Positions 1 to 64,000 of a DNA stretch of 64,000 nucleotides are shown in pieces. This DNA comes from Gluconacetobacter tumulicola (GTDB lineage Bacteria; Pseudomonadota; Alphaproteobacteria; Acetobacterales; Acetobacteraceae). The position numbers and the translations under genes were made by a program. The notes below the pieces were generated by a model. The model was given only the letters and a program-made list of their open reading frames with translations, was not told where the DNA came from and did not search any database. Position 1 is the first letter of the stretch, and each line of letters opens with the position of its first letter. Location of the stretch: positions 1 through 64,000 of the forward strand of contig NZ_JABEQL010000004.1 in the NCBI RefSeq assembly GCF_014174215.1, written 5' to 3'.

Positions 1-2
1 CC

Positions 3-104
3 GGATTATGGGACGTCATCGGTCTCATCTCACAAAACTTCATGCCCGCCGAATGCGCAAACTACTTCAGGGCCGCAGGATATGATCCAAACAGATCGGA
101 TTAG
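3..104 (+). pseudogene. C-terminal end of an IS630-type transposase (runs in from the left edge)
   Basis: Read in the frame starting at base 3, the sequence encodes a tail containing GLWDVIG, then MPAECANYFRAAGYD, and stops at 102-104. A 'xPxECANYFxxAGY' ending is the usual C-terminus of IS630/Tc1-mariner-type DDE transposases as I remember the family. Only this tail is in the window, so whether the element is intact further left cannot be told. The catalytic DDE residues are not visible. Confidence 0.6.
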
Positions 105-246
105 ACTCTAAAATGGCATTCCTAAATGTCACATATCTTGTGAAACCTGCATCCGCTTGCATATTTCCTGCGCAAGGGGGGTCATCCTGTCGCAGGCGTT
201 TGTCGTGGATGTAATGAAGTGATGTTGTGGACGGCTCCCGCACGGG

Positions 247-381
247 ATGTGCGAGGATGAAATCGTCGCCGTCTACAACGCCGTCAGGCCCCACACCAGC
301 CTCAATGGCATGACGCCAGAGGCTTTCGCCCAACACGCCGGCAAGGCATACAACAACCCACAGACCCTCACTCAGAACTGA
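247..381 (+). pseudogene. C-terminal remnant of an IS3-family OrfB transposase (integrase core end)
   Basis: A 44-codon open stretch ending at TGA 379-381 encodes EDEIVAVYNAVRPHTSLNGM followed by TPEAFAQ. The 'YN..RPH.SL...TPxxFA' signature is the classic end of the rve integrase core of IS3-family OrfB proteins. Nothing recognisable of the catalytic core lies upstream, because a different (IS630) remnant ends at 104. This is a truncated, surely inactive fragment. Confidence 0.75.
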
Positions 382-399
382 GGGCACGTTCGGGGCAGG

Positions 400-534
400 G
401 TCACCCACGCCCTACTGGCGGCGCTGCATATCGATCTTATCGAGGAAATGCTCGCTGGCGGACTTTCGCTAACGGCGATCCGGCAAGCACAGGCCTTACA
501 CGCAAGAGCCGTCGTTGACCGCATTCGGCCGTGA
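400..534 (+). other. Short unclassified open remnant in the IS-rich left edge
   Basis: An open stretch of 44 codons without its own start or clear ribosome binding site encodes a leucine/alanine-rich helix-forming peptide with the segments HIDLIEEMLAGGLSL and RQAQALHARAVVDRI, ending at TGA 532-534. I do not recognise a family. Its position between transposase remnants and a regulator gene suggests another gene fragment, but it could be chance. Bases 535-653 show nothing supportable. Confidence 0.2.
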
Positions 535-653
535 GCAGACGGTGAGGCGAGGCGATTTCCAAATGGCGTTCTGGCGGACCAGCGTGGGGGCCGTCCACCA
601 TCACCTGCGCCGCGGCAGCCTCGTTGAACGAGCCCAGGCGCGGACACCGACCC

Positions 654-1481
654 TTACGTGAGCAGCGACTTTATCCGGTCGGCGCCGTCCGGCGTTGCCG
701 GATTGTAGACCACCATGCTGAGATCGGTCCGACCATCGACAGAAAAAGCCGAGTATTCGAAGGCAAGCGGGCCGATTACCGGGTGATGTATATATTTTAC
801 GGCGTCGCTGTGCGCGCCGCGAATCTCATTGTCACGCCACATCCTCCTGAACTCGGGGCTTAGCCGGCAGAGCTCGTCGACAAGAGGCTCCACATCCGCG
901 GCGGCTCCCGCTCGCGCGGCATCCAACTTGAACGCCCCTACTACGAAGCGTGCCACTGTTTCCCAATCATTCTGTATCGTGCGGGCGTGGGGATTGAGGA
1001 ACATCATGCGCAACAGATTCCGCTGGTCCGGCGGCAATGCGCCGTAGTCAACCAGCATCACGGTTGCTGCCCGATTCCAGGCGAGGACATCCCACGTCGC
1101 GGTTCTTATAAGGGCCGGGGTCGGGTTCAGCGCGTCGAGCACACGTTGCAGCCGCGGCGTGACGCCGGTACTCTTTTGATAGCGCGCCTCGGGCGGTCGG
1201 CCGAGGCCGAGCAGGAAGAGGTGTTCACGCTCGGCATCTGTGAGCATGAAGGCCCGCGAGAGGCGGTCGAGAACATCAGCGGACGGGGCGCCGCCGCGCC
1301 CCTGCTCGAGGCACGTATACCAGGTTGGGCTGATGTTGGCGCGTTGCGCGACTTCCTCGCGGCGAAGGCCCCGGGTGCGCCGCCGTTCCGAAGAGAATCC
1401 CAGGGCGACGGGGTCAAGTTTGGCGCGGCGGTCTCGGAGATAGGTGCCGAGTACGTTCTCATCCGGGAGGTGTTCGCTCAT
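654..1481 (-). CDS. XRE-type helix-turn-helix regulator with MmyB-like ligand-binding domain
   Basis: A 275-residue regulator. The N-terminal third holds a helix-turn-helix of the XRE type: a GLRREEVAQRANIS stretch followed by WYTCLEQGRG. The C-terminal two thirds (about residues 95-270) match the MmyB-like ligand-binding domain, with a TPALIRTATWDVLAWNRAA segment typical of that family. Regulators of this kind usually sit next to, and control, a short-chain dehydrogenase or other oxidoreductase, which fits the divergent genes at 1574 and 2517. The ATG at 1481 is preferred because family members begin a few residues before the HTH. An upstream in-frame ATG at 1526 would add 15 residues and would cover the palindromes at 1491-1518, so it is less likely. 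IS remnants lie on both sides of this gene group. Confidence 0.85.
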   Translation of the reverse strand: MSEHLPDENVLGTYLRDRRAKLDPVALGFSSERRRTRGLRREEVAQRANISPTWYTCLEQGRGGAPSADVLDRLSRAFMLTDAEREHLFLLGLGRPPEARYQKSTGVTPRLQRVLDALNPTPALIRTATWDVLAWNRAATVMLVDYGALPPDQRNLLRMMFLNPHARTIQNDWETVARFVVGAFKLDAARAGAAADVEPLVDELCRLSPEFRRMWRDNEIRGAHSDAVKYIHHPVIGPLAFEYSAFSVDGRTDLSMVVYNPATPDGADRIKSLLT

Positions 1482-1490
1482 CCTGTCAGT

Positions 1491-1518
1491 CTTTATACTA
1501 CCATAAAGTCCATACTTT
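1491..1518. promoter_or_regulatory. Overlapping palindromes between divergent regulator and oxidoreductase genes (candidate operator)
   Basis: CTTTAT at 1491-1496 and ATAAAG at 1503-1508 form a perfect inverted repeat with a 6-base spacer. Sharing its right arm, AAAGT at 1505-1509 and ACTTT at 1514-1518 form a second one. The site is AT-rich in a GC-rich neighbourhood, just upstream of the regulator's ATG at 1481 and 56 bases upstream of the oxidoreductase ATG at 1574. That is the expected place for an autoregulated operator. Binding is inferred, not shown. Confidence 0.45.
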
Positions 1519-1573
1519 ACCACCATACAACGTGAGTTAGGATTTGTCCCTAATCGAAATCGGGGACTTGTTC

Positions 1574-2488
1574 ATGCCTTCACTTTCGCCCTCGCCCTCG
1601 CCCTCGTCCATCTCTCTCCGCATTGCCGTCCTTGGTTGCGGCAAAATCGGCAGCACATTCGCTTTCCAGCTGGCGCGCGCCGGCAACGACGTCACCGTTA
1701 TCGCCCGGCCGATGTCGGCCCGGCTCCAGCAGTTGCGACGTGACAATGGGATCGTTACCATCAAGGGGGAGCGCGCCGATGTGCAGATTGCCGACACGTT
1801 GGACGAGCAGATACCCTATGATCTGATCATCGTGACGGTTGTCGACTATCAGGTTGACGCGCTGCTCCCGGCATTGCAGCGCAGTGCCGCCAAGAGCATC
1901 CAGTTCATGTTCGTCAGTTTCGACCCGGAGCGGCTGCGCGATGCGGTCGGTGCAGACCGATGCTCATTCGGCATGCCTTTCGTGCAGGCGGTGCTGGACA
2001 AGGACGGCAGGCTCAAGCCTACCATTTCGAAATCTCAAAAGACCATCATGAGCCAGCAGCGCTGGGTTGACGTGTTCAACACCGCCGGACTGCCTGCTGC
2101 GTATGAACCCAACATGCCGCTATGGCTGCGCTGCCACGTCCCGCTCTGTATCGGATTTGAGAGCGTCTCTGTCGCTGGCGAACTGCGGGGCGGTGGTGCC
2201 TCCTGGGGCGAGGCGTTTCGCGTCGCGCGCGGCGTAAAGGAAAGCTTCGGGCTGATCAGGGGGCTGGGATACGAGATCTATCCCCAGTCGAAGGCGCGAA
2301 TCAGCAATCTTCCGACTTTTGCCGTCGCTTTCCTGTTGTGGATGTTCTCGCGTGTCAAATCGATGCGTGAGTTGCTGGCCTCCGGCAAGAACGAATGCCG
2401 GGCGCTGATCGACGAGATGCTGGCGGCAGCGCCTCGCGCAAAGCCGACGGTCAATGTGTCCAGGATCCAGGCCATCAAACCGGCTTGA
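1574..2488 (+). CDS. Ketopantoate-reductase-like (ApbA/PanE N-terminal domain) oxidoreductase
   Basis: A 304-residue protein with an N-terminal Rossmann fold. GCGKIG at residues 21-26, followed by a strand and VIAR, is the dinucleotide-binding loop of the 2-dehydropantoate 2-reductase N-terminal domain. The C-terminal half keeps the family's helical layout but lacks an obvious close match to housekeeping PanE, so a role in pantothenate synthesis is not implied. The substrate is unknown. The ATG at 1574 follows the Shine-Dalgarno-like CGGGGA at 1561-1566. A TTG at 1544 is possible but would overlap the promoter. Residues 4-10 are a Ser-Pro repeat from three TCGCCC hexamers. It is co-directional with the SDR gene 28 bases downstream and divergent from the XRE regulator, and so probably controlled by it. 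Confidence 0.75.
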
Positions 2489-2516
2489 TCGCCCCTTCCA
2501 ACCCGGAGATTTTATC

Positions 2517-3404
2517 GTGCGTATATTTGTGACTGGTGCAACGGGCTGGGTCGGCTCTGCTGTTGTGAATGAACTGCTTGGTGCCGGCCATCAGGTGGTC
2601 GGCCTTGTCCGTTCTCGGGAAAAGGCCACAACACTGACGGCATCAGGCGCCGAGGTGCTTATCGGAACGCTCGACGATCTGGACCTTCTCAAAAGAGGTG
2701 CGGCTGAATCGGACGGCGTCATCCACACCGCGTTCAACCACGACTTCTTGAAATTCGCGGAGAACTGCGCACAGGATCAGCGCGCCATCGAAACACTCGG
2801 TGGTGTGCTTGAAGGTTCGAGCCGCCCCCTGCTGGTCACCTCGGGGCTTGGCTTTGCGCCAGGGCGGCTCGGGACGGAGATCGACCCGCCGATGCCCACG
2901 AACGATACCTATCCACGTGCCTCGGAAGCGACGGCGATTGCATTGGCGGCGCGTGGCGTGCTGGCCTCAACCGTCCGGCTACCGCCGTCTGTGCATGGGC
3001 ATGGGGATCACGGCTTCGTGCCGATCCTTATCGGTATGGCGCGGGAAAAGGGAGTCTCCGCTTATATCGGCGAAGGTACCAATCGCTGGCCTGCTGTACA
3101 TCGCCTCGACGCGGCACGCGTCTTCCGGCTTGCGATCGAGCGCGGCGTCAAGGGTGGCCCCTTCAATGCCGTTGCCGAGGAGGGTGTTCCGTTCAAGGAG
3201 ATCGCAGAGGTAATCGGGCGGCGGCTGAATGTGCCGGTCGTCAGCAAGGCTCCCGAAGAAGCGGCGGAGCATTTCGGCTGGCTCAACGCCTTCGCAAGCT
3301 TCGACGTTCCGACCTCGAGCGAGCGAACCCGATCCCTGCTCGGCTGGGAACCCGGACAGCCGGGCCTGATCGCCGATGTTGACGATCCGGCCTATTTCGC
3401 CTGA
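2517..3404 (+). CDS. NAD(P)-dependent extended SDR (epimerase/dehydratase-like)
   Basis: A 295-residue extended short-chain dehydrogenase/reductase. The cofactor-binding motif GATGWVG is at residues 7-13, followed by the [16 protein letters not shown] strand-helix-strand. The active-site region shows Tyr in a YPRASE context. The C-terminus carries the '[14 protein letters not shown]' ending common in small NAD-dependent epimerase-like reductases. The exact substrate is unknown. The GTG at 2517 is used because GGAG at 2505-2508 is well spaced and the protein then starts directly at the first beta strand ([10 protein letters not shown]). Longer versions would add an unstructured tail overlapping the previous gene. 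It forms a small operon with the ketopantoate-reductase-like gene. Confidence 0.85.
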
Positions 3405-3660
3405 GAGCCTGAATCAGAAAGCGGTTTGATGGATTTTCGGCAGAACTCTGCGGATATGGGCGATCATCAACCACGCGCAGGATGACGAGATTGTTGCCTC
3501 GACATCCTTCGTGAGGCGGCGCAATCAGCGCCCACTCCGCATCGCGCAGGTCGCTTGCATACTCCAGCTCGTCCCGGCGATACTGCGCTCGGGTGATTTC
3601 AGTCCAGGCCATCTTGATCTCATCAGGTTCTCGCAAAACCATGAATCATAACCTGCTGAA
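3405..3660 (-). mobile_element. Internally deleted IS5-family (IS1031-like) insertion sequence remnant
   Basis: On the minus strand from ATG 3612, the sequence reads MAWTEITRAQYRRDELEYAS then DLRDAEWALIAP, the standard N-terminus of IS5-group transposases of acetic acid bacteria. After about 35 residues the reading breaks down, with LRVVDDRPY resembling a shifted, deleted 'LRAVVDA' segment, and the whole catalytic part is missing. The outer ends share an imperfect inverted match (TGAATCA...GGTTT at the left, TGATTCATGGTTTT read inward from the right), so this looks like both termini of one element with the middle lost. The exact ends are uncertain by about 15 bases. The remaining bases to 3764 hold only the 3' side of the FNR gene. 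Confidence 0.65.
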
Positions 3661-3764
3661 ATCACTCAACGCATTTCCGGTCAGACACTAAGCACGACGC
3701 TGCCTATGGGCCGTGAGCACCGACGCGCAGGAAACGCGCGTCGGATCGCCGGCAGCGGTGCTTT

Positions 3765-4520
3765 TCAGGCAGCGTCGCCGGCGGCGAGGGTTTGCAGGCG
3801 TTCCATGGCGATGATGCGTACAGTGTGGCCCTTGCCGATCGCGACCAGCCGTTCGGTGCGCATCCAGCTCAGCGTCCGGCTTACGGTCTCGATCGTCAGG
3901 CCCAGATAATCGGCCATGTCCGACCGGGTCATCGGCAGCGGCACGTCCTCGGCCGGGTCCTGGGCCTCGCGCATGCGTTCCAGCAGGAAGCTGGCCACCC
4001 GCTCGCGCGCCGTCTTGCGGCCCAGCAGCAGCATCTGGTTCTGCGCCGCCACCAGTTCGTTCGACGCTTCCGCCAGCAACCGGCGTTCCAGCCGGGGGAA
4101 ATCGTCCATCAGCTGCCGCATGCGCGGCCGCGAAAACCGGCACAGCCGCACCGTGTCGATCGCTTCGGCGCCGAAGGCATACTGGTCCGACACCGCAAGG
4201 CCCAGGAAATGCCCGGTGGTGGCGAAGCCCGTGATCTGCCGCCGCCCGTCGGGCAGCGCCTTGAACAGTTTTACGCTGCCCGAGGTGATATTGTAGAAAT
4301 CGGTGGCCGCGGCGCCTTCCTCGATGAAGGAGCGGCCGGGCAGCACCAGCGTCTCGACCGCCGTTTCGGCCAGCCGGGCGATGTCGTCATCGTCGATGAC
4401 GCTGCATACGCTCTGGGCCCGGATGCCGCAGGTCAGGCAATAGCCGGGCTGCCGGTGGGCTCCGGCCAGGATCAGGCGGCGCGGGCGGGCATCGCGCCGG
4501 CAGGTGGTCTGGTCAGACAT
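3765..4520 (-). CDS. FNR-type [4Fe-4S] oxygen-sensing transcriptional regulator (Crp/Fnr family)
   Basis: A 251-residue Crp/Fnr regulator. Near the N-terminus, Cys27-x2-Cys30-x7-Cys38, with a further Cys in the central VRLCRFS segment, gives the four ligands expected for an oxygen-labile [4Fe-4S] cluster. A cyclic-nucleotide-binding-type beta barrel follows (about residues 50-150). The C-terminal winged helix carries the recognition helix with ...TIETVSRTLS, the Glu/Ser/Arg arrangement that reads TTGAT half-sites. Two FNR boxes lie nearby (4630-4643, upstream of this gene and the divergent one; 5177-5190, upstream of ompW-hemN), suggesting autoregulation and local control. Homologues are called fnrN, fnrL or anr in alphaproteobacteria. 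The exact symbol cannot be chosen from sequence alone. Confidence 0.9.
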   Translation of the reverse strand: MSDQTTCRRDARPRRLILAGAHRQPGYCLTCGIRAQSVCSVIDDDDIARLAETAVETLVLPGRSFIEEGAAATDFYNITSGSVKLFKALPDGRRQITGFATTGHFLGLAVSDQYAFGAEAIDTVRLCRFSRPRMRQLMDDFPRLERRLLAEASNELVAAQNQMLLLGRKTARERVASFLLERMREAQDPAEDVPLPMTRSDMADYLGLTIETVSRTLSWMRTERLVAIGKGHTVRIIAMERLQTLAAGDAA

Positions 4521-4629
4521 ATCGTCCGGGTTCCTCCCGGTTCAGGCCCGCCGGAGAGCGGGCCGGTCGTTTCGGCGCAGGCGGCCATCCGTCCGCTTGG
4601 GCCGAACATAGGACAGAATGCGGGCTGAT

Positions 4630-4643
4630 TTGATCTGAATCAA
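4630..4643. promoter_or_regulatory. Perfect FNR/FixK box in the divergent promoter region
   Basis: TTGAT CTGA ATCAA is an exact match to the FNR consensus TTGAT-N4-ATCAA. Its centre lies about 116 bases upstream of the FNR-type regulator's start (minus strand) and 67 bases upstream of the ATG at 4704 (plus strand). It could activate the plus-strand gene, autoregulate the regulator, or both. Confidence 0.8.
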
Positions 4644-4703
4644 TGCCTTTTACTGCATCGGACCCAAGCGTGCAGGCATGGATGGCCCCTGCCGCTCCCG
4701 ATC

Positions 4704-5180
4704 ATGAACCCTGACACCGGCTTTGTCGTCGGTCTTCTGCGGCCCGAGGACGTCGCGCTGGCCTATCCGCTGGTGCGCACGGCCTATCCCGCGATGGCGC
4801 GCGGAACGTGGATGCGCCTGGCGCGGCGCGCCATGCGCACGGGCCCGCACGGCCGGCAGGGCATCCTTGTGGCGCGCCACGGCCCCGCCTGCCGGCCGTG
4901 CGGACTGATATCCTTTCGCTGCGATCCTGATATGCGCCACGGGCGGGTCCTGACGGCGGAACATTTCGTCGCACTGACCTTCGGCGAGGTCGGGTCGGTG
5001 CTGGATGCCTTTCTGCCCGCGTTGGAAAATATGGCGTGCAAGGCCGGGTGCGGCAGCGCGCGCGTCATTCTGCCCGGGGACCAGCCTGCGCTGCTGGCAC
5101 GCCTGGCGACGCGGGGGCGGGATATGACCCACCCGATGTCGTTTCGGACGCTGATCGAGATATCGCAGAATATGGCTTGA
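4704..5180 (+). CDS. Uncharacterised 158-residue protein in the FNR/OmpW/HemN block
   Basis: Family not recognised with confidence. The alternation of helices and strands (VVGLLRPEDVALAYPLVRTA, GILVARHG, GLISFRC, then a C-terminal MTHPMSFRTLIEI strand) vaguely recalls a GNAT acetyltransferase fold, and many Fnr-linked loci carry such a protein, but no acetyl-CoA-binding loop (Q/RxxGxG/A) can be pointed to. There are five cysteines. The perfect FNR box 61 bases upstream of its start strongly suggests control by oxygen. The stop codon (5178-5180) overlaps the second FNR box that precedes ompW. Confidence 0.7.
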   Translation: MNPDTGFVVGLLRPEDVALAYPLVRTAYPAMARGTWMRLARRAMRTGPHGRQGILVARHGPACRPCGLISFRCDPDMRHGRVLTAEHFVALTFGEVGSVLDAFLPALENMACKAGCGSARVILPGDQPALLARLATRGRDMTHPMSFRTLIEISQNMA

Positions 5181-5190
5181 TTTATGTCAA
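5177..5190. promoter_or_regulatory. FNR/FixK box upstream of ompW-hemN
   Basis: TTGAT TTAT GTCAA matches TTGAT-N4-ATCAA at all but one position and matches the FixK form TTGA-N6-TCAA exactly. It lies about 80 bases upstream of the ATG at 5266. HemN is a classic FNR/FixK target in alphaproteobacteria, so control of the ompW-hemN transcript by the adjacent FNR-type regulator is likely. Confidence 0.75.
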
Positions 5191-5265
5191 GGCGATGACA
5201 GGCGGTGCGTGATCAATGCACTCCACACGATGTGATTCATCGCTGAAAGTTGAAAGGCGTACACG

Positions 5266-6054
5266 ATGAAATTGACCCGTAGCCTCGTCGTCCCGGCCCT
5301 GGCCGGCCTGTTGGCGCTGGTGCCGGGCGCGGGACGTGCCCAGACGGCGACGCCGTCGGCCTATGTCAATGCGCCTGTCACCTCCGATGCCGTTCCGCCG
5401 CCGCCCTCCCGCGGCAGCCATTGCGGCCTGTTCGAGACCTGCGCCAGCACGAAGATCGGCCTGGGCAAAGGCGATTTCCTGATCCGCCTGTCCGCGCTGG
5501 GCGTGCTGCCCGAAGACCGCGACAGCAAGCTGTGGATCAACAACGCGGCGGTGCCGGGCCGGATCAAGACCACGCGCCAGGTCACGCCGGAACTGACGTT
5601 CGAATATTTCTTCACCGACAATCTGTCGGTGGACCTGATCGCCGCCAGCTCGCGGCATGAGGTTGCGGCCGAGGGCGTCGGCGGGGCGGCCCATGTCGAT
5701 GTCGGCAGCGCTTGGGTGCTGCCGCCCACCGTGACCTTCGCGTGGCATTTCCGGCCGCACAAGCGCTTCAACCCCTATGTGGGTGTCGGCGGTACGATGG
5801 CCTGGTTCCACAATGTCTCGCCGGCCGGTGGCCTGGTGCAGAAGCTGAATGTCGGCTTTACCGGTGGCCCGTCGGTCAATGCGGGCTTCGATTATCAGCT
5901 GGTGGGCAACTGGTTCTTCAATTTCGACGTCAAGCAGATGTTCATGCGGATGCATGCCTGGGCCAACGATCGCGGCACCAGCAGCCCCTTCATCAAGGCG
6001 CATGATTCGCTCGACCCGACCGTGGTCGGCGCCGGTATCGAATACCGGTTCTGA
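5266..6054 (+). CDS. OmpW-family outer-membrane beta-barrel protein
   Basis: A 262-residue exported protein. The signal peptide spans residues 1-25 (MKLTRSL..., hydrophobic core, AQ-A cleavage site). Then comes a Pro-rich segment and an eight-stranded-type barrel with the family's LGVLP, TPELTFEYFFTDNLSVDL and FNPYVGVGG segments, ending in a terminal Phe (EYRF) as needed for insertion by the BAM machinery. OmpW-like porins carry small hydrophobic or other solutes and are often induced on oxygen limitation. GAAAGG lies 6-11 bases before the ATG. hemN follows after 5 bases, so the two form one operon behind the FNR box at 5177. Confidence 0.85.
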   Translation: MKLTRSLVVPALAGLLALVPGAGRAQTATPSAYVNAPVTSDAVPPPPSRGSHCGLFETCASTKIGLGKGDFLIRLSALGVLPEDRDSKLWINNAAVPGRIKTTRQVTPELTFEYFFTDNLSVDLIAASSRHEVAAEGVGGAAHVDVGSAWVLPPTVTFAWHFRPHKRFNPYVGVGGTMAWFHNVSPAGGLVQKLNVGFTGGPSVNAGFDYQLVGNWFFNFDVKQMFMRMHAWANDRGTSSPFIKAHDSLDPTVVGAGIEYRF

Positions 6055-6059
6055 CCCTG

Positions 6060-7433
6060 ATGGACGGATTGCCTCCTCCCGACGTTCTGGTTCGGTATGG
6101 GGGCAATCTGCCGCGCTATACCAGCTACCCGACCGCCGCGCAGTTTGACGCCACGGTCGGCGCCGCCGAAGCCGATGCATGGCTTCGCGCGGTTCCGGCG
6201 GGCACGCCGGTCTCGCTTTACCTGCATGTCCCGTTCTGCGACGTGCTGTGCCTGTTCTGCGGGTGCAACACCTCGGTGGTGCGCGATGCCGGCCTTCGGG
6301 CCGGCTATGCCGAACTGCTGATCGACGAATTGCAACGGGTGGCGGCGCGGCTCGGCCCCGGTCGTCCGGTCCGGCATATACAGTGGGGCGGCGGTACGCC
6401 GACGACCCTGCCGCCCGAGAGCATGTGCGCGGTGATGGAAACGATCCGTCGCCTGTTCGCCGTGGAGGCGGACGCCGAAATCGCGATCGAACTCGATCCC
6501 CGTTTCCTGCCGGCCGACTATCCGCCGCTGCTGGGGGCGCTGGGATTCAACCGGGCCAGCCTCGGGGTCCAGGATCTCGATCCGGCCGTGCAGGCGGCCA
6601 GCGGCCGGATACAGAGCCTGGAACAGACCGAGGATTGCGTGCGCCGGATGCGCGCGGCGGGAATCGGCTCGATCAATGTCGACCTGATCTATGGCCTGCC
6701 CTACCAGACGGTCGAAGGGGCGGGCGACACCGCGCTGACGGTCGCGGACATGTTGCGGCCGGACCGGCTGGCGGTATTCGGCTATGCCCATGTGCCGTGG
6801 AAGCAGAAGCGCCAGGCCCTGCTGCCCGAAGGCGCGCTGCCGCCGCCGGCCGAGCGGCTGGCCCAGCGGGCGCGCATCGATGCGGCCCTGCGGAGTGCCG
6901 GTTATCGCGCCATCGGGCTGGACCATTACGCCTTGCCGGGTGATGCGCTGTGCCATGCCGCCGAAACAGGGACGCTGCGCCGCAATTTCCAGGGCTATAC
7001 GGTCGATCCCGCGCCGGTGCTGGTCGGTATCGGCGCCTCGGCGATCTCCAGCTTTCCCCAGGGCATGACGCAGAACGTGCCGGCGCAGGCATTTTACGCG
7101 CGGGCGATGGAAGCTTCGCCCGACAGCCTGCCGGCGGTGCGCGGCGTATGCCGGAGCGATGACGACCGGCTGCGGGGCGCGGTGATCGAACGGCTGATGT
7201 GCGACCTGCGGGTGGACCCGGTGGCCATGGGCCTGAGCCATGGCGCCCCGGCCTCCTGGTATGACAGCGCACGGCCGGCACTGCGCCAGGCCGAGGCGGA
7301 CGGGCTGGTGGTGCTGGACGGTTCCCTGATCCGCGTGACCGAGGAGGGGCGCCCCTTCCTGCGCAATATCGCGGCGATGTTCGATGGGCATCATGCGCCC
7401 GCCGGCGTCAGGCGCCATGCCGGCGCGCTGTAG
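6060..7433 (+). CDS. hemN: Oxygen-independent coproporphyrinogen III dehydrogenase (radical SAM)
   Basis: A 457-residue enzyme that oxidatively decarboxylates coproporphyrinogen III to protoporphyrinogen IX without O2, in heme synthesis. The radical-SAM cluster ligands are Cys60, Cys64 and Cys67 in CDVLCLFCGC, with the extra Cys69 typical of true HemN (rather than HemW). The usual Tyr in CxxxCxY is Phe here. NLPRYTSYPTA at residues 16-26 and GGGTPT are also family marks, and the C-terminal HemN domain is present. It follows ompW by 5 bases and has an FNR box upstream of the pair, so it is expected to be expressed at low oxygen. Ferrochelatase is encoded elsewhere in the window (53132-54169). 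Confidence 0.93.
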   Translation: MDGLPPPDVLVRYGGNLPRYTSYPTAAQFDATVGAAEADAWLRAVPAGTPVSLYLHVPFCDVLCLFCGCNTSVVRDAGLRAGYAELLIDELQRVAARLGPGRPVRHIQWGGGTPTTLPPESMCAVMETIRRLFAVEADAEIAIELDPRFLPADYPPLLGALGFNRASLGVQDLDPAVQAASGRIQSLEQTEDCVRRMRAAGIGSINVDLIYGLPYQTVEGAGDTALTVADMLRPDRLAVFGYAHVPWKQKRQALLPEGALPPPAERLAQRARIDAALRSAGYRAIGLDHYALPGDALCHAAETGTLRRNFQGYTVDPAPVLVGIGASAISSFPQGMTQNVPAQAFYARAMEASPDSLPAVRGVCRSDDDRLRGAVIERLMCDLRVDPVAMGLSHGAPASWYDSARPALRQAEADGLVVLDGSLIRVTEEGRPFLRNIAAMFDGHHAPAGVRRHAGAL

Positions 7434-7449
7434 GCCTGCCGGGGCGGGC

Positions 7450-8094
7450 ATGAGCGGTGCCGTGCCCAATCAGGCGTCCGTGTCGGTACGGGGGGCGCAG
7501 GCCCGGGCGTGGCCGTTTGCGCACTGGCTGCTGGACGACGTCCTGCCGCCATCGGCCCGTGCCGCGCTGCTGGCCTGGGACCCGGGGGCGGACGCCCATG
7601 GCGGCGATACCGGCGGCCGGCGCGATGCCCGCAATGGCCGGCGCGTCTTCGTCACGCCCCGGGCGCGCCGCGATCCGGGCCTGGACCTGCTGGCCCGCAT
7701 GTTCGACGCGGCGGAGGCCCGGGACGCCATTGCCGCGTGCTGCGGTGCCCGGCTGGCCGGTACCGCGCTGCGGCTGGAACTGTGCCTGGACACGGACGGA
7801 TTCTGGCTGGAGCCGCACACCGATATCGGGGCCAAGAAGCTGACCCTGCTGGTCTCGCTCTCCACCGGCCCGGGGGCGGCGGACTGGGGGACGGACCTGA
7901 TGACGGCGGATGGCAGGCCGGTCGCGCGGGCCAGCGGCGCGTTCAATTCCGGCCTGATGTTCGTGCCCGGCGAGGAGAGCTGGCACGGGTTCGTGCGCCG
8001 GCCGATCCTGGGCCTGCGCCGGTCGCTGATCGTCAATTTCGTCTCGTCCGAATGGCGCGCGACCGGGGAACTGGCGTTCGGCCCCGGGGGCTGA
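7450..8094 (+). CDS. Putative 2-oxoglutarate/Fe(II)-dependent oxygenase
   Basis: A 214-residue protein of the 2OG-Fe(II) dioxygenase fold. HTD in EPHTDIGAKKLT and the distal His in SWHGF, followed by RRSLIVNF, supply the 2-His-1-Asp iron triad and the Arg for 2-oxoglutarate. The fold matches small oxygenases found near sugar-polymer or redox genes, but the substrate is unknown. The ATG at 7450 is preceded by GGGGCGG. An upstream ATG at 7384 lies inside hemN and is unlikely. The gene starts 16 bases after hemN and may be the last gene of that oxygen-controlled transcript, even though the enzyme itself needs O2. Confidence 0.7.
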   Translation: MSGAVPNQASVSVRGAQARAWPFAHWLLDDVLPPSARAALLAWDPGADAHGGDTGGRRDARNGRRVFVTPRARRDPGLDLLARMFDAAEARDAIAACCGARLAGTALRLELCLDTDGFWLEPHTDIGAKKLTLLVSLSTGPGAADWGTDLMTADGRPVARASGAFNSGLMFVPGEESWHGFVRRPILGLRRSLIVNFVSSEWRATGELAFGPGG

Positions 8095-8206
8095 CCGCTC
8101 CGCCGGTTTTGCGTTCCGGCCCCGTTCGGTTCTAGGAAGGCATGAATCTTCCACCCAGGCCGTGGCGTTCATGGCGCAGCAACTGCAGGACGAGGCGAGA
8201 AAGGTA

Positions 8207-9844
8207 ATGACCGAACACGCGCGCGAGACGATGGAATTCGATATTGTCATTGTCGGTGGCGGCCCGTCCGGTCTGGCGGCGGCGATCCGCCTGCGGCAGA
8301 TCCTGCCGCAGGCCACGGTGTGCCTGATCGAGAAGGGCAGCGAGATCGGGGCCCATATCCTCTCCGGCGCGGTGATCGAACCGCGCGCGCTGGACGAATT
8401 GCTGCCCGACTGGCGCGAAACCGGCGCCCCGCTGAATACGCCGGTGACGGAAGAGGCGATGCTCTTCCTGACCGAAAGCCGGGGTTATGCCGTGCCGATG
8501 CTGGACCGGGTGATGCCGCACATGCGCAACCACGGCAATTACATCGTCAGCCTGGGCGATGTCTGCCGCTGGCTGGCCGCGCGGGCCGAGGAGATGGGGG
8601 TGGAGATCTACCCCGGCTTCGCCGGCGCCGATGTGCTGGTCGAGGACGGGCGTGTCGTGGGGGTGGTGACGGGTGACATGGGTATCGGCCGCGATGGCGA
8701 GCCCGGCCCGAACTACGCGCCGGGCATGGAGCTGCGCGCGAAATATACCCTGTTCGCCGAAGGGTGCCGGGGCTCGCTGACCAAGCGGCTGATGGCGATG
8801 TACAATCTGCGCAAGGGCGTGGACCCGCAGACCTACGGGCTGGGCATCAAGGAATTGTGGGAGGTCCCGGCCGAACAGCACCGCCCCGGCCTGGTGCAGC
8901 ACAGTTTCGGCTGGCCGTTGGACAACCGGACCTATGGCGGCGCCTGGATGTATCATTTCGGCGAGAACCTGGTCTCGTACGGCTTCGTGGTCGGGTTGGA
9001 CTATCCCAACACCTGGCTGTCGCCGTTCGACGAGATGCAGCGCCTGAAGCTGCACCCGTCCTTCCGCAGCACGTTCGAGGGGGGGCGCCGCATCGCCTAT
9101 GGCGCGCGGGCGCTGTCGGAAGGCGGCATCCAGTCGATCCCGCGCCTGACCTTCCCCGGCGGTGCGCTGATCGGCGATACGGCCGGCTTCCTCAACGTGC
9201 CCAAGATCAAGGGCACCCATACCGCGATGAAGTCCGGCATGCTGGCGGCCGAGGCGGTGGCCGAGGCGATGGAAGGCGGCCGGGTCGAGCCGGCATCCTA
9301 CACCGCGCGGGTGCGCAAATCCTGGCTGTGGGAGGAACTGCGCGCCGTCCGCAACGTCCGCCCCGCCTTCTCGCGCTTCGGCATGAAGGGTGGCGCCCTC
9401 TATTCGGGCATCGACGCCATGCTGCTGCGGGGCCGGGCACCGTGGACCCTGCATCACCGCCATGCGGATAACGAGGTCCTGGAATCGGCCAGCATGTCGC
9501 TGCCGATCGCCTATCCCAAGCCGGACGGCAAGATCACGTTCGACAAGCTGTCCTCGGTCTTCCTGTCCGCGACCAATCACGAGGAAGACCAGCCCGTTCA
9601 TCTGAAGCTGCGCAGTGACGCGCTGTGGAAGACGGTGAACTGGGATGTGTTCCGCGCCCCCGAGAGCCGCTACTGCCCGGCCGGGGTCTATGAAGTGGCG
9701 GATGCCGAGACCGCGCCGCGCCTGCAGATCAACGCCCAGAACTGCGTGCATTGCAAGACGTGCGACATCAAGGACCCGGCGCAGAACATCGACTGGGCGA
9801 CGCCCGAGGGCGCCGGCGGCCCCAACTATCCCGGCGGGATGTGA
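8207..9844 (+). CDS. Electron-transfer flavoprotein:ubiquinone oxidoreductase (ETF-QO)
   Basis: A 545-residue membrane-associated flavoprotein that passes electrons from reduced ETF to ubiquinone. The N-terminal FAD-binding GGGPSG is in VIVGGGPSGLAAAIRL (about residues 15-30). The C-terminal ferredoxin-like part carries the [4Fe-4S] ligands in NCVHCKTCDI, plus the preceding Cys of YCPAGVYEV, and ends GGPNYPGGM as in the family. GAGAAAGG precedes the ATG at 8207 with good spacing. Upstream in-frame ATGs (8162, 8171) would only add an unstructured tail. It is followed by etfB and etfA, which complete the electron route from acyl-CoA or related dehydrogenases to the quinone pool. Confidence 0.93.
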   Translation: MTEHARETMEFDIVIVGGGPSGLAAAIRLRQILPQATVCLIEKGSEIGAHILSGAVIEPRALDELLPDWRETGAPLNTPVTEEAMLFLTESRGYAVPMLDRVMPHMRNHGNYIVSLGDVCRWLAARAEEMGVEIYPGFAGADVLVEDGRVVGVVTGDMGIGRDGEPGPNYAPGMELRAKYTLFAEGCRGSLTKRLMAMYNLRKGVDPQTYGLGIKELWEVPAEQHRPGLVQHSFGWPLDNRTYGGAWMYHFGENLVSYGFVVGLDYPNTWLSPFDEMQRLKLHPSFRSTFEGGRRIAYGARALSEGGIQSIPRLTFPGGALIGDTAGFLNVPKIKGTHTAMKSGMLAAEAVAEAMEGGRVEPASYTARVRKSWLWEELRAVRNVRPAFSRFGMKGGALYSGIDAMLLRGRAPWTLHHRHADNEVLESASMSLPIAYPKPDGKITFDKLSSVFLSATNHEEDQPVHLKLRSDALWKTVNWDVFRAPESRYCPAGVYEVADAETAPRLQINAQNCVHCKTCDIKDPAQNIDWATPEGAGGPNYPGGM

Positions 9845-9927
9845 TTTTCCGGCGAAATGGGCTATTGGGGGCGCCCTCCCTGGGGTGAGTGCTCCACATT
9901 CCCGCTGACAGACAGGCGAAGAGGTCC

Positions 9928-10677
9928 ATGAAGGTTCTTGTTCCCGTAAAGCGCGTGATCGATTTCAACATCAAGCCGCGCGTGAAGGCGGACGGCACGG
10001 GTGTCGAGACCGCCGGTGTGAAGATGTCGATGAATCCGTTCGACGAAATCGCGGTCGAGGAAGCCGTGCGTCTGAAGGAAAAGGGCATCGCGACCGAAGT
10101 GGTGGCGGTGTCGGTCGGTGTGCAGCAGGCGCAGGACACGCTGCGCACCGCGATGGCGATGGGGGCGGATCGCGCGATCCTGGTCCTGACCGATGTGGCG
10201 GTGGAACCGCTGGGCGTCGCCAAGATCCTCAAGGCGCTGGTGGCCAAGGAAAGCCCGGACCTGGTGCTGCTGGGCAAGCAGGCGATCGACGACGACATGA
10301 ACGCCACCGGCCAGATGCTGGCCGGTCTGCTGGGCTGGGCCCAGGGCACGTTCGCCAGCAGGATCGAGATCGCGGATGGCCGTGCCACCGTGACGCGCGA
10401 GATCGATGGCGGGCTGGAGACGCTGACGCTGACGCTGCCGGCGATCGTGACGGCCGACCTGCGCCTGAACGAGCCGCGCTATGCCTCGCTGCCCAACATC
10501 ATGAAGGCGCGCAAGAAGCCGCTGGAGACGATCGCACCCGCCGATCTGGGCGTGGATGTGACGCCGCGCCTGACCATCGTCTCGGTCGCCGAGCCGCCGG
10601 CGCGCCAGCAGGGCATCAAGGTCGAATCCGCCGCCGATCTGGTGGCGCGTCTGCGCAACGAAGCGAAGGTGATCTGA
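9928..10677 (+). CDS. etfB: Electron transfer flavoprotein, beta subunit
   Basis: A 249-residue AMP-binding subunit of the ETF heterodimer. It begins [14 protein letters not shown], contains the family signature around [11 protein letters not shown], and has the C-terminal region with KARKKPLE that recognises partner dehydrogenases. GAAGAGG sits 4-10 bases upstream of the ATG at 9928. It is followed by etfA after two bases, so the two subunits are translationally coupled. It lies downstream of ETF-QO with an 83-base gap that could hold a separate promoter. Confidence 0.94.
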
Positions 10678-10679
10678 TC

Positions 10680-11612
10680 ATGGCCGTACTCGTTTTCCTG
10701 GATCATGAGTCCGGAATCATCCGCCAGGCGTCGCGTTCGGCCGTGACCGCCGCCCGCGCGCTGGGCGAAGTGCATGCGCTGGTGACGGGCGACGCTTCGG
10801 TGGCCGAGGCGGCGGCGCGGATCGACGGCGTGGCCAAGGTGCTGCGCGCGGCCGGTGCGGCGGCCGCCCATGAACTGGCCGAGCCGCTGGCTGCGGTGAT
10901 CGCCGATCTTGCCCCCGCCTACAGCCACATCGTCGCGGCTTCCGGCGCCAGCGGGAAGAACGTGCTGCCGCGTGCCGCCGCCCTGCTGGATGTGCAGCCG
11001 ATCCCCGACGTGGTGTCGATCGTCGATGCCGATACGTTCGTGCGCCCGATCTATGCCGGCAGCGCGCTGGCGACGGTGAGATCGTCGGATGCGAAGAAGG
11101 TGCTGACGGTGCGTGCCTCGTCCTTCGATCCGGCCCCGGCCGAGGGTGGGGCGGCCCCGATCGAGCAGGTGACGGTGCCGGACGGGCCGGCGCTGTCGGA
11201 ATTCGTCTCGATCGCGCTGTCGCAGTCCGAACGCCCCGAGCTGGAATCGGCGCGGGTCATCGTCTCGGGCGGTCGCGGCATGCAGAACGAGGAAAACTTC
11301 AAGCTGCTGAACCCGCTGGCCGACCGGCTGGGGGCGGCCATCGGTGCTTCGCGCGCCGCTGTCGATGCCGGCTTCGTGCCCAACGATTACCAGGTCGGGC
11401 AGACCGGCAAGATCGTGGCGCCGGAACTGTATATCGCCGTCGGCATTTCCGGCGCGATCCAGCATCTGGCCGGCATGAAGGACAGCAAAATCATCGTCGC
11501 GATCAACAAGGACCCCGAGGCCCCGATCTTCCAGGTGGCCGATTACGGATTGGTCGGCGACCTGTTCGACATCCTGCCGCAGGTCGAAGCCGCGCTGGAC
11601 AAGGCGGGCTGA
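10680..11612 (+). CDS. etfA: Electron transfer flavoprotein, alpha subunit
   Basis: A 310-residue FAD-binding subunit of ETF. The C-terminal half holds the signature [13 protein letters not shown], then [16 protein letters not shown] and [13 protein letters not shown], the loops that bind FAD. It is the usual length for the family and is coupled to etfB (2-base gap). A weak inverted repeat (CCGGG at 11619-11623, CCCGG at 11629-11633) is followed 15 bases later by eight T residues. The spacing is too long for a classical intrinsic terminator. Confidence 0.94.
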
Positions 11613-11745
11613 TTGCCTCCGGGTCTCGCCCGGCGCCTTCGAGTCTGATTTTTTTTCCAGCGGCCTGTTTGTCCCTGCAATCCATCCTGTGGATTGCGGA
11701 GGCGAACGGGCCGCTCATTTATCGCGGCCTGTCGGGTCGACGCCT

Positions 11746-11949
11746 TCAGTCTTCGCCCAATACCGCGCGCGCCCGGCGCACGACCGTCTCGTACTCGGTC
11801 GGGCTCAGATAGCCTTCGTGGAGCATGGCGCTTGCCCTGGTCAGCGCGTCGCGCGCATGGGCCGCGTCATGGATCGGGTAGCGCCGTCCGGGCAGGGCGA
11901 AGGCCTCGTCCGGCAGGGCGTTCCGTTCTTCCTCGGTCAGTCTGGACAT
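11746..11949 (-). CDS. Small conserved hypothetical protein with a DUF6582-like motif
   Basis: A 67-residue protein beginning MSRLTEEERNALPDEAFALP, then GRRYPIHD. The 'LPDxAFALPGRRYPIHDxxHARxAL' pattern recurs in small alphaproteobacterial and phage-head-associated proteins (DUF6582 in my recollection). No catalytic role is known. It is highly charged, without a signal peptide or membrane segment. It lies downstream of the MATE gene on the same strand, 42 bases away, and may be cotranscribed with it. Confidence 0.7.
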   Translation of the reverse strand: MSRLTEEERNALPDEAFALPGRRYPIHDAAHARDALTRASAMLHEGYLSPTEYETVVRRARAVLGED

Positions 11950-11991
11950 CGCTTCGGTCCTTTCCCTCTGTCCCTTCGCCGGTGCGAAGGG

Positions 11992-13533
11992 TCATGCCCG
12001 TGTCGACTGATCGGCCATGTCGTCGGCGATCTGTTCTTCCTCGTCCAGTTCGTTCAGCTCGGCCATCGCGCTCTTGGCGGTCCGTCCCGGCAGTTCGGCG
12101 GCCAGGCCGAGCGCCACCCGTCCGGGCTTGAGGTTGCGTACGACCGAGAAGGCCGTGAGTACGGCCCAGGCGCCGAAGACGACGCTGCCCAGCACCTGCC
12201 CCACCTGCACCCCGCAGGGGCCGAAGCGCATGCCGATCCAGACGAACGGAATGGTGCCCAGTGTCGCCCGCCCCCAGTTGAACAGGGTCGAATAGAGCGG
12301 GAAGCCCAGATTGTTGAACGCCGTGTTGGCGACGAACAGCATGCCGATGAACAGATAGCCGCCGACGGTCCAGGTGCAGAACAGGCGGATCAGGTCCGCG
12401 GTCGCGCCCTGGGCGGCGAAGGCGCGCACCACCAGATCCTGCGCCGGCAGCAGGATCGCCCATGTCAGGGCGACACAGATCGCCACCAGCTTGAGCGATG
12501 CGACCAGCGTCTGGCGTACGCGGTCCAGATGGCCCGCGCCCTGGTTCTGCGACATGATCGGCCCCACCGATCCGGTCAGCGCGAAGACGAAGGCGAAGGC
12601 GACGGGCACGATCCGGTCGATCGTCGCCTGCCCGGCCACCGCCGCCAGGCCGAAACTGGCCATTGCGTGGGTGACGAACAGGCCGCCGATCGGGGTGGCC
12701 AGGTTGGTCAGGATCGCCGGCATTGCCACGCCACCGACCAGTTTGGCGTCGTGCAGGACATAGCGCGTGGAGGGCATGGTCAGCAGGTCGTGCTGCCGCA
12801 CTGCCAGATAGCCCAGAACGGCGACCAGCCCCCGGGACAGGATGGTGCTGATGGCGGCCCCTTCCAGCCCCAGATGCAGCCAGAAGATCAGCAGCGGGTC
12901 GAGCATGGCCGAGGCCAGCGCGCCGATCAGGGTGACGTTCATCGATTGTTTGGCGTCACCCACCGCGCGCAGCAGGCTGGAGCAGCCCATACCTGCTGCG
13001 ACAAGCCACAAGGCGGGTGAGACAATGCGGATATACTGGCCGGCCTGTTCCGCCACCCGCCCCGTCGCACCGAACAGATGCAGGATCGGCGTTGAGAAGA
13101 AGGCCGTTGCCAGCCCCAGGGCGACCATGACGAGCGTCATGACCAGCAGGAAGGACGAGGCGATGCGCCGCGCCCGGTTGTGCCGACCGGCGCCGATCTG
13201 GCGGGCCGTGACCGCGCCCAGTCCGATCGACATGCCGATCGAGACCGCGATCTGGACATAGCCGACCGCGCCGGTAAAGCCGATCGCCGCCGTGAGTGCC
13301 GGATCGTTCAGCCGCGAAATATAGAACAGGTTCAGCAGGTCGACGGCGAACACGGCCATCAGCCCGATTGCCCCGGTACCGGCCATGACCACCACATGGC
13401 GCATGATGTCGCCAGAGCAGAAACGGGCGGGACGGCAGGGCCTCACGGGGGCCGCGTCCTTGCCCGGCCCGGCTGCGCGTCCGGCCGCGCCGCCGGTGCC
13501 GCGCGCTGCCCTGCCTGAGGGTCCTGGAATCAT
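11992..13533 (-). CDS. MATE-family efflux transporter
   Basis: A 513-residue inner-membrane protein with about twelve membrane segments in two MatE repeats. Repeat one starts near MRHVVVMAGTGAIGLMAVFAVDLL, with the family's SRLNDPALTAAIGF; repeat two starts near VGGVAMPAILTNLATPIGGLF. MATE proteins export drugs or cationic metabolites using Na+ or H+. The first 45 or so residues are a Pro/Ala/Gly-rich cytosolic tail, longer than usual, so the true start could be later. The ATG at 13533 is the only one with a purine-rich AGGAAAGAGG upstream, though it lies somewhat far away. The C-terminus carries an acidic stretch (ELNELDEEEQ). It lies downstream of, and on the same strand as, the TetR gene. 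Confidence 0.85.
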   Translation of the reverse strand: MIPGPSGRAARGTGGAAGRAAGPGKDAAPVRPCRPARFCSGDIMRHVVVMAGTGAIGLMAVFAVDLLNLFYISRLNDPALTAAIGFTGAVGYVQIAVSIGMSIGLGAVTARQIGAGRHNRARRIASSFLLVMTLVMVALGLATAFFSTPILHLFGATGRVAEQAGQYIRIVSPALWLVAAGMGCSSLLRAVGDAKQSMNVTLIGALASAMLDPLLIFWLHLGLEGAAISTILSRGLVAVLGYLAVRQHDLLTMPSTRYVLHDAKLVGGVAMPAILTNLATPIGGLFVTHAMASFGLAAVAGQATIDRIVPVAFAFVFALTGSVGPIMSQNQGAGHLDRVRQTLVASLKLVAICVALTWAILLPAQDLVVRAFAAQGATADLIRLFCTWTVGGYLFIGMLFVANTAFNNLGFPLYSTLFNWGRATLGTIPFVWIGMRFGPCGVQVGQVLGSVVFGAWAVLTAFSVVRNLKPGRVALGLAAELPGRTAKSAMAELNELDEEEQIADDMADQSTRA

Positions 13534-13678
13534 TGTCCGGATGATAGCCTCTTTCCTGCCGCGCGAAAGCCCGATCGTGCATGTGCCGCGCGGACGGTGG
13601 CCCGTTGCAGGCACATGACTATGGCACATGACTATGGCCGAAGAACGATGGCCGACGATGGTGGCGGAAAGGCGGCGG

Positions 13679-14392
13679 TCAGGGATGGGCCGGTTCGATG
13701 GCCTTCAGGCCGGTCAGGAAGATGCGGACCCAGCGGCGGATATTGGCCTCGATCTCGTCCGGGGTCACCAGGTCGCGGGAATGGAACAGTTCCCCGAGGA
13801 TCAGCTTGCCCACCGTCATGTTGAACAGGCCGATTCCCAGATCCTCGACATCGTCGATGGGCCAGGTTCCGGCCTGCTGCTGCCGCTCCAGCCACTCCTC
13901 GATCTGGTTGCAGTTTCCGCACAGCTCGATGCTCTGCATGATGCGGCGGATCTCGGCGGAATCCCGGATCTCGCCGACGATGGCGCGGACCAGGCACATC
14001 CGCTCGGGCGCCAGCACCCGCATCGCGATCGCCATCAGGATATGGATCAGCTCGGCCTCGGGCGTGATGCCGGCCGGGCAATGGACCGCCAGATGCTTGA
14101 TGTCGAACAGCCGCTCGCTGATCAGGGTGCGGAACAGGTCCTCCTTGGACGCAAACATCTGGTAGATCGTCTTCTTGGACATGCCCGACAGCTGGGCCAG
14201 CTTGTCCATCGACGCGTTATGATAGCCGTGATTGTCCAGAACCTGGCAGGCCGCGTTCAGGATCAGTTCCCGCCGTTCGCCACCTTCCAGCACGGGGGGG
14301 CGGCCGGCGCATCGCTTCTCCGGGCACAATTCTTCGGGCTCGCGGAGACGGGGAAGCACAAGATCCGACATCGTCGCCCCGGTAGCGGGCAT
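13679..14392 (-). CDS. TetR/AcrR-family repressor, probably of the adjacent RND pump
   Basis: A 237-residue regulator. The N-terminal TetR helix-turn-helix spans about residues 40-85 (RRELILNAACQVLDNHGYHN, then KLAQLSGMSKKTIYQMFASK). The rest is an all-helical ligand-binding domain with a Cys pair (ELCGNCNQ). AGGAAGGAA precedes the ATG at 14392. An ATG at 14371 is an alternative. It is divergent from the efflux operon starting at 14622, with two palindromes in between (14477-14517), which is the standard layout for a pump repressor released by the pump's substrates. Confidence 0.88.
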   Translation of the reverse strand: MPATGATMSDLVLPRLREPEELCPEKRCAGRPPVLEGGERRELILNAACQVLDNHGYHNASMDKLAQLSGMSKKTIYQMFASKEDLFRTLISERLFDIKHLAVHCPAGITPEAELIHILMAIAMRVLAPERMCLVRAIVGEIRDSAEIRRIMQSIELCGNCNQIEEWLERQQQAGTWPIDDVEDLGIGLFNMTVGKLILGELFHSRDLVTPDEIEANIRRWVRIFLTGLKAIEPAHP

Positions 14393-14476
14393 TCCGGCAA
14401 TTCCTTCCTGTCTTGAAGGCCTGACTTGAGGGGCTCGGTGTAAGGCCCGGCATGGGCGGCCATTGACCAGAGTTTA

Positions 14477-14517
14477 GAAACGAAATAGTTTCCGATCAAG
14501 AAAACCACTCGGTTTCC
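14477..14517. promoter_or_regulatory. Two palindromes in the tetR/RND divergent region (candidate TetR operators)
   Basis: GAAAC (14477-14481) and GTTTC (14488-14492) form a perfect inverted repeat with a 6-base spacer. GAAAACC (14500-14506) and GGTTTCC (14511-14517) form a second with one mismatch and a 4-base spacer. The shared GAAAC/GTTTC half-sites and AT-rich setting are typical of AcrR/TtgR-like operators. They lie about 85-115 bases upstream of the repressor's start and 105-145 upstream of the adaptor's start. Confidence 0.55.
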
Positions 14518-14621
14518 ATATGCCGGCACTGCATGGGACGGTTTCGCGAGGCCGCAGGCGTTGCGTTGCCGTTTTTCGGCCAGGTCCGGCGACCTATGTT
14601 TCCGCAGGGCTCAATCACGCA

Positions 14622-15782
14622 ATGACGTACCCCCGTCCCCATCGCGCCGTCCTTCTTGCCGCCTGCGCGTCTCTGGCGCTGGCCGGATGCAAGCGCCAGG
14701 CAGCGCCTCCCGCCCCCCCTCCGCAACAGGTCGGTGTCCTGACCCTGCGCGCGGCGCCGTTCAGCGTCACCACCGACCTGCCGGGCCGGACCGAGGCGAT
14801 CGAGATCGCCCAGGTCCGTCCGCAGGTGAACGGGGTGATCCAGAAGCGCCTGTTCGTCGAAGGCACCGACGTCACGGCGGGCCAGCAGCTCTACCAGATC
14901 GACCCGTCGGCCTATCAGGCGACCTATGACGCGGCCAAGGCGCAGCTTCTGCACGCGCAGGCCGCAAAGGTGACCGCCCAGGCGAAGCTGGACCGGTACG
15001 GCCCGCTGGTGCGTGCCCATGCCGTCAGCCGGCAGGATTATGACGATGCCCTGGCGGCGGCGCGCGAGGCCGATGCCGACATCGCGCAGGCCCGTGCGAA
15101 TGTGGAAAGTGCGACGGTCAACCTGAACTATACCCGCGTGCTGGCGCCGATTTCCGGCCGGATCGGCCGGTCGCTGATGACGGTCGGCGCGCTGGCCACG
15201 GTCGGGCAGAGCAGCAACCTGTCGATCGTCACCCGGCTCGACCCGATCTATGTGGATGTGAATTTGCCGGCGACAAGGCTGCTGGAACTGCGGCGTGAGC
15301 TGGAGCAGGGGCGGTTGCAGCGCGCGGGGCAGGACGCCGCCACCGTTACCCTGACGCTGGAGGATGGCAGCACCTACGAGCAGCCGGGCCGGCTGGAATT
15401 CTCGGAAGTGAATGTGGACGAGACGACGGCGACCGTGGTGGTCCGTGCGGTGATGCCGAATGCGGCGCATATGCTGCTGCCCGGCATGTATGTGCATGCA
15501 AGGCTGGAAGAAGGTGTCGACCCCGCGGCGCTGCGCGTGCCGCAGGATGCGGTGACGCGCAATTCGCACGGCGATCCGACGGTCATGGTCGTGAGCGCGG
15601 ACAACAAGGTCGCCATTCGCGGCATCACGACCGGGCCGGCGGCAGGAAGCGACTGGATCGTCACCGCCGGGCTGAAGCCGGGCGAGCGGGTCGTGGTCAG
15701 CGGCCTGCAGAAGATCCATCCCGGAGACACCGTCTCCCCCACCGAGGCGGCCCAGCCCGCCCCGCAGGGCAAGGCGGGATAA
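14622..15782 (+). CDS. RND efflux periplasmic adaptor (membrane fusion lipoprotein, AcrA/MexA type)
   Basis: A 386-residue periplasmic adaptor anchored by a lipid. The signal ends in the lipobox LAGC (about residues 18-21 in ACASLALAGC). It then shows the barrel-sandwich hybrid halves (QVRPQVNGVIQKRLFVEGTD and LNYTRVLAPISGRIGRSLMT) around an alpha-hairpin rich in Ala/Gln, and a C-terminal beta-barrel and membrane-proximal domain. It links the RND pump to the outer-membrane channel. The ATG at 14622 places the signal peptide correctly; a longer ORF from 14520 would bury it. The Shine-Dalgarno site is weak. First gene of the three-gene pump operon. Confidence 0.92.
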   Translation: MTYPRPHRAVLLAACASLALAGCKRQAAPPAPPPQQVGVLTLRAAPFSVTTDLPGRTEAIEIAQVRPQVNGVIQKRLFVEGTDVTAGQQLYQIDPSAYQATYDAAKAQLLHAQAAKVTAQAKLDRYGPLVRAHAVSRQDYDDALAAAREADADIAQARANVESATVNLNYTRVLAPISGRIGRSLMTVGALATVGQSSNLSIVTRLDPIYVDVNLPATRLLELRRELEQGRLQRAGQDAATVTLTLEDGSTYEQPGRLEFSEVNVDETTATVVVRAVMPNAAHMLLPGMYVHARLEEGVDPAALRVPQDAVTRNSHGDPTVMVVSADNKVAIRGITTGPAAGSDWIVTAGLKPGERVVVSGLQKIHPGDTVSPTEAAQPAPQGKAG

Positions 15783-15788
15783 GAACTC

Positions 15789-18700
15789 ATGTCGCGCTTT
15801 TTCATTGACCGGCCCGTCTTCGCATGGGTCATCGGGCTGGTGATCATGCTGGTGGGGGCGGTCTCGATCTTCCGCCTGCCGATCGCCCAATATCCCTCCA
15901 TCGCGCCGCCGCAGATCGCGATCAGCGTGACCTATCCGGGTGCCTCGGCCGAGACGGTGAACAACACCGTGGTGCGGCCGATCCTGCAGCAGATGTACGG
16001 ACTGGACCATCTGGAATATGTCTCGGCGCAGTCCTACGCCAGCGGACAGATGGAAATCGACCTGACGTTCGAGCAGGGGACCAATCCCGACATCGCGCAG
16101 GTCCAGGTGCAGAACAAGCTGCAGCTGGCCCAGCCGCGCCTGCCCACCGAAGTCACGGCCCAGGGCCTGACCGTGACCAAGGCGGTCAGGAACTTCATGC
16201 TGGTGCTGGCCTTCATTTCCACCGACGGCAGCATGTCGGGCTTCGATATCGCCGATTATGTGGCGTCGAACGTGTCCGATCCGATCAGCCGCGTTTCGGG
16301 CGTGGGCGACCACACGCTGTTCGGCTCCGAATATGCCATGCGCATCTGGATGGACCCGGGCAAGCTGTTCAAATACGGGATGACGATCAGCGACGTGCAG
16401 ACGGCGCTGCAGGAGCAGAACATCCAGATCTCCTCGGGTGAAATCGGCGGCCTGCCGGCCAGCCCGGGTGCGCGGATGGATGCCACCATCATCGGCCCGA
16501 CCCGCCTGACCTCGCCCGAGGAATTCGGCAACATCCTGCTGCGTGTGGCCCAGGGCGGCTCGCAGGTGCGTATCCGCGATGTCGCACGGGTCGAGCTGGG
16601 GCCGCAAACCTACAACATCAGCTCGTTCTACAACAACAAGCCGACCGTCGGCATGGCGCTGAAGCTGGCCCCGGGCGCGAACCAGCTGACGACCGAAGCC
16701 GCCGTCCGCACCGAAATGGCGCAGCTCGAGAAATTCTTTCCGCCGGGACTGAAGATCGTCTATCCGCTGGATACCGAGCCCTTCATCGTCCTGTCGATCA
16801 AGGAAGTCGTCATCACCCTGGCGGAAGCGATCGCTCTCGTCTTCGTGGTGATGCTGATCTTCCTGCAGAATTTCCGCGCGACCCTGATCCCGACGATTGC
16901 CGTGCCGGTCGTGCTGCTCGGCACGTTCGGTATTCTCGCGGCGCTCGGGTTCTCGATCAACACGCTGACCATGCTGGCCATGGTGCTGGCGGTGGGCCTG
17001 CTGGTCGATGACGCCATCGTGGTGGTCGAGAATGTCGAGCGCGTGATGTCGGAAAAGAAGCTCTCGCCGAAGGAAGCCGCGCGCGTCTCGATGGACGAGA
17101 TCTCCGGCGCGCTGGTCGGCATCGTGCTGGTGCTGACGGCGGTGTTCCTGCCGATGGCGGCCTTCGGCGGCTCGACCGGCGTGATCTATCGCCAGTTCTC
17201 CATCACCATCGTCGCGGCGATGTGGCTGTCGGTGCTGGTGGCGATGATCATGACGCCCGCCCTGTGCGCCACGATGCTCAAGCCCGGCACGCATGAGAAG
17301 ACGCGCGGCCCGGCGGGCTGGTTCAATCGCACCTTCGCCCGCATCAACACGGGCTATCAGTCCGGCGTGCGCTGGATGCTGGGGCGCAGCGCGGTGTCGC
17401 TGGTGCTGTATGTGCTGCTGACCGGCCTGGTGGTCTTCCTGTTCGCCCGCCTGCCCCAGGGCTTCCTGCCGGACGAGGACCAGGGCCTGATCTTCGGCCA
17501 GGTGACGATGCCGCCCGGTGCGACCAAGGAGCAGACGGCGGCCGTCAACCACAAGATCACGGACTACATCCTGAAAAGCGAAAGCGACAATGTGGTGTCG
17601 GTCTTCGCGATGAACGGGTTCAACTTTGCCGGGCAGGGCCAGAATGCCGGTGCCTTCTTCATCCGGCTGAAGGATTGGGATCTGCGCCCCGGCGCCGCGC
17701 GCTCGTCTTCGGCCATCGCGATGCGGGTGATGATGCATTTCTGGGGCGATCCCGAGGCCCAGATCTTCGCCATCAATCCGCCCGCGGTGCTGGAACTGGG
17801 CAATGCGACCGGTTTCGACCTGGAACTGGAGGATCGCGGCCATGTGGGGCATGAGAAGCTGCTGGCCGCGCGCAACCAGATCCTGATGGCGGCGGCGAAG
17901 GACCCGCGCCTGATGGCGGTGCGCCCCAACGGGCTGGAGGATGCCCCGCAATACAAGCTCGACATCGATCGCGAGAAGGCGAATGCGCTGGGCGTGACGA
18001 ATGCCGAGATCAACACGATGGTCGAGGGGGCGCTGGGCTCGATCTACGTCAACCAGTTCATGCGCGATGACCGTGTGAAGCAGGTCTATATCCAGGGCGA
18101 GCCCGATGCGCGCATGCTGCCGCAGGACCTGGACAAATGGTATCTGCGCAACGCGGCCAACGGGCTGGTGCCGTTCAATGCCATTGCCTCGGGCCACTGG
18201 GTCGTGGGGCCGCAGAAGGTCGAGGATTATAACGGGCTGAACGCCTATGAAATCCTGGGCCAGCCCTCGGCGGGCTACAGCACCGGCACCGCGATGGTGG
18301 CGATCCAGGAGGCGCTGGCCAAGCTGCCGCCCGGAATCGGCTATGAATGGACCGGCCTGTCGTTCGAACAGATGGCGTCGGGCGGTTCGACCGGTCCACT
18401 CTACGCGCTGGCCGGGACGGTGATCCTGCTCTGCCTGGCCGCTCTGTATGAAAGCTGGGCGGTGCCCTTCGCGGTGATGCTGGTCATTCCGCTGGGTGTG
18501 CTGGGGGCGCTGACGGCCACGCTGTGGCGGGGCCTGGCCAATGACGTCTATTTCCAGGTGGGTCTGCTGACCACGGTGGGGCTGGCGGTGAAGAACGCGA
18601 TCCTGATCGTGGAATTCGCCAAGGCCTTCTTCGAATCCGGCGACAGCCTGCTGGACTCGGTGGTCAAGGCGGGGCGCGAGCGCCTGCGGCCGATCCTGAT

Positions 18701-18950
18701 GACCTCGATCGCCTTCGTCTGCGGCGTGTTTCCGCTGGCGATGGCGACCGGGGCCGGTTCGGGCGCGCGGGTCGCGATCGGCACGGCCGTGGTGGGCGGC
18801 ATGCTGTCGGCCACCCTGCTGGCCATCTATTTCGTGCCGCTGTTCTTCGTGCTGGTGCTGCGGCTGTTCCGGGTCCGCCGGGTGAAGGACCGCGTGGACC
18901 CGCATGCCGATCTATCCCGTCCCGCCGGGCCGTCCGGTCAGGAGAGCTGA
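15789..18950 (+). CDS. RND multidrug efflux permease (HAE1 family, AcrB/MexB type)
   Basis: A 1053-residue proton-driven inner-membrane pump of typical HAE1 length. It opens MSRFFIDRPVFAWVIGLVIM, as AcrB-like pumps do. TM4 carries the proton-relay Asp pair in GLLVDDAIVVVENVERVM. Two large periplasmic porter loops separate TM1/2 and TM7/8, and the twelve-TM duplicated layout is complete. It lies 6 bases after the adaptor gene and 4 bases before the outer-membrane factor, forming one operon likely repressed by the divergent TetR protein. Probable substrates are hydrophobic drugs, solvents or plant phenolics; this is inference. Confidence 0.95.
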   Translation: MSRFFIDRPVFAWVIGLVIMLVGAVSIFRLPIAQYPSIAPPQIAISVTYPGASAETVNNTVVRPILQQMYGLDHLEYVSAQSYASGQMEIDLTFEQGTNPDIAQVQVQNKLQLAQPRLPTEVTAQGLTVTKAVRNFMLVLAFISTDGSMSGFDIADYVASNVSDPISRVSGVGDHTLFGSEYAMRIWMDPGKLFKYGMTISDVQTALQEQNIQISSGEIGGLPASPGARMDATIIGPTRLTSPEEFGNILLRVAQGGSQVRIRDVARVELGPQTYNISSFYNNKPTVGMALKLAPGANQLTTEAAVRTEMAQLEKFFPPGLKIVYPLDTEPFIVLSIKEVVITLAEAIALVFVVMLIFLQNFRATLIPTIAVPVVLLGTFGILAALGFSINTLTMLAMVLAVGLLVDDAIVVVENVERVMSEKKLSPKEAARVSMDEISGALVGIVLVLTAVFLPMAAFGGSTGVIYRQFSITIVAAMWLSVLVAMIMTPALCATMLKPGTHEKTRGPAGWFNRTFARINTGYQSGVRWMLGRSAVSLVLYVLLTGLVVFLFARLPQGFLPDEDQGLIFGQVTMPPGATKEQTAAVNHKITDYILKSESDNVVSVFAMNGFNFAGQGQNAGAFFIRLKDWDLRPGAARSSSAIAMRVMMHFWGDPEAQIFAINPPAVLELGNATGFDLELEDRGHVGHEKLLAARNQILMAAAKDPRLMAVRPNGLEDAPQYKLDIDREKANALGVTNAEINTMVEGALGSIYVNQFMRDDRVKQVYIQGEPDARMLPQDLDKWYLRNAANGLVPFNAIASGHWVVGPQKVEDYNGLNAYEILGQPSAGYSTGTAMVAIQEALAKLPPGIGYEWTGLSFEQMASGGSTGPLYALAGTVILLCLAALYESWAVPFAVMLVIPLGVLGALTATLWRGLANDVYFQVGLLTTVGLAVKNAILIVEFAKAFFESGDSLLDSVVKAGRERLRPILMTSIAFVCGVFPLAMATGAGSGARVAIGTAVVGGMLSATLLAIYFVPLFFVLVLRLFRVRRVKDRVDPHADLSRPAGPSGQES

Positions 18951-18954
18951 GTTC

Positions 18955-20469
18955 ATGAACGGGTTTCTTTCTCCGCGCCGCGCCGGGCTGATGGTCCTGG
19001 CGGCGCTGTCGGGATGCACGATGATCCCCGACTACAAGCGGCCGGCACTGCCGGTCGCATCGACCTGGCCGCAGGGGCCGGCCTATCACGCCGGCGCCCC
19101 TGGGCAGATCGGCACGGCGGCTTCGGACCTGGGCTGGCGCGAATTCTTCGTCGACAAGCGGTTGCAGGCGCTGATCGCGCTGGCGGTGCGGGACAATCGC
19201 GACCTGCGTTCGGCGGCCTATGCCGTGGTGCAGGCTCAGGGCCAGTACCAGGTGCAGCATGCCTCGCTGTTTCCGCAGATCGGATCGACCGGGCAGGCGG
19301 TCTATCAGGCGCCGTCGAGTCATGCGGGCTTCAGCTTCGCGCCGGGCCTCGGTGCCGGCAGGAGCGGCGCGGCCTATGGCGATGGCCGCGTCTTCAAATT
19401 CTACCAGGCGGGCATCGGCTTCTCGTCATACGAGATCGACCTGTTCGGCCGCATTCGCAGCCTGTCGCGCGAGGCGGCGGACCAGGTTCTCAGCCAGGCC
19501 GCCAGCGAGCGCAGCCTGCTGATCAGCGTCATCTCGCAGGTGGCGACCACCTATGTGGCGTGGCTGGCCGATACCGAGCAGCTGAAGGTGACCGACCAGA
19601 CGCTGGCGTCGCAGAAGGAGACGCTGCGCCTGACCCAGGCCGGCCTCGATCACGGTGAGGCCAACCAGCTCACCCTGCGTCAGGTCGAGACCCAGGTGGA
19701 GCAGGCGGCGGCCAACCACGCCCAGTACCAGCGCCAGGTGGCGCAGGACGAGAACCAGCTGGCGCTGCTGGTGGGGGCGCCGCTGCCTGCCAACCTGCCG
19801 GCCCCCGCGCCGTTCGGGAAGCAGACGGTCCTGGCCGACCTGCCGGCCGGACTGCCCTCCGACCTGCTGGACCGGCGGCCGGACATCCAGTCTGCCGAAT
19901 TCACGTTGCTGTCGGCCAATGACGATATCGGCGCGGCGCGGGCCGCCTTCTTCCCACGCCTGACCCTGACGGCGTCGGACGGCGTGTCCAGCCTGCAGTT
20001 CCGCAACCTGTTCACCCAGGGCGCCACCACGTTCGGGGTCAATCCCCAGATCCAGATCCCGTTGCTGACCTGGGGCCAGAACGAGGGCACGCTCCAGGCT
20101 TCCAAGGCCCTGCGCAACCAGCGCATGGCGGCGTATGAAAAGGCGATCCAGACGGCTTTCCACGAGGTTTCGGATGCGCTGGCCGCGCGGGCGACCTATC
20201 TGGACCAGGCGCGCCAGCTCGATGCGCTGGTGGACTCCTCGACCGATGCCTACCGGCTGGCGCGGATGCGCTTCGATGCTGGCGTGGATTCGTACCTGAA
20301 TACGCTGGACGCGCAGCGTACGCTCTATGGCGCGCAGCAGAGCCGGATTTCGGTGCATGAGGCGCGCTACCAGAATCTGATCACCGTCTATCGCGCCTTG
20401 GGGGGCGGATGGACGGAACGGAGCGTGCCGCCGGGGCAGGCCGCCGCGGCGGCGACGCAGAAAGGCTGA
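18955..20469 (+). CDS. RND efflux outer-membrane factor (NodT/OprM-type lipoprotein)
   Basis: A 504-residue outer-membrane channel. The signal ends in the lipobox LSGC (AALSGC, about residue 21), followed by the family start 'TMIPDYKRPALPV'. Two OEP (TolC-like) repeats follow, with SYEIDLFGRIRSLSREA in the first and PDIQSAEFTLLSANDDIGAARAAFFPRLTL in the second. GGAGAG is well placed before the ATG at 18955, and the gene starts 4 bases after the pump stop. It completes the tripartite exporter. A strong terminator follows at 20496-20523. Confidence 0.93.
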   Translation: MNGFLSPRRAGLMVLAALSGCTMIPDYKRPALPVASTWPQGPAYHAGAPGQIGTAASDLGWREFFVDKRLQALIALAVRDNRDLRSAAYAVVQAQGQYQVQHASLFPQIGSTGQAVYQAPSSHAGFSFAPGLGAGRSGAAYGDGRVFKFYQAGIGFSSYEIDLFGRIRSLSREAADQVLSQAASERSLLISVISQVATTYVAWLADTEQLKVTDQTLASQKETLRLTQAGLDHGEANQLTLRQVETQVEQAAANHAQYQRQVAQDENQLALLVGAPLPANLPAPAPFGKQTVLADLPAGLPSDLLDRRPDIQSAEFTLLSANDDIGAARAAFFPRLTLTASDGVSSLQFRNLFTQGATTFGVNPQIQIPLLTWGQNEGTLQASKALRNQRMAAYEKAIQTAFHEVSDALAARATYLDQARQLDALVDSSTDAYRLARMRFDAGVDSYLNTLDAQRTLYGAQQSRISVHEARYQNLITVYRALGGGWTERSVPPGQAAAAATQKG

Positions 20470-20495
20470 AGGGCCCGGTATGGGTCAGTCTGCAG

Positions 20496-20523
20496 GGCGG
20501 GTCCTTCGGGGCCCGCCTTTTTT
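20496..20523 (+). terminator. Intrinsic terminator of the RND operon
   Basis: GGCGGGTCC (20496-20504), a TTCG tetraloop, GGGCCCGCC (20509-20517) and six T residues make a 9-bp stem (one G-U) with a stable UUCG loop and U-tract. It starts 27 bases after the outer-membrane-factor stop codon. Confidence 0.93.
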
Positions 20524-20580
20524 GTTCTGCACGCAAATTCAGCACTGTCATGAAATAACAGTGAATGGAACGCGATCGTT

Positions 20581-20614
20581 TATTGTGCGTTGCAATGTAT
20601 TGTGCGCTGCAACA
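20581..20614. repeat. Tandem 17-bp direct repeat upstream of the hairpin series
   Basis: The unit TATTGTGCGTTGCAATG at 20581-20597 is followed at once by TATTGTGCGCTGCAACA (20598-20614), matching at 14 of 17 positions. Across the two units, GTTGCA...TGCAAC also forms an inverted repeat. A second inverted repeat, CACTGT (20543-20548) / ACAGTG (20558-20563), lies just before. Such spaced repeats near a promoter usually bind a regulator. Which one is unknown. Confidence 0.5.
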
Positions 20615-20648
20615 AAATCATCAAACGGCGTTTATTTGCATATTTCGT

Positions 20649-20677
20649 TTGACCGATAGAAAAAAACGCGTCATTAA
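20649..20677 (+). promoter_or_regulatory. Possible promoter of the structured RNA segment
   Basis: TTGACC at 20649-20654 is a good -35 match. With a 17-base spacer, CATTAA at 20672-20677 is a poor -10 match. Transcription would start near 20684, just before the first hairpin. Confidence 0.35.
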
Positions 20678-20683
20678 AGCTTC

Positions 20684-20822
20684 ATCAGAGTGAGAAGACC
20701 GGAACGGCCCACTCTTGAGAACAAGAAACCCGCGGCGATACGATCGCGGGACTTAAAAATGAGGGATCGAACCCTCGGACTGACCTTAAAAAAGGTGCAT
20801 CTTTCACGATGCACCTTTTTTT
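20684..20822 (+). ncRNA. Candidate structured RNA: four hairpins ending in a strong terminator, upstream of a DUF1275 gene
   Basis: Four consecutive helices are visible. (1) AGAGTG 20687-20692 with CACTCT 20710-20715, enclosing a small CCG-gaa-CGG hairpin. (2) CCCGCG 20729-20734 with CGCGGG 20745-20750. (3) GAGGG 20761-20765 with CCCTC 20772-20776. (4) GGTGCATC with GATGCACC as the terminator stem. No protein-coding frame fits. The next gene starts only 52 bases after the T-tract, so this may be either an independent sRNA or a 5' leader that controls DUF1275 gene expression by termination. I do not recognise a known RNA family. On the minus strand, helix 3 reads like a tRNA T-arm (loop TTCGATC), so a decayed tRNA fragment is an alternative for that part only. 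Confidence 0.5.
20788..20822. terminator. Strong, bidirectional-looking intrinsic terminator
   Basis: Six A residues, GGTGCATC (20794-20801), loop TTTCAC, GATGCACC (20808-20815) and seven T residues. The perfect 8-bp stem is extended by A-T pairing and can terminate transcription in either direction. It lies 52 bases before the proposed TTG start of the DUF1275 gene. Confidence 0.9.
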
Positions 20823-20874
20823 ATTGGCCTGCCTGCGATATGCGCGGTGCCTCGTTTCTGAGGACAGGCCCGGA

Positions 20875-21555
20875 TTGAAACCGATTTCCCCCGACCCACG
20901 GCTGGTTATTGTCGTCATCATGGTCACCGTCGCCATGGGGGCGCTGGATGCCATTTCGTTGACCCATCTGAAGGTCTTCACCGGCTACATGACCGCGACC
21001 GTCATCCTGATCGCGGTGCATCTGACCTCGGGGGAATCGATCGCCGGGCCGGGCGTGGTGGCGATTACCGCCTATCTGGCCGGGGCGGCGATGGGCGGCC
21101 GCCTGGTCCGGCGCTCTCATTCGCGCCGGCGCACGGTGGCGGACCTGCTGATGGCGGTGGGCGCGCTGGTGCTGGTGGCGGCCCTGGTCTGGTGGCAGGA
21201 CGCGGCCTGGCGGTACTATGCCACGCTGGTCGTGCTTGCCGTTGCCATGGGGTTGCAGACCTCGGCCACCCGTCACGCCCAGGTCACGGACCTGACATTG
21301 CCGGCCGCCACCATGCTGCTGCATGGGCTGATGCATGACAGCCGGCTGGCCGGCGGCCCGGCGAAAGGGGCCTGGCGGCGGGTGGTGGCGATTTTCGCCC
21401 TGTTCGGCGGTGCGGTGCTGGGCGCGCTGATGTCCAGCGTGTCGGTGCCGGTCTCGATCGGTCTGGTGGGGCTGCTGATCGGCAGCGCCGGGTGCCTGCT
21501 GTATGTGGGCGACCATCCGCTGCTGGAACGGCTGGAAACACTCGGCCCGTCCTGA
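20875..21555 (+). CDS. DUF1275 (YoaK-type) integral membrane protein
   Basis: A 226-residue membrane protein with about six hydrophobic segments. GALDAISLTHLKVFTGYMTA near residues 20-40 is the DUF1275 signature (usually 'GxVDAxSF...FTANMTGN'), and GLQTSATRHAQVTDLTLP is the family's second conserved block. Function is unknown; transport is assumed. The in-frame ATG at 20809 lies inside the terminator and cannot be the start. The TTG at 20875, with AGGACAGG 7-14 bases upstream, gives the normal family length. Its short, terminator-preceded leader suggests attenuation control. Confidence 0.8.
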   Translation: MKPISPDPRLVIVVIMVTVAMGALDAISLTHLKVFTGYMTATVILIAVHLTSGESIAGPGVVAITAYLAGAAMGGRLVRRSHSRRRTVADLLMAVGALVLVAALVWWQDAAWRYYATLVVLAVAMGLQTSATRHAQVTDLTLPAATMLLHGLMHDSRLAGGPAKGAWRRVVAIFALFGGAVLGALMSSVSVPVSIGLVGLLIGSAGCLLYVGDHPLLERLETLGPS

Positions 21556-21559
21556 GCCT

Positions 21560-21674
21560 CAGGGCGCTGCCCTGAAACCCGGCAAGGGCCGGCGGCCCCT
21601 GCCCCCCGATTCGTTAATGGAATGGTTTGCAAAGGCCGTCGGCCTTTGCCTGGGTCAAGGGGCAGAGCCCCTTG
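21560..21674. repeat. Cluster of short palindromes (REP/BIME-like intergenic repeat)
   Basis: Between the convergent DUF1275 and pyruvate kinase genes lie several perfect palindromes with three-base loops: CAGGGC-gct-GCCCTG (21560-21574), GCAAAGGCC-gtc-GGCCTTTGC (21629-21649) and CAAGGGGC-aga-GCCCCTTG (21656-21674), with an imperfect one near 21583-21600. None is followed by a T-tract in a gene's direction except through their position. A related palindrome lies at 62705-62721, so this is probably a genome-wide extragenic repeat family. Confidence 0.65.
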
Positions 21675-21679
21675 GACGC

Positions 21680-23119
21680 TTACGGCACCTTGGCAACGCG
21701 CAGCGTATTGGTGCTGCCCGCCACGCCGAAGGGCAGGCCCGCCGCGATCACGATCCGGTCGCCCGACCGGGTCAGGCCGCTGGCGACGGCGGCCTCGATC
21801 GCCTGGTCCACCACGTTTTCCACCGTGCGTACCGGCGTTTCCTGCCCGACCGACTGGGCGGTGACGCCCCACACGACACACAGGCGGCGGGCGATCTCGT
21901 CGTTCGGTGTCAGGCCGATGATCGGGCAGGAGGGCCGCTCGCGCGAGATGCGCAGGGCGGTCGCCCCCGCCAGGGTAAAGGCGACGATCGCGCGCGCATC
22001 CACCGTGGTGGCGATCTGGCCCGATGCGGCGGCGATGGCGTCGGCGACGAAGCCTTCCGGCGCCGGGCAGCTGGCCTGCATCAGCGACTGCCAGACCGCG
22101 TCTTCCTCCACCCGGCTGACGATGCGGCTCATGATACCGACCGCTTCCAGCGGAAACTGTCCGGCTGCCGTTTCGGCCGACAGCATCACGGCATCGGCGC
22201 CGTCGAACACGGCGGTCGCCACGTCCGACGCTTCGGCGCGGGTCGGGGTGGGGGCGCTGATCATGCTTTCCAGCATCTGGGTCGCGACCACCACCGGTTT
22301 GCCCAGCTGGCGGCACAGGCGGATGATGTGCTTCTGCGCCAGCGGCACCGCCTCGGGCGGCAGTTCGACACCCAGGTCGCCGCGTGCGACCATCACCGCG
22401 TCGGACAGGCGGACGATCTGGTCCAGATTGTCCATCGCCTGCGGCTTTTCGATCTTGGTCATGATCCAGGCGCGGCCCCCGGCGATGGCGCGGGCCTCCT
22501 GCACATCCTCGGGGCGCTGGACGAAGGACAGGCCGATATAATCGACGCCGAGATCCAGGGCGAAATCCAGGTCGCTGCGGTCCTTCTCGGTCAGGGCCGG
22601 GATCGGCAGCACGATGTCGGGCACGTTCACGCCCTTGCGGTCGGACAGCACGCCGCCGACGGCGACGATGGTGTCCAGATGGTCCACGCCCACTTCGCGC
22701 ACCACCAGGCGCAGCTTGCCGTCATCCAGCAGCAGGTTGCTGCCCACGGTCGCGGCGTGGATGATCTCGGGGTGCGGCAGGCGGACCCGCTGTTCGGTGC
22801 CCGGCGCATCGTCCAGGTCCAGGCGGAAGAACGCCCCCGTCCGCAAGGTGACCTTGCCCTGCTCGAACGTGCCCACGCGCAGCTTGGGGCCCTGGACATC
22901 GGCCAGGACGCCGATCGGCCGGCCCAGCTCGGCCTCGACCGCGCGAATGATCTCGTAGCGGGCGGCATGGTCGGCATGCGTGCCGTGCGAGAAATTCAGG
23001 CGGAACACGTCGGCCCCGGCCTCGGCCAGCGCGCGGATGATGTCGCGGGTGGACGAGGCCGGCCCCAGCGTCGATACGATCTTGGTGCGGCGGGGATGTA
23101 AGGCGGTGGCGGAGGACAT
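21680..23119 (-). CDS. pyk: Pyruvate kinase
   Basis: A 479-residue glycolytic enzyme converting phosphoenolpyruvate and ADP to pyruvate and ATP. It starts with RRTKIVSTLGPASS and has FRLNFSHG (nucleotide and K+ site). The active-site signature is IMTKIEKPQAMDNLDQI, with the catalytic Lys, then VMVARGDLGVELP (metal-binding Glu/Asp) and the effector C-terminal domain. The length is standard. It is the last gene of a leftward group with the SH3 protein gene 87 bases upstream. Pyruvate phosphate dikinase, which works in the opposite direction, is encoded at 48207-50891. Confidence 0.95.
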   Translation of the reverse strand: MSSATALHPRRTKIVSTLGPASSTRDIIRALAEAGADVFRLNFSHGTHADHAARYEIIRAVEAELGRPIGVLADVQGPKLRVGTFEQGKVTLRTGAFFRLDLDDAPGTEQRVRLPHPEIIHAATVGSNLLLDDGKLRLVVREVGVDHLDTIVAVGGVLSDRKGVNVPDIVLPIPALTEKDRSDLDFALDLGVDYIGLSFVQRPEDVQEARAIAGGRAWIMTKIEKPQAMDNLDQIVRLSDAVMVARGDLGVELPPEAVPLAQKHIIRLCRQLGKPVVVATQMLESMISAPTPTRAEASDVATAVFDGADAVMLSAETAAGQFPLEAVGIMSRIVSRVEEDAVWQSLMQASCPAPEGFVADAIAAASGQIATTVDARAIVAFTLAGATALRISRERPSCPIIGLTPNDEIARRLCVVWGVTAQSVGQETPVRTVENVVDQAIEAAVASGLTRSGDRIVIAAGLPFGVAGSTNTLRVAKVP

Positions 23120-23206
23120 GGGCGTTTTCTCCTTCTGGATTCTGTCCGCGACCAGTTTGCTCCGTTCTGCCCCGGCGGGTACGGTCGTCTTCGGCCCGCG
23201 CGGTTT

Positions 23207-24292
23207 TCAGGACGGTTGAATGGTCTCCTGCGGCAGCAGGCCCCAGACCGCATTGCGGTCCAGCCAGCCCGAATAATGTTGCACGCTGACGCGGCACCAG
23301 CTGGTGCCGGCCGCGCAGGTACGAAGGATGCCGACCGTGCCGGGCTTCAGTACCGCGACAAGGGCCGAACCGGCATCCGGGGCCGAGCGCAGCATGACCG
23401 CTCCGGGGATGGACGCAGCCGCGCCTGGGTCCGCCAGGCGTCCGACCTCCCGGCTATCGAAATGGCCGGACGGCGGATTGGTTGCCTGCCGGGCGGCGGG
23501 CGGCGTGGCGGGCGCGCCGGCGGATGGAGCCGGAGGCGTCGCCTGGGCCGGATCGACCGGCGGCAGGCCGGTGATGACGAAGCTGCGCGTGCCCACCAGC
23601 GTCGCCTGGTGCACCCAGCCCTTCTGGCCGTCGGAATCCTCGACCAGGCGCCAGACGTCGAACTCACGCTCGATTTTCACCGGCAGGTCCCGGCGGTGAT
23701 AGACCCATTCGATCGGGTAACGCTGCCCGGGGCCGGAGCGCATGTTCACCTCGTCCGCGCGCAGCGCCGCGAAGCGGGGCAGCGGCAGGCCGGTGATCGC
23801 GCCCTTGTCGGCCGGGGCCGGTGGTTCGGCGGGCGTCGCGGGCGGGGGAATGGCGACAGCCGCCCCGCCGGTGGAGGCTGCCGCTGCCCCCGCTGCTGCC
23901 ACCCCTGCGGCGGCCGCGACGGGTGCCGCCATGGCCGCCGCGTGGCGGGCATGTGCCGCATGGGGTGCGATCGCCGCGTGGTGATGAGAAGCAGGGCCGG
24001 CATGGGCGGGCGCGTGCGCGGCGGCCGCATGGCCATGATGGTGCGCCGTGGCCACGCCGGAGGCTGCCGCCGGATGATGCCGCTTATGGTGCGCGGTGCC
24101 GGCGGCCGTGGCCTTGGCGGCGGCATGGCGATGATGATGGTGCGCCGTCTTGGACGGTTCCGGCGTGGCTGCCGCCGCGGCATGGGGCGCAAGCGGAACC
24201 AGCAGCGTCGCGCAGAGCATCCAGCCGGAGCATCCGCGCGTGTTGGCGCGGCGCGGCGCGGGGGAGAGGGCAAGGAAGGAAGAGGGCGTCAT
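23207..24292 (-). CDS. Exported SH3b-domain protein with a histidine/alanine-rich low-complexity region
   Basis: A 361-residue protein. A signal peptide lies at about residues 1-42 (hydrophobic GWMLCATLLVPLAPHAAAAA). Residues about 45-150 are a low-complexity tract of Ala, His, Lys and Pro with many HH/HHHH runs that could bind metal ions or peptidoglycan. Two bacterial SH3 domains follow: one beginning RADEVNMRSGPGQRYPIEWV (about residues 170-235), and one at the C-terminus with AVMLRSAPDAGSALVAVLKPG. SH3b pairs usually bind cell-wall peptides. The start at 24292 is taken because it directly precedes the signal peptide and has GGCAGGG upstream. It lies between the dsrE-like gene and pyk on the same strand. 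Confidence 0.8.
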   Translation of the reverse strand: MTPSSFLALSPAPRRANTRGCSGWMLCATLLVPLAPHAAAAATPEPSKTAHHHHRHAAAKATAAGTAHHKRHHPAAASGVATAHHHGHAAAAHAPAHAGPASHHHAAIAPHAAHARHAAAMAAPVAAAAGVAAAGAAAASTGGAAVAIPPPATPAEPPAPADKGAITGLPLPRFAALRADEVNMRSGPGQRYPIEWVYHRRDLPVKIEREFDVWRLVEDSDGQKGWVHQATLVGTRSFVITGLPPVDPAQATPPAPSAGAPATPPAARQATNPPSGHFDSREVGRLADPGAAASIPGAVMLRSAPDAGSALVAVLKPGTVGILRTCAAGTSWCRVSVQHYSGWLDRNAVWGLLPQETIQPS

Positions 24293-24371
24293 GGCTGCAT
24301 CCCTGCCAAGGCGCGCGCCGCACGGCAAGGGGATTTGCGGCCCCTTGGGCATGGCGGGATCGGCCGCCCCG

Positions 24372-24764
24372 TCACAGGCTGATGACCTGCCGCCCGCGCG
24401 CGGCATCGAGAAAGGCGGGAACGCCGGCCACAACCGCCTGCGGCAGCAGGGCATCGGCTGGCAGACCGGTCAGGCGCAGGCCGGATTCGCAGGCCATCAG
24501 CGTGCCGTCCAGGGCCAGCACGGCGTCGCGCAGCACGTCGAATCCCGCCACGCCGCTGGCCTGGACCGTGTCGTCGGTGCCGGCATCGCGCAGCCCATGC
24601 CAGTCCCGCGCCAGGGCATGGACCCCATGGCCGGCGGCGAACAGCAGCACCGGCCTGTCCACGGCCAGCGCGCCGGCGGCCAGGACCAGGGCATAATGCG
24701 CCCGTTCATAGCTGCCTTCGAGCAGCAGGATCGCCAGTCCCTGGCGCGGATCGTCAGCCGGCAT
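24372..24764 (-). CDS. DsrE/peroxiredoxin-like small protein next to the MoeB-like gene
   Basis: A 130-residue protein with the alternating strand-helix layout of the DsrE/YchN family: GLAILLLEGSYERAHYALVLAAGA, VLLFAAGHGV, then a conserved Cys in LMACESGLRLTGL, where family members place the sulfur-carrying Cys. These proteins take part in sulfur relay or redox. The start overlaps the end of the MoeB-like gene by 11 bases, so the two are coupled. The pairing with an E1-like sulfur-activating protein supports a sulfur-transfer role, but this is inference. Confidence 0.65.
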   Translation of the reverse strand: MPADDPRQGLAILLLEGSYERAHYALVLAAGALAVDRPVLLFAAGHGVHALARDWHGLRDAGTDDTVQASGVAGFDVLRDAVLALDGTLMACESGLRLTGLPADALLPQAVVAGVPAFLDAARGRQVISL

Positions 24765-25587
24765 GGATCGCACAGGCTCCGCTCGGTGCGTGACTTGCCG
24801 CATGGGCCGACAGGTCGTGGATGGTGGGATGCGTGCCGCACAGGGGACAGTCCGGGTCGGGGGACAGGCGGATGGTATGAAAGCGCGCCGCCAGCGCGTC
24901 CCAGACCATCAGCCGGCCGGCCAGGCTGTCGCCGATATCCAGGATCTCTTTCAGGGCCTCGGTGGCCTGCAGGGTGCCCATGACACCGGTGACCGCGCCG
25001 AAGACCCCGGCCTCGGCGCAGGACGGCACCGCGCCGTCGCGCGGCGGCGCGGGATAAAGGCAGCGATAGCACGGGCCGCCACGATGCGGGCGGAAGGTCG
25101 AAAGCTGCCCCTCGAAGCGCAGGACGGCGGCCGAGACCAGGGTTCGCCGTTCCAGCGCGCAGGCATCGGCGAGCAGGTAGCGGGTGCGGAAATTGTCGCT
25201 GCCGTCGCAGACCAGGTCGTAGCTGCCGACCAGTGCCCGGGCATTGCCGGCATCCAGCCGCGTCGCATGCGCGTCGACGCGGACCAGCGGATTGACCGCC
25301 CGCATCGCCTCGGCCGCCGACTCGACCTTGGGCTGGCCGATCCGGTCGGTGGCATGGGCGATCTGGCGCTGCAGGTTGGACAGATCCACCACATCGTCAT
25401 CGACCAGGCCGATCCGGCCGACCCCCGCCGCCGCCAGATAGAGGCCCAGCGGCGAGCCCAGGCCCCCCGCGCCGATGATCAGCACGCTGGCGGCGCGCAG
25501 CGCGGCCTGCCCCGTGCCGCCGATTTCGGGCAGCAGGATATGGCGCGCATAGCGCTGGATTTCGGTCTCGGAAAACTCAGGAATCAT
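24754..25587 (-). CDS. moeB: MoeB/ThiF/HesA-family adenylyltransferase (E1-like)
   Basis: A 277-residue enzyme that adenylates the C-terminus of a ubiquitin-like sulfur carrier (MoaD or ThiS). It begins with RYARHILLPEIGGTGQAAL. The nucleotide loop is GAGGLGSPLGLYLAAAGVG. DDDVVDLSNLQRQ carries the catalytic Arg/Asp, and DGSDNFRTRYLLAD is the usual crossover region. The zinc Cys pairs are CYRC and CPLC. There is no rhodanese extension. Whether its partner is MoaD or ThiS cannot be told from the window. It is coupled to the DsrE-like gene downstream. Confidence 0.88.
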   Translation of the reverse strand: MIPEFSETEIQRYARHILLPEIGGTGQAALRAASVLIIGAGGLGSPLGLYLAAAGVGRIGLVDDDVVDLSNLQRQIAHATDRIGQPKVESAAEAMRAVNPLVRVDAHATRLDAGNARALVGSYDLVCDGSDNFRTRYLLADACALERRTLVSAAVLRFEGQLSTFRPHRGGPCYRCLYPAPPRDGAVPSCAEAGVFGAVTGVMGTLQATEALKEILDIGDSLAGRLMVWDALAARFHTIRLSPDPDCPLCGTHPTIHDLSAHAASHAPSGACAIHAG

Positions 25588-25764
25588 GCATCCTGCCCTG
25601 TCTCGGCGTTCTTGATGCGCCCTGCACGCGGCTGTGGAAATGGGCTGTGGAAATGGGGCGCGTGGCCTGACTTTTTATAACAATTTATTTCATACGGCAT
25701 GAAATGCATGCATGGCCGATATGTTTATCCTATGATGCGGGAGCAAGACAGGGGCGATTTTTTG

Positions 25765-26394
25765 ATGAACCGTTTCATGCGTCTGATGCCAGCCGGTCAC
25801 ATGGTCGCCGTTCGGCGGCAGCAGGCGCGCCGTATCTGCGCGGTGACTCTGGTCATGTCCCTCTCGCTGTTCGTGGCCTCGCCCTTCGTGACGCTCTGGT
25901 CCGTTTCGGCGGCCATTCAGGGTCATGATATGCGTACGCTCGGCACGTTCCTGAACTGGCGTGCCGTCCAGGCCAGCCTGAAATCGCAGATCATCGGCGG
26001 GATCGTCGGCAATCAGCAGGCCAGTGACGACGACCTGCCGGAATTCGGTTCGTCCTTTGCCGCGACGGCGGTGTCCCGGGCGGTTGACGTGCATGTGAAT
26101 GCCGCCAACCTCGATACGCTGATGGGGCAGGTCATGCCGGCGGCGCAGCCGGTGTCCGCCATGTCCCCCGTCGCGATGCTGCATCATGTGCGCATCCGCT
26201 TCCTGCGCCCCGACATGTTCGAGGCCCGCGCCGTGTTGCCGGGCCACGAGCGGGACACGCCGCTGCGCCTGCAGATGCGGATCCAGGGCTGGCGGTGGAA
26301 GATCACCGAGGTCGAGCTGCCGGCCAGCCGGTCCGATCGCCCGGTGATCGAGGCTTCGGCCACGCCGGCTCAGGTTGCCCTGCTGTCGCGCTGA
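25765..26394 (+). CDS. DUF2939 domain protein, membrane-anchored
   Basis: A 209-residue protein with one N-terminal membrane segment (ICAVTLVMSLSLFVASPFVTLW). The DUF2939 pattern follows: a 'SAAIQGHDMRTLGTFLNWRAVQASLK' type sequence, in which residues that look like NTF2-fold helix and strand lead into the phrase 'xW..V..SLK'. Two-thirds of the way through, a strand-rich segment (RIRFLRPDMFEARA, RLQMRIQGWRWKITEVELP) fits the same fold. Function is unknown. The start at 25765 is chosen among several in-frame ATGs (25699, 25732, 25735) because it best fits the signal-anchor. Confidence 0.65.
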   Translation: MNRFMRLMPAGHMVAVRRQQARRICAVTLVMSLSLFVASPFVTLWSVSAAIQGHDMRTLGTFLNWRAVQASLKSQIIGGIVGNQQASDDDLPEFGSSFAATAVSRAVDVHVNAANLDTLMGQVMPAAQPVSAMSPVAMLHHVRIRFLRPDMFEARAVLPGHERDTPLRLQMRIQGWRWKITEVELPASRSDRPVIEASATPAQVALLSR

Positions 26395-26509
26395 CAGCGT
26401 GCCTGTAGCCATGGGCTCCATGGGCGCGTTTTTGGCGGGCGGATTTTCGCCCATCATGCCCTGCCGCTCCACCCGGGTCATGCAGACCGGGGCAGGAGGG
26501 GCGTGCGGT

Positions 26510-26755
26510 TCAGCGGCCCGCGCGGGTGGCCGTCTCGGCCGGCAGGTCTTCTTCCAGGATCGTGATGTGCAGGGCGTAGGAAATCTCGCCCTCATCTTCG
26601 TCCCGGTGAACGGTGCCGATGATCTCGCCCTTCACGGCGACCTCGACCGAAAGACCAGCGCGCGGCGGCGGATTGACCGTCAGCTCGGGCGAACCCAGCA
26701 GGCGGCGCAGGCATACCTGTAGGCGGGCGATTTCGGAGGCGGACATGCTGCTCAT
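26510..26755 (-). CDS. DUF3126 family small protein
   Basis: An 81-residue protein. EIARLQVCLRRLLGSPELTV at the start, and GTVHRDEDEGEISYALHITILEEDL in the second half, match the alphaproteobacterial DUF3126 family ('xRDEDEGExSYxxxMxIL'). Function is unknown. GAGAG lies just upstream of the ATG at 26755. It stands alone between convergent and divergent neighbours. Confidence 0.8.
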   Translation of the reverse strand: MSSMSASEIARLQVCLRRLLGSPELTVNPPPRAGLSVEVAVKGEIIGTVHRDEDEGEISYALHITILEEDLPAETATRAGR

Positions 26756-26956
26756 GGAATGCTCTCTGTCGGAAAGGGTGGGCCGATGGCGGCCCCCGGT
26801 GACGGGGCGGACGCCGTCCGTGCCCGATCTGATGCTGCTCGCTATAGGCATTCGACGCCCTGCCCGCAACAGCGTCGCGTCGCGGAAAAGCCCCCTTCCC
26901 GCCTCAATCGTCTGATTTTCGTGTTCCGCCAGCATCCTATTCCGGAGGCCCTTTTG

Positions 26957-27502
26957 TTGATCCGCCGTCCCCTGCTCGCCCGCCTGTTCACGCCGCTGCG
27001 CCTTGCCCTGCTGCCGACGAGCATGGTGCTGACCTTCCCCGCCGTCGGCGCGGAGGCTGTCACCACGGCCTTCGGCCCGCTGGAAGCAGCGCAGCCGCTG
27101 ACGGCGCGTGGGCTGGCCGAACGGATCAGGCAGGACGGCGCGCCTGAAGTGGCGCGGAGACTGACCCGCGATCGCGAATGGGCGCGCGTGCGCCGGGCCG
27201 TGGCGGCTGGGTGGGAGAACTGGATCGCGCTGCTGCCCGACCTGATGCCGGCCGCCGATCCGGCGATGGGCCGTTCGCTTCAGGTTGCATTGCGTCGGGC
27301 ATTGCCCCGCAATCCGCGCGCGGTCCTGTCGATCCTGGACCCTAAGAACAGTAATCAGCTCGGTGGCCGGACGATCTGCGCGCCGGCGGCCGAACCCGCG
27401 TCCTGGCGCCCCCGGGCGCTCACGGCAATCCGGGCGGTGCATGACATCCATCTGGTCGATCAGGGTGCCGACTGCATGCGCGCGCTGGAAGAGCAATCCT
27501 GA
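26957..27502 (+). CDS. Hypothetical exported protein
   Basis: A 181-residue protein I do not recognise. A TTG start at 26957 follows GGAGG (26944-26948) with 8 bases of spacing and gives a clear signal peptide (LARLFTPLRLALLPTSMVLTF, cleavage after VGAEA). The rest is helical and Arg/Ala-rich, with one possible disulfide pair (TICAPA and DCMRAL). Upstream ATG 26759 would run antiparallel to the DUF3126 promoter and is unlikely. The last 43 bases overlap the 3' end of the convergent rluA-like gene. Confidence 0.55.
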   Translation: MIRRPLLARLFTPLRLALLPTSMVLTFPAVGAEAVTTAFGPLEAAQPLTARGLAERIRQDGAPEVARRLTRDREWARVRRAVAAGWENWIALLPDLMPAADPAMGRSLQVALRRALPRNPRAVLSILDPKNSNQLGGRTICAPAAEPASWRPRALTAIRAVHDIHLVDQGADCMRALEEQS

Positions 27503-28223
27503 TCCTGCCAGCCCTGGCGCGCCAGGATGGCGCGGATATGGTCGGGAGGGGGCGCGACGGCGGAGACCGGCGGCTCCAGCGGCAGCGAGAGGGCGCGGCT
27601 CATCAGGTGCAGCCTGTGCGCCTCCGGGCCCGTCGCGTCGCCATAGACCGCGTCGCCCAGCACCGGGCAGCCCAGACTGGCGCAATGGAGCCGGGCCTGG
27701 TGGGTGCGCCCGGTCAGCAGGCGGAGTTCCAGCCAGCTGACATGTCCGTCGCTGGCCAGTAGCCGCCATTCGGTCCGCGAATCCTGTCCCGTCGCGGCCT
27801 GGACCATGCGCCAGCCCCGCGTGTCCGACTGTTTGGCCATCGTCATCGCCACCGTGCCGCCGTCGGCGGCGGGGCGGCCGCGCACCATGGCCCAGTAGGT
27901 CTTGCGCGCCAGCCCGTTGGCGAAGGCCGCCTGCGCGGCCAGCAGCGGCTGCTTGCGCAGCGCGATCAGCAGGCAGCCCGACGTGTCGCGATCCAGCCGG
28001 TGGGCCAGCCATGGTCCGTCCGCCCGCCGTGACAGGAGCGGGAACGCATCCTCGACCGACGGGCCGCCGGCGGGACCGGCATGCACCGGCAGGCCGGGCG
28101 GCTTGTCGATGACCAGGAAGCGGGCATCACGAAACAGGACCGGAAACGGATCGGCCCCGCTGCCCGGGGCAGGCAGGGCCGGGCGGGCAGCCGGCGGGGG
28201 CGGAGGACGGCGCGTTCGCCGGG

Positions 28224-28227
<4 letters not shown>
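27460..28227 (-). CDS. RluA-family pseudouridine synthase
   Basis: A 255-residue RNA-modifying enzyme. The catalytic Asp is in [12 protein letters not shown], motif I is [17 protein letters not shown], and the C-terminal block is [18 protein letters not shown] with GDAVYGD. It lacks an N-terminal S4 domain, so it resembles the RluA/TruC-like short type. Which uridine (23S rRNA or tRNA) it modifies cannot be told. Its start overlaps the ftsK stop by 4 bases (ATGA), indicating translational coupling. Confidence 0.88.
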
Positions 28228-30959
<2,732 letters not shown>

Positions 30960-31096
30960 CGCGCGGAACGGGTGGTTCCGCCACGATGGCAGGCACGATG
31001 AAGCGGACGGCCCCGCCGGGAGGCGGCCGGGCCTGGGTCCGGAGGCGGCAGGAAGTATAGCCCGGCCTTTTGGGAATAAAGAAGGCGGTTCAGCCG

Positions 31097-31675
31097 TTAT
31101 TCCGGCCTGTCGTCGGCCGCCCGCCAGATCGAAAGCCGGGCCGCGCCGTGCCGCCGCTCGGCCAGCGGCGCGTCGGGCAGGATCGGGGCGGTCGGCAGGG
31201 CCTCGTCGGCGCCGGTTTCGATCACGATCAGGGCGCCGGGGGCGATCCAGCCTGTCCGGGCCAGCGCCGCCAGGGCCCGTTCCGGCAGTCCCTGCCCATA
31301 GGGCGGGTCCAGCAGCAGCAGGTCGCAGGCATGGGCGGCGGCGGGCGGCCGGGTTACGTCGCCGGCGCGCACCGTCGCGCGGTCATGCGTCCCGCAGGCC
31401 GCGATATTGGCGCGCAGGACGGCCAGGGCGGTGCGGTCGGTCTCGAAGAACGTGCAGTGGGCCGCGCCGCGCGACAGGGCCTCCAGCCCCAGGGCGCCCG
31501 TCCCGGCGAACCCGTCCAGCACCCGTGCCTCTTCCATCAGGTCGTAGCCGCCCCAGGGCGCATGCAGCAGCATGTCGAACAGGGCCTGGCGCACCCGGTC
31601 GGCGGTGGGGCGGGTGGTGCGCCCCGGCGGTGCCGCCAGCGTGCGGCCGCGCCATTGGCCGGCGACGATCCGCAT
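31097..31675 (-). CDS. rsmD: 16S rRNA (guanine(966)-N2)-methyltransferase RsmD
   Basis: A 192-residue S-adenosylmethionine-dependent methyltransferase. It opens [18 protein letters not shown], then [15 protein letters not shown]. The SAM motif is [20 protein letters not shown], and the catalytic motif is LLLLDPPYG (N/D-PPY). The size is normal. It follows the rluB-like gene by 7 bases and precedes ftsK by 137 bases. Confidence 0.93.
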
Positions 31676-31682
31676 CGGCCGG

Positions 31683-32459
31683 TCAGGACCGGCGCGACGG
31701 ACGCGGGGCCGGCCCCAGCCCCGGAATCTGCTCGCGCAGGACCTTCCCCGGCACTTCCTCCAGTTCCGACCGTTGCAGGGTGCCCAACTGGAACGGACCG
31801 TAGGCGGTGCGGATCAGCCGGCTGACATGCAGGTTCAGGCCACGCATGACCTTGCGCACTTCGCGGTTCTTGCCCTCGCGCAGCGCCACGGTCAGCCAGG
31901 CATTGTCGCCCTTGCGCGAATCCAGCCCGGCTTCGATCGGCCCATAGCGCACGCCTTCGAAGACGCTGCCCTCGGCCAGCCCTTTCAGTTGGGCCTCGTC
32001 CACCACGCCGAAGACGCGCACGCGATAGCGGCGCAGCCAGCCATTGGACGGCAGTTCCAGCCGCCGGGCCAGCTCGCCATCGTTGGTCAGCAGCAGCAGG
32101 CCCTCGCTGTTCAGGTCCAGCCGGCCGATGCTGATGACGCGCGGCATGCCCTCGGGCAGCGAGGCGAAGACGGTCGGCCGCCCCTCGGGATCGCGGTGGG
32201 TGGTCACCAGCCCGTCGGGCTTGTGATAGCGCCACAGCCGGGTGCGTTCGGGGCTTTCGACCACCGCGCCGTCCACCTGCACGACGTCGCCGGCCACGAC
32301 GAAGGTGGCCGGATGGGCCACGACCTCGCCGTTCAGGCGTACGCGCCCTTCCTCGACCATGCGTTCGGCGTCGCGGCGGCTGGCGATGCCGGAGCGTGCC
32401 AGCCATTTGGCGATCCGTTCGCCGCGCTCGGGCCGGCTGGTGTCGTCGCGCTTTGTCAT
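31683..32459 (-). CDS. rluB: RsuA/RluB-family pseudouridine synthase (23S rRNA type)
   Basis: A 258-residue enzyme. The N-terminal S4 RNA-binding domain is ERIAKWLARSGIASRRDAER. The catalytic domain has GRLDLNSEGLLLLTNDGELA with the active-site Asp, and ends with ALREGKNREVRKVMRGLNL and SRLIRTAYGPFQLGTL. RluB rather than RsuA is favoured by this C-terminal block. The ATG at 32459 overlaps the stop of the upstream amidotransferase gene by 4 bases. A longer ORF start at 32630 would be antisense-like tail and lacks support. Confidence 0.88.
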   Translation of the reverse strand: MTKRDDTSRPERGERIAKWLARSGIASRRDAERMVEEGRVRLNGEVVAHPATFVVAGDVVQVDGAVVESPERTRLWRYHKPDGLVTTHRDPEGRPTVFASLPEGMPRVISIGRLDLNSEGLLLLTNDGELARRLELPSNGWLRRYRVRVFGVVDEAQLKGLAEGSVFEGVRYGPIEAGLDSRKGDNAWLTVALREGKNREVRKVMRGLNLHVSRLIRTAYGPFQLGTLQRSELEEVPGKVLREQIPGLGPAPRPSRRS

Positions 32460-33187
32460 CTCGATCCCGAAGCCTCTATCAGGGCAGAAAAAATATGTCT
32501 GTCGGCCATGGATATGGCGAATTCCGGGTGCCATTGCACGCCCAGGCAGAAGGGATGGTCCGGATATTCGATGGCCTCGGCCACGCCGTCGGGTGCCACG
32601 GCGCTGATGACGGCCCGACCCGGGTCGCACACGGCCTGATGGTGGGCGGAATTGACGGCGATCCGTGTGGCGCCGGTCACGCGCGCCAGCAGCGTGCCGG
32701 GCAGGATGTCCACATCATGGCCGGCCTCGTTGCGCGGATTGGGTTGCTCGTGCGCCAGCGCGCCGGCCACGGCGTCGGGAATATGCTGGATCAGCGTGCC
32801 GCCCAGGGCGACGGCCAGCAATTGCTGCCCGCCGCAGATGCCCAGCACCGGCAGCCCCGATGTGATGGCGCCCCGTGCCAGCGCGAGCTCGGCCCCGGTG
32901 CGATCGGTCTTGAGGGTGACGCTGTCATGGCGCTGGTCCGCGCCGTAAAGGGCCGGGTCGACATCGAAGGCGCCGCCGGTGATGACCAGCCCGTCCAGCC
33001 GCGCCAGCAGGGCGGGGGCCAGATCGGCCCCATGAGGCAGCGCGACCGGCAGTCCGCCCGCGTCGGCGATGGCATCCATGTAGTTGCAGCGCAGCGCGTA
33101 CCACGGAAAGCGCGAATAGCCGCGCCCGTCTTGGCTGCCGGCTTCGCTGTCCAGGGTCACGCCGATCAGGGGGCGGGAGCGGGTCAT
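32456..33187 (-). CDS. Class I glutamine amidotransferase-like hydrolase (gamma-glutamyl-GABA hydrolase/PuuD type)
   Basis: A 243-residue protein of the peptidase C26 family. The nucleophile Cys is in LGICGGQQLL, and the His-Glu of the triad is in GVQWHPEF. It has the family's opening 'PLIGVTLDSE' and DGLVITGGAFDVDP. Relatives hydrolyse gamma-glutamyl compounds such as gamma-glutamyl-GABA in polyamine breakdown. The substrate here is not proven, and no puu genes are nearby. It is coupled by ATGA overlap to the rluB-like gene. Confidence 0.82.
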   Translation of the reverse strand: MTRSRPLIGVTLDSEAGSQDGRGYSRFPWYALRCNYMDAIADAGGLPVALPHGADLAPALLARLDGLVITGGAFDVDPALYGADQRHDSVTLKTDRTGAELALARGAITSGLPVLGICGGQQLLAVALGGTLIQHIPDAVAGALAHEQPNPRNEAGHDVDILPGTLLARVTGATRIAVNSAHHQAVCDPGRAVISAVAPDGVAEAIEYPDHPFCLGVQWHPEFAISMADRHIFSALIEASGSR

Positions 33188-33328
33188 TCCGCCTGACCTA
33201 GAGGAATATTGCCTCCAGGGAAATCCGCTATGCGCGGAAGGGCCTGCCGTCGGCGACAGGCTCCGTTCAGGCCCGGACCGTCAGCCCGGGACCCGGGAAA
33301 GGCAATGCCGGCCAGCCGGTCTGTGCCG

Positions 33329-33454
33329 TCAGCCGTCGGAGACCATCGAATGCAGGCTCGCGGTCATGGTATGGCGGCCCATCAGTTCGGGTTCGCAGGC
33401 GGAAAAACCGATGACGATTGCAGCGGCGGCCAGGATCAACGTGAGCGTATTCAT
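33329..33454 (-). CDS. Very small lipoprotein (41 residues)
   Basis: From ATG 33454 on the minus strand, the frame encodes a classic lipoprotein signal: MNTLTLILAAAAIVIGFSAC, with FSAC as lipobox, and a mature part of only 22 residues with EPELMGRHTMT. It is preceded by a consensus AGGAGG six bases before the ATG, one of the best ribosome binding sites in the window. It resembles entericidin-type peptides in size and layout but not in sequence. It is well below usual annotation limits and may be missed elsewhere. Confidence 0.65.
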   Translation of the reverse strand: MNTLTLILAAAAIVIGFSACEPELMGRHTMTASLHSMVSDG

Positions 33455-33779
33455 CGTCCGCCTCCTGTTTCATATCGGTCCCGATTGTTTCAGGAACCGT
33501 TACCGGCGATTTCGTTACACTGTCACCCACAACCCAGGCTGTCCATTAAAATCAACATTTTTTCCCGGATCGCGCGGTTGGGCTCGCCCCGGGCATGGCG
33601 TAATCCTGTAATATCTTGTGAACACCGTGTCCTCCCCAGTCGCCGGCATATGGGTCGCGTCGACGGGGTGTGACGCGAACGCGGCCGACGCGGCCGACGA
33701 GGACGGAGTTTCATGACCGGGCGAAGACAGGACCTGAGTTTCTGCGGTTTTTCCGCATATTCCGGCTGGGTGCCGTGCC
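33455..33779. other. Intergenic region without a recognisable gene
   Basis: Between the small lipoprotein gene and tadA, there is no open frame with a convincing start or codon usage. It is somewhat AT-richer near 33500-33620 and probably holds the promoters of the two divergent genes, but no confident -35/-10 pair was identified. Confidence 0.5.
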
Positions 33780-34244
33780 ATGCCGGCTGACGCCCGCCCC
33801 GCCGACCCGATGGGGATGGCGCTGGACGAGGCGCGTGCCGCCGCCGCGCGGGGCGAGGTGCCGGTGGGCGCGGTGCTGCTGGGGCCCGATGGCAGCGTGC
33901 TGGCCCGCGACGGCAACCGGGTCGAGGCCGGGCATGATGCGGGTGCCCATGCCGAAATGCTGGTCATGCGGGCTGCCGCCCGGCGGCTGGGCAGTCCGCG
34001 CCTGACCGGCTGCACGCTGGTCGTGACGCTGGAGCCCTGCCCGATGTGCGCGGCGGCTGCGGTGCATTTCCGGGTCGGGCGTATCCTGTTCGGCGCCTAT
34101 GACCCCAAGGGGGGAGGAGTTGAGCACGGGCCGCGCCTGCTGGCCCGCCCGGACTGCCTGCACCGGCCCGAATGGGTGGGCGGCGTGCGCGAGCGCGAGG
34201 CGGCGGATCTGCTGCGCGGGTTCTTCCAGGCATTGCGGGGGTGA
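33780..34244 (+). CDS. tadA: tRNA-specific adenosine deaminase
   Basis: A 154-residue zinc enzyme that converts A34 to inosine in the anticodon of tRNA-Arg(ACG). The active site is HAE in AGAHAEMLVMRAA. The zinc Cys pair is in LEPCPMCAAAA, and the family's ARAAAARGEVPVGAVLL opening and LFGAYDPKGGGVEHG are present. The length is normal. The Shine-Dalgarno site is weak and the start could be one of the next ATGs (MGMALDEA). Confidence 0.92.
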   Translation: MPADARPADPMGMALDEARAAAARGEVPVGAVLLGPDGSVLARDGNRVEAGHDAGAHAEMLVMRAAARRLGSPRLTGCTLVVTLEPCPMCAAAAVHFRVGRILFGAYDPKGGGVEHGPRLLARPDCLHRPEWVGGVREREAADLLRGFFQALRG

Positions 34245-34385
34245 GAATTTGCGGGAAACGCTTAGATAACGCATCCTTCATCGACAGGTACGGGACAGGT
34301 TCGGTCGGTCCCCGTACTCTGCCGGACGATACCTCAGGAAGGGGCGGCGTCTTGCCCGGTCGCCCCAGCAACAATCAGGAATGCT

Positions 34386-35957
34386 ATGACTGACGAGTTT
34401 CAGCCGATGATGTCTTTCCGCCCTCGCCGGACGCGGGGCAGGGTTTTGGCCGCGCTGGTCGCCACGACCATGCTGGGCGGCGCGGCGCAGGCCGTGATGG
34501 TGGACACGGCACGGGCTGACGAGACGGGGGTCATCCGGCCGGAAGCGCAGACCCAGACGCTGCCCAATTTCGTCAACCTGGTGAAGCAGGTCCGGCCTGC
34601 CGTGGTCTCGATCACGTCCAACATCCGCGCGGACGAGCTGGATGAAGAGGGCGGGATGCAGGGCCAGCAGCAGATGCCCTTTCCCTTCCCGTTCCCGTTC
34701 CAGATGATGCCGCAGCAGCAGCAGCGCCGCACGGTCGAGGCACGGGGCTCGGGCTTCATCATCTCGGCGGACGGCTTTGTCGTCACCAACAACCATGTGG
34801 TCAAGGGCGCGACCAAGGTGACGGTGACGCTCGATGACGGCACCACCCTGCCCGCCAAGATCATCGGGCGCGACCCCAAGACCGATCTGGCGCTGCTGAA
34901 GGTCTCTACCCAGAGCAAGCTGCGCTTCATCGAGCTGGGCGATTCCGACAAGGTGGAGCCCGGTGAATGGGTGGTCGCGGTCGGCAATCCCTTCGGGCTG
35001 GGCGGCACGGTGACGGCGGGCATCGTTTCGGCGCGGGGCCGCGATATCGGCGACGGGCCCTATGATTCGTTCATCCAGGTCGATGCCCCGATCAATCGCG
35101 GCAATTCGGGCGGCCCGCTCTTTACCCAGGACGGCAAGGTCGTGGGCGTGAACACCGCCATCCTGTCGCCTTCGGGCGGTTCGATCGGCATCGGGTTCGC
35201 CATTCCGTCCGACGTGGTCAAGAACGTCGTCTCCCAACTGCAGAAGACCGGCCACGTGACGCGCGGCTATCTGGGTGTGGTCGCGCAGGTGATCACGCCG
35301 GCCATGGCCAAGGCGCTGGGCCTGAAGCCCGCCACCGATGGCGCCCCGCCCACGGGTGCGCTGATCGCCAGCGTCAGCAACAGCAGCCCGGCCGAAAAGG
35401 CGGGCCTGAAGGCCGGCGATGTGATCACGACGCTGAACGGGCAGAAGATCGACAGCCCGCATGACCTGGCGGTCAAGGTCGCATCGCTGCCGCCGGGCAC
35501 CTCGGCGACGGTGGCCTACTTGCGCAACAATGCGGCGCAGAGCGCCACGGTGAAGATCGCCAACCTGTCCGGCGCGCCGTCGCCCGACGGCGCGGTCGGT
35601 GACAGGAACACGGTCGGCGGCCCGCGCCTGGGTGTCTCGCTGTCGCCCCTCACCAGCGAGCTGCGCCAGCAGCTTGGGCTGGATGCATCGGTGCGCGGTG
35701 TCGTGGTCAGCGATGTTCAGGCGGGTTCGGTGGCCGAGCAGGCGGGTATCCATGCCGGCGACGTGATCCAGGCCGTCGGCAACAGCCCGGTCGACAATCC
35801 CGGCGCCACGGTCACCGCCGTTCGCGCGGCCCTGAAAGCCAATCAGTCGGTGCTGCTGCGTGTCCTGCGCAACGGGCAGAGCATCTTTATCGCCGTGACG
35901 CCGGGTTCGTCCGACAATGGCGAGAATGCGGGCAGCAACGAAGACGATAACGACTGA
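34386..35957 (+). CDS. Periplasmic Do-family serine protease/chaperone (DegP/MucD type)
   Basis: A 523-residue exported protease for misfolded envelope proteins. The signal peptide spans residues about 1-45 (VLAALVATTMLGGAAQAVM). The LA-loop-like insert is Met/Gln/Pro-Phe rich (PFPFPFPF and QQQQ near residues 98-117). The catalytic triad is His in VVTNNHVV, Asp in PKTDLALL, Ser in GNSGGPL. Two PDZ domains follow (about residues 290-390 and 420-510, the first with PAEKAGLKAGDVI and the second with VAEQAGIHAGDVI). A long perfect hairpin follows the gene at 35967-36011. Confidence 0.93.
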   Translation: MTDEFQPMMSFRPRRTRGRVLAALVATTMLGGAAQAVMVDTARADETGVIRPEAQTQTLPNFVNLVKQVRPAVVSITSNIRADELDEEGGMQGQQQMPFPFPFPFQMMPQQQQRRTVEARGSGFIISADGFVVTNNHVVKGATKVTVTLDDGTTLPAKIIGRDPKTDLALLKVSTQSKLRFIELGDSDKVEPGEWVVAVGNPFGLGGTVTAGIVSARGRDIGDGPYDSFIQVDAPINRGNSGGPLFTQDGKVVGVNTAILSPSGGSIGIGFAIPSDVVKNVVSQLQKTGHVTRGYLGVVAQVITPAMAKALGLKPATDGAPPTGALIASVSNSSPAEKAGLKAGDVITTLNGQKIDSPHDLAVKVASLPPGTSATVAYLRNNAAQSATVKIANLSGAPSPDGAVGDRNTVGGPRLGVSLSPLTSELRQQLGLDASVRGVVVSDVQAGSVAEQAGIHAGDVIQAVGNSPVDNPGATVTAVRAALKANQSVLLRVLRNGQSIFIAVTPGSSDNGENAGSNEDDND

Positions 35958-35966
35958 TTGCCGTTT

Positions 35967-36011
35967 GCCGACCGCCGCCACTCTTTCCATGAAAGAATGG
36001 CGGCGGTCGGC
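35967..36011. repeat. Long near-perfect inverted repeat between convergent genes
   Basis: The 14-bp stem GCCGACCGCCGCCA (35967-35980) pairs with its exact complement at 35998-36011. The inner arms CTCTTTC and GAAAGAA extend it to about 20 bp with one mismatch, leaving a three-base loop (CAT). No T-tract follows on either side. It may act as an RNA-stabilising hairpin or as a Rho-independent terminator lacking its tail for degP and the convergent lipoprotein gene. Confidence 0.7.
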
Positions 36012-36095
36012 GTTGGGCCTTGCCCATGCGGCCGGACACGTTGCGACGATGCACCATCGCTTTGCGATCCGGCCGCGCGGTTCAGATACCTTGTA

Positions 36096-36677
36096 TCAAT
36101 ATCCAGTGCCTGCCGACGATGCCGGCAATGCCGATACTCTCGGCGCAGGCGCAATCCGCATGATCGTCGGGCCGATCGCGGTCACGACCTCGCGTGCGTC
36201 ATAGGCGTAGGGATCATTGGCCGGCTTGGTGCCCCGATACAGCACGATATCGGCGATCGCGTCATAGCTGTTGACCGGTTCCGTGTAATTCATGCCGGTG
36301 CCTCCCCACGGGCCAAAACCGGCCCCGCCGTGGCGCCATCCCCAGCCGCCGCCCCAGCCCCATGCGAGATTGTCGCCGTAGCCCTCATAGGCCGTGTTCT
36401 TGTCGACGGCCCTGTTCACGATCACGAAGTAATTATAGCCGTTCTCCAAGGTGACCTCGGCACAGCGATAGAGCATGTAGGTGTCCACGGTCTGTCGTGA
36501 CGTGACCGAGTTGCCCTGGAAGGATACGCGGAACCGGTTGGTTTCGATCTGCTGCGTCGTATATCCTTCGCCCTCCTCCGTCGCGGGTTGATATGGTGTT
36601 GGGTTCGTGCAGGCCGCGACCAGCCCCAACAAGGCGATCGCGGCGATCTGGCGGACCTGCATACGGGTCCTGGACAT
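36096..36677 (-). CDS. CC0125/CC1285-family lipoprotein
   Basis: A 193-residue lipoprotein. Its signal ends in the lipobox VAAC (LLGLVAAC, about residue 23). The conserved core is QQIETNRFRVSFQGNSVTSR followed by LYRCAEVTLENGYNYFVIV, the pattern that defines the CC0125/CC1285 family of alphaproteobacteria. A Gly/Trp-rich loop (WGWGGGWGWRHGG) is inserted in the middle. GGGGAGACAGGAT precedes the ATG. Function is unknown; the outer or inner membrane periplasmic face is expected. Confidence 0.85.
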   Translation of the reverse strand: MSRTRMQVRQIAAIALLGLVAACTNPTPYQPATEEGEGYTTQQIETNRFRVSFQGNSVTSRQTVDTYMLYRCAEVTLENGYNYFVIVNRAVDKNTAYEGYGDNLAWGWGGGWGWRHGGAGFGPWGGTGMNYTEPVNSYDAIADIVLYRGTKPANDPYAYDAREVVTAIGPTIMRIAPAPRVSALPASSAGTGY

Positions 36678-36734
36678 ATCCTGTCTCCCCGGTTTCGGGC
36701 TCCTAACCCGACAAGCGCGACACAGGTCTTGAAG

Positions 36735-36819
36735 CGGCTCAGGCTGAGCCGTTCCTGCTTCATCTTGTTATTTTGGAGCCTGATGGTCTCAGGTTGTTTT
36801 TTCCTGGGACCGTCAGGCT
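36735..36819 (+). other. Two hairpin-forming sequences in a gene-free gap
   Basis: The gap 36678-37096 holds no convincing gene. CGGCTCAG-g-CTGAGCCG (36735-36751) is a perfect palindrome. AGCCTGATGGTCTCAGG (36777-36793) pairs through all 17 positions with 36803-36819 if two G-U pairs are allowed, which favours RNA made from the plus strand. The loop is T-rich (TTGTTTTTT). No T-tract follows. Either a regulatory RNA or part of the leader region of the lipoprotein gene on the other strand is possible. Confidence 0.35.
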
Positions 36820-37096
36820 TCAATCACGTCTGTCCGTCCGTGCAGACGCCCCGATCGGCCGACCTCCATGCGCCTTCGTCCTTTTCGGACGTGAATGGCG
36901 CCATGGGGGCCGCAGCCAGCGGTCCATCGTAAATGTGTGCCACCATGCCGGGTTCAACGCATGATCGGGGAATTTTTTGAGCCTCCCGGGCATGGCGGCC
37001 CATGCCGGCGACCCTGGCGAAGGGGATTTTCGGCGTGTCGTCCCAAACCCGCGTCCCGGGTCGTGCTTCAGCGGAGGATGGAGGATGAAGCGGGTA

Positions 37097-38152
37097 TCAG
37101 ACTGCCGCCAGCGTCTCCAAAAGCGCATCGACGTCCGCGATGCGCGTGTAATAGCTGGTGACCAGCCGGATGACGGTGCCGTCCACGCCCGGCGGGGTGT
37201 GCCAGTCATGGAAGGTGAAGCCCGCCGCGCGCAGATGGGTAATGGCCCGGTGGGGCAATGCGACGAAGATTTCGTTGGCCTCGGTGGCGTAAAGCAGCCG
37301 TGCGCCGGGGTGGCGGAACAGCCCGCTGGCCAGCCGCTGTGCCATCGCATTGGCCTGTCGGGCGTTGTTCAGCCACAGATCGTCTTCCAGGCAGGCCAGG
37401 ATCTGCGCGCTGAGGAACCGCTGCTTGGACCAGACATGGCCCGCGCGCTTGCGGCGCCGGGCGAATTGCTCGGCCAGGGCGGGGTTGAAGAAGATCACCG
37501 CCTCGGCCGCCATGGCCCCGGTCTTGGTCATGCCCAGCGACAGTACGTCGATGCCGGCCTTCCAGGTCGCCTCGGCCGGGCTGCATCCGAGATGGGCGAT
37601 GGCATTGGCCAGCCGCGCGCCGTCCATATGTACCGCCATGCCGCGTGCGTGGGCCAACTGCGCCAGTTCGGCGATCCGCGCCGGGGGGTAGACGGTGCCC
37701 CATTCCGTCGCCTGAGTCAGGCTCAGTGCCGTCGGGAGGGGGTTCTGCACGTTGTCGGCGGGCAGGCGGTCCAGCATGTAGGACAGGGCGTCCGGTGCCA
37801 TGCGCCCGTCCTCGGACGGGATGGAGACCAGCCGGGCGCCGCCGGTGAAGAAGTCCGGTGCCCCACATTCGGACTGCACGATATGTGCGCTGTCGTCGCA
37901 GAGGATCGCGCCATAGGGTGGCGCGATGGCGGCCAATGCCAGCGCGTTCGCCGCGGTGCCGGTGGCGACGGGAAAGACCTTGACGGGGCGTTCGAAAATG
38001 TCCGCCACCACGGTATCCAGGCGTGCCGTCCAGGCATCGCCGCCATAGGCGGGGGCTGCGTCCGCATTGGCGGCGACCAGGGCGGACATCACGGCGGGAC
38101 AGGCCGGAACGACATTGTCGCTGCTGAAGTTCTTGCGTATCTGCTCTACCAC
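37097..38152 (-). CDS. Low-specificity L-threonine aldolase
   Basis: A 351-residue PLP enzyme that splits L-threonine or allo-threonine to glycine and acetaldehyde. The PLP Lys lies in [25 protein letters not shown] supplies the Asp/Arg, and [14 protein letters not shown] binds the phosphate. A GTG at 38152 follows CAGGGGGA and gives the family's usual start ([18 protein letters not shown]). The annotated open frame is longer, but its extra residues overlap folD. It is divergent from folD with 44 bases between. Glycine production feeds one-carbon metabolism, consistent with the neighbours. Confidence 0.88.
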
Positions 38153-38196
38153 GCTATCCCCCTGCTCTTTTCCGTTCCCGTTGTCCGGAGTGCCGC

Positions 38197-39114
38197 ATGA
38201 CCGAACCAGCTTCCGCCGAAACCGCGTCCGTTCGCAACCCGTCCGCGCGCCTGATCGACGGCAAGGCGTTCGCGGCGAACCTGACGCAGACGATCGCACA
38301 GGAGGTTCGCGCGTTCCATGACCGCCATCAGGTCACGCCCGGCCTGGCGGTGGTACTGGTGGGCAACGATCCGGCCAGCGAGGTCTATGTGCGCAACAAG
38401 GCGCTGCAGACCCATCGCGCGGGCATGCGCTCGTTCATGCACATGCTGCCCGAAACCACGTCGCAGGCCGAGCTTCTGGCGCTGATCGGGCGACTGAATC
38501 ACGATCCGGAAATTCACGGCATCCTGGTGCAGCTACCGCTGCCCGCCGGGCTGGACCCGGTGGCGATCACCAATGCCATCCATCCCGACAAGGATGTGGA
38601 CGGGCTGGGCGAGGTCAATGCCGGGCGGCTGGCGCTGGGCCAGCCGGGCATCGTGCCCTGTACGCCGCTGGGCTGCCTGATGCTGCTGAAGTCGGAACTG
38701 GGCGACCTGCGCGGCCTGCATGCCGTGATCATCGGCGCGTCCAATCTGGTCGGCCGGCCGATGGCGCGCCTGCTGCTGGCCGAGGGCTGCACCGTGACGG
38801 TGGCGCATATCGACACGCGCGATACCGCCGCCCTGGCCCGGCAGGGCGATATCCTGGTGGTGGCGACCGGCTGCCACGGATTGGTGCGCGGCGACTGGAT
38901 CAAGCCCGGCGCGGCCGTGATCGACGTGGGCATTACCCGGATCTCGCTGCCCAACGGCAAGACGCGCCTGGTCGGCGACGTGGCGTTCGACGAGGCGGTG
39001 ACCCGCGCGGGGCGGATCACCCCGGTGCCCGGCGGTGTCGGGCCGATGACCATTGCCTGCCTGCTGAACAATACCCTGGCGGCCGCCCGGCGCATTGTCG
39101 GCGGCGCGGCCTGA
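38197..39114 (+). CDS. folD: Bifunctional methylenetetrahydrofolate dehydrogenase/cyclohydrolase
   Basis: A 305-residue enzyme interconverting 5,10-methylene-, methenyl- and 10-formyl-tetrahydrofolate with NADP. The catalytic Tyr/Lys are in [31 protein letters not shown] and the Rossmann motif [14 protein letters not shown] are present, and it ends with [16 protein letters not shown]. The length is normal, with an N-terminal extension of about 16 residues. It is followed by a short MTHFR gene 13 bases later. Confidence 0.95.
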
Positions 39115-39127
39115 GGGCGGCGGGGCG

Positions 39128-39874
39128 ATGACGGCGCGCCTGTCGGTCGAGCTGATCCCGCGCGACGCCGAGGCGTTGCTGCGCGATGCGGGGCAGGTCC
39201 GCGCGCATTTCCCGCTGGCCGATACGCTGAACGTGCCCAGCCTGATGCGCTTTCCCATGCAGGGTTGGGACGCGGTGCCGCTGCTGCAGCCGATCGTGCC
39301 GCGTGTCGTGCCGCATATCCGGGCCATCGATATCGACCCCGATGGCCCGCTGCCGGGCGCGGATGCGCCGGGGCTGACGGAAATCCTGGTGGTGCGGGGC
39401 GATCCGCCGGCGGATCTCAGCCGCCGGACCTTTCCCAATTCGTCGGAAAGCGTGATCCGCCGCTATCGGCGCGAGGCCCCGCATCTGACGGTCTATGCGG
39501 CCTTCGATCCCTGGCGCCATGCCCCCTGGCGCGAGATGGAGGCGGTGGCACGCAAGAAGGAGGCCGGGGCCGCCGGCTTCTTCACCCAGCCGGTGTTCGA
39601 CATGCGGATGCTCGACCTCTGCATGGGCTGGCTGGCGGGCGAAACCGTGTTCTGGGGGATTTCGCCGGTCATCGGCCCGAAATCCCGCTCATACTGGGAG
39701 ACGACGAATCACGTCGTCTTCCCCCATGGGTTCGACCTGACGCTGGAGGCCAATATCGCCTTCGCGGTTCGGGCGATCCGTGCCGTCCGGGCGGCCGGCG
39801 GGTATGTCTATCTGATGCCGCTGCGGGTGAATCTGGCCGCCTATCTGGGGCCGATCCAGCAGGCGCTCGGCTGA
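39128..39874 (+). CDS. Short methylenetetrahydrofolate reductase-family protein (MetF-like)
   Basis: A 248-residue protein of the MTHFR fold, shorter than E. coli MetF (about 296). SVELIPRD corresponds to the SFEFFPP catalytic segment; the conserved phrases LTEILVVRGDPP, YAAFDPWR and KKEAGAAGFFTQPVFD are also MTHFR-like. It probably reduces methylene-tetrahydrofolate to methyl-tetrahydrofolate or acts on a related folate. GCGGGG precedes the ATG at 39128. Its link to folD (13-base gap) supports a one-carbon role. Missing segments may mean altered flavin or NADH use. Confidence 0.75.
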   Translation: MTARLSVELIPRDAEALLRDAGQVRAHFPLADTLNVPSLMRFPMQGWDAVPLLQPIVPRVVPHIRAIDIDPDGPLPGADAPGLTEILVVRGDPPADLSRRTFPNSSESVIRRYRREAPHLTVYAAFDPWRHAPWREMEAVARKKEAGAAGFFTQPVFDMRMLDLCMGWLAGETVFWGISPVIGPKSRSYWETTNHVVFPHGFDLTLEANIAFAVRAIRAVRAAGGYVYLMPLRVNLAAYLGPIQQALG

Positions 39875-39880
39875 TACGGA

Positions 39881-39950
39881 GCGGAGGTGGGACGGCTTAC
39901 CTCCGCCCCGCAATTCCGTTAGCCTCGGGGAAAGAGTCCGTTTCCCCGAG
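39881..39950 (+). promoter_or_regulatory. Two hairpins upstream of the M1 peptidase, the second masking its ribosome binding site
   Basis: GCGGAGGT (39881-39888) pairs with ACCTCCGC (39899-39906). CTCGGGGAAA (39924-39933) pairs perfectly with TTTCCCCGAG (39941-39950). The second arm reaches into the Shine-Dalgarno GAGAGG (39948-39953) before the ATG at 39956. The first could be a weak terminator of the folD-MTHFR unit; the second could reduce or regulate translation of the peptidase. Confidence 0.5.
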
Positions 39951-39955
39951 AGGTT

Positions 39956-42097
39956 ATGATCGTGCCGTACCATCGTCCATGTCCACGCCTGTCCACCGGG
40001 CCAGGGTTTCAGCCGGGCATTGCCGGCTCCATGACCGCGATCGGGCTGGTTCTGGGCGCTGCCCTGCTGATCGTGGGCGGAACGGCGCCCGCGCGCGCCG
40101 CCGAAGAGGGTACGGCCGCCCCGGCGCCCGTCGCCGCGTCCGCCATGCCGTCGCCCGATCCGGCCCGCATCTTCGCCCCCCTTGCCTATCCGATGCCGGC
40201 GGGCAGTACCCGTTCGGCCGGTGGCGTGCCCGGCGGCGCGTACTGGCAGAACGGCGCCGATTACGAGATCAAGGCGGCGATCGACCCCACCAACCGCCTG
40301 CTTTCGGGCAGCGAGATCATCACCTACGCCAATAACAGCCCCGACGCGCTGGACGTGCTGTGGGTGCAGCTCGACCAGAACATCTATCGTGACGGTTCGC
40401 GCGGCAATTTCGTCAATCCGCAGCGCCATGCCGAGCACACGGATGGCGACGTGATCGAAAGCGTGTCGATCGAGCAGGACGGCAAGAGCATCCCGGTCAC
40501 GCCCGTCATTTCCGACGCGCGGATGCAGGTGCCCCTGCCCACGGCGCTGGAGGGCAAGGGCGGCAAGATCCGGCTGAAGATCGTCTGGCATTACACGATC
40601 CCGGGCACGTGGGGCGGGCGCACTGCCGTCAGTACCACCCGCAACGGCGATGTCTACGAAGTCGCGCAATGGTACCCCCGCATGGCCGTCTATGACGATG
40701 TCCGCGGCTGGGATACCGCGCCCTATCTGGGGCAGGAATTCTTCCTGGACTATGGCGACATTGATTACAGCATCACGGTGCCGTGGAACTTCACCGTCGT
40801 CGGGTCGGGCGCGCTGCTCAACCAGGCCGAGGTCCTGACCCAGACCGAGCGCGATCGGCTGGCCCAGGCGGCCAAGAGCGACGAACGGGTGATGATCCGG
40901 ACCGAGGCCGACATCCGCGATCCCAAGAGCCATCCAGCCCAGAGCGGCACCAAGACCTGGCACTTCCGCATGAACGATACGCGCGACGTGGCGTTCGCGG
41001 CCTCGCCGGCCTTCCTGTGGGATGCGGCGCGGCTGGACCTGCCGCCGGTGGTGGTCGAGCCGGGCCGTGCGCCGGTGCCGCGCCTGGCGATGTCGGCCTA
41101 TCCGGCCGAGGCGGCCGGGCCGCATCAGTGGGACCGGTCCACCGCCTATGTGAAATACGCGATCGAGTATTTCTCGCGTCGCTGGTACCCCTACCCGTGG
41201 CCGAACGCGATCAATCTGGGCGGGTATGGCGCGGCGATGGAATATCCCGGCATCGTCTTCGACGGCATGCACGACAAGGACCCGGAACTGTTCTGGGTCA
41301 CGGCGCATGAGCTGGGCCATGGCTGGTTCCCGATGATCGTGGGTTCCAACGAACGCCGGCATGCCTTCATGGACGAAGGGTTCAACACCTTCATCGACAC
41401 CTATGCGTCGGACGATTTCAATTCCGGCGAGTTCGCGCCCAAGCGCGATGCCGAATTCGCTCCCGCCACCGGCAAGCCGGCCGAGGATATTCTTTCGGTG
41501 CTGCGCGACCCGGCTGCGCCCCGCCTGATGACGCCCTCGGACCTGATCCCCGAGAGCTATCGGCATCCGGTGACCTATTTCAAGGCGGCCTATGGGCTGA
41601 AGCTGTTGCGCGAGCAGATCCTGGGCCCGGAGCGGTTCGACCGCGCCTTCCGCCGCTACATCGCGGTGTGGGCCTATCGCCACCCCACGCCTTCGGATTT
41701 CTTCCGCCTGATGGACAGCGAGACGGGCGAGGACCTGTCCTGGTTCTGGCGGGGCTGGTACTTCAACAACTGGGGGCCGGACTATGCGGTGAAATCCGCC
41801 ACGCCCACGGGTGACGGCGCGGCCCACGGCCTGCTGGTGACGGTCGACAACAAGGGCTGGCTGCCGCTGCCGGTGACGTTGCAGGTCAGCTACACCGACG
41901 GCACCAACGCGCGCCTGACCATTCCGACCGAGGCCTGGTACCTGCGCAACGAGATCGAACTGACGATCCCGGGCGTTCGCACCCCGCAGGCGGTGACCCT
42001 GGACCCGGGGCATGACATCCCGGACCTGAACCGTGCCGACAATACGCTGACCCTGGCGGCCCCGCCCGCCCAGCCGGCGACGCCCCCCGCGCATTAG
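39956..42097 (+). CDS. M1-family zinc metallopeptidase (aminopeptidase-like), exported
   Basis: A 713-residue protein. The signal peptide is at about residues 25-48 (IGLVLGAALLIVGGTAPARAA). Zinc is bound by HELGH with the third ligand Glu 18 residues after the second His (HELGHGW...FMDEGFNTF). The substrate-N-terminus motif is the variant GAAMEYPG (GxMEN in canonical enzymes), which suggests altered amino-terminus recognition. It is active in the periplasm or as a secreted peptidase; specificity is not known. Confidence 0.88.
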   Translation: MIVPYHRPCPRLSTGPGFQPGIAGSMTAIGLVLGAALLIVGGTAPARAAEEGTAAPAPVAASAMPSPDPARIFAPLAYPMPAGSTRSAGGVPGGAYWQNGADYEIKAAIDPTNRLLSGSEIITYANNSPDALDVLWVQLDQNIYRDGSRGNFVNPQRHAEHTDGDVIESVSIEQDGKSIPVTPVISDARMQVPLPTALEGKGGKIRLKIVWHYTIPGTWGGRTAVSTTRNGDVYEVAQWYPRMAVYDDVRGWDTAPYLGQEFFLDYGDIDYSITVPWNFTVVGSGALLNQAEVLTQTERDRLAQAAKSDERVMIRTEADIRDPKSHPAQSGTKTWHFRMNDTRDVAFAASPAFLWDAARLDLPPVVVEPGRAPVPRLAMSAYPAEAAGPHQWDRSTAYVKYAIEYFSRRWYPYPWPNAINLGGYGAAMEYPGIVFDGMHDKDPELFWVTAHELGHGWFPMIVGSNERRHAFMDEGFNTFIDTYASDDFNSGEFAPKRDAEFAPATGKPAEDILSVLRDPAAPRLMTPSDLIPESYRHPVTYFKAAYGLKLLREQILGPERFDRAFRRYIAVWAYRHPTPSDFFRLMDSETGEDLSWFWRGWYFNNWGPDYAVKSATPTGDGAAHGLLVTVDNKGWLPLPVTLQVSYTDGTNARLTIPTEAWYLRNEIELTIPGVRTPQAVTLDPGHDIPDLNRADNTLTLAAPPAQPATPPAH

Positions 42098-42118
42098 CGC
42101 GGGGGAATGCCGGTCGCG

Positions 42119-42715
42119 CTATAACCAGCCGCGCGCCTTGATCAGGGCCAGCGCGGCCAGGGTGACCATGCAGGTGATCTCGCCCGCGCGGATCATCCGT
42201 TCCATCTCGGCCAGCGGCATCGTGTGGCTGGTCATGTCCGCCTCGGTCGCCTCCAGCCGGGGCAGGCCCTGCGTCAGGCCGGTGGCCAGATAGACATGGC
42301 CGCGCTGGGTCGAATAGCCGGCGCCCTGGTACAGGGTGCCGGCATGGCGCAGCCGTTCGGCGCGCAGGCCGGTTTCCTCTTCCAGTTCGCCCCGTGCCAC
42401 CGTTTCGGGGTCGGCGTCGGGCCGATGTTCCCACATGCCCATCGGCAGTTCCCACAGCCTCGCCCGCACCGGGTAGCGATACTGGCGTACCAGCGTCACG
42501 GTGGGACCGTCCGGTCCCTGGCCCAGCGGCAGGATGACGACGAATTCCCCGCGCTCGACCACGCCGTAGAGCCCTTCACCGCCGTCCGGCCGGCGGATGA
42601 TGTCCTCGCGCACGCGGGTCCATGGGTTCTCGTAGGCGATCCGCGAGGACAGCGTGACGAAGCCGCCCGAATCGTCCGGGCCGTCGGCGGCAGGGGCTGA
42701 GATGTCGGCGGTCAT
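42119..42715 (-). CDS. NUDIX hydrolase, ADP-ribose-pyrophosphatase-like
   Basis: A 198-residue protein. The NUDIX helix is in ELPMGMWEHRPDADPETVAR, then GELEEETGL; the Glu triad (ELEEE) that binds Mg2+ is complete, but the usual Arg of REUxEExGU is Gly here. VTLVRQYRYPVRARLWELP before it is typical of ADP-ribose or sugar-nucleotide pyrophosphatases. AAAGGAA lies 8 bases before the ATG at 42715. It is divergent from an MFS gene, with a perfect palindrome in the promoter gap. Confidence 0.85.
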   Translation of the reverse strand: MTADISAPAADGPDDSGGFVTLSSRIAYENPWTRVREDIIRRPDGGEGLYGVVERGEFVVILPLGQGPDGPTVTLVRQYRYPVRARLWELPMGMWEHRPDADPETVARGELEEETGLRAERLRHAGTLYQGAGYSTQRGHVYLATGLTQGLPRLEATEADMTSHTMPLAEMERMIRAGEITCMVTLAALALIKARGWL

Positions 42716-42794
42716 GCGTGCTGGTTCCTTTCGCTGGTGGCTGATCATGGCGCGCTGTCCTCAATGCTTGGCTAATGGCGCCGTGCGTCGTTAT

Positions 42795-42808
42795 GTTATC
42801 CGGATAAC
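42795..42808. promoter_or_regulatory. Perfect 14-bp palindrome in the NUDIX/MFS divergent region
   Basis: GTTATCC-GGATAAC is a perfect palindrome with no spacer. It lies 18 bases upstream of the MFS ATG at 42826, abutting its Shine-Dalgarno-like CGGAG, and 80 bases upstream of the NUDIX ATG at 42715. The position fits a repressor site for the transporter. Confidence 0.45.
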
Positions 42809-42825
42809 GGAGTGTGCGCCTCGTC

Positions 42826-44037
42826 ATGACTGTCTTACGGAGCGGGCCGGCCAACCCGACGCTGCGAATTCTCGCCGTCGTTCTGTTCAACCTGATCTGC
42901 TACGTCGATATCGGCCTGCCGCTGGCGGTCATTCCGCTCTTCGTGCATGGCACGCTCGGCTATAACACCGTCGTCGCGGGTCTGGCCGTGTCGCTGCAAT
43001 ATCTGGCCACCTTCGCCTCCCGGGCGCAGGCGGGCCGGTTCGTGGACGAGCGGGGCGCGAAGCCGGCCGTGATGATCGGGCTTGCGATCTGCGTGCTCGC
43101 GGGGCTGGCGCTGATGCTGGCCGGGCTGTTCGCGCAGCGGGCGGTCCTCGCCATGCTGCTGCTGGTCGCCAGCCGGATTCTGATGGGGGTCGGCGAAAGC
43201 TGGACCGCGACCGGGGCCATCTTGTGGAATATCGGGCGGGTCGGCGCGGAGCGGACCGCCCAGGTGATTTCCTGGAACGGTATCACCTCCTATGGCGGCA
43301 TCGCTTTCGGCGCGCCGGTGGGCGCGGTTCTGGCGCAGGCTCATGGGGCGCTGGGCGGGCTGGCGGGGGTTGGGATACTCTCGGCGCTGTTGCCCGCGCT
43401 GGGGCTGGCGCTGGCCACGCGCTACGCCCCCGTGCCGCCGATCGCCAAGGGCGGCGAGGTGATGCCGTTCTCCCAGGTTTTCTGGCGCGTTCTGCCCTAC
43501 GGCATCGTACTGGCCTGCGGGTCGGTCGGGTTTGGGGCCATTTCGGCCTGCCTGTCGCTGTATTTCGCCGACCGGCATTGGGACGGCGCGGCGCTGGGGC
43601 TGATGGTGTTCGGCCTGGTCTTCGTTCTGGTGCGGCTGCTCTTCTCGCGCCAGATCGGCCTGCGTGGCGGGATGAAGGTGGCGGTGGTCTCGCTGCTGGT
43701 CGAGGTCGGGGGGTTGCTGCTGCTCTGGCGGAGTTCGGACGTGCCGTCGGCCGATCTGGGCGCGGCGCTGACGGGGGCGGGGTTTTCGCTGGTCTTTCCT
43801 GCGCTTGGGGTGGAGGCGGTGACACGCGCCGGGCCGCAGAACCGGGGCGCGGCGCTGGGCGCCTTCAGCGTCTTTCTCGATATCGGCATCGGCCTCTCCG
43901 GCCCGATGCTGGGGCTGGTGATCCACAGTCTGGGCTATGGTCCGATGTTTCTGGTCTCTGCCCTGTTTACCGGGGCCGGGGTCGGTGCCACCCTGCTGCT
44001 GCGGGAGCAGGCCCGCCCGGACGCGGCCCGACGGTAG
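42826..44037 (+). CDS. MFS transporter
   Basis: A 403-residue, twelve-segment carrier resembling the YfcJ/YhhS (arabinose-efflux-like) group. The loop RAQAGRFVDERGAKPAV after TM2-TM3 is the motif-A region. LLVASRILMGVGESW and the ASRxxxGxGE phrase are typical for this group. The substrate is unknown. The ATG at 42826 is preferred over a GTG at 42814, though the Shine-Dalgarno CGGAG is 14 bases away for the ATG. It is followed 65 bases later by a LOG-family gene on the same strand. Confidence 0.82.
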   Translation: MTVLRSGPANPTLRILAVVLFNLICYVDIGLPLAVIPLFVHGTLGYNTVVAGLAVSLQYLATFASRAQAGRFVDERGAKPAVMIGLAICVLAGLALMLAGLFAQRAVLAMLLLVASRILMGVGESWTATGAILWNIGRVGAERTAQVISWNGITSYGGIAFGAPVGAVLAQAHGALGGLAGVGILSALLPALGLALATRYAPVPPIAKGGEVMPFSQVFWRVLPYGIVLACGSVGFGAISACLSLYFADRHWDGAALGLMVFGLVFVLVRLLFSRQIGLRGGMKVAVVSLLVEVGGLLLLWRSSDVPSADLGAALTGAGFSLVFPALGVEAVTRAGPQNRGAALGAFSVFLDIGIGLSGPMLGLVIHSLGYGPMFLVSALFTGAGVGATLLLREQARPDAARR

Positions 44038-44102
44038 CCGCCTCGGCGGGGTCGGGCGGGGCCGATCGCGCGCATGACCCACCTTCTGGAGGATAACGAT
44101 CC

Positions 44103-44684
44103 ATGTCCGCTGCTGCCGTCGCTGTATTCTGCGGGTCGCGTTTCGGGGCCCGGCCCGTGTTTCAGGAGGCCGCGCGCGAAATGGGGCACCGGCTCGGTCA
44201 GGCCGGTATGCGGCTGGTCTATGGCGGTGGTGATGTCGGGCTGATGGGCACGGTGGCGGATGCGACGCTGGAGGCCGGCGGTGCGGTGTCCGGGGTGATT
44301 CCCACCTTTCTCGAGGCGCGTGAGGTGATGCATCAGGGCGTGACCGACCTGACGGTGACCGACTCGATGCACAGTCGCAAGCAGTTGATGTTCGCCCGCG
44401 CCGATGCCTTCGTCGTGCTGCCCGGAGGGCTGGGCACGTTCGACGAGACGATCGAGATCATGACCTGGCGGCAGTTGAAGCTGCATGACAAGCCGATCTT
44501 CATCGTCAATGTGGCGGGGTGGGCCGACCCGATGCTGGGCATGCTGCGGGCGGCGGTGGAAAACGGCTTTGCCGAGGCCAGCGCGCTGGATCTGTTCGAG
44601 GTCGTGCCCGACGTGGCCACCACGATGGAACGGCTGGGGGCAGCGATCCGCAGCCCGGTCGTCGATGATGCCAGCCGGTTGTAA
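44103..44684 (+). CDS. LOG-family phosphoribohydrolase (TIGR00730; cytokinin-activating-like)
   Basis: A 193-residue Rossmann-fold protein. VVLPGGLGTFDE carries the PGGxGTxxE motif, and SMHSRKQLMFARAD supplies the Arg/Lys that hold the nucleotide. These enzymes release free base from nucleoside 5'-monophosphates, and plant-associated bacteria use them to make active cytokinins. A general nucleotide-salvage role is equally likely. GGAGG lies upstream of the ATG at 44103. It ends with a small hairpin GGGCTG/CAGCCC without T-tract. Confidence 0.85.
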   Translation: MSAAAVAVFCGSRFGARPVFQEAAREMGHRLGQAGMRLVYGGGDVGLMGTVADATLEAGGAVSGVIPTFLEAREVMHQGVTDLTVTDSMHSRKQLMFARADAFVVLPGGLGTFDETIEIMTWRQLKLHDKPIFIVNVAGWADPMLGMLRAAVENGFAEASALDLFEVVPDVATTMERLGAAIRSPVVDDASRL

Positions 44685-44761
44685 GGGCTGGCCGGCAGCC
44701 CGGATATGACGGCGGCATGACAAAAAACGGCCGCCCGGGCGATTAGTTCGCGCGGGGGCCC

Positions 44762-44790
44762 TTGCGGAGAGGCGGGAGGGCATGTATAGC
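44762..44790 (+). promoter_or_regulatory. Promoter of the tRNA-Pro gene
   Basis: TTGCGG (44762-44767), a spacer of exactly 17 bases, and TATAGC (44785-44790) make a reasonable sigma-70 promoter. Transcription would begin about 7 bases before the tRNA. Confidence 0.55.
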
Positions 44791-44803
44791 CCCCACACGA
44801 GTT

Positions 44804-44880
44804 CGGAGTGTAGCTCAGCCTGGTAGAGCACTGTGTTCGGGACGCAGGGGCCGGAGGTTCGAATCCTCTCACTCCGACCA
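44804..44880 (+). tRNA. tRNA-Pro (anticodon CGG), CCA encoded
   Basis: The cloverleaf folds fully: acceptor CGGAGTG/CACTCCG with ACCA at the end, D-arm GCTC...GAGC, anticodon stem CTGTG/CGCAG with loop TTCGGGA (anticodon CGG at the centre), and T-arm GGAGG-TTCGAAT-CCTCT. It decodes CCG proline codons, which are frequent in this GC-rich DNA. No integrase gene or duplicate of the 3' end was noticed, so there is no sign of use as an attachment site here. Confidence 0.96.
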
Positions 44881-44896
44881 GACTTCCAAGATGTCA

Positions 44897-44933
44897 GCGG
44901 GCGAATACCACCGCGAAGCGGTGATGTGCCCGC
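44897..44933 (+). terminator. Composite hairpin downstream of the tRNA (possible processing or terminator signal)
   Basis: CACCGC-gaa-GCGGTG (44909-44923) is enclosed by GCGGGC (44897-44902) and GCCCGC (44928-44933). It begins 16 bases after the tRNA. There is no T-tract immediately after; a short TATTTT lies about 10 bases further on. The rest of the gap to 45128 shows nothing else. Confidence 0.4.
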
Positions 44934-45128
44934 GTCATCGGGTATTTTCCGGAATATGAGAGATTATCTCACGCCCAGATCATATTTGATCCGGTCGGGG
45001 CGTGCGTGGCTTGACGCCAGCGTGGTTTCTGCAGCGGCCCTCTTAAGGGGCGGTCAATCTCTTGCTGTCATGCTGGCAGCCGGCGCGGTCGGACCGTGCC
45101 TGTCCTGCATGCGGTTTCCGGCACGATC

Positions 45129-46265
45129 ATGGTCTTCTCGCTGCTGCGGCGCCTGCGCCGTTCCCGACCTCCTCCCGGTCGTGTCCAACTGGCGGACATT
45201 GCCGAATCCTCGGTGCTGCTTGAAGCCTGTCCGGCGCGTGCCGCGCGTTTTGCGCCGGCCGATGCGCGGCGCAATGGCGCTGCCAACCCGTTTCTTGATT
45301 GGGTCAGTATGCCGGTCGGGCTGACGGCCCATGTCCTGCGCGATGTCGTATACGACGTGGACAGCCGGGTGCTGATCAAAGACGGAGATCTGGTGGCGGA
45401 GACCTGTTACCTCCAGCCGCCCGAATTGCTGGCGGCGTTGCGGGTCGATCCGGCCCGCCTGATCCGCCATGCGGGGCCGGGGGTGGCGGTGCCGTGCAGC
45501 GACCACTGGCCGGGCAATTACTATCACTGGATGACGCATGCCCTGCCGGTGATGGCGGCCCTGTCGGACCGGCCGGAGATTCGTCGCCGGGGGCGGCTCT
45601 CCTGGTTGTTGCCCGACCTGCTGCCGTGGCAGCGCCAGACGCTGGATCTGCTGGGTGCGGATGGCGGTGGCTGGCCGGTACTGGCGGCCGGGCGCCAGTA
45701 CCGGCTGGATCGCGTGGTCTACTGCAATATCGTGGCCGGGGCGGCCGATTTCGCGCTGTCGCGGCTATGCCAGTCGGTTTTCCCGCGCATGGCGGCGCGC
45801 GTGCCGGTCACCCGTCGGCGGGGGCTGCGGCTGTATGTCGACCGGGGCGGGGCGGGCAATCGGGTGATCCCCAACGAGGGCGCGCTGGCGGCGGCGCTGG
45901 CGGCGGAGGGGTTCTGCGTGGTGCGGCCCGAGCGGATGCCGGTCGCTGAGCAGATCGACCTGTTCCGGGCGGCGGCAATGGTGGTGGGGCCCCTGGGGGC
46001 CGGCATGACCAATATCGGGTTCTGCCGTCCTGGCACCCTGGTCTACGAGCTGGTGCCCGATCACCATGCCAATCCGTGCTTCCTGGCGATGGCGATGCGC
46101 GGACATCTGAACTACTGGGCGGATCTGTATCCGACCGGGGCGACAGGACAGGATCATGTCGCCCGTTGGGAGGCCGGGATCGACGTGGCGCGGGTGCTGC
46201 GTCAGGTGTCGGGCCTGTGGTCGTGCGGTACGCGGCCGGTTCTGGTGTCGGACGGCGCCGCGTAA
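45129..46265 (+). CDS. GT61-family glycosyltransferase (DUF563)
   Basis: A 378-residue protein. NYYHWMTHALPVMAAL and, near the C-terminus, GPLGAGMTNIGFCRPGTLVYEL are the two signatures of glycosyltransferase family 61. It probably adds a sugar to surface polysaccharide or a protein; donor and acceptor are unknown. The Shine-Dalgarno site is weak for either candidate start (GTG 45096, ATG 45129). No polysaccharide cluster surrounds it: the neighbours are a tRNA and a transporter pair, so it stands alone. Confidence 0.82.
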   Translation: MVFSLLRRLRRSRPPPGRVQLADIAESSVLLEACPARAARFAPADARRNGAANPFLDWVSMPVGLTAHVLRDVVYDVDSRVLIKDGDLVAETCYLQPPELLAALRVDPARLIRHAGPGVAVPCSDHWPGNYYHWMTHALPVMAALSDRPEIRRRGRLSWLLPDLLPWQRQTLDLLGADGGGWPVLAAGRQYRLDRVVYCNIVAGAADFALSRLCQSVFPRMAARVPVTRRRGLRLYVDRGGAGNRVIPNEGALAAALAAEGFCVVRPERMPVAEQIDLFRAAAMVVGPLGAGMTNIGFCRPGTLVYELVPDHHANPCFLAMAMRGHLNYWADLYPTGATGQDHVARWEAGIDVARVLRQVSGLWSCGTRPVLVSDGAA

Positions 46266-46285
46266 GGCACCGCCCGACGGTCTGT

Positions 46286-47764
46286 TCAGGCGGTCGTGGC
46301 CCCTTTCCGGCTGCGGCCGGGGACCAGCAGGCTGACCACCACCACGGTGCCGATATTCACCAGCAATGCCAGCAGGCCGGTCGAGACCAACTGGTGCATG
46401 CCGCCGATCGAGAGCATGTGGGTGGGCTTCAGCCCGTCATGGAAACAGACATAGGTGCCGTACAGCGTGCCCACTGCCCAGCCAGCCAGCATTGCCGGGG
46501 CGGAGAAGCGCAGCTTGGTGATGCCCAGCACCAGTGCCGGGAACGTCTGCAGGATCCACAGACCGCCCAGAAGCTGCAGGTCGATGGCGAAATGGGCGTT
46601 CAGGAACAGCACGCAGGCCAGCGCGCCCAGCTTGATGCCAAGGGCGATGAGGCGCGAGGCGCGGACATTGTTGCGCAGGCCGGGCGAGATGTTGCTGGTC
46701 ACCAGGTTGGCGGCGCCGATCGCCATGACGGCGGCGGGGACCAGCGCGCCGACGGCGATCGCGGCGAAGCAGAAGCCGGTGAACCAGTCGGGGAAGATCG
46801 CCATGAACAGGTTGGGGACGATCGAGGACGTGTTGGTGGTCACGACCCCGGCCGCATGGGCCATCAGCCCCAGCATGGCGATCAGGCCCAGCAGCAGCGT
46901 ATAAGCCGGCAGCATGACCGCGTTCTTGCGGATCGTGTCGGCCGAACGCGCGGCCAGCACGCCGGTCAGCGTATGCGGGTAGAGGAAGGCCGCCAGCGCC
47001 GACGACAGGGCGAGCGTGGCATAGGGCACGCTCTGGCCCGGCATCAGGGCGTGGCCCTCCGGCGGGTGAGGCAGGTGCTGCGCCGCGGTGGCGAACATGG
47101 CGCCGTAACCGCCCAGATGCAGCGGAATGACCGTGACCGCGGCCAGGACCGCGATATAGATCATGATATCCTTGATGAAGGCGGTCAGCGCCGGCGCGTG
47201 CAGGCCGCCCAGCCATGTATAGGCGGCCAGCGAGATGAAGGCGACGATCAGCGGGATTTCGCCCGGCAGGCCCAGCGCCTCGATGACCGTGCGGATGCCG
47301 ATCAGCTGCAGTGCGATATAGGGCATGACCGCGATCAGGCCGCTGGCGGCGATGGCCAGTTCCAGCGCCCGGCTGCCGAAGCGCGCGCGGACGATGTCCG
47401 CCGCCGTCGCGTGCCTTCCGTCATGGGCGATCTGCCACAGGATGGGCATGACCAGGAACACGAACGGATAGACGATGATCGTATAGGGCAGCGCGAAGAA
47501 GCCGAACGCGCCGGTCGCATAGACCAGGGCCGGCACCGCGATGACGGTATAGGCGGTGTAGAAATCGCCACCGACCAGGAACCAGGTGATCCAGGTGCCG
47601 AACTGGCGGCCGCCCAGGCCCCAATCCTCGGACCCGTGGGCAGCGGACTGCCCCTTGTGACTCCGGCCGCGCCACCACGACACCGTGCTGCCCAGCACGA
47701 TGGTCATGGCGAAGAACAGGATGAAGACGACCAGTGCGGGGGTGGAAGGAACGTGCGATGTCAT
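46286..47764 (-). CDS. Sodium:solute symporter family protein (SSS; MctP-like)
   Basis: A 492-residue transporter of the SSS family with about 13 membrane segments. GGRQFGTWITWFLVGGDFYTAYT is the sodium-site region. The family sequence GLIAVMPYIALQLIGI and the later AAVMAIGAANLVTSNI are typical of monocarboxylate carriers such as rhizobial MctP. It probably takes up lactate, pyruvate, acetate or similar. Its ATG overlaps the stop of the upstream DUF3311 gene (TGATG), so the two are translated together and may form one transporter. Confidence 0.85.
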   Translation of the reverse strand: MTSHVPSTPALVVFILFFAMTIVLGSTVSWWRGRSHKGQSAAHGSEDWGLGGRQFGTWITWFLVGGDFYTAYTVIAVPALVYATGAFGFFALPYTIIVYPFVFLVMPILWQIAHDGRHATAADIVRARFGSRALELAIAASGLIAVMPYIALQLIGIRTVIEALGLPGEIPLIVAFISLAAYTWLGGLHAPALTAFIKDIMIYIAVLAAVTVIPLHLGGYGAMFATAAQHLPHPPEGHALMPGQSVPYATLALSSALAAFLYPHTLTGVLAARSADTIRKNAVMLPAYTLLLGLIAMLGLMAHAAGVVTTNTSSIVPNLFMAIFPDWFTGFCFAAIAVGALVPAAVMAIGAANLVTSNISPGLRNNVRASRLIALGIKLGALACVLFLNAHFAIDLQLLGGLWILQTFPALVLGITKLRFSAPAMLAGWAVGTLYGTYVCFHDGLKPTHMLSIGGMHQLVSTGLLALLVNIGTVVVVSLLVPGRSRKGATTA

Positions 47765-47940
47765 CAGCGTGCGTCCCGCTTCCAGACGACCCACACCAGC
47801 AGGGACGTCGCCGGCACCCAGGCGAACTGGTACCAGTAAAAGAAAGGGAAACCCAGCAGGGTTGGTTCCGTTCGGTCATAGAACGGAAGCCATAGCAACC
47901 CGATAAAGGGCAGCAGGAGAGCCAGGTACAGCTTTTTCAT
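47764..47940 (-). CDS. DUF3311 small membrane protein, accessory to the SSS symporter
   Basis: A 58-residue protein with two membrane segments (LYLALLLPFIGLLWLPFY and FFYWYQFAWVPATSLLVWVVW), matching the DUF3311 family, which almost always precedes an SSS monocarboxylate transporter. The ATG at 47940 gives the family's usual start MKKLYLALLLP; an upstream ATG at 47979 would add 13 polar residues. It overlaps the symporter start by one base. It is divergent from pyruvate phosphate dikinase; the 266-base gap between them probably holds both promoters. Confidence 0.85.
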   Translation of the reverse strand: MKKLYLALLLPFIGLLWLPFYDRTEPTLLGFPFFYWYQFAWVPATSLLVWVVWKRDAR

Positions 47941-48206
47941 CCCGATTGTGGCCTTATTTTCTTGATTGATTGCGGGCATCGAACGACGAGGTTGCCCATC
48001 CCTGTCGGCATGTCAACCGGCAGCTTTCGCGGGGCCAGGAGGAGAGCAGTCGCGTGAAAAAGGATCGTAATTGATGCGCCTTCCGGCTAGAAGAACCCGG
48101 TGGGGTCCTGACTGAGAAGAGCAAGAACAAACAGTGCGTGTATGCGGCGTCGGACCAGGAGATGTTCACGTTCCACAGTAGAATGGGCGGAGCAGAGGAG
48201 AGAGCT

Positions 48207-50891
48207 ATGACAAAGTGGGTCTATAGTTTCGGTGGCAGCGCGAATGAAGGCGGTGCCGGTATGCGCGAGTTGCTCGGTGGCAAGGGCGCCAACCTGGCGG
48301 AAATGGCGGCGATCGGCCTGCCTGTCCCGCCCGGCTTCACCATCACGACCGAGGTTTGTACCGCGTTCTACGACAATGGCCGCGCCTATCCCGAGGACCT
48401 GCGCGCGCAGGTCGGGGCGGCGCTGGCCGGGATCGAGGGCGCGCTGGGCCTGCGTTTCGGCGATCCGGCGGCGCCGCTGCTGGTGTCGGTCCGTTCGGGC
48501 GCGCGCGTGTCCATGCCGGGCATGATGGATACCGTGCTGAACCTGGGCCTGAATGACGAGACGGTCGAGGGGCTGGCCGCCAATTCCGGCGATGCGCGCT
48601 TCGCCTGGGACAGCTATCGCCGCTTCATCCAGATGTATGGCTCGGTCGTGCTGGGCGTGTCGCACCATCGCTTCGAGGACCTGATCGAGGAAACCAAGCG
48701 CGGCGCCGGCGTGCAGGATGACACCCAGCTGACCGATCAGGACTGGCGGGATGTCGTGGTGGGCTACAAGGAGATCGTGCAGCGCGAGACCGGCGCGCCG
48801 TTCCCCATGGACCCGCATGCGCAGCTGTGGGGCGCCATCGGCGCGGTGTTCGGATCGTGGATGAACCCGCGCGCCAATACCTATCGCCGCCTGCATGACA
48901 TTCCCGCGAGCTGGGGCACCGCCGTCAACGTGCAGGCGATGGTGTTCGGCAACATGGGCCAGGACTGCGCCACCGGCGTCTGCTTCACCCGCGATCCCTC
49001 GACCGGCGAGAACGTCTTCTACGGCGAGTACCTGATCAACGCGCAGGGCGAGGACGTGGTGGCGGGTATCCGCACGCCGCAGCCGATGTCCCAGCAGCGG
49101 GCCCGCGAGGGTGAGCTGTCGATGGAACGCGCGCTGCCCGAGGCCTACGCCGAGCTGCTGTCGGTGCGCGATATCCTGGAGCGTCACTATCGTGACATGC
49201 AGGACATCGAATTCACCGTCCAGAACAACCGCCTGTACATGCTGCAGACCCGCACCGGCAAGCGCACGGCGGCCGCGGCCCTGCGCATTGCCATCGCGAT
49301 GGCCGAGGAAGGCCTGATCTCGCACGAGGAAGCGATCCGCCGCGTTCCGCCCTCGTCGCTCGATCAGCTCCTGCATCCGACGCTGGACCCCAACGCGCCG
49401 CGCACGATGCTCAGCCGCGGCCTGCCGGCTTCGCCGGGTGCCGCCGGCGGCGCGATCGTCTTCAGTGCCGAAGATGTCGAAATCCGTGCCGCGCGGGGCG
49501 AGGATGTGATCCTGGTCCGGATCGAGACGTCGCCCGAGGATGTGCATGGCATGCACGCCGCCCGTGGCGTGCTGACCACCCGTGGCGGCATGACCTCGCA
49601 TGCCGCCGTGGTGGCGCGTGGCATGGGGCGCGTCTGCGTGGCTGGTGCCGGCGGCATCCATGTCGACTACAAGGCCAAGACGCTGTCGGTCGGTGCGACG
49701 GTGCTGCATGAGGGCGAGTGGATCACCCTGGATGGCGGCACGGGCGAGGTCTTCGCCGGCAAGGTGGCGACCATCGAGCCCACCCTGTCGGGCGATTTCT
49801 CCACCCTGATGGGCTGGGCCGACAATGTGCGCCGGATGAAGATCCGCGCCAATGCCGAAACGCCGGACGACGCGCAGACCGCGCGCCATTTCGGTGCCGA
49901 GGGCATCGGCCTGTGCCGGACCGAGCACATGTTCTTCGCCCCGGACCGGATCGGCTTCGTGCGGCAGATGATCATGGCCGGCGACGCGGCGACGCGCGTC
50001 CGCGCCATCGACGCGCTGCTGCCCTTCCAGCGCCAGGATTTCCAGGACCTGTTCCGCATCATGGCGGGGCTGCCGGTGACGATCCGCCTGCTGGACCCGC
50101 CGCTGCACGAGTTCCTGCCGCATGGCGAGGCCGAACTGGCCGAGGTCGCGGCCGCCATGGGTGAAAGCCTGGAAGCGGTGGCGACGCGCAAGGCGGCGCT
50201 GTCGGAATCCAACCCGATGCTGGGTCATCGCGGGTGCCGGCTGGGGCTGACCTATCCGGAGCTGTACGCCATGCAGACCCGGGCGATCATCGAGGCGGCG
50301 ATTGCCGTGTCGGCCGAAACCGGCCAGCCGGTGGTGCCGGAGATCATGATCCCGCTGGTGGGCATGGAAAGCGAGCTGCGCCGGACCCGTACCATCGTCG
50401 AACAGGCGGCGACCGAGGTGCTGGCCACGACGGGCGCGGCGCTGGACTATAGCATCGGCACCATGATCGAGCTGCCGCGTGCGGCGCTGACGGCCGACCG
50501 GATCGCGCAGCAGGCCGATTTCTTCTCGTTCGGGACCAATGACCTGACGCAGACGACCTTCGGCTTCTCGCGCGACGACGTGGGTACGTTCCTGCCCTTC
50601 TATCTGGAGCATGACCTGATCGCGCGCGATCCGTTCATCTCGATCGATCAGGAGGGCGTGGGCCAGCTTGTCTCCATGGGCGCGGAAAAGGGGCGGAGCG
50701 TCAAGCCGGGCCTGAAGCTGGGCGTGTGTGGTGAGCATGGCGGCGATCCGGCGTCGATCGGGTTCTTCGAATCCGTCGGGCTGGATTACGTGTCCTGTTC
50801 GCCGTTCCGGGTGCCGATCGCCCGTCTGGCGGCGGCCCAGGCCGCGCTGGCCGCGCGTGACGCACTGGCGCCGGCCGCGCAGGTTCGCTGA
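48207..50891 (+). CDS. ppdK: Pyruvate, phosphate dikinase
   Basis: An 894-residue enzyme interconverting pyruvate, ATP and phosphate with phosphoenolpyruvate, AMP and pyrophosphate. The N-terminal ATP-grasp domain starts MTKWVYSFGG, with LLGGKGANLAEMAAIGLPVPPGF. The phospho-His domain has GGMTSHAAVVARGMG, with the regulatory Thr just before the His. The C-terminal PEP/pyruvate barrel has FFSFGTNDLTQTTFGFSRDD and VCGEHGG. AGGAGAG lies 5 bases before the ATG at 48207. It allows growth on C3 acids by bypassing pyruvate kinase. Its regulator is encoded next, after a strong terminator. Confidence 0.95.
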   Translation: MTKWVYSFGGSANEGGAGMRELLGGKGANLAEMAAIGLPVPPGFTITTEVCTAFYDNGRAYPEDLRAQVGAALAGIEGALGLRFGDPAAPLLVSVRSGARVSMPGMMDTVLNLGLNDETVEGLAANSGDARFAWDSYRRFIQMYGSVVLGVSHHRFEDLIEETKRGAGVQDDTQLTDQDWRDVVVGYKEIVQRETGAPFPMDPHAQLWGAIGAVFGSWMNPRANTYRRLHDIPASWGTAVNVQAMVFGNMGQDCATGVCFTRDPSTGENVFYGEYLINAQGEDVVAGIRTPQPMSQQRAREGELSMERALPEAYAELLSVRDILERHYRDMQDIEFTVQNNRLYMLQTRTGKRTAAAALRIAIAMAEEGLISHEEAIRRVPPSSLDQLLHPTLDPNAPRTMLSRGLPASPGAAGGAIVFSAEDVEIRAARGEDVILVRIETSPEDVHGMHAARGVLTTRGGMTSHAAVVARGMGRVCVAGAGGIHVDYKAKTLSVGATVLHEGEWITLDGGTGEVFAGKVATIEPTLSGDFSTLMGWADNVRRMKIRANAETPDDAQTARHFGAEGIGLCRTEHMFFAPDRIGFVRQMIMAGDAATRVRAIDALLPFQRQDFQDLFRIMAGLPVTIRLLDPPLHEFLPHGEAELAEVAAAMGESLEAVATRKAALSESNPMLGHRGCRLGLTYPELYAMQTRAIIEAAIAVSAETGQPVVPEIMIPLVGMESELRRTRTIVEQAATEVLATTGAALDYSIGTMIELPRAALTADRIAQQADFFSFGTNDLTQTTFGFSRDDVGTFLPFYLEHDLIARDPFISIDQEGVGQLVSMGAEKGRSVKPGLKLGVCGEHGGDPASIGFFESVGLDYVSCSPFRVPIARLAAAQAALAARDALAPAAQVR

Positions 50892-50899
50892 CCGTCGTT

Positions 50900-50950
50900 C
50901 CGGCCCTGCCGCACCCGCAGCGTTCGCGGGAGCGGCAGGGCCGGCTTTTC
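50900..50950 (+). terminator. Strong intrinsic terminator after pyruvate phosphate dikinase
   Basis: CCGGCCCTGCCGC (50900-50912) pairs perfectly with GCGGCAGGGCCGG (50932-50944). An inner CCCGC/GCGGG stem makes a long rod, followed by CTTTTCT. It lies 8 bases after the ppdK stop, so the downstream regulator may have its own promoter or rely on read-through. Confidence 0.8.
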
Positions 50951-51017
50951 TGATTGTTTCCATTCTCCGGGATGGCTTGGGCCGCCCGAAGACCGATGGC
51001 GGAGCCCGCTTGCCCCC

Positions 51018-51869
51018 ATGTCGCATCATATCGTGCTGCATCTGGTGTCGGATGCGACTGGACAGACGCTGGATTCCGTCGTTCGGGCCTCGATCGCCCA
51101 GTTCAGCCATGCCGAAGTTACCTGCCATCGCTGGAACCTGATCCGTACCCGCTCCCAGTTGCGGCGGGTGCTGGAGGCCATCGAGCAGGATCGGGGGCCG
51201 GTCCTGTCCTCGGTGGTCGATCAGCGGCTGCAACATGAGCTGACGATCGGCTGCGCGCATATCAAGGTGCGGCTGGTCAACGTGCTGGACCCGGTTACTG
51301 CCGTGCTGCAGGACGAGCTGGGCGAGAAGGCGATCGGCCGCCCGGGCGGCCAGTATGTGATGGACGACGCCTATTTCCGTCGGATCGACGCCATGCATTT
51401 CGTGCTGGCGCATGATGACGGGCAGGAGATTGGCGGCCTGTCCCATGCGGATGTCGTGCTGGTCGGTATCTCGCGTGCCTCGAAGACGCCGACTTCCTTC
51501 TATCTGGCCAATTGCGGGGTCAAGGCGGCGAACGTGCCCCTGATTCCCGATCTGCCGCTGCCGGATGAGTTGCTGCATGTCCAGCGCCCGATCGTGGGGC
51601 TGACCATCGATCCCGACGTGCTGATCAGCATACGCCGCCATCGCCTGGATGTGATGGGCGACCGCCGGTCCGAACTGCTGCTGCGAACCGATAATCCCTA
51701 TATCGACCCCGAACGGGTCGAGGAGGAGGTTCGCTGGGCCCGGCGCCTGTGTGCCCGCCATGGCTGGCCGCTGGTCGATGTCAGCCGTCGCTCGATCGAG
51801 GAAACGTCGGCCGCGATCATGGGCCTGATGGCCGACTGGGAAGAGCACCGCGCCGAAAACCGGCCATAG
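51018..51869 (+). CDS. PPDK/PEP synthase regulatory kinase-phosphotransferase (DUF299)
   Basis: A 283-residue bifunctional regulator. It uses ADP to phosphorylate, and Pi to dephosphorylate, the active-site threonine of PPDK (or PEP synthase), switching it off and on. It opens with IVLHLVSDATGQTLDSVVRA, and the P-loop is GISRASKTPTSFYLA. DNPYIDPERVEEEVRWARRL and the C-terminal DVSRRSIEETSAAI complete the DUF299 pattern. The adjacent dikinase makes PPDK the obvious target. Confidence 0.93.
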   Translation: MSHHIVLHLVSDATGQTLDSVVRASIAQFSHAEVTCHRWNLIRTRSQLRRVLEAIEQDRGPVLSSVVDQRLQHELTIGCAHIKVRLVNVLDPVTAVLQDELGEKAIGRPGGQYVMDDAYFRRIDAMHFVLAHDDGQEIGGLSHADVVLVGISRASKTPTSFYLANCGVKAANVPLIPDLPLPDELLHVQRPIVGLTIDPDVLISIRRHRLDVMGDRRSELLLRTDNPYIDPERVEEEVRWARRLCARHGWPLVDVSRRSIEETSAAIMGLMADWEEHRAENRP

Positions 51870-51976
51870 CCACCGGGCATGGGTCCCGCGACTGGCGTTA
51901 CATATCGATACCTCTCCGCTCTGAAAAACACCCTCCTTGGTGCCTATATGGATCGGGAACGCGGGAGATTCGGCAC

Positions 51977-52558
51977 ATGCGGCGATTTCTGATGTTAGGG
52001 GCGGCCACGCTCATGCTGGGTGTGGCGGTGGCGCCGGCCGGAGCCCTGGCTCAGCACGGCGGCGGTGGCGGGCATGGTGGTGGTGGTGGCCATGGCTTTG
52101 GTGGTGGCGGCGGCTACCATGGCGGAGGAGGCGGCTGGCACGGCGGCGGCTATCGGGGCGGCGGAGGCTACTATCGCGGCGGTGGCGGCTATGGTGGTTA
52201 CCGTGGCGGCTGGGGTGGTTACCGTGGCGGCTGGGGTGGCTGGGGCTATCCCGGCTGGGGCTGGCCGCTGGCGTTCGGCACGATGTCCGGCATGGCCGCC
52301 GGGGCCGCGGCTTATGGTGCGTACGACGATGGGTACGGCGCTGATTACGATGACTACCCTCCGCCGGCGTACGAGGGCGGCGCCTATCCGCCTGCGGGCT
52401 ATGGCTACCCTTATCCGGCGCAGCCTTACCCCGCGCAGCCTTATGCGGCCCAGCCCTATGCACCGCCTGCGCCTCCTCCCCCGCCGCCCTCGCCTGCCGT
52501 GACCTGCACGGGTGGCCGGTTCTTCAATCAACTGACCGAAAGCTGCGACAGCCCCTGA
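51977..52558 (+). CDS. Exported Gly/His/Tyr/Pro-rich low-complexity protein
   Basis: A 193-residue protein. The signal peptide is at residues 1-25 (LMLGAATLMLGVAVAPAGALA). A tract of GGGGHGGGGG repeats with His, Tyr and Trp follows (residues about 27-95; the DNA there holds a tandem GGTTACCGTGGCGGCTGGGGT unit). A Gly/Ala membrane-like patch (MSGMAAGAAAYG) and a Pro/Tyr repeat (YPAQPYPAQPYAAQPY) lead to a C-terminal Cys pair (VTCTGG and ESCDSP). GGGAG precedes the ATG. Structural or cell-surface role suspected; family not recognised. Compare 56354-56734. Confidence 0.75.
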   Translation: MRRFLMLGAATLMLGVAVAPAGALAQHGGGGGHGGGGGHGFGGGGGYHGGGGGWHGGGYRGGGGYYRGGGGYGGYRGGWGGYRGGWGGWGYPGWGWPLAFGTMSGMAAGAAAYGAYDDGYGADYDDYPPPAYEGGAYPPAGYGYPYPAQPYPAQPYAAQPYAPPAPPPPPPSPAVTCTGGRFFNQLTESCDSP

Positions 52559-52719
52559 TGTGCCGATGAGACGGGCTCGTGCGGAGGCGCGATTCCGTTA
52601 GGAGATTCTTGAGCGCGAACGCTGACGTCATGATCATGACATACTATGTCTTAGACTGGAATTGCCGGGGAAGGGTGGGCGGTTTCCATCCATCCGGCAT
52701 TGGAGCATGGACAGGACTG

Positions 52720-53085
52720 ATGAAGAAGATCCAGACGCGCGGCATGGTGATGCTGCTGACTGCCGGCCTGCTGTCGACCGGTCTTGCCGCAGGGGCGCAT
52801 GCCGAACCGGGCGGGTGCCTGAAATATGGCGCGGTCGGTGCGGTCGGCGGTCATGTGGCCAACCATCATGCCGTGCTGGGTGCGGTCGGGGGCTGTGCCG
52901 CCGGCATGTATACCCGCCATGAATATCGCAAGGGGCTGCGGGAGAAGGCGGCCCTGTATGACAAGGAGCATCCGGTCGATCCGCATCTGAGCATGATGGA
53001 GCGCTATCGCCAGCGTAAGACGGACGAGCAGAAAGCCACGCTGTGGGACGCGGAACATCCGCAGGCACCTGGCGCCCCGCACTGA
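52720..53085 (+). CDS. Small exported glycine-zipper protein
   Basis: A 121-residue protein. The signal peptide is at residues 1-28 (MVMLLTAGLLSTGLAAGAHA). The next 35 residues form a Gly/Ala/Val zipper (KYGAVGAVGGHVANHHAVLG), flanked by two Cys. The C-terminal half is charged and helical (EYRKGLREKAALYDKEHPVD, with a repeated 'EHPxxP' motif). Glycine-zipper proteins often associate with membranes. No specific function is known. Confidence 0.7.
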   Translation: MKKIQTRGMVMLLTAGLLSTGLAAGAHAEPGGCLKYGAVGAVGGHVANHHAVLGAVGGCAAGMYTRHEYRKGLREKAALYDKEHPVDPHLSMMERYRQRKTDEQKATLWDAEHPQAPGAPH

Positions 53086-53131
53086 GGCGTGGGCACGACC
53101 GGGATCGCCCGATAGCTGTCCCGGTCCGCGG

Positions 53132-54169
53132 TTATGCCGGCTGCGCGGGCAGCCAGCCCGCCAGTTCCTGCCGTGTCAGGGCCTCCAGCAGGTCGATGGT
53201 GGCGGGGGCGGCGTTCAGGCAGGGAATCAGGGCGAAATCGGTGCCGCCGGCGGCTAGGAATTCCGACCGGACCTCGTTGCCGATTTCATCCAGCGTCTCG
53301 ATGCAGTCGGCCATGAAGCCGGGCATGATCACCGCTACGCGCGTGATGCCCTGTGCCGGCAGACCCGCTATCAGCGGTGCGGTATAGGGCTCCAGCCAGC
53401 GCGCGGGTCCGAACCGCGACTGGTAGGTCAGCGGCATTACCGTCTCATCCATGTCCAGGGCCTGCCGTAGAGCGGCCATGGTGCGGGTGCATTCCTCGGC
53501 ATAGGGGTCGCCACGTTCGACATAGGCGCGCGGCAGGCCGTGGAACGAGGCCACGATCCGCTGCGGGGCGAAGGGCAGGCCGGCCAGAGTCTCGCGGACG
53601 GAGCGGGCCAGCGCGGCAATATAGAGCGGATGATCGGGAAAGGCCGGCACGGTGCGCACCGCCGGCTGGTTGCGCAGGCGCATCAGCGCGCGGAAGGCCT
53701 GATCGTTGGCGGTGGCGGTCGTGGTGGCGCTGTATTGCGGGTAAAGCGGCAGCAACAGCACCCGTTCGCAACCCCGGCGCAGCAGGGCGGCAATGCCTGA
53801 TGCGATCGAAGGGGTACCGTAGCGCATTGCCCATTCCACCGCCACGCCATCGGGCGCCAGGCGCTGGGCCAGGGCTTCGCCCTGCGCCCGCGTGTACGTA
53901 CGCAGCGGGCTCTCGTTCCGTTCCTCGTTCCAGATACGGCGATAGGCGCTGCCGGTGCGACGTGGACGCAGGGTCAGGATCGGCCCGCGCAGGATCGGCT
54001 GCCAGAGGGCCGGATGGGCCTCGATGATCCGCCGATCGGACAGGAATTCGGCCAGATAGCGCCGCACGGCGCCATAGCCGGTGTCATCGGGCGTGCCGAG
54101 ATTGGTCAGCAGGACGCCGATACGGGACGGGGCGATGGAAGCGCCCGGGCGGACGGTGAGGAAGGTCAT
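53132..54169 (-). CDS. hemH: Ferrochelatase
   Basis: A 345-residue enzyme inserting Fe2+ into protoporphyrin IX, the last step of protoheme synthesis. It begins at GVLLTNLGTPDD and has the conserved MRYGTPSIASGIAALL. The metal-binding His is in VASFHGLPRAYVERGDPY, and the catalytic Glu is in DCIETLDEIGNE with QSRFGPARWLEPYT before it. It is a cytosolic, membrane-associated protein of normal length. hemN at 6060-7433 catalyses an earlier step of the same pathway. Confidence 0.94.
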   Translation of the reverse strand: MTFLTVRPGASIAPSRIGVLLTNLGTPDDTGYGAVRRYLAEFLSDRRIIEAHPALWQPILRGPILTLRPRRTGSAYRRIWNEERNESPLRTYTRAQGEALAQRLAPDGVAVEWAMRYGTPSIASGIAALLRRGCERVLLLPLYPQYSATTTATANDQAFRALMRLRNQPAVRTVPAFPDHPLYIAALARSVRETLAGLPFAPQRIVASFHGLPRAYVERGDPYAEECTRTMAALRQALDMDETVMPLTYQSRFGPARWLEPYTAPLIAGLPAQGITRVAVIMPGFMADCIETLDEIGNEVRSEFLAAGGTDFALIPCLNAAPATIDLLEALTRQELAGWLPAQPA

Positions 54170-54261
54170 CGGGCCGGGATGTTACAGGACCCGTCCGATG
54201 CTGGCAAAACGGATCCGGACAGAACTGATGCCGGCGGAACGGAACGCCGTGACGCGCGTAA

Positions 54262-54408
54262 TCAGCGACGGCGTGAACGGACGCGTACGGGAACCAGCTG
54301 GGGCGTCGGGGCGTTGCGCCATGCAAGCAGTGCGGCACAGCCCATGGCCAGGCACAGGCCAAGGACCGGCAGGGATGACGACAGAAACGCGGTAATGACG
54401 GTCATCAT
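54262..54408 (-). CDS. Possible small single-span membrane protein (48 residues)
   Basis: From the ATG at 54408, MMTVITAFLSSSLPVLGLCL, continuing AMGCAALLAW, makes one membrane helix followed by a basic tail (RVRSRRR), the classic positive-inside layout. GGAGGGG lies about 9 bases upstream. It sits in the 440-base gap between ferrochelatase and mutY, on the same strand as both. No family is known. It could be chance, but the ribosome binding site and topology argue for a gene. Confidence 0.4.
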   Translation of the reverse strand: MMTVITAFLSSSLPVLGLCLAMGCAALLAWRNAPTPQLVPVRVRSRRR

Positions 54409-54609
54409 GCTCTCCATCCCCTCCGGAAACGGCATGCCGCCGAGGAATCCTGACGGTTTTCGCTTGCCGGAAGGCACTCGCGGCGGGATCGGACCCTGGA
54501 AGCAGGCCGTCCGGACCGCCTGGTCAGTCAAGCTTGCCGCTTCATGAATCGTCAAGAAAAAATGACGGGCGAGTGACGGAACGGCTGCGGCAGGAGCCCT
54601 GCGCTTTTA

Positions 54610-55674
54610 TCAGGTCGCGCGTTCGGGCCATGCGGCGGCCACGCATTTGCGCATCAGCGACGGCAGGGCCAGCGTATCCAGATCGGCATGGGGCACGGCC
54701 ATGCCGCCGATGCGGGCGATTGTATTGGGGAAATGCCCGACATGGGCGGCGTAGACGTCCACATGCAGGGTGAAATGGGTGAAGACGTGCGTGATGCGCC
54801 CGGCCGCGCGCCAGTCGGCGCGGGCCGGGGCGAAGGCTAGGGCTTCGGCCTCGCGCCAGGGTGCGGGGCGCCATTCGGTGCCCGGCAGTTCCAGCATGCC
54901 GCCCAGCAATCCTTTCTCCGGCCGGCGCCGCAGCAGGATCTGGCCGCCCGCGTCGGTCAGCAGGAAATGCGCGCCATGGCGCACCCGGCGGGCGGTGCGC
55001 GGCGCCTTGGCCGGCAGGCTGGCGGCGATGCCCTGGCGGAGGCCGGCGCAGGACTCCCGCCACGGGCATAGTGCGCAGGCCGGCTGGCGTGGGGTGCAGA
55101 TGCCCGCCCCGAGGTCGAACAGCGCCTGGGCGAAATCGGAGGGCCGCGCCCGGGCCTCGGCGGAATCGTTCAGTGTCGCGGCGTGCCGGGCGATGGTCTT
55201 GCGCGATCCGGGCAGGGGATCGGTCAGGGCGAACAGCCGGCTGGTTACGCGCTCCACATTGCCGTCGACCGGCACCACCGGCTGGCCGAACGCGATGGCG
55301 GCGATAGCGGCGGCGGTGTAGGTGCCCACCCCCGGCAGCGCCAGCAGGCCTGCCATGTCGCGCGGAAAGCCGCCAGCCGCTGCCACGGCCCGGGCGCAGG
55401 CATGCAGGTTGCGCGCCCTTGCGTAATAGCCAAGACCCGCCCAGGCGGCCATGACCGTGTCGGATTCGGTCCGCGCCAGATCGCCGACGGCGGGAAACAG
55501 GTCGAGAAAGCGGTGGTAATAGGGAATGACCGCCGCCACCGTCGTCTGTTGCAGCATGATTTCGCTGAGCCAGACGTGATAGGGATCGACCGTCCGGCCG
55601 GGTAGGGCCCGCCAGGGCAGGGTCCGGCGATGGCGGTCGTACCAGCGCAGCAGGGCGGCGGAAGAAGGAGGCAC
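54610..55674 (-). CDS. mutY: Adenine DNA glycosylase MutY
   Basis: A 354-residue repair enzyme removing adenine mispaired with 8-oxoguanine. SEIMLQQTTVAAVIPYY is the conserved first block. The helix-hairpin-helix is LLALPGVGTYTAAAIAAIAF with VDGNVERVTSRLF, carrying the catalytic Asp. The [4Fe-4S] Cys pattern is C-x6-C-x2-C-x5-C (CTPRQPACALCPWRESC), and the C-terminal NUDIX-like domain (LLRRRPEKGLLGGMLELPGTEW) recognises 8-oxoG. The start is taken as the GTG at 55674, with only 9 bases to the divergent gene at 55684; no strong Shine-Dalgarno site was found, so this start is uncertain. Confidence 0.9.
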   Translation of the reverse strand: MPPSSAALLRWYDRHRRTLPWRALPGRTVDPYHVWLSEIMLQQTTVAAVIPYYHRFLDLFPAVGDLARTESDTVMAAWAGLGYYARARNLHACARAVAAAGGFPRDMAGLLALPGVGTYTAAAIAAIAFGQPVVPVDGNVERVTSRLFALTDPLPGSRKTIARHAATLNDSAEARARPSDFAQALFDLGAGICTPRQPACALCPWRESCAGLRQGIAASLPAKAPRTARRVRHGAHFLLTDAGGQILLRRRPEKGLLGGMLELPGTEWRPAPWREAEALAFAPARADWRAAGRITHVFTHFTLHVDVYAAHVGHFPNTIARIGGMAVPHADLDTLALPSLMRKCVAAAWPERAT

Positions 55675-55683
55675 GGGGCGCTT

Positions 55684-56181
55684 ATGGCGAAGGATCGGAC
55701 CGACGGCAAGCGCGCGGGCATGGCCGCACCCCCGCCCGAACCGCGGCGCGCGCTGACGATGCGCAGCCTGGGGGCGTTGATTCCGGCTGTGGCCCGCCCG
55801 GCCTTTCGCCGGCATCCGGCCGCGCTGGCGCAGGTGATGACCGATTGGGCGGAGATTGTCGGCCCGGATCTGGCCCGTTGCACCGTGCCGCGCCGCCTGT
55901 CGGCCGGGGTGTTGACGCTGGGCTGCGCCGGACCGGTGGCGATGGAATTGCAGCATCTGGCGCCGGAACTGATCGCCCGCGTCAACCGTTCCTGCGGGCA
56001 TGGCACCGTGCGGTCGCTGAAGCTGGTGCAGGACCTGGTCGCGGGGGCGGCCCCACCCCCGCGACCCGCGCCGCGCGATCCGCCCCCGCCGGTGCCGATT
56101 CCCGACATGGAGGACGGTCCGTTGAAGGATGCGCTGGCCGCCTTGGGCGCGCGTATCCGCGAGCGTGCCGGACGGCGCTGA
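55684..56181 (+). CDS. DUF721 (DciA-like) protein, putative replicative helicase loader
   Basis: A 165-residue protein. The central domain (MRSLGALIPAVARPAFRRHP to LVQDLVAG) shows the DUF721/DciA pattern, with WAEIVGPDLARCTVPRRL and GVLTLGCAGPVAMELQHLAP. DciA-type proteins load DnaB helicase in bacteria that lack DnaC. The ends are Pro/Arg-rich and unstructured. AAGGAGG lies about 12 bases before the ATG. It is divergent from mutY, with a 9-base gap. Confidence 0.8.
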   Translation: MAKDRTDGKRAGMAAPPPEPRRALTMRSLGALIPAVARPAFRRHPAALAQVMTDWAEIVGPDLARCTVPRRLSAGVLTLGCAGPVAMELQHLAPELIARVNRSCGHGTVRSLKLVQDLVAGAAPPPRPAPRDPPPPVPIPDMEDGPLKDALAALGARIRERAGRR

Positions 56182-56353
56182 GGGCTGGCGTGATTGCCAC
56201 AAAAAGGCCGGGATCGGGGCGCCGGATGGCCCGTGTACCGACAGGAAGGCGGACCGCGATCCCGTGATCGTGCATGCCGGACGGGTTTACCATGCCGCCT
56301 GTCCTGCCGACATGATGACGTGACCTACTTTCCTGCTGGAAGGGAGAATTTCG

Positions 56354-56734
56354 ATGCGCAAGATGGCTTTCCTGCTGGCGGCGGCATTAGCCGTGGCGGG
56401 ACCATTATCTTCGACCTCGGCCATGGCGTGGGGGCATGGCGGCTGGGGCTGGCACGGTGGCGGAGGCTGGGGACGCGGGCCGGGCTGGGGTGGCGGCCGG
56501 GGCTGGCGTGGGGGCGGCTGGGGGCCGCGCTGGGGCTGGGGACTCGGCGGGTTCGGGGTCGGGGTGCTGGCCGGTTCGGCGCTTGCTTCGCCCTATTATG
56601 GTTACGGGTACCGGTACCGCTATTATCCGCCGGCATACGCCTATCCCGCCTACCCGGCTTATCCGGTCTACCCCGCCTACCCCGCCTATCCGTACCCCGC
56701 GTACGGCTATCCGTACGGTTACGGACGCTGGTGA
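56354..56734 (+). CDS. Exported Gly/Trp/Tyr/Pro-rich low-complexity protein
   Basis: A 126-residue protein. The signal peptide is at residues 1-25 (MRKMAFLLAAALAVAGPL, cleaved after AMA). A Gly/Trp tract (GHGGWGWHGGGGWGRG and more) is followed by a short hydrophobic Gly patch (GVGVLAGSALA) and then YPAYP repeats (AYPAYPAYPVYPAYPAYP). It shares its layout with the protein at 51977-52558. GGAAGGGAG precedes the ATG. Its stop overlaps the end of the convergent trpF by 16 bases. Function is unknown. Confidence 0.75.
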   Translation: MRKMAFLLAAALAVAGPLSSTSAMAWGHGGWGWHGGGGWGRGPGWGGGRGWRGGGWGPRWGWGLGGFGVGVLAGSALASPYYGYGYRYRYYPPAYAYPAYPAYPVYPAYPAYPYPAYGYPYGYGRW

Positions 56735-57366
56735 GCGCCCTGCCGGGCCGCCTGGATGAAGCGCGCGATCAGACGCGCGTCCTTGCGGCCCGGCGCGCTT
56801 TCCACGCCGGATGAGACATCGACCGCCGATGCGCCGCTCAGGGCGATCGCCCGGGCGACGGTTTCGGGCGTAAGCCCGCCTGCCAGCATCCAGGGAACGG
56901 GGGCTTGCCAGTTTTTCGTGATGGTCCAGTCGATCGGCTGCGCATTGCCGCCGGGCCGGTCCGCCCCGGCCGGAGGGCGTGATTCGATCACCAGCCCGTC
57001 CAGAGGCGTCGTGGCCGGCAGGTCCTCCGCTGTCGTGACGCCATTTGCGTGCCAGACGGGCAGGCGGAATTTTTCGTGGATTTCCAGCGCGCGCGCTATC
57101 GGGGCGTAGATCTGCAACCCCTCCAGCGCGACCGCATCCAGCGTTGCCGCGATCGCATCGTCATCCGGTGCCACGAACAGGCCGATGCGGCGCGGGCCGC
57201 CGGATGGCACGCGGGCTGCCAAAGCTGCTGCCTGCGCCGGCGTGACGGCGCGGGGCGACCGCGCGAAGAAGACGAACCCCACCCAGTCGGCACCATGGGC
57301 GATCGCGGCCTCCAGCCCCTCGGGCTCGGTCAGGCCGCAGATCTTGATGCCGATGGGATGGGCCAT
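56719..57366 (-). CDS. trpF: Phosphoribosylanthranilate isomerase
   Basis: A 215-residue TIM-barrel enzyme of tryptophan synthesis converting phosphoribosylanthranilate to carboxyphenylaminodeoxyribulose phosphate. IKICGLTEPEGLEAAIAHGADW, with the catalytic Cys, and WVGFVFFARSPRAVTP at the start; MLAGGLTPETVARAI and AVDVSSGVESAPGRKD at the end, with the catalytic Asp. The start at 57366 follows pyrF by 4 bases. trpB/trpA do not follow, as they often do; a convergent gene lies there instead. Confidence 0.93.
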   Translation of the reverse strand: MAHPIGIKICGLTEPEGLEAAIAHGADWVGFVFFARSPRAVTPAQAAALAARVPSGGPRRIGLFVAPDDDAIAATLDAVALEGLQIYAPIARALEIHEKFRLPVWHANGVTTAEDLPATTPLDGLVIESRPPAGADRPGGNAQPIDWTITKNWQAPVPWMLAGGLTPETVARAIALSGASAVDVSSGVESAPGRKDARLIARFIQAARQGAHQRP

Positions 57367-57370
57367 CGGG

Positions 57371-58078
57371 TCAGCCGGCCAGCTCCGCTGCCACGGCGGC
57401 GGCGGCGGCGGCGGGGTCGGCGGCGGTGGTGATCGGGCGGCCGACCACGATCCAGTCGGCGCCGGCATGGCGGGCCTGGGCCGGGGTCATGACCCGTTTC
57501 TGGTCGCCGGTTGCGGACCCGGCGGGGCGGATGCCGGGCACCACCAGCACCGGCGCGTCGCCCAGCCGGTCACGCAGGGGGGCGATCTCGTGCGGCGAGC
57601 AGATCAGCCCGTCGGCGCCGGCCGCAATCGCCAGCGCGCCCAGGCGCAGCACCTGCTGGCACGGGTCGTCATGGACGCCGATTTCGCGCAGTGCGTCGGC
57701 ATCCATGCTGGTCAGTACCGTCACCGCCAGCAGCAGTGGGCGGGAATCGGCCGGGAAGGCGCGGTCCACGGCGGCGCGGGCCGCCGTGATCATGGCGCTG
57801 CCGCCCTGGGCGTGGATCGTCAGCATTGCCGGGCGGGTCTCGGCCAGGCTGCCGATGGCCGAACCGACCGTGTTGGGGATGTCGTGCAGCTTCAGGTCCA
57901 GGAACAGGCTGTGCCCGTCCGCAACCCGGCGTACCGCGTCCAGCCCCTGCGCATAGGTGAATTCCAGCCCCAGCTTGATGGCGTCGGCACTTGCGGCGGT
58001 CTGGTCGCGCCAGCGCGCGGCCTGGGCCTCGTCCTTGGTGTCCAGCGCCACGATCAGGCGCGTGCGGCGGGTGGTCAT
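57371..58078 (-). CDS. pyrF: Orotidine 5'-phosphate decarboxylase
   Basis: A 235-residue enzyme forming UMP, the last step of de novo pyrimidine synthesis. The active-site signature is LFLDLKLHDIPNTVGSAI (Asp-Lys-His-Asp). It also has LIVALDTKDEAQA at the start and LLLAVTVLTSMD and PGIRPAG further on. The C-terminus is Ala-rich. The start overlaps the end of the LapA-like gene by 4 bases (ATGA), so the genes lapA, pyrF and trpF form an operon. Confidence 0.94.
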   Translation of the reverse strand: MTTRRTRLIVALDTKDEAQAARWRDQTAASADAIKLGLEFTYAQGLDAVRRVADGHSLFLDLKLHDIPNTVGSAIGSLAETRPAMLTIHAQGGSAMITAARAAVDRAFPADSRPLLLAVTVLTSMDADALREIGVHDDPCQQVLRLGALAIAAGADGLICSPHEIAPLRDRLGDAPVLVVPGIRPAGSATGDQKRVMTPAQARHAGADWIVVGRPITTAADPAAAAAAVAAELAG

Positions 58079-58419
58079 GGCAGGGGGGCCTCGTGCGATG
58101 CCGGCAGGATGGTGGTGGCCACTGGCGTGGGGGGCGGGTTATAGGTTTCGGCCTGCTGGCGGCGTAGTTCGGCCACCTGTTCCTCCAGCGTGCGGACCTG
58201 CTGTTCCGCCCGGCGGGCGCGTCCGCGCTGGCGCAGCTCGGCGAACCACACCGCGATCGCGCCCAGGATGAAGAATGCGGCGGCGACGATCAGCGTCAGC
58301 ACGCCAACCGAGGATTTCCACCCCCAATCCAGGAACCACATCTGGATCGGGTCCTGGTTGCAGGCGCTGAAGACGATCAGCCCCAGCAGGAAAGGCACGG
58401 TGACAAGTAAACGCAGCAT
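58075..58419 (-). CDS. LapA-domain membrane protein
   Basis: A 114-residue protein with two membrane segments (LRLLVTVPFLLGLIVFSAC, and VGVLTLIVAAAFFILGAIAVW), followed by a coiled coil (RRAEQQVRTLEEQVAELRRQ). This is the layout of LapA (LPS-assembly protein A domain, formerly DUF1049). Its role here is inferred only from fold. A perfect AGGAGG sits 6 bases before the ATG at 58419. It is the first gene of the pyrF-trpF operon, a common neighbour of pyrF in alphaproteobacteria. Confidence 0.82.
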   Translation of the reverse strand: MLRLLVTVPFLLGLIVFSACNQDPIQMWFLDWGWKSSVGVLTLIVAAAFFILGAIAVWFAELRQRGRARRAEQQVRTLEEQVAELRRQQAETYNPPPTPVATTILPASHEAPLP

Positions 58420-58523
58420 GGGCAGCCTCCTACCGTTTCGCGCGATGTCCGGCAAGGAAATCGGGACATTGCCGTGCGGCGAGCTGACGCCCGCAGATCG
58501 GCCTTGATTCCCACCGCGCCGGC

Positions 58524-58850
58524 ATGGTGTCGTTTGCCGGATCGGGGCGGAGCAGGCTCTTGAGTGAAATCATCGCGTTTCAGCGCACCGGGCGCAAGGA
58601 CGACGTGGTCTGGGCCGTTGTCGCGACCGTCGGCCGGGCCCTGCGTATTGCGGAGATCTATCCCGCCCGCCCGGCCGCGATGGCCGACCGCGACTGGCGG
58701 GAACAGCAGGTCCGGGCCTATGCGTCCTTCCTGCGCCAGACCCGCCAGCCGGTGCCCCGATACAGCGTGGCGCCCATCCGCCGCGCCGATCTGCCGCGTG
58801 CGTGGCGCCCCCTGCCCGCGCTGGGCTTCCTGCGCGGACAATTCATCTGA
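58524..58850 (+). CDS. Hypothetical protein (108 residues)
   Basis: Unknown. A compact, Arg-rich protein with SEIIAFQRTGRKDDVVWAVV, DRDWREQQVRAYASFLRQ and a C-terminal PALGFLRGQFI. It has no signal peptide or membrane segment. A start at ATG 58524 is used; a TTG at 58560 has the better Shine-Dalgarno GGAGCAGG and would give 96 residues. It is divergent from the lapA operon and precedes secB on the same strand. Confidence 0.5.
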   Translation: MVSFAGSGRSRLLSEIIAFQRTGRKDDVVWAVVATVGRALRIAEIYPARPAAMADRDWREQQVRAYASFLRQTRQPVPRYSVAPIRRADLPRAWRPLPALGFLRGQFI

Positions 58851-58940
58851 GACATCCGAGAAAAACAGCGCCGGATAAACGCCTCGTTCATCTTGCCTGC
58901 AGCACAGTCGCGGCTTCACGATCCGGAGTACGTGACCAAG

Positions 58941-59432
58941 ATGCAGGATGGAGACGCCACCGCCACGATTGCCGGGGCGGCGGGTGGAACGGCCGCGCCG
59001 CGCGCGGAAATCGTCAGCCAGTATGTCAAATCGGTGCGTCTGGCGGTGCCCGGCGCGCCGGCGGTCCATGCCGCGCCGAAGGAACTGCCGAGGCTGCATC
59101 TGGACCTGGATGTCGATGCGCGGCAGGTCGCCGACGGCTCGCCGCTGTTCGAGGTCGCGCTGGTGTTGCGCTGCCAGGGGCGGACGCCGGGCGAGCAGGT
59201 GCTGTACGAGGCCGACCTGGCCTATGCCGGGCTGGTCAGCCTGCGCATGGCCGGGGGGATCGCCGCGCCGGAGGTGCTGGAGCCGCTGCTGCTGATCGAT
59301 ATCCCGGCCCTGCTGTTTCCGGCCGCGCGCAATCTGCTGGCGGACCTGACGCGGGATGCCGGATTTCCGCCGGTGCTGATGCAGGCGGTGGATTTTGCCG
59401 CGTTGCAGCGTGCGCGGCGGGCGGCTGCCTGA
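58941..59432 (+). CDS. secB: SecB-type protein-export chaperone
   Basis: A 163-residue tetrameric chaperone that keeps exported proteins unfolded and delivers them to SecA. SQYVKSVRLAVPGAP at the start replaces the usual 'YVKDLSFENPNAP'. LYEADLAYAGLVSLR, ILLID-like segment PLLLIDIPALLFPAARN and DAGFPPVLMQAVDFAALQ are the family blocks. The acidic SecA-binding region is weaker than in E. coli. ATG 58941 was chosen; a GTG at 58932 sits only 3 bases after GGAG. Confidence 0.85.
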   Translation: MQDGDATATIAGAAGGTAAPRAEIVSQYVKSVRLAVPGAPAVHAAPKELPRLHLDLDVDARQVADGSPLFEVALVLRCQGRTPGEQVLYEADLAYAGLVSLRMAGGIAAPEVLEPLLLIDIPALLFPAARNLLADLTRDAGFPPVLMQAVDFAALQRARRAAA

Positions 59433-59528
59433 CGCGCCCTTCCACCCGGCGCGCATTGCATTTCCCGCGTCCTGTTCGCACATTCCCGACTGAGTCGCGG
59501 CGCGTGCCGCATTCCGGATCGAGGATGG

Positions 59529-60959
59529 ATGACGATGACGAACGGACGTGACCTGGCACCGGTGCTGGACAGGGTGGACCGCACGCTGGAGGCCAGTCTG
59601 GAGCGGCTGTTCGATTTTCTGCGCATTCCCAGCATTTCCGCCCAGCCCGCCCATTCCGGCGACTGCCGCCGGGCGGCGGAATGGCTGCGCGACGAGCTGA
59701 CTTCGATCGGGCTGGAGGCCTCGGTGCGCGAGACGCCGGGCCACCCGATGGTGGTGGCGCATGACCGGTCGGCGGATGAATCCTCCGGGCGGCTGCCGCA
59801 TGTGCTGTTCTATGGCCATTACGACGTGCAGCCGGTCGATCCGCTGGAATTGTGGGAGACGTCGCCGTTCGATCCGCGCGTGGTCCGCGACGAAGCCGGG
59901 GGGCGGATCGTCGCGCGCGGTGCGTCCGACGACAAGGGTCAGGTCATGACCTTTGTCGAGGCGCTGCGTGCGCTGAAGGCCGAGCGCGGCACGCTGCCGC
60001 TGCGCGTGTCGCTGGTGATCGAGGGCGAGGAGGAAAGCGGCGGTGCCAACCTGCTGCCGTTCCTGCAGGCCAATCGTGAGGAACTGCGCGCCGATGTCGC
60101 GCTGATCTGCGACACCGGTATGCTGGATGGCGGTGTGCCGGCCATCACCACCGCGCTGCGCGGCATGGTTGGCGAGGAAATCACGATCCATTGCGCCAAT
60201 CGCGACCTGCATTCCGGCATTTACGGCAACGCGGCGCGCAACCCGCTGGAATTGCTGAGCTGGATTCTGGCCTCGGTGCGCGATCATGACAGCGGGCGGG
60301 TGGTGCTGCCCGGTTTCTATGACGGGGTGCAGGACCCGCCGGCCGAGGTGCGAGACCAGTGGCGTGCCATCGCGCCTTCCGACGCCGAATTCCTGGGGCC
60401 GGTCGGCCTGTCGGTGCCGGCGGGCGAGCGCGGCTATACCGCCGTCGAGCAGACCTGGTGCCGCCCCACTTTCGAGATCAACGGCATCAGCGGCGGTTAT
60501 GCCGGCGACGGGTTCAAAACCGTGCTGCCGGCCCAGGCCTCGGCCAAGGTGTCGTTCCGGCTGGTGTCGGGCCAGGACCCGGTCCGCATTCGCGAGGCGT
60601 TCCGTGCCCATGTGCAGGCCATGCTGCCGGCCGACTGCACCGTTGCCTTCGCCGCCCATGGCGGGTCTTCGGCCAGCGTCGTGCCGGCGGACGGGCCGGG
60701 GCTGGGCGCCGCGCTGGCGGCGCTGGGCGAGGAATGGGGCCGTCCGGCGGTGACGATCGGCAGCGGCGGCTCGATCCCGGTCGTGTCGGAAGTCCGGCAG
60801 GCGCTGGACATGGATTCGCTGCTGGTCGGTTTTGCGCGGGATGATGACCGTATCCACTCGCCCAACGAGAAATACGACCTGGTCTCGTTCCACAAGGGTA
60901 TCCGCTCCTGGGTGCGGGTGCTGGAGGCGCTGGCGCGCGACCGCCGGTTCGCCGCCTGA
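59529..60959 (+). CDS. M20-family metallodipeptidase
   Basis: A 476-residue zinc peptidase. The metal ligands are in [18 protein letters not shown] (His, Asp), [13 protein letters not shown] (Asp) and [12 protein letters not shown] (catalytic Glu, Glu). An M20 dimerisation domain follows (about residues 210-370), and the C-terminus has HSPNEKYDL with the last His ligand. It resembles the carnosinase-like/CNDP dipeptidase group, which cleaves dipeptides. The next gene, pdxA, starts one base after its stop. Confidence 0.9.
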
Positions 60960-60960
60960 G

Positions 60961-61947
60961 ATGGAGGGCGGCGTGCCGCAGGTGCTGGCCCTGACAATGG
61001 GCGATCCGGCCGGGATCGGGCCGGAACTGACGGCGGCCGCCTGGCAGGCCCTGCGCGCGGGCGGGCCGGCCTTTATGGTGCTGGGCGACCCGGCATTGTA
61101 TCCGGGCGTGCCGGTGCGTGTGGTGGCGGATGCGGCGCAGGCGGCCGCGGTATTTGCCGAGGCGCTGCCTGTGCTGCCGGTCGGGCTGGCCGGCGCCGCG
61201 CGGCCGGGTGCGCCGGATGTGGCCAATGCGCCGGCGGTGATCGGCAGCATTGCCCGTGCGGTGGAACTGGCACTGGGCGGGCAGGTCGGGGCGGTGGTGA
61301 CCAACCCGATCAGCAAGCTGGTGCTGAAGCAGGCCGGATTCGCCCATCCGGGCCATACCGAATATCTGGCCGAACTCTGCGGCGTGCCGGGGCGGGAAGT
61401 GATGATGCTGGCCTGCCCCGAATTGCGGGTCGTGCCGGTGACGATTCATGTGTCGCTGCGTCGGGCGCTGGATGGTTTGACCACGGACGAGATCGTGCGG
61501 TGCGGGCGCACGACCGCCGAGGCGTTGCGGCGCGATTTTGGCATTTTCGCCCCCCGTCTGGCCGTGGCCGGGCTGAACCCGCATGCGGGCGAGGGGGGCG
61601 TGATGGGCAATGAAGAAGGTACGATTATCGTCCCTGCCATCGCGACGCTGCGGGGTGAGGGGATCGACGTGACGGGGCCGTGGCCGCCGGATACGATGTT
61701 CACGCCTACCGCCCGTGCCCGGTATGACGCGGCGCTGTGCATGTATCATGACCAGGCGCTGATTCCGCTGAAGACGATCGACATGGCGGGCGGGGTCAAT
61801 GTGACGCTGGGCCTGCCGATCGTGCGGACCTCGCCGGACCATGGCACCGCCTTCGATATCGCTGGACAGGGCGTGGCCGACCCGTCCAGCCTGATCGCCG
61901 CCCTGAAGCTGGCCCGCGACATGACCCGGAACCGGAGCGCCGCATGA
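60961..61947 (+). CDS. pdxA: 4-hydroxythreonine-4-phosphate dehydrogenase
   Basis: A 328-residue enzyme of the DXP-dependent pyridoxal phosphate pathway. It oxidises 4-phosphohydroxy-threonine to 3-amino-2-oxopropyl phosphate. [16 protein letters not shown] opens the protein; [21 protein letters not shown] with its metal His and [12 protein letters not shown] are the signature blocks. [16 protein letters not shown] closes it. The start at 60961 is one base after the M20 stop. Its product is the substrate of PdxJ, encoded next with a 4-base overlap. Confidence 0.94.
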
Positions 61948-62696
61948 CCCTTTCCTCCGCCTCTCCCGCGCGGGCCCTGCGCCTGGGGGTGAATATCGAC
62001 CATGTCGCCACCGTGCGGAACGCGCGTGGCGGCACCCATCCGGACCCGGTGGCCGCCGCCATCGCCGCCGTGGCGGCCGGGGCGGACGGGATTACCGCCC
62101 ATCTGCGCGAAGACCGGCGCCATATCCGCGATGCCGATCTGGCGCGGCTGCGGGCCGAGATCGCGGCGCCGCTGAACATGGAAATGGCCGCGACGGACGA
62201 AATGGTGGCCATTGCGCTGGATCTGCGCCCGCATGCGTGCTGCATCGTGCCCGAGCGCCGGGCCGAGATCACGACCGAAGGCGGGCTGGATGTAGCGGGC
62301 CAGACGGCGGCGCTGGCCCCGCAGGTGCGGGCGCTGCGCGAGGCCGGTATCCGGGTTTCGCTGTTCGTCGATCCGGACCCGGCCCAGATCGCGGCCTCGG
62401 CCGCTATCGGCGCGGCGGTGGTGGAGCTGCATACCGGCGCCTATGCCGAGGGCCGTGCCGGCGAGTATGAGCGCCTGCGCCGGGCCGCCGCCCAGGCCGA
62501 TGAGGCCGGGCTGGAAGTGCATGCCGGCCACGGCCTGACCTATGGCAATGTGGGACCGATTGCCGCCCTGCCGCAGGTGGTGGAGCTGAATATCGGACAT
62601 TTCCTGATCGGGCAGGCAATTTTCGACGGGCTGGCCGCGACCGTCGCGCGGATGCGGCAGTGCATGGACGCGGCCAGGAACATTCCGGAACTTTGA
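61944..62696 (+). CDS. pdxJ: Pyridoxine 5'-phosphate synthase
   Basis: A 250-residue TIM-barrel enzyme that joins deoxyxylulose 5-phosphate with the PdxA product to make pyridoxine phosphate. [17 protein letters not shown] is the family start (Asp, His and Arg active-site residues). [34 protein letters not shown] and [17 protein letters not shown] follow. The start overlaps pdxA by 4 bases (ATGA). A REP-like palindrome follows the stop at 62705-62721. Confidence 0.95.
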
Positions 62697-62704
62697 AGGA
62701 AGAA

Positions 62705-62721
62705 CCAGGGCTCTGCCCTGG
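62705..62721. repeat. REP-like palindrome after pdxJ
   Basis: CCAGGGC-tct-GCCCTGG is a perfect palindrome with a three-base loop, of the same type as that at 21560-21574 (CAGGGC-gct-GCCCTG). The following bases (GACCCCGATCCCTAGCC) continue the shared motif loosely. It lies between the convergent pdxJ and MFS genes and probably belongs to one dispersed repeat family. Confidence 0.6.
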
Positions 62722-62751
62722 ACCCCGATCCCTAGCCAGGGGGCGGCGCGG

Positions 62752-64000
62752 TTATTCCATGGCCGACAGTGCCGCGCCTTCATCGGGCCGGATGCGGCTC
62801 TTCTTGCGTGGCAGGAAGAGTGCGGGGCCGACGGCCAGGAGGATGATCCCGAACGACCACAGGAAGGTGTGGCCGAATGCCACATTGAGCGAGGCGGCCA
62901 GGCTGGCCTGCGTGGCCGGGCTCAGGGTGCTCACCGCCGCCAGGCCGCCCTGGGCCACCGGGGAGATGCTGGAGATCTGATGGCTCAGCACCACCGCGAG
63001 CAGCGCGGTGCCGATCGAGCCGCCGACACGCTGCACCACATTCAGCCCGCTGGTCGTCCGGGCGATCTGGTGCCGTTGCACCGTGCTCATCGCCGCACTC
63101 ATCGACGGCATCATGGTCGACCCCAGCCCGAGGCCGATCGTGAACAGGATCGGTTCGATGACCCAGAATGGCGTGGTGCTTTCGATGCGGCTCAGGGCCA
63201 GCATGCCGGCCGCCACGCATACCAGGCCCGTCAGGACGACTTTTCCGGGTCCGAGCCGGTCGGTCATGCGGGCGGCGAGGGGCATGGAGATCATCGCGCC
63301 GATGCCCTGCGCGGCCAGGAGAAGGCCGGTATCGAAGGCCGGCTCTTGCCTGACGATCTGGAAATAGAGCGGCAGGACAAGGGACATGCCGAAAAAAGCG
63401 GTTCCGAACAGGAAGGTCGTCAAGGCGGAGGCGCCGACGGTCCGCTGGCCGAACATCCGGACGTCGATCAGCGGGTCGCGATGGCGCATGGCGTGGAGGA
63501 CGAAGGCGGTCACGAGCGCCAGGCCCGTCGCGGCGGCGATATCGCCGGTGAGCGCGCTGAAATTGCCGGCCGCCGCGATCCTGGCGAGGCCGAAGACGAA
63601 GATCGCCAGCCCAGGGGACAGCAGCAGCAGGCCCTGCCAGTCCAGGGCGTGATGCGGCTTGGCTTCGTCCGGTTCCAGGACCCGTAAGGCGGCGTAGAGC
63701 GCGATGGCGCCCACCGGCAGGTTCACGAAGAAGATCCAGCGCCACGACACGTCATCGACCAGCCAGCCGCCCAGGATCGGGCCGCAGATCGGCCCCAGCA
63801 GCATCGGCACGCCGATGATGCCCATCAGCCGGCCGATGCGCCGGGGGCCGGCGGCATGGCTCAGGATCGTCATCCCGGTCGGCATGATCATGCCGCCGCC
63901 CAGCCCCTGCAGCACGCGGAACAGGATCAGCGTGGGCATCGACCATGCCGCCCCTGACAGTGCGGAGCCGCCGAGGAACAGGAGGATCGAGGCCATGTAC
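62752..64000 (-). CDS. DHA2-type MFS multidrug exporter (EmrB/QacA), N-terminus beyond the window
   Basis: At least 415 residues are present. The stretch MPTLILFRVLQGLGGGMIMP, with RVLQGxGGG, and GPICGPILGGWLVDDVSWRW, IFFVNLPVGAIAL are the DHA2 (14-segment) signatures around TM4-TM6. The frame stays open to the right edge and no starting TM1-TM2 or motif A is seen, so the gene continues outside. It is an inner-membrane proton-driven drug exporter; partner EmrA-type adaptor, if any, would be to the right. It is convergent with pdxJ. Confidence 0.9.
   Translation of the reverse strand, partial: YMASILLFLGGSALSGAAWSMPTLILFRVLQGLGGGMIMPTGMTILSHAAGPRRIGRLMGIIGVPMLLGPICGPILGGWLVDDVSWRWIFFVNLPVGAIALYAALRVLEPDEAKPHHALDWQGLLLLSPGLAIFVFGLARIAAAGNFSALTGDIAAATGLALVTAFVLHAMRHRDPLIDVRMFGQRTVGASALTTFLFGTAFFGMSLVLPLYFQIVRQEPAFDTGLLLAAQGIGAMISMPLAARMTDRLGPGKVVLTGLVCVAAGMLALSRIESTTPFWVIEPILFTIGLGLGSTMMPSMSAAMSTVQRHQIARTTSGLNVVQRVGGSIGTALLAVVLSHQISSISPVAQGGLAAVSTLSPATQASLAASLNVAFGHTFLWSFGIILLAVGPALFLPRKKSRIRPDEGAALSAME

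Follow-up and report, generated by a model that had tools for sequence, protein, structure and literature searches.

The interval between positions 20524 and 20874 of the window, i.e. the 64,000-nt stretch of Gluconacetobacter tumulicola DNA analysed here, begins directly past the point where an outer-membrane efflux gene (OEP) terminates and ends at the start of a gene for a DUF1275 membrane protein. The preliminary description of this interval had proposed an undescribed structured RNA with a promoter, four helices and a terminator, or else an attenuator or riboswitch of the DUF1275 gene. The question is therefore whether the RNA serves its downstream neighbour or is a gene in its own right, and, if the latter, what sets its expression. 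The best reading of the sequence is that of a free-standing gene, which would be transcribed from a promoter of its own and would end at a strong terminator (Table 1).

Table 1. Features of the RNA locus and its downstream neighbour, in window coordinates
Feature	Position	Strand	Description
Distal PhaR-type box	20583-20597	+	TTGTGCGTTGCAATG; matches the published consensus TGCRNYGCASMA save the last three positions
Proximal PhaR-type box	20600-20614	+	TTGTGCGCTGCAACA; matches the consensus TGCRNYGCASMA save one position
-35 element	20649-20654	+	TTGACC; 31 nt past the proximal-box block in 14/14
Weak -10 element (predicted role)	20672-20677	+	CATTAA; CAT invariant in 14/14
Structured small RNA	20684-20822	+	about 139 nt, from a predicted start; defined by alignment, covariance model and fold
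Hairpin P1	20688-20714	+	GAGUG/CACUC, arms 20688-20692/20710-20714; inner CCG-GAA-CGG hairpin
Invariant single strand	20720-20728	+	AACAAGAAA; no variation in any of its 9 columns across 14 orthologues; mean unpaired probability 0.65-0.98
Hairpin P2	20729-20750	+	arms 20729-20735/20744-20750; 7 pairs, one with double changes; 100% of cells paired
Hairpin P3, sequence-variable	20761-20776	+	arms 20761-20765/20772-20776
Intrinsic terminator	20790-20822	+	12-bp hairpin and U tract; three of the 12 pairs are doubly changed; 98.7% of cells paired
DUF1275 membrane protein gene	20875-21555	+	TTG start at 20875; PF06912, 82 bits; neighbour, outside the RNA system

By blastn against 60 genomes, the RNA was found in all 14 genomes of a genus set consisting of Gluconacetobacter and Nguyenibacter vanlangensis, the window's own genome included, and in none of the 46 others. 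The promoter-like pair, with a gap of 17 nt between its two elements, is conserved among these orthologues. A generic scan for sigma-70 promoters and terminators listed neither this promoter nor the terminator, and the promoter-like site that it did list within the RNA (20715-20744) is taken as chance. Invariant alignment columns are concentrated in the 5' half of the RNA (45 of 68 in 20684-20751), fall to 3 of 36 between that half and the terminator and rise to 18 of 35 in the terminator itself. The segment 20675-20825 folds at -52.2 kcal/mol vs -32.2 kcal/mol in dinucleotide shuffles, none of 200 of which was as good (z -5.4), and the terminator alone gives -18.8 to -23.7 kcal/mol across the 14 orthologues.

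The covariation analysis that the preliminary description had proposed was run on 14 rows, 13 of them distinct, fitted to a covariance model. In this alignment, which leans toward structure because it was fitted to structure, 99.5% of 403 cells were paired, compared with at most 58.6% when the pairing partners were slid, and the covariation score of 0.243 (0.163 in shuffles) was reached by none of 500 shuffles. Doubly changed cells numbered 20 vs 6.8 in shuffles, again a count that none of 500 matched; six pairs were changed on both sides against a shuffle mean of 3.7, with 19 of 500 shuffles reaching six, and the number of further pair types (17 vs 17.4 in shuffles) was not above expectation. 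P1 shows one exchange of U-A for C-G in 6 of the 13 distinct rows, its remaining pairs being invariant. P3 was misregistered by MAFFT and was anchored at its loop by a script choosing the best hairpin in each sequence; so anchored, it pairs as G-C, A-U, G-U, C-G, U-A and U-G, i.e. by compensatory change. The claim that a previously undescribed structured RNA exists here, equipped with a promoter, helices and a terminator, is thus upheld by conservation, fold and covariation. Of the helices, P1, P2, P3 and the terminator are conserved and show compensatory changes, whereas a short CTTG/CAAG helix (20714-20717/20722-20725), which the window sequence could form, is not kept across the alignment.

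The same layout could be read as a cis-acting attenuator or riboswitch governing DUF1275 through conditional termination, since the terminator lies only 52 nt (20823-20874) ahead of the TTG start and DUF1275 is the next gene in 13 of the 14 loci. The orthologues speak otherwise. The longest run complementary to the terminator arm was no better than in shuffles in any of the 14 sequences (48 to 200 of 200 shuffles as good), and no antiterminator pairing is conserved, in agreement with the preliminary description, which had found no partner by eye. Conservation ends at the terminator, with just 1 of 16 columns invariant past it, and G. sacchari (L007) keeps the RNA in a locus from which DUF1275 is absent and where pyruvate kinase comes next. 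The efflux gene, in turn, was not found in four of the 14 fetched loci (L011-L014). With DUF1275 absent in the one case and the efflux gene not found in the others, the RNA is kept independently of both neighbours. The attenuator part of the preliminary description was accordingly not borne out, and we regard control of DUF1275 by conditional termination as highly improbable.

Can the free-standing RNA be assigned to anything known? The preliminary description had recognised no RNA family and suggested an Rfam search, and none was found over threshold at 20684-20822, which makes the RNA novel relative to Rfam 15; at E values up to 10, the region 20400-21000 gave 19 sub-threshold matches, none above its gathering score, and the three of the 14 orthologues that were scanned (L008, L011 and L014) had no match at gathering either. 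A tRNA fragment was considered and rejected: the minus-strand match reached 14.3 bits, below the cut-off of 29, and the single tRNA that ARAGORN reports in the window is at 44804. We take the tRNA-like look of the minus strand as chance because few parts of the RNA are less conserved than P3. A leader peptide or small protein was likewise rejected, there being no reading frame common to the 14 orthologues, which carry 1- and 4-nt insertions; only the window genome (G000) and three near relatives have a GTG frame near 20690 that stays open for 62 codons. No plasmid relative was found in PLSDB. Among the titles and abstract openings listed for sRNAs of Gluconacetobacter and the Acetobacteraceae, for PhaR of Gluconacetobacter, for PhaR and sRNAs and for MmgR, mostly from sources outside subscription, none describes this RNA.

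Nor did searches of wider genome sets reveal a convincing relative outside the genus set, whether by covariance model, core and gapped patterns or pyruvate-kinase neighbourhoods. The covariance model, run on 299 family genomes at E<=0.01, matched in 11, seven of the genus set and four others with weak scores of 20-25 bits; with scoring limited to 10 candidates per genome, the search is shallow, of low sensitivity, and leaves room for a very divergent member. When the four weak matches were searched for exact core motifs, a single GAGAAGACC in L029 was all that turned up. In another genus (G269), a minus-strand stretch (L030 1501-1602; 23.5 bits with the model) has a CCGGAACGG hairpin followed by AGAACAAGAA, which is probably chance. 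The core pattern matched in 19 of 397 family genomes, 12 of them in the genus set, where it missed G004 and G012 owing to an inserted base; the seven others were judged to be coding or start-codon contexts. One genome, G001, has a second place with the core pattern, ahead of another gene (L052).

A gapped pattern, searched in the genome contig collection, gave 20 stretches, 11 of which came from ten Gluconacetobacter species (G. dulcium, liquefaciens, johannae, sacchari, diazotrophicus PA1 5, asukensis, aggeris, takamatsuzukensis, azotocaptans and tumulisoli) and Nguyenibacter vanlangensis; the other nine were unrelated, scoring at most 22.6 bits with the covariance model vs 138-162 for members. 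Pyruvate-kinase neighbourhoods were read at 30 loci, 28 of them of other genera, from 59 genomes with a match. There was no box in 28; L179 had the core, allowing as many as 3 mismatches, and L182 had AACAAGAAACC with a single mismatch, but the two never occurred together. The best explanation is that the RNA founds a new family, which would have no known members beyond Gluconacetobacter and Nguyenibacter vanlangensis.

The most informative element of the interval, absent from the preliminary description, is the pair of tandem boxes at 20583-20614. The PhaR boxes known so far, with which they were compared, are those of other genera (Bradyrhizobium and Sinorhizobium). The proximal box is intact in 14 of 14 orthologues, with 18 of the 20 columns of 20598-20617 invariant, and the most conserved upstream element, GTATTGTGCNNTGCAACAAAA, is followed in all 14 by exactly 31 nt and then TTGAC. 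A palindromic box of the form TGCRNYGCA, as expected where PhaR controls transcription, is present near the promoter. The site reported for PhaR of Bradyrhizobium is TGCRNYGCASMA (PMC6201568), and that of S. meliloti is given as WNWD2NYGCRNYGCRNH2WNW (PMC12542648). At such palindromes, according to the latter report, S. meliloti PhaR shifts promoter fragments of phaP1, phaP2, phaZ, SMa1961 and mmgR, the SMa1961 site ATATTGTGCAGTGCAGCAACA being bound efficiently (PMC12542648). As in the PhaR regulons of S. meliloti and B. diazoefficiens, a matching palindromic box in the window genome is accompanied by an equivalog of the regulator (phaR at L077 1453-2082; TIGR01848, 146 bits vs a cut-off of 109).

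A pattern drawn from the window boxes and their orthologues, TTGTGCRNTGCAAHA, with MmgR not known to the search, had two exact matches in the window's own 4.29-Mb genome, one being the proximal box and the other the promoter of an MmgR RNA (RF00519, 44.9 bits; gathering score 41). With one mismatch allowed, five places were found, i.e. the two exact ones, the distal box and two other contexts (C7 and C14), compared with two for the reversed control. The stricter pattern ATTGTGCRNYGCA, which was shaped knowing both sites and so does not alone define a regulon, occurred at 45 places in the 14 genomes, of which 21 were at the window RNA, 13 at mmgR-B and 11 elsewhere, with none for the reversed control. 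By this strict pattern, the window genome has three boxes, all at sRNA genes. Among the 11 further boxes are G004:C1:3545228, G012:C3:3225892, G003:C16:47672, G002:C33:9400 and seven others; those of G004 and G012 have identical matched letters.

RF00519 (named suhB in Rfam; MmgR/alpha-r8) is found in all 14 genomes, 13 of which have two copies; in G004 and G012 the second copy falls slightly short of the gathering score (39.6 and 39.5 vs 41). The copies of the window genome are at G000:C11:31415-31489 (L123) and G000:C1:87690-87759 (L117). In 13 of 13 copies of mmgR-B the box stands at one fixed distance from the -35, while upstream of mmgR-A there are scattered core matches in 3 of 14. Copy A (upstream regions L105-L118) has a conserved promoter block of its own, CTTGACACTTAAAWGTGAT, in 12 of 14 genomes and a variant of it in G013 and G011, which suggests that this copy may be under a different regulator. 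The window RNA thus resembles the MmgR family in that its gene, like that of one of the two MmgR copies here, encodes a small RNA and has a promoter marked by a PhaR-type box. It was nevertheless rejected as a member of MmgR/alpha-r8 on both model score and core: RF00519, which needs more than 41 bits, is not listed for it even at E values up to 10, and it is without the MmgR single-stranded core UUUCCUCCCU, with no CCUCC in any of the 14 orthologues. It also differs from MmgR in length (about 139 nt vs 77 nt for MmgR of S. meliloti), in the three hairpins ahead of its terminator and in boxes that end 31 nt before the -35.

Taken together, it is rather likely that the RNA is an independent trans-acting sRNA whose transcription is set by PhaR along with that of mmgR-B, and which is held by Hfq and regulates mRNAs. 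In this pathway PhaR would bind both tandem boxes upstream of the sRNA promoter and so set the transcription of the sRNA and of one of the two MmgR copies alike; Hfq would then hold the sRNA through the invariant strand and the terminal U tract, leaving the conserved 5' domain (20684-20751) to act on mRNAs in trans. PhaR is described as a repressor of S. meliloti mmgR (PMC12542648) and is called an activator of phaP3 in R. eutropha (PMC12849132); for the sRNA we lean toward activation, a better fit to boxes whose centres lie near -77 and -94 relative to the predicted start. Besides the origin of the known boxes in other genera, two observations sit less easily with PhaR control. The core of the distal box is intact in 7 of the 14 orthologues, altered by one base in 2 and degenerate in 5, and both boxes lie upstream, unlike the S. 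meliloti phaP1 and phaP2 sites, which are reported to flank the -35 (PMC12542648). A different regulator with the same box as its recognition site could account for this position, unusual for a PhaR repressor site, and the link to PhaR is itself made through predicted sites. However, the core matches PhaR sites reported as footprinted or shifted in Bradyrhizobium and Sinorhizobium, the box is found at mmgR as well and the genome encodes a PhaR equivalog, and we hold another regulator to be improbable.

The second half of the proposed pathway, the role of Hfq, draws on the invariant single strand. It reads as three ARN triplets, presumably an (ARN)3 motif of the type bound by the distal face of Hfq, and an Hfq gene is present in 13 of the 14 genomes, the exception (G013) being 87% complete. 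Together with the promoter-like element, the intrinsic terminator, the lack of a conserved reading frame and the independence of neighbours, all expected of an Hfq-dependent trans-acting sRNA, this suggests that the RNA is probably one. The conserved, folded 5' domain would also suit a protein-binding or structural RNA that does not base-pair, and no target was found: in full-length duplex scans against four neighbouring gene starts, 60, 5, 126 and 123 of 200 shuffles were as good. The start of the efflux gene (5 of 200) was considered as a target and not credited, the pairing being one long gapped duplex. We nonetheless think a protein-binding or structural role unlikely, given that the RNA is genus-restricted, has regulator-type boxes at its promoter and keeps an unpaired strand invariant, none of these three points being decisive.

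That the window RNA and mmgR-B have the PhaR-type box in common raises another possibility, namely that the former is a sponge that sequesters MmgR sRNAs, much as CrfA of Caulobacter crescentus is reported to be a sponge of the alpha-r8 sRNAs SisA-D (PMC12559287). CrfA, too, is an sRNA whose genome encodes several alpha-r8 RNAs (PMC12559287), and the 5' arm of P3 is rich in purines, which speaks for a sponge; the word PhaR is absent from the main text of the CrfA paper (PMC12559287). Unlike what is reported for CrfA, complementarity of the window RNA to the MmgR core is not beyond chance: with the terminator excluded, it did not beat dinucleotide shuffles in any of the 14 orthologues (73 to 178 of 200 shuffles were as good), and a full-length duplex with MmgR-B was equalled by 163 of 300 shuffles. 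Moreover, the best sites fall mostly in P3, which is itself paired and poorly conserved. A sponge for MmgR is thus a very unlikely role for this RNA.

If PhaR does control the sRNA, what PhaR would respond to in these bacteria becomes of interest. In other bacteria, PhaR is a sensor of PHB, a stored carbon polyester, and its regulon there consists of phasins, depolymerases, mmgR and others. PhaR was found in 13 of the 14 genomes, the miss being G013, whereas, by these searches of mostly draft assemblies, a PhaC-like gene was undetected in 8 of 14, including the window genome (7 of the 8 are at least 99% complete), and Phasin_2 (PF09361, the sole phasin family searched) in 14 of 14. The PF07167 search had missed the PhaC-like genes of G004, G012 and G011, and was repeated with a protein of the genus. 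Since neither a PHA synthase relative nor Phasin_2 was detected in the window genome, its PhaR looks orphaned, yet its predicted sites are kept. It can tentatively be hypothesized, though we find it doubtful, that PhaR has outlived PHB here and been re-purposed chiefly to sRNA control, responding to another signal and acting mainly post-transcriptionally via two unrelated sRNAs. Were PhaR control of the sRNA true, the acetic-acid bacteria would gain a new sRNA family for which a candidate regulator can be named, and the wiring of PhaR to an sRNA, known for S. meliloti mmgR, would seem to reach past PHB storage. Species with a PhaC-like gene beside phaR, compared with those without, offer a natural test of PhaR sensing in the absence of PHB. 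Such a gene lies beside phaR in six genomes, including that of G. diazotrophicus, in which a putative synthase clustered with PhaR has been described (PMC4210832); these PhaC relatives are class-III-like and score below the cut-off (138 vs 365 bits).
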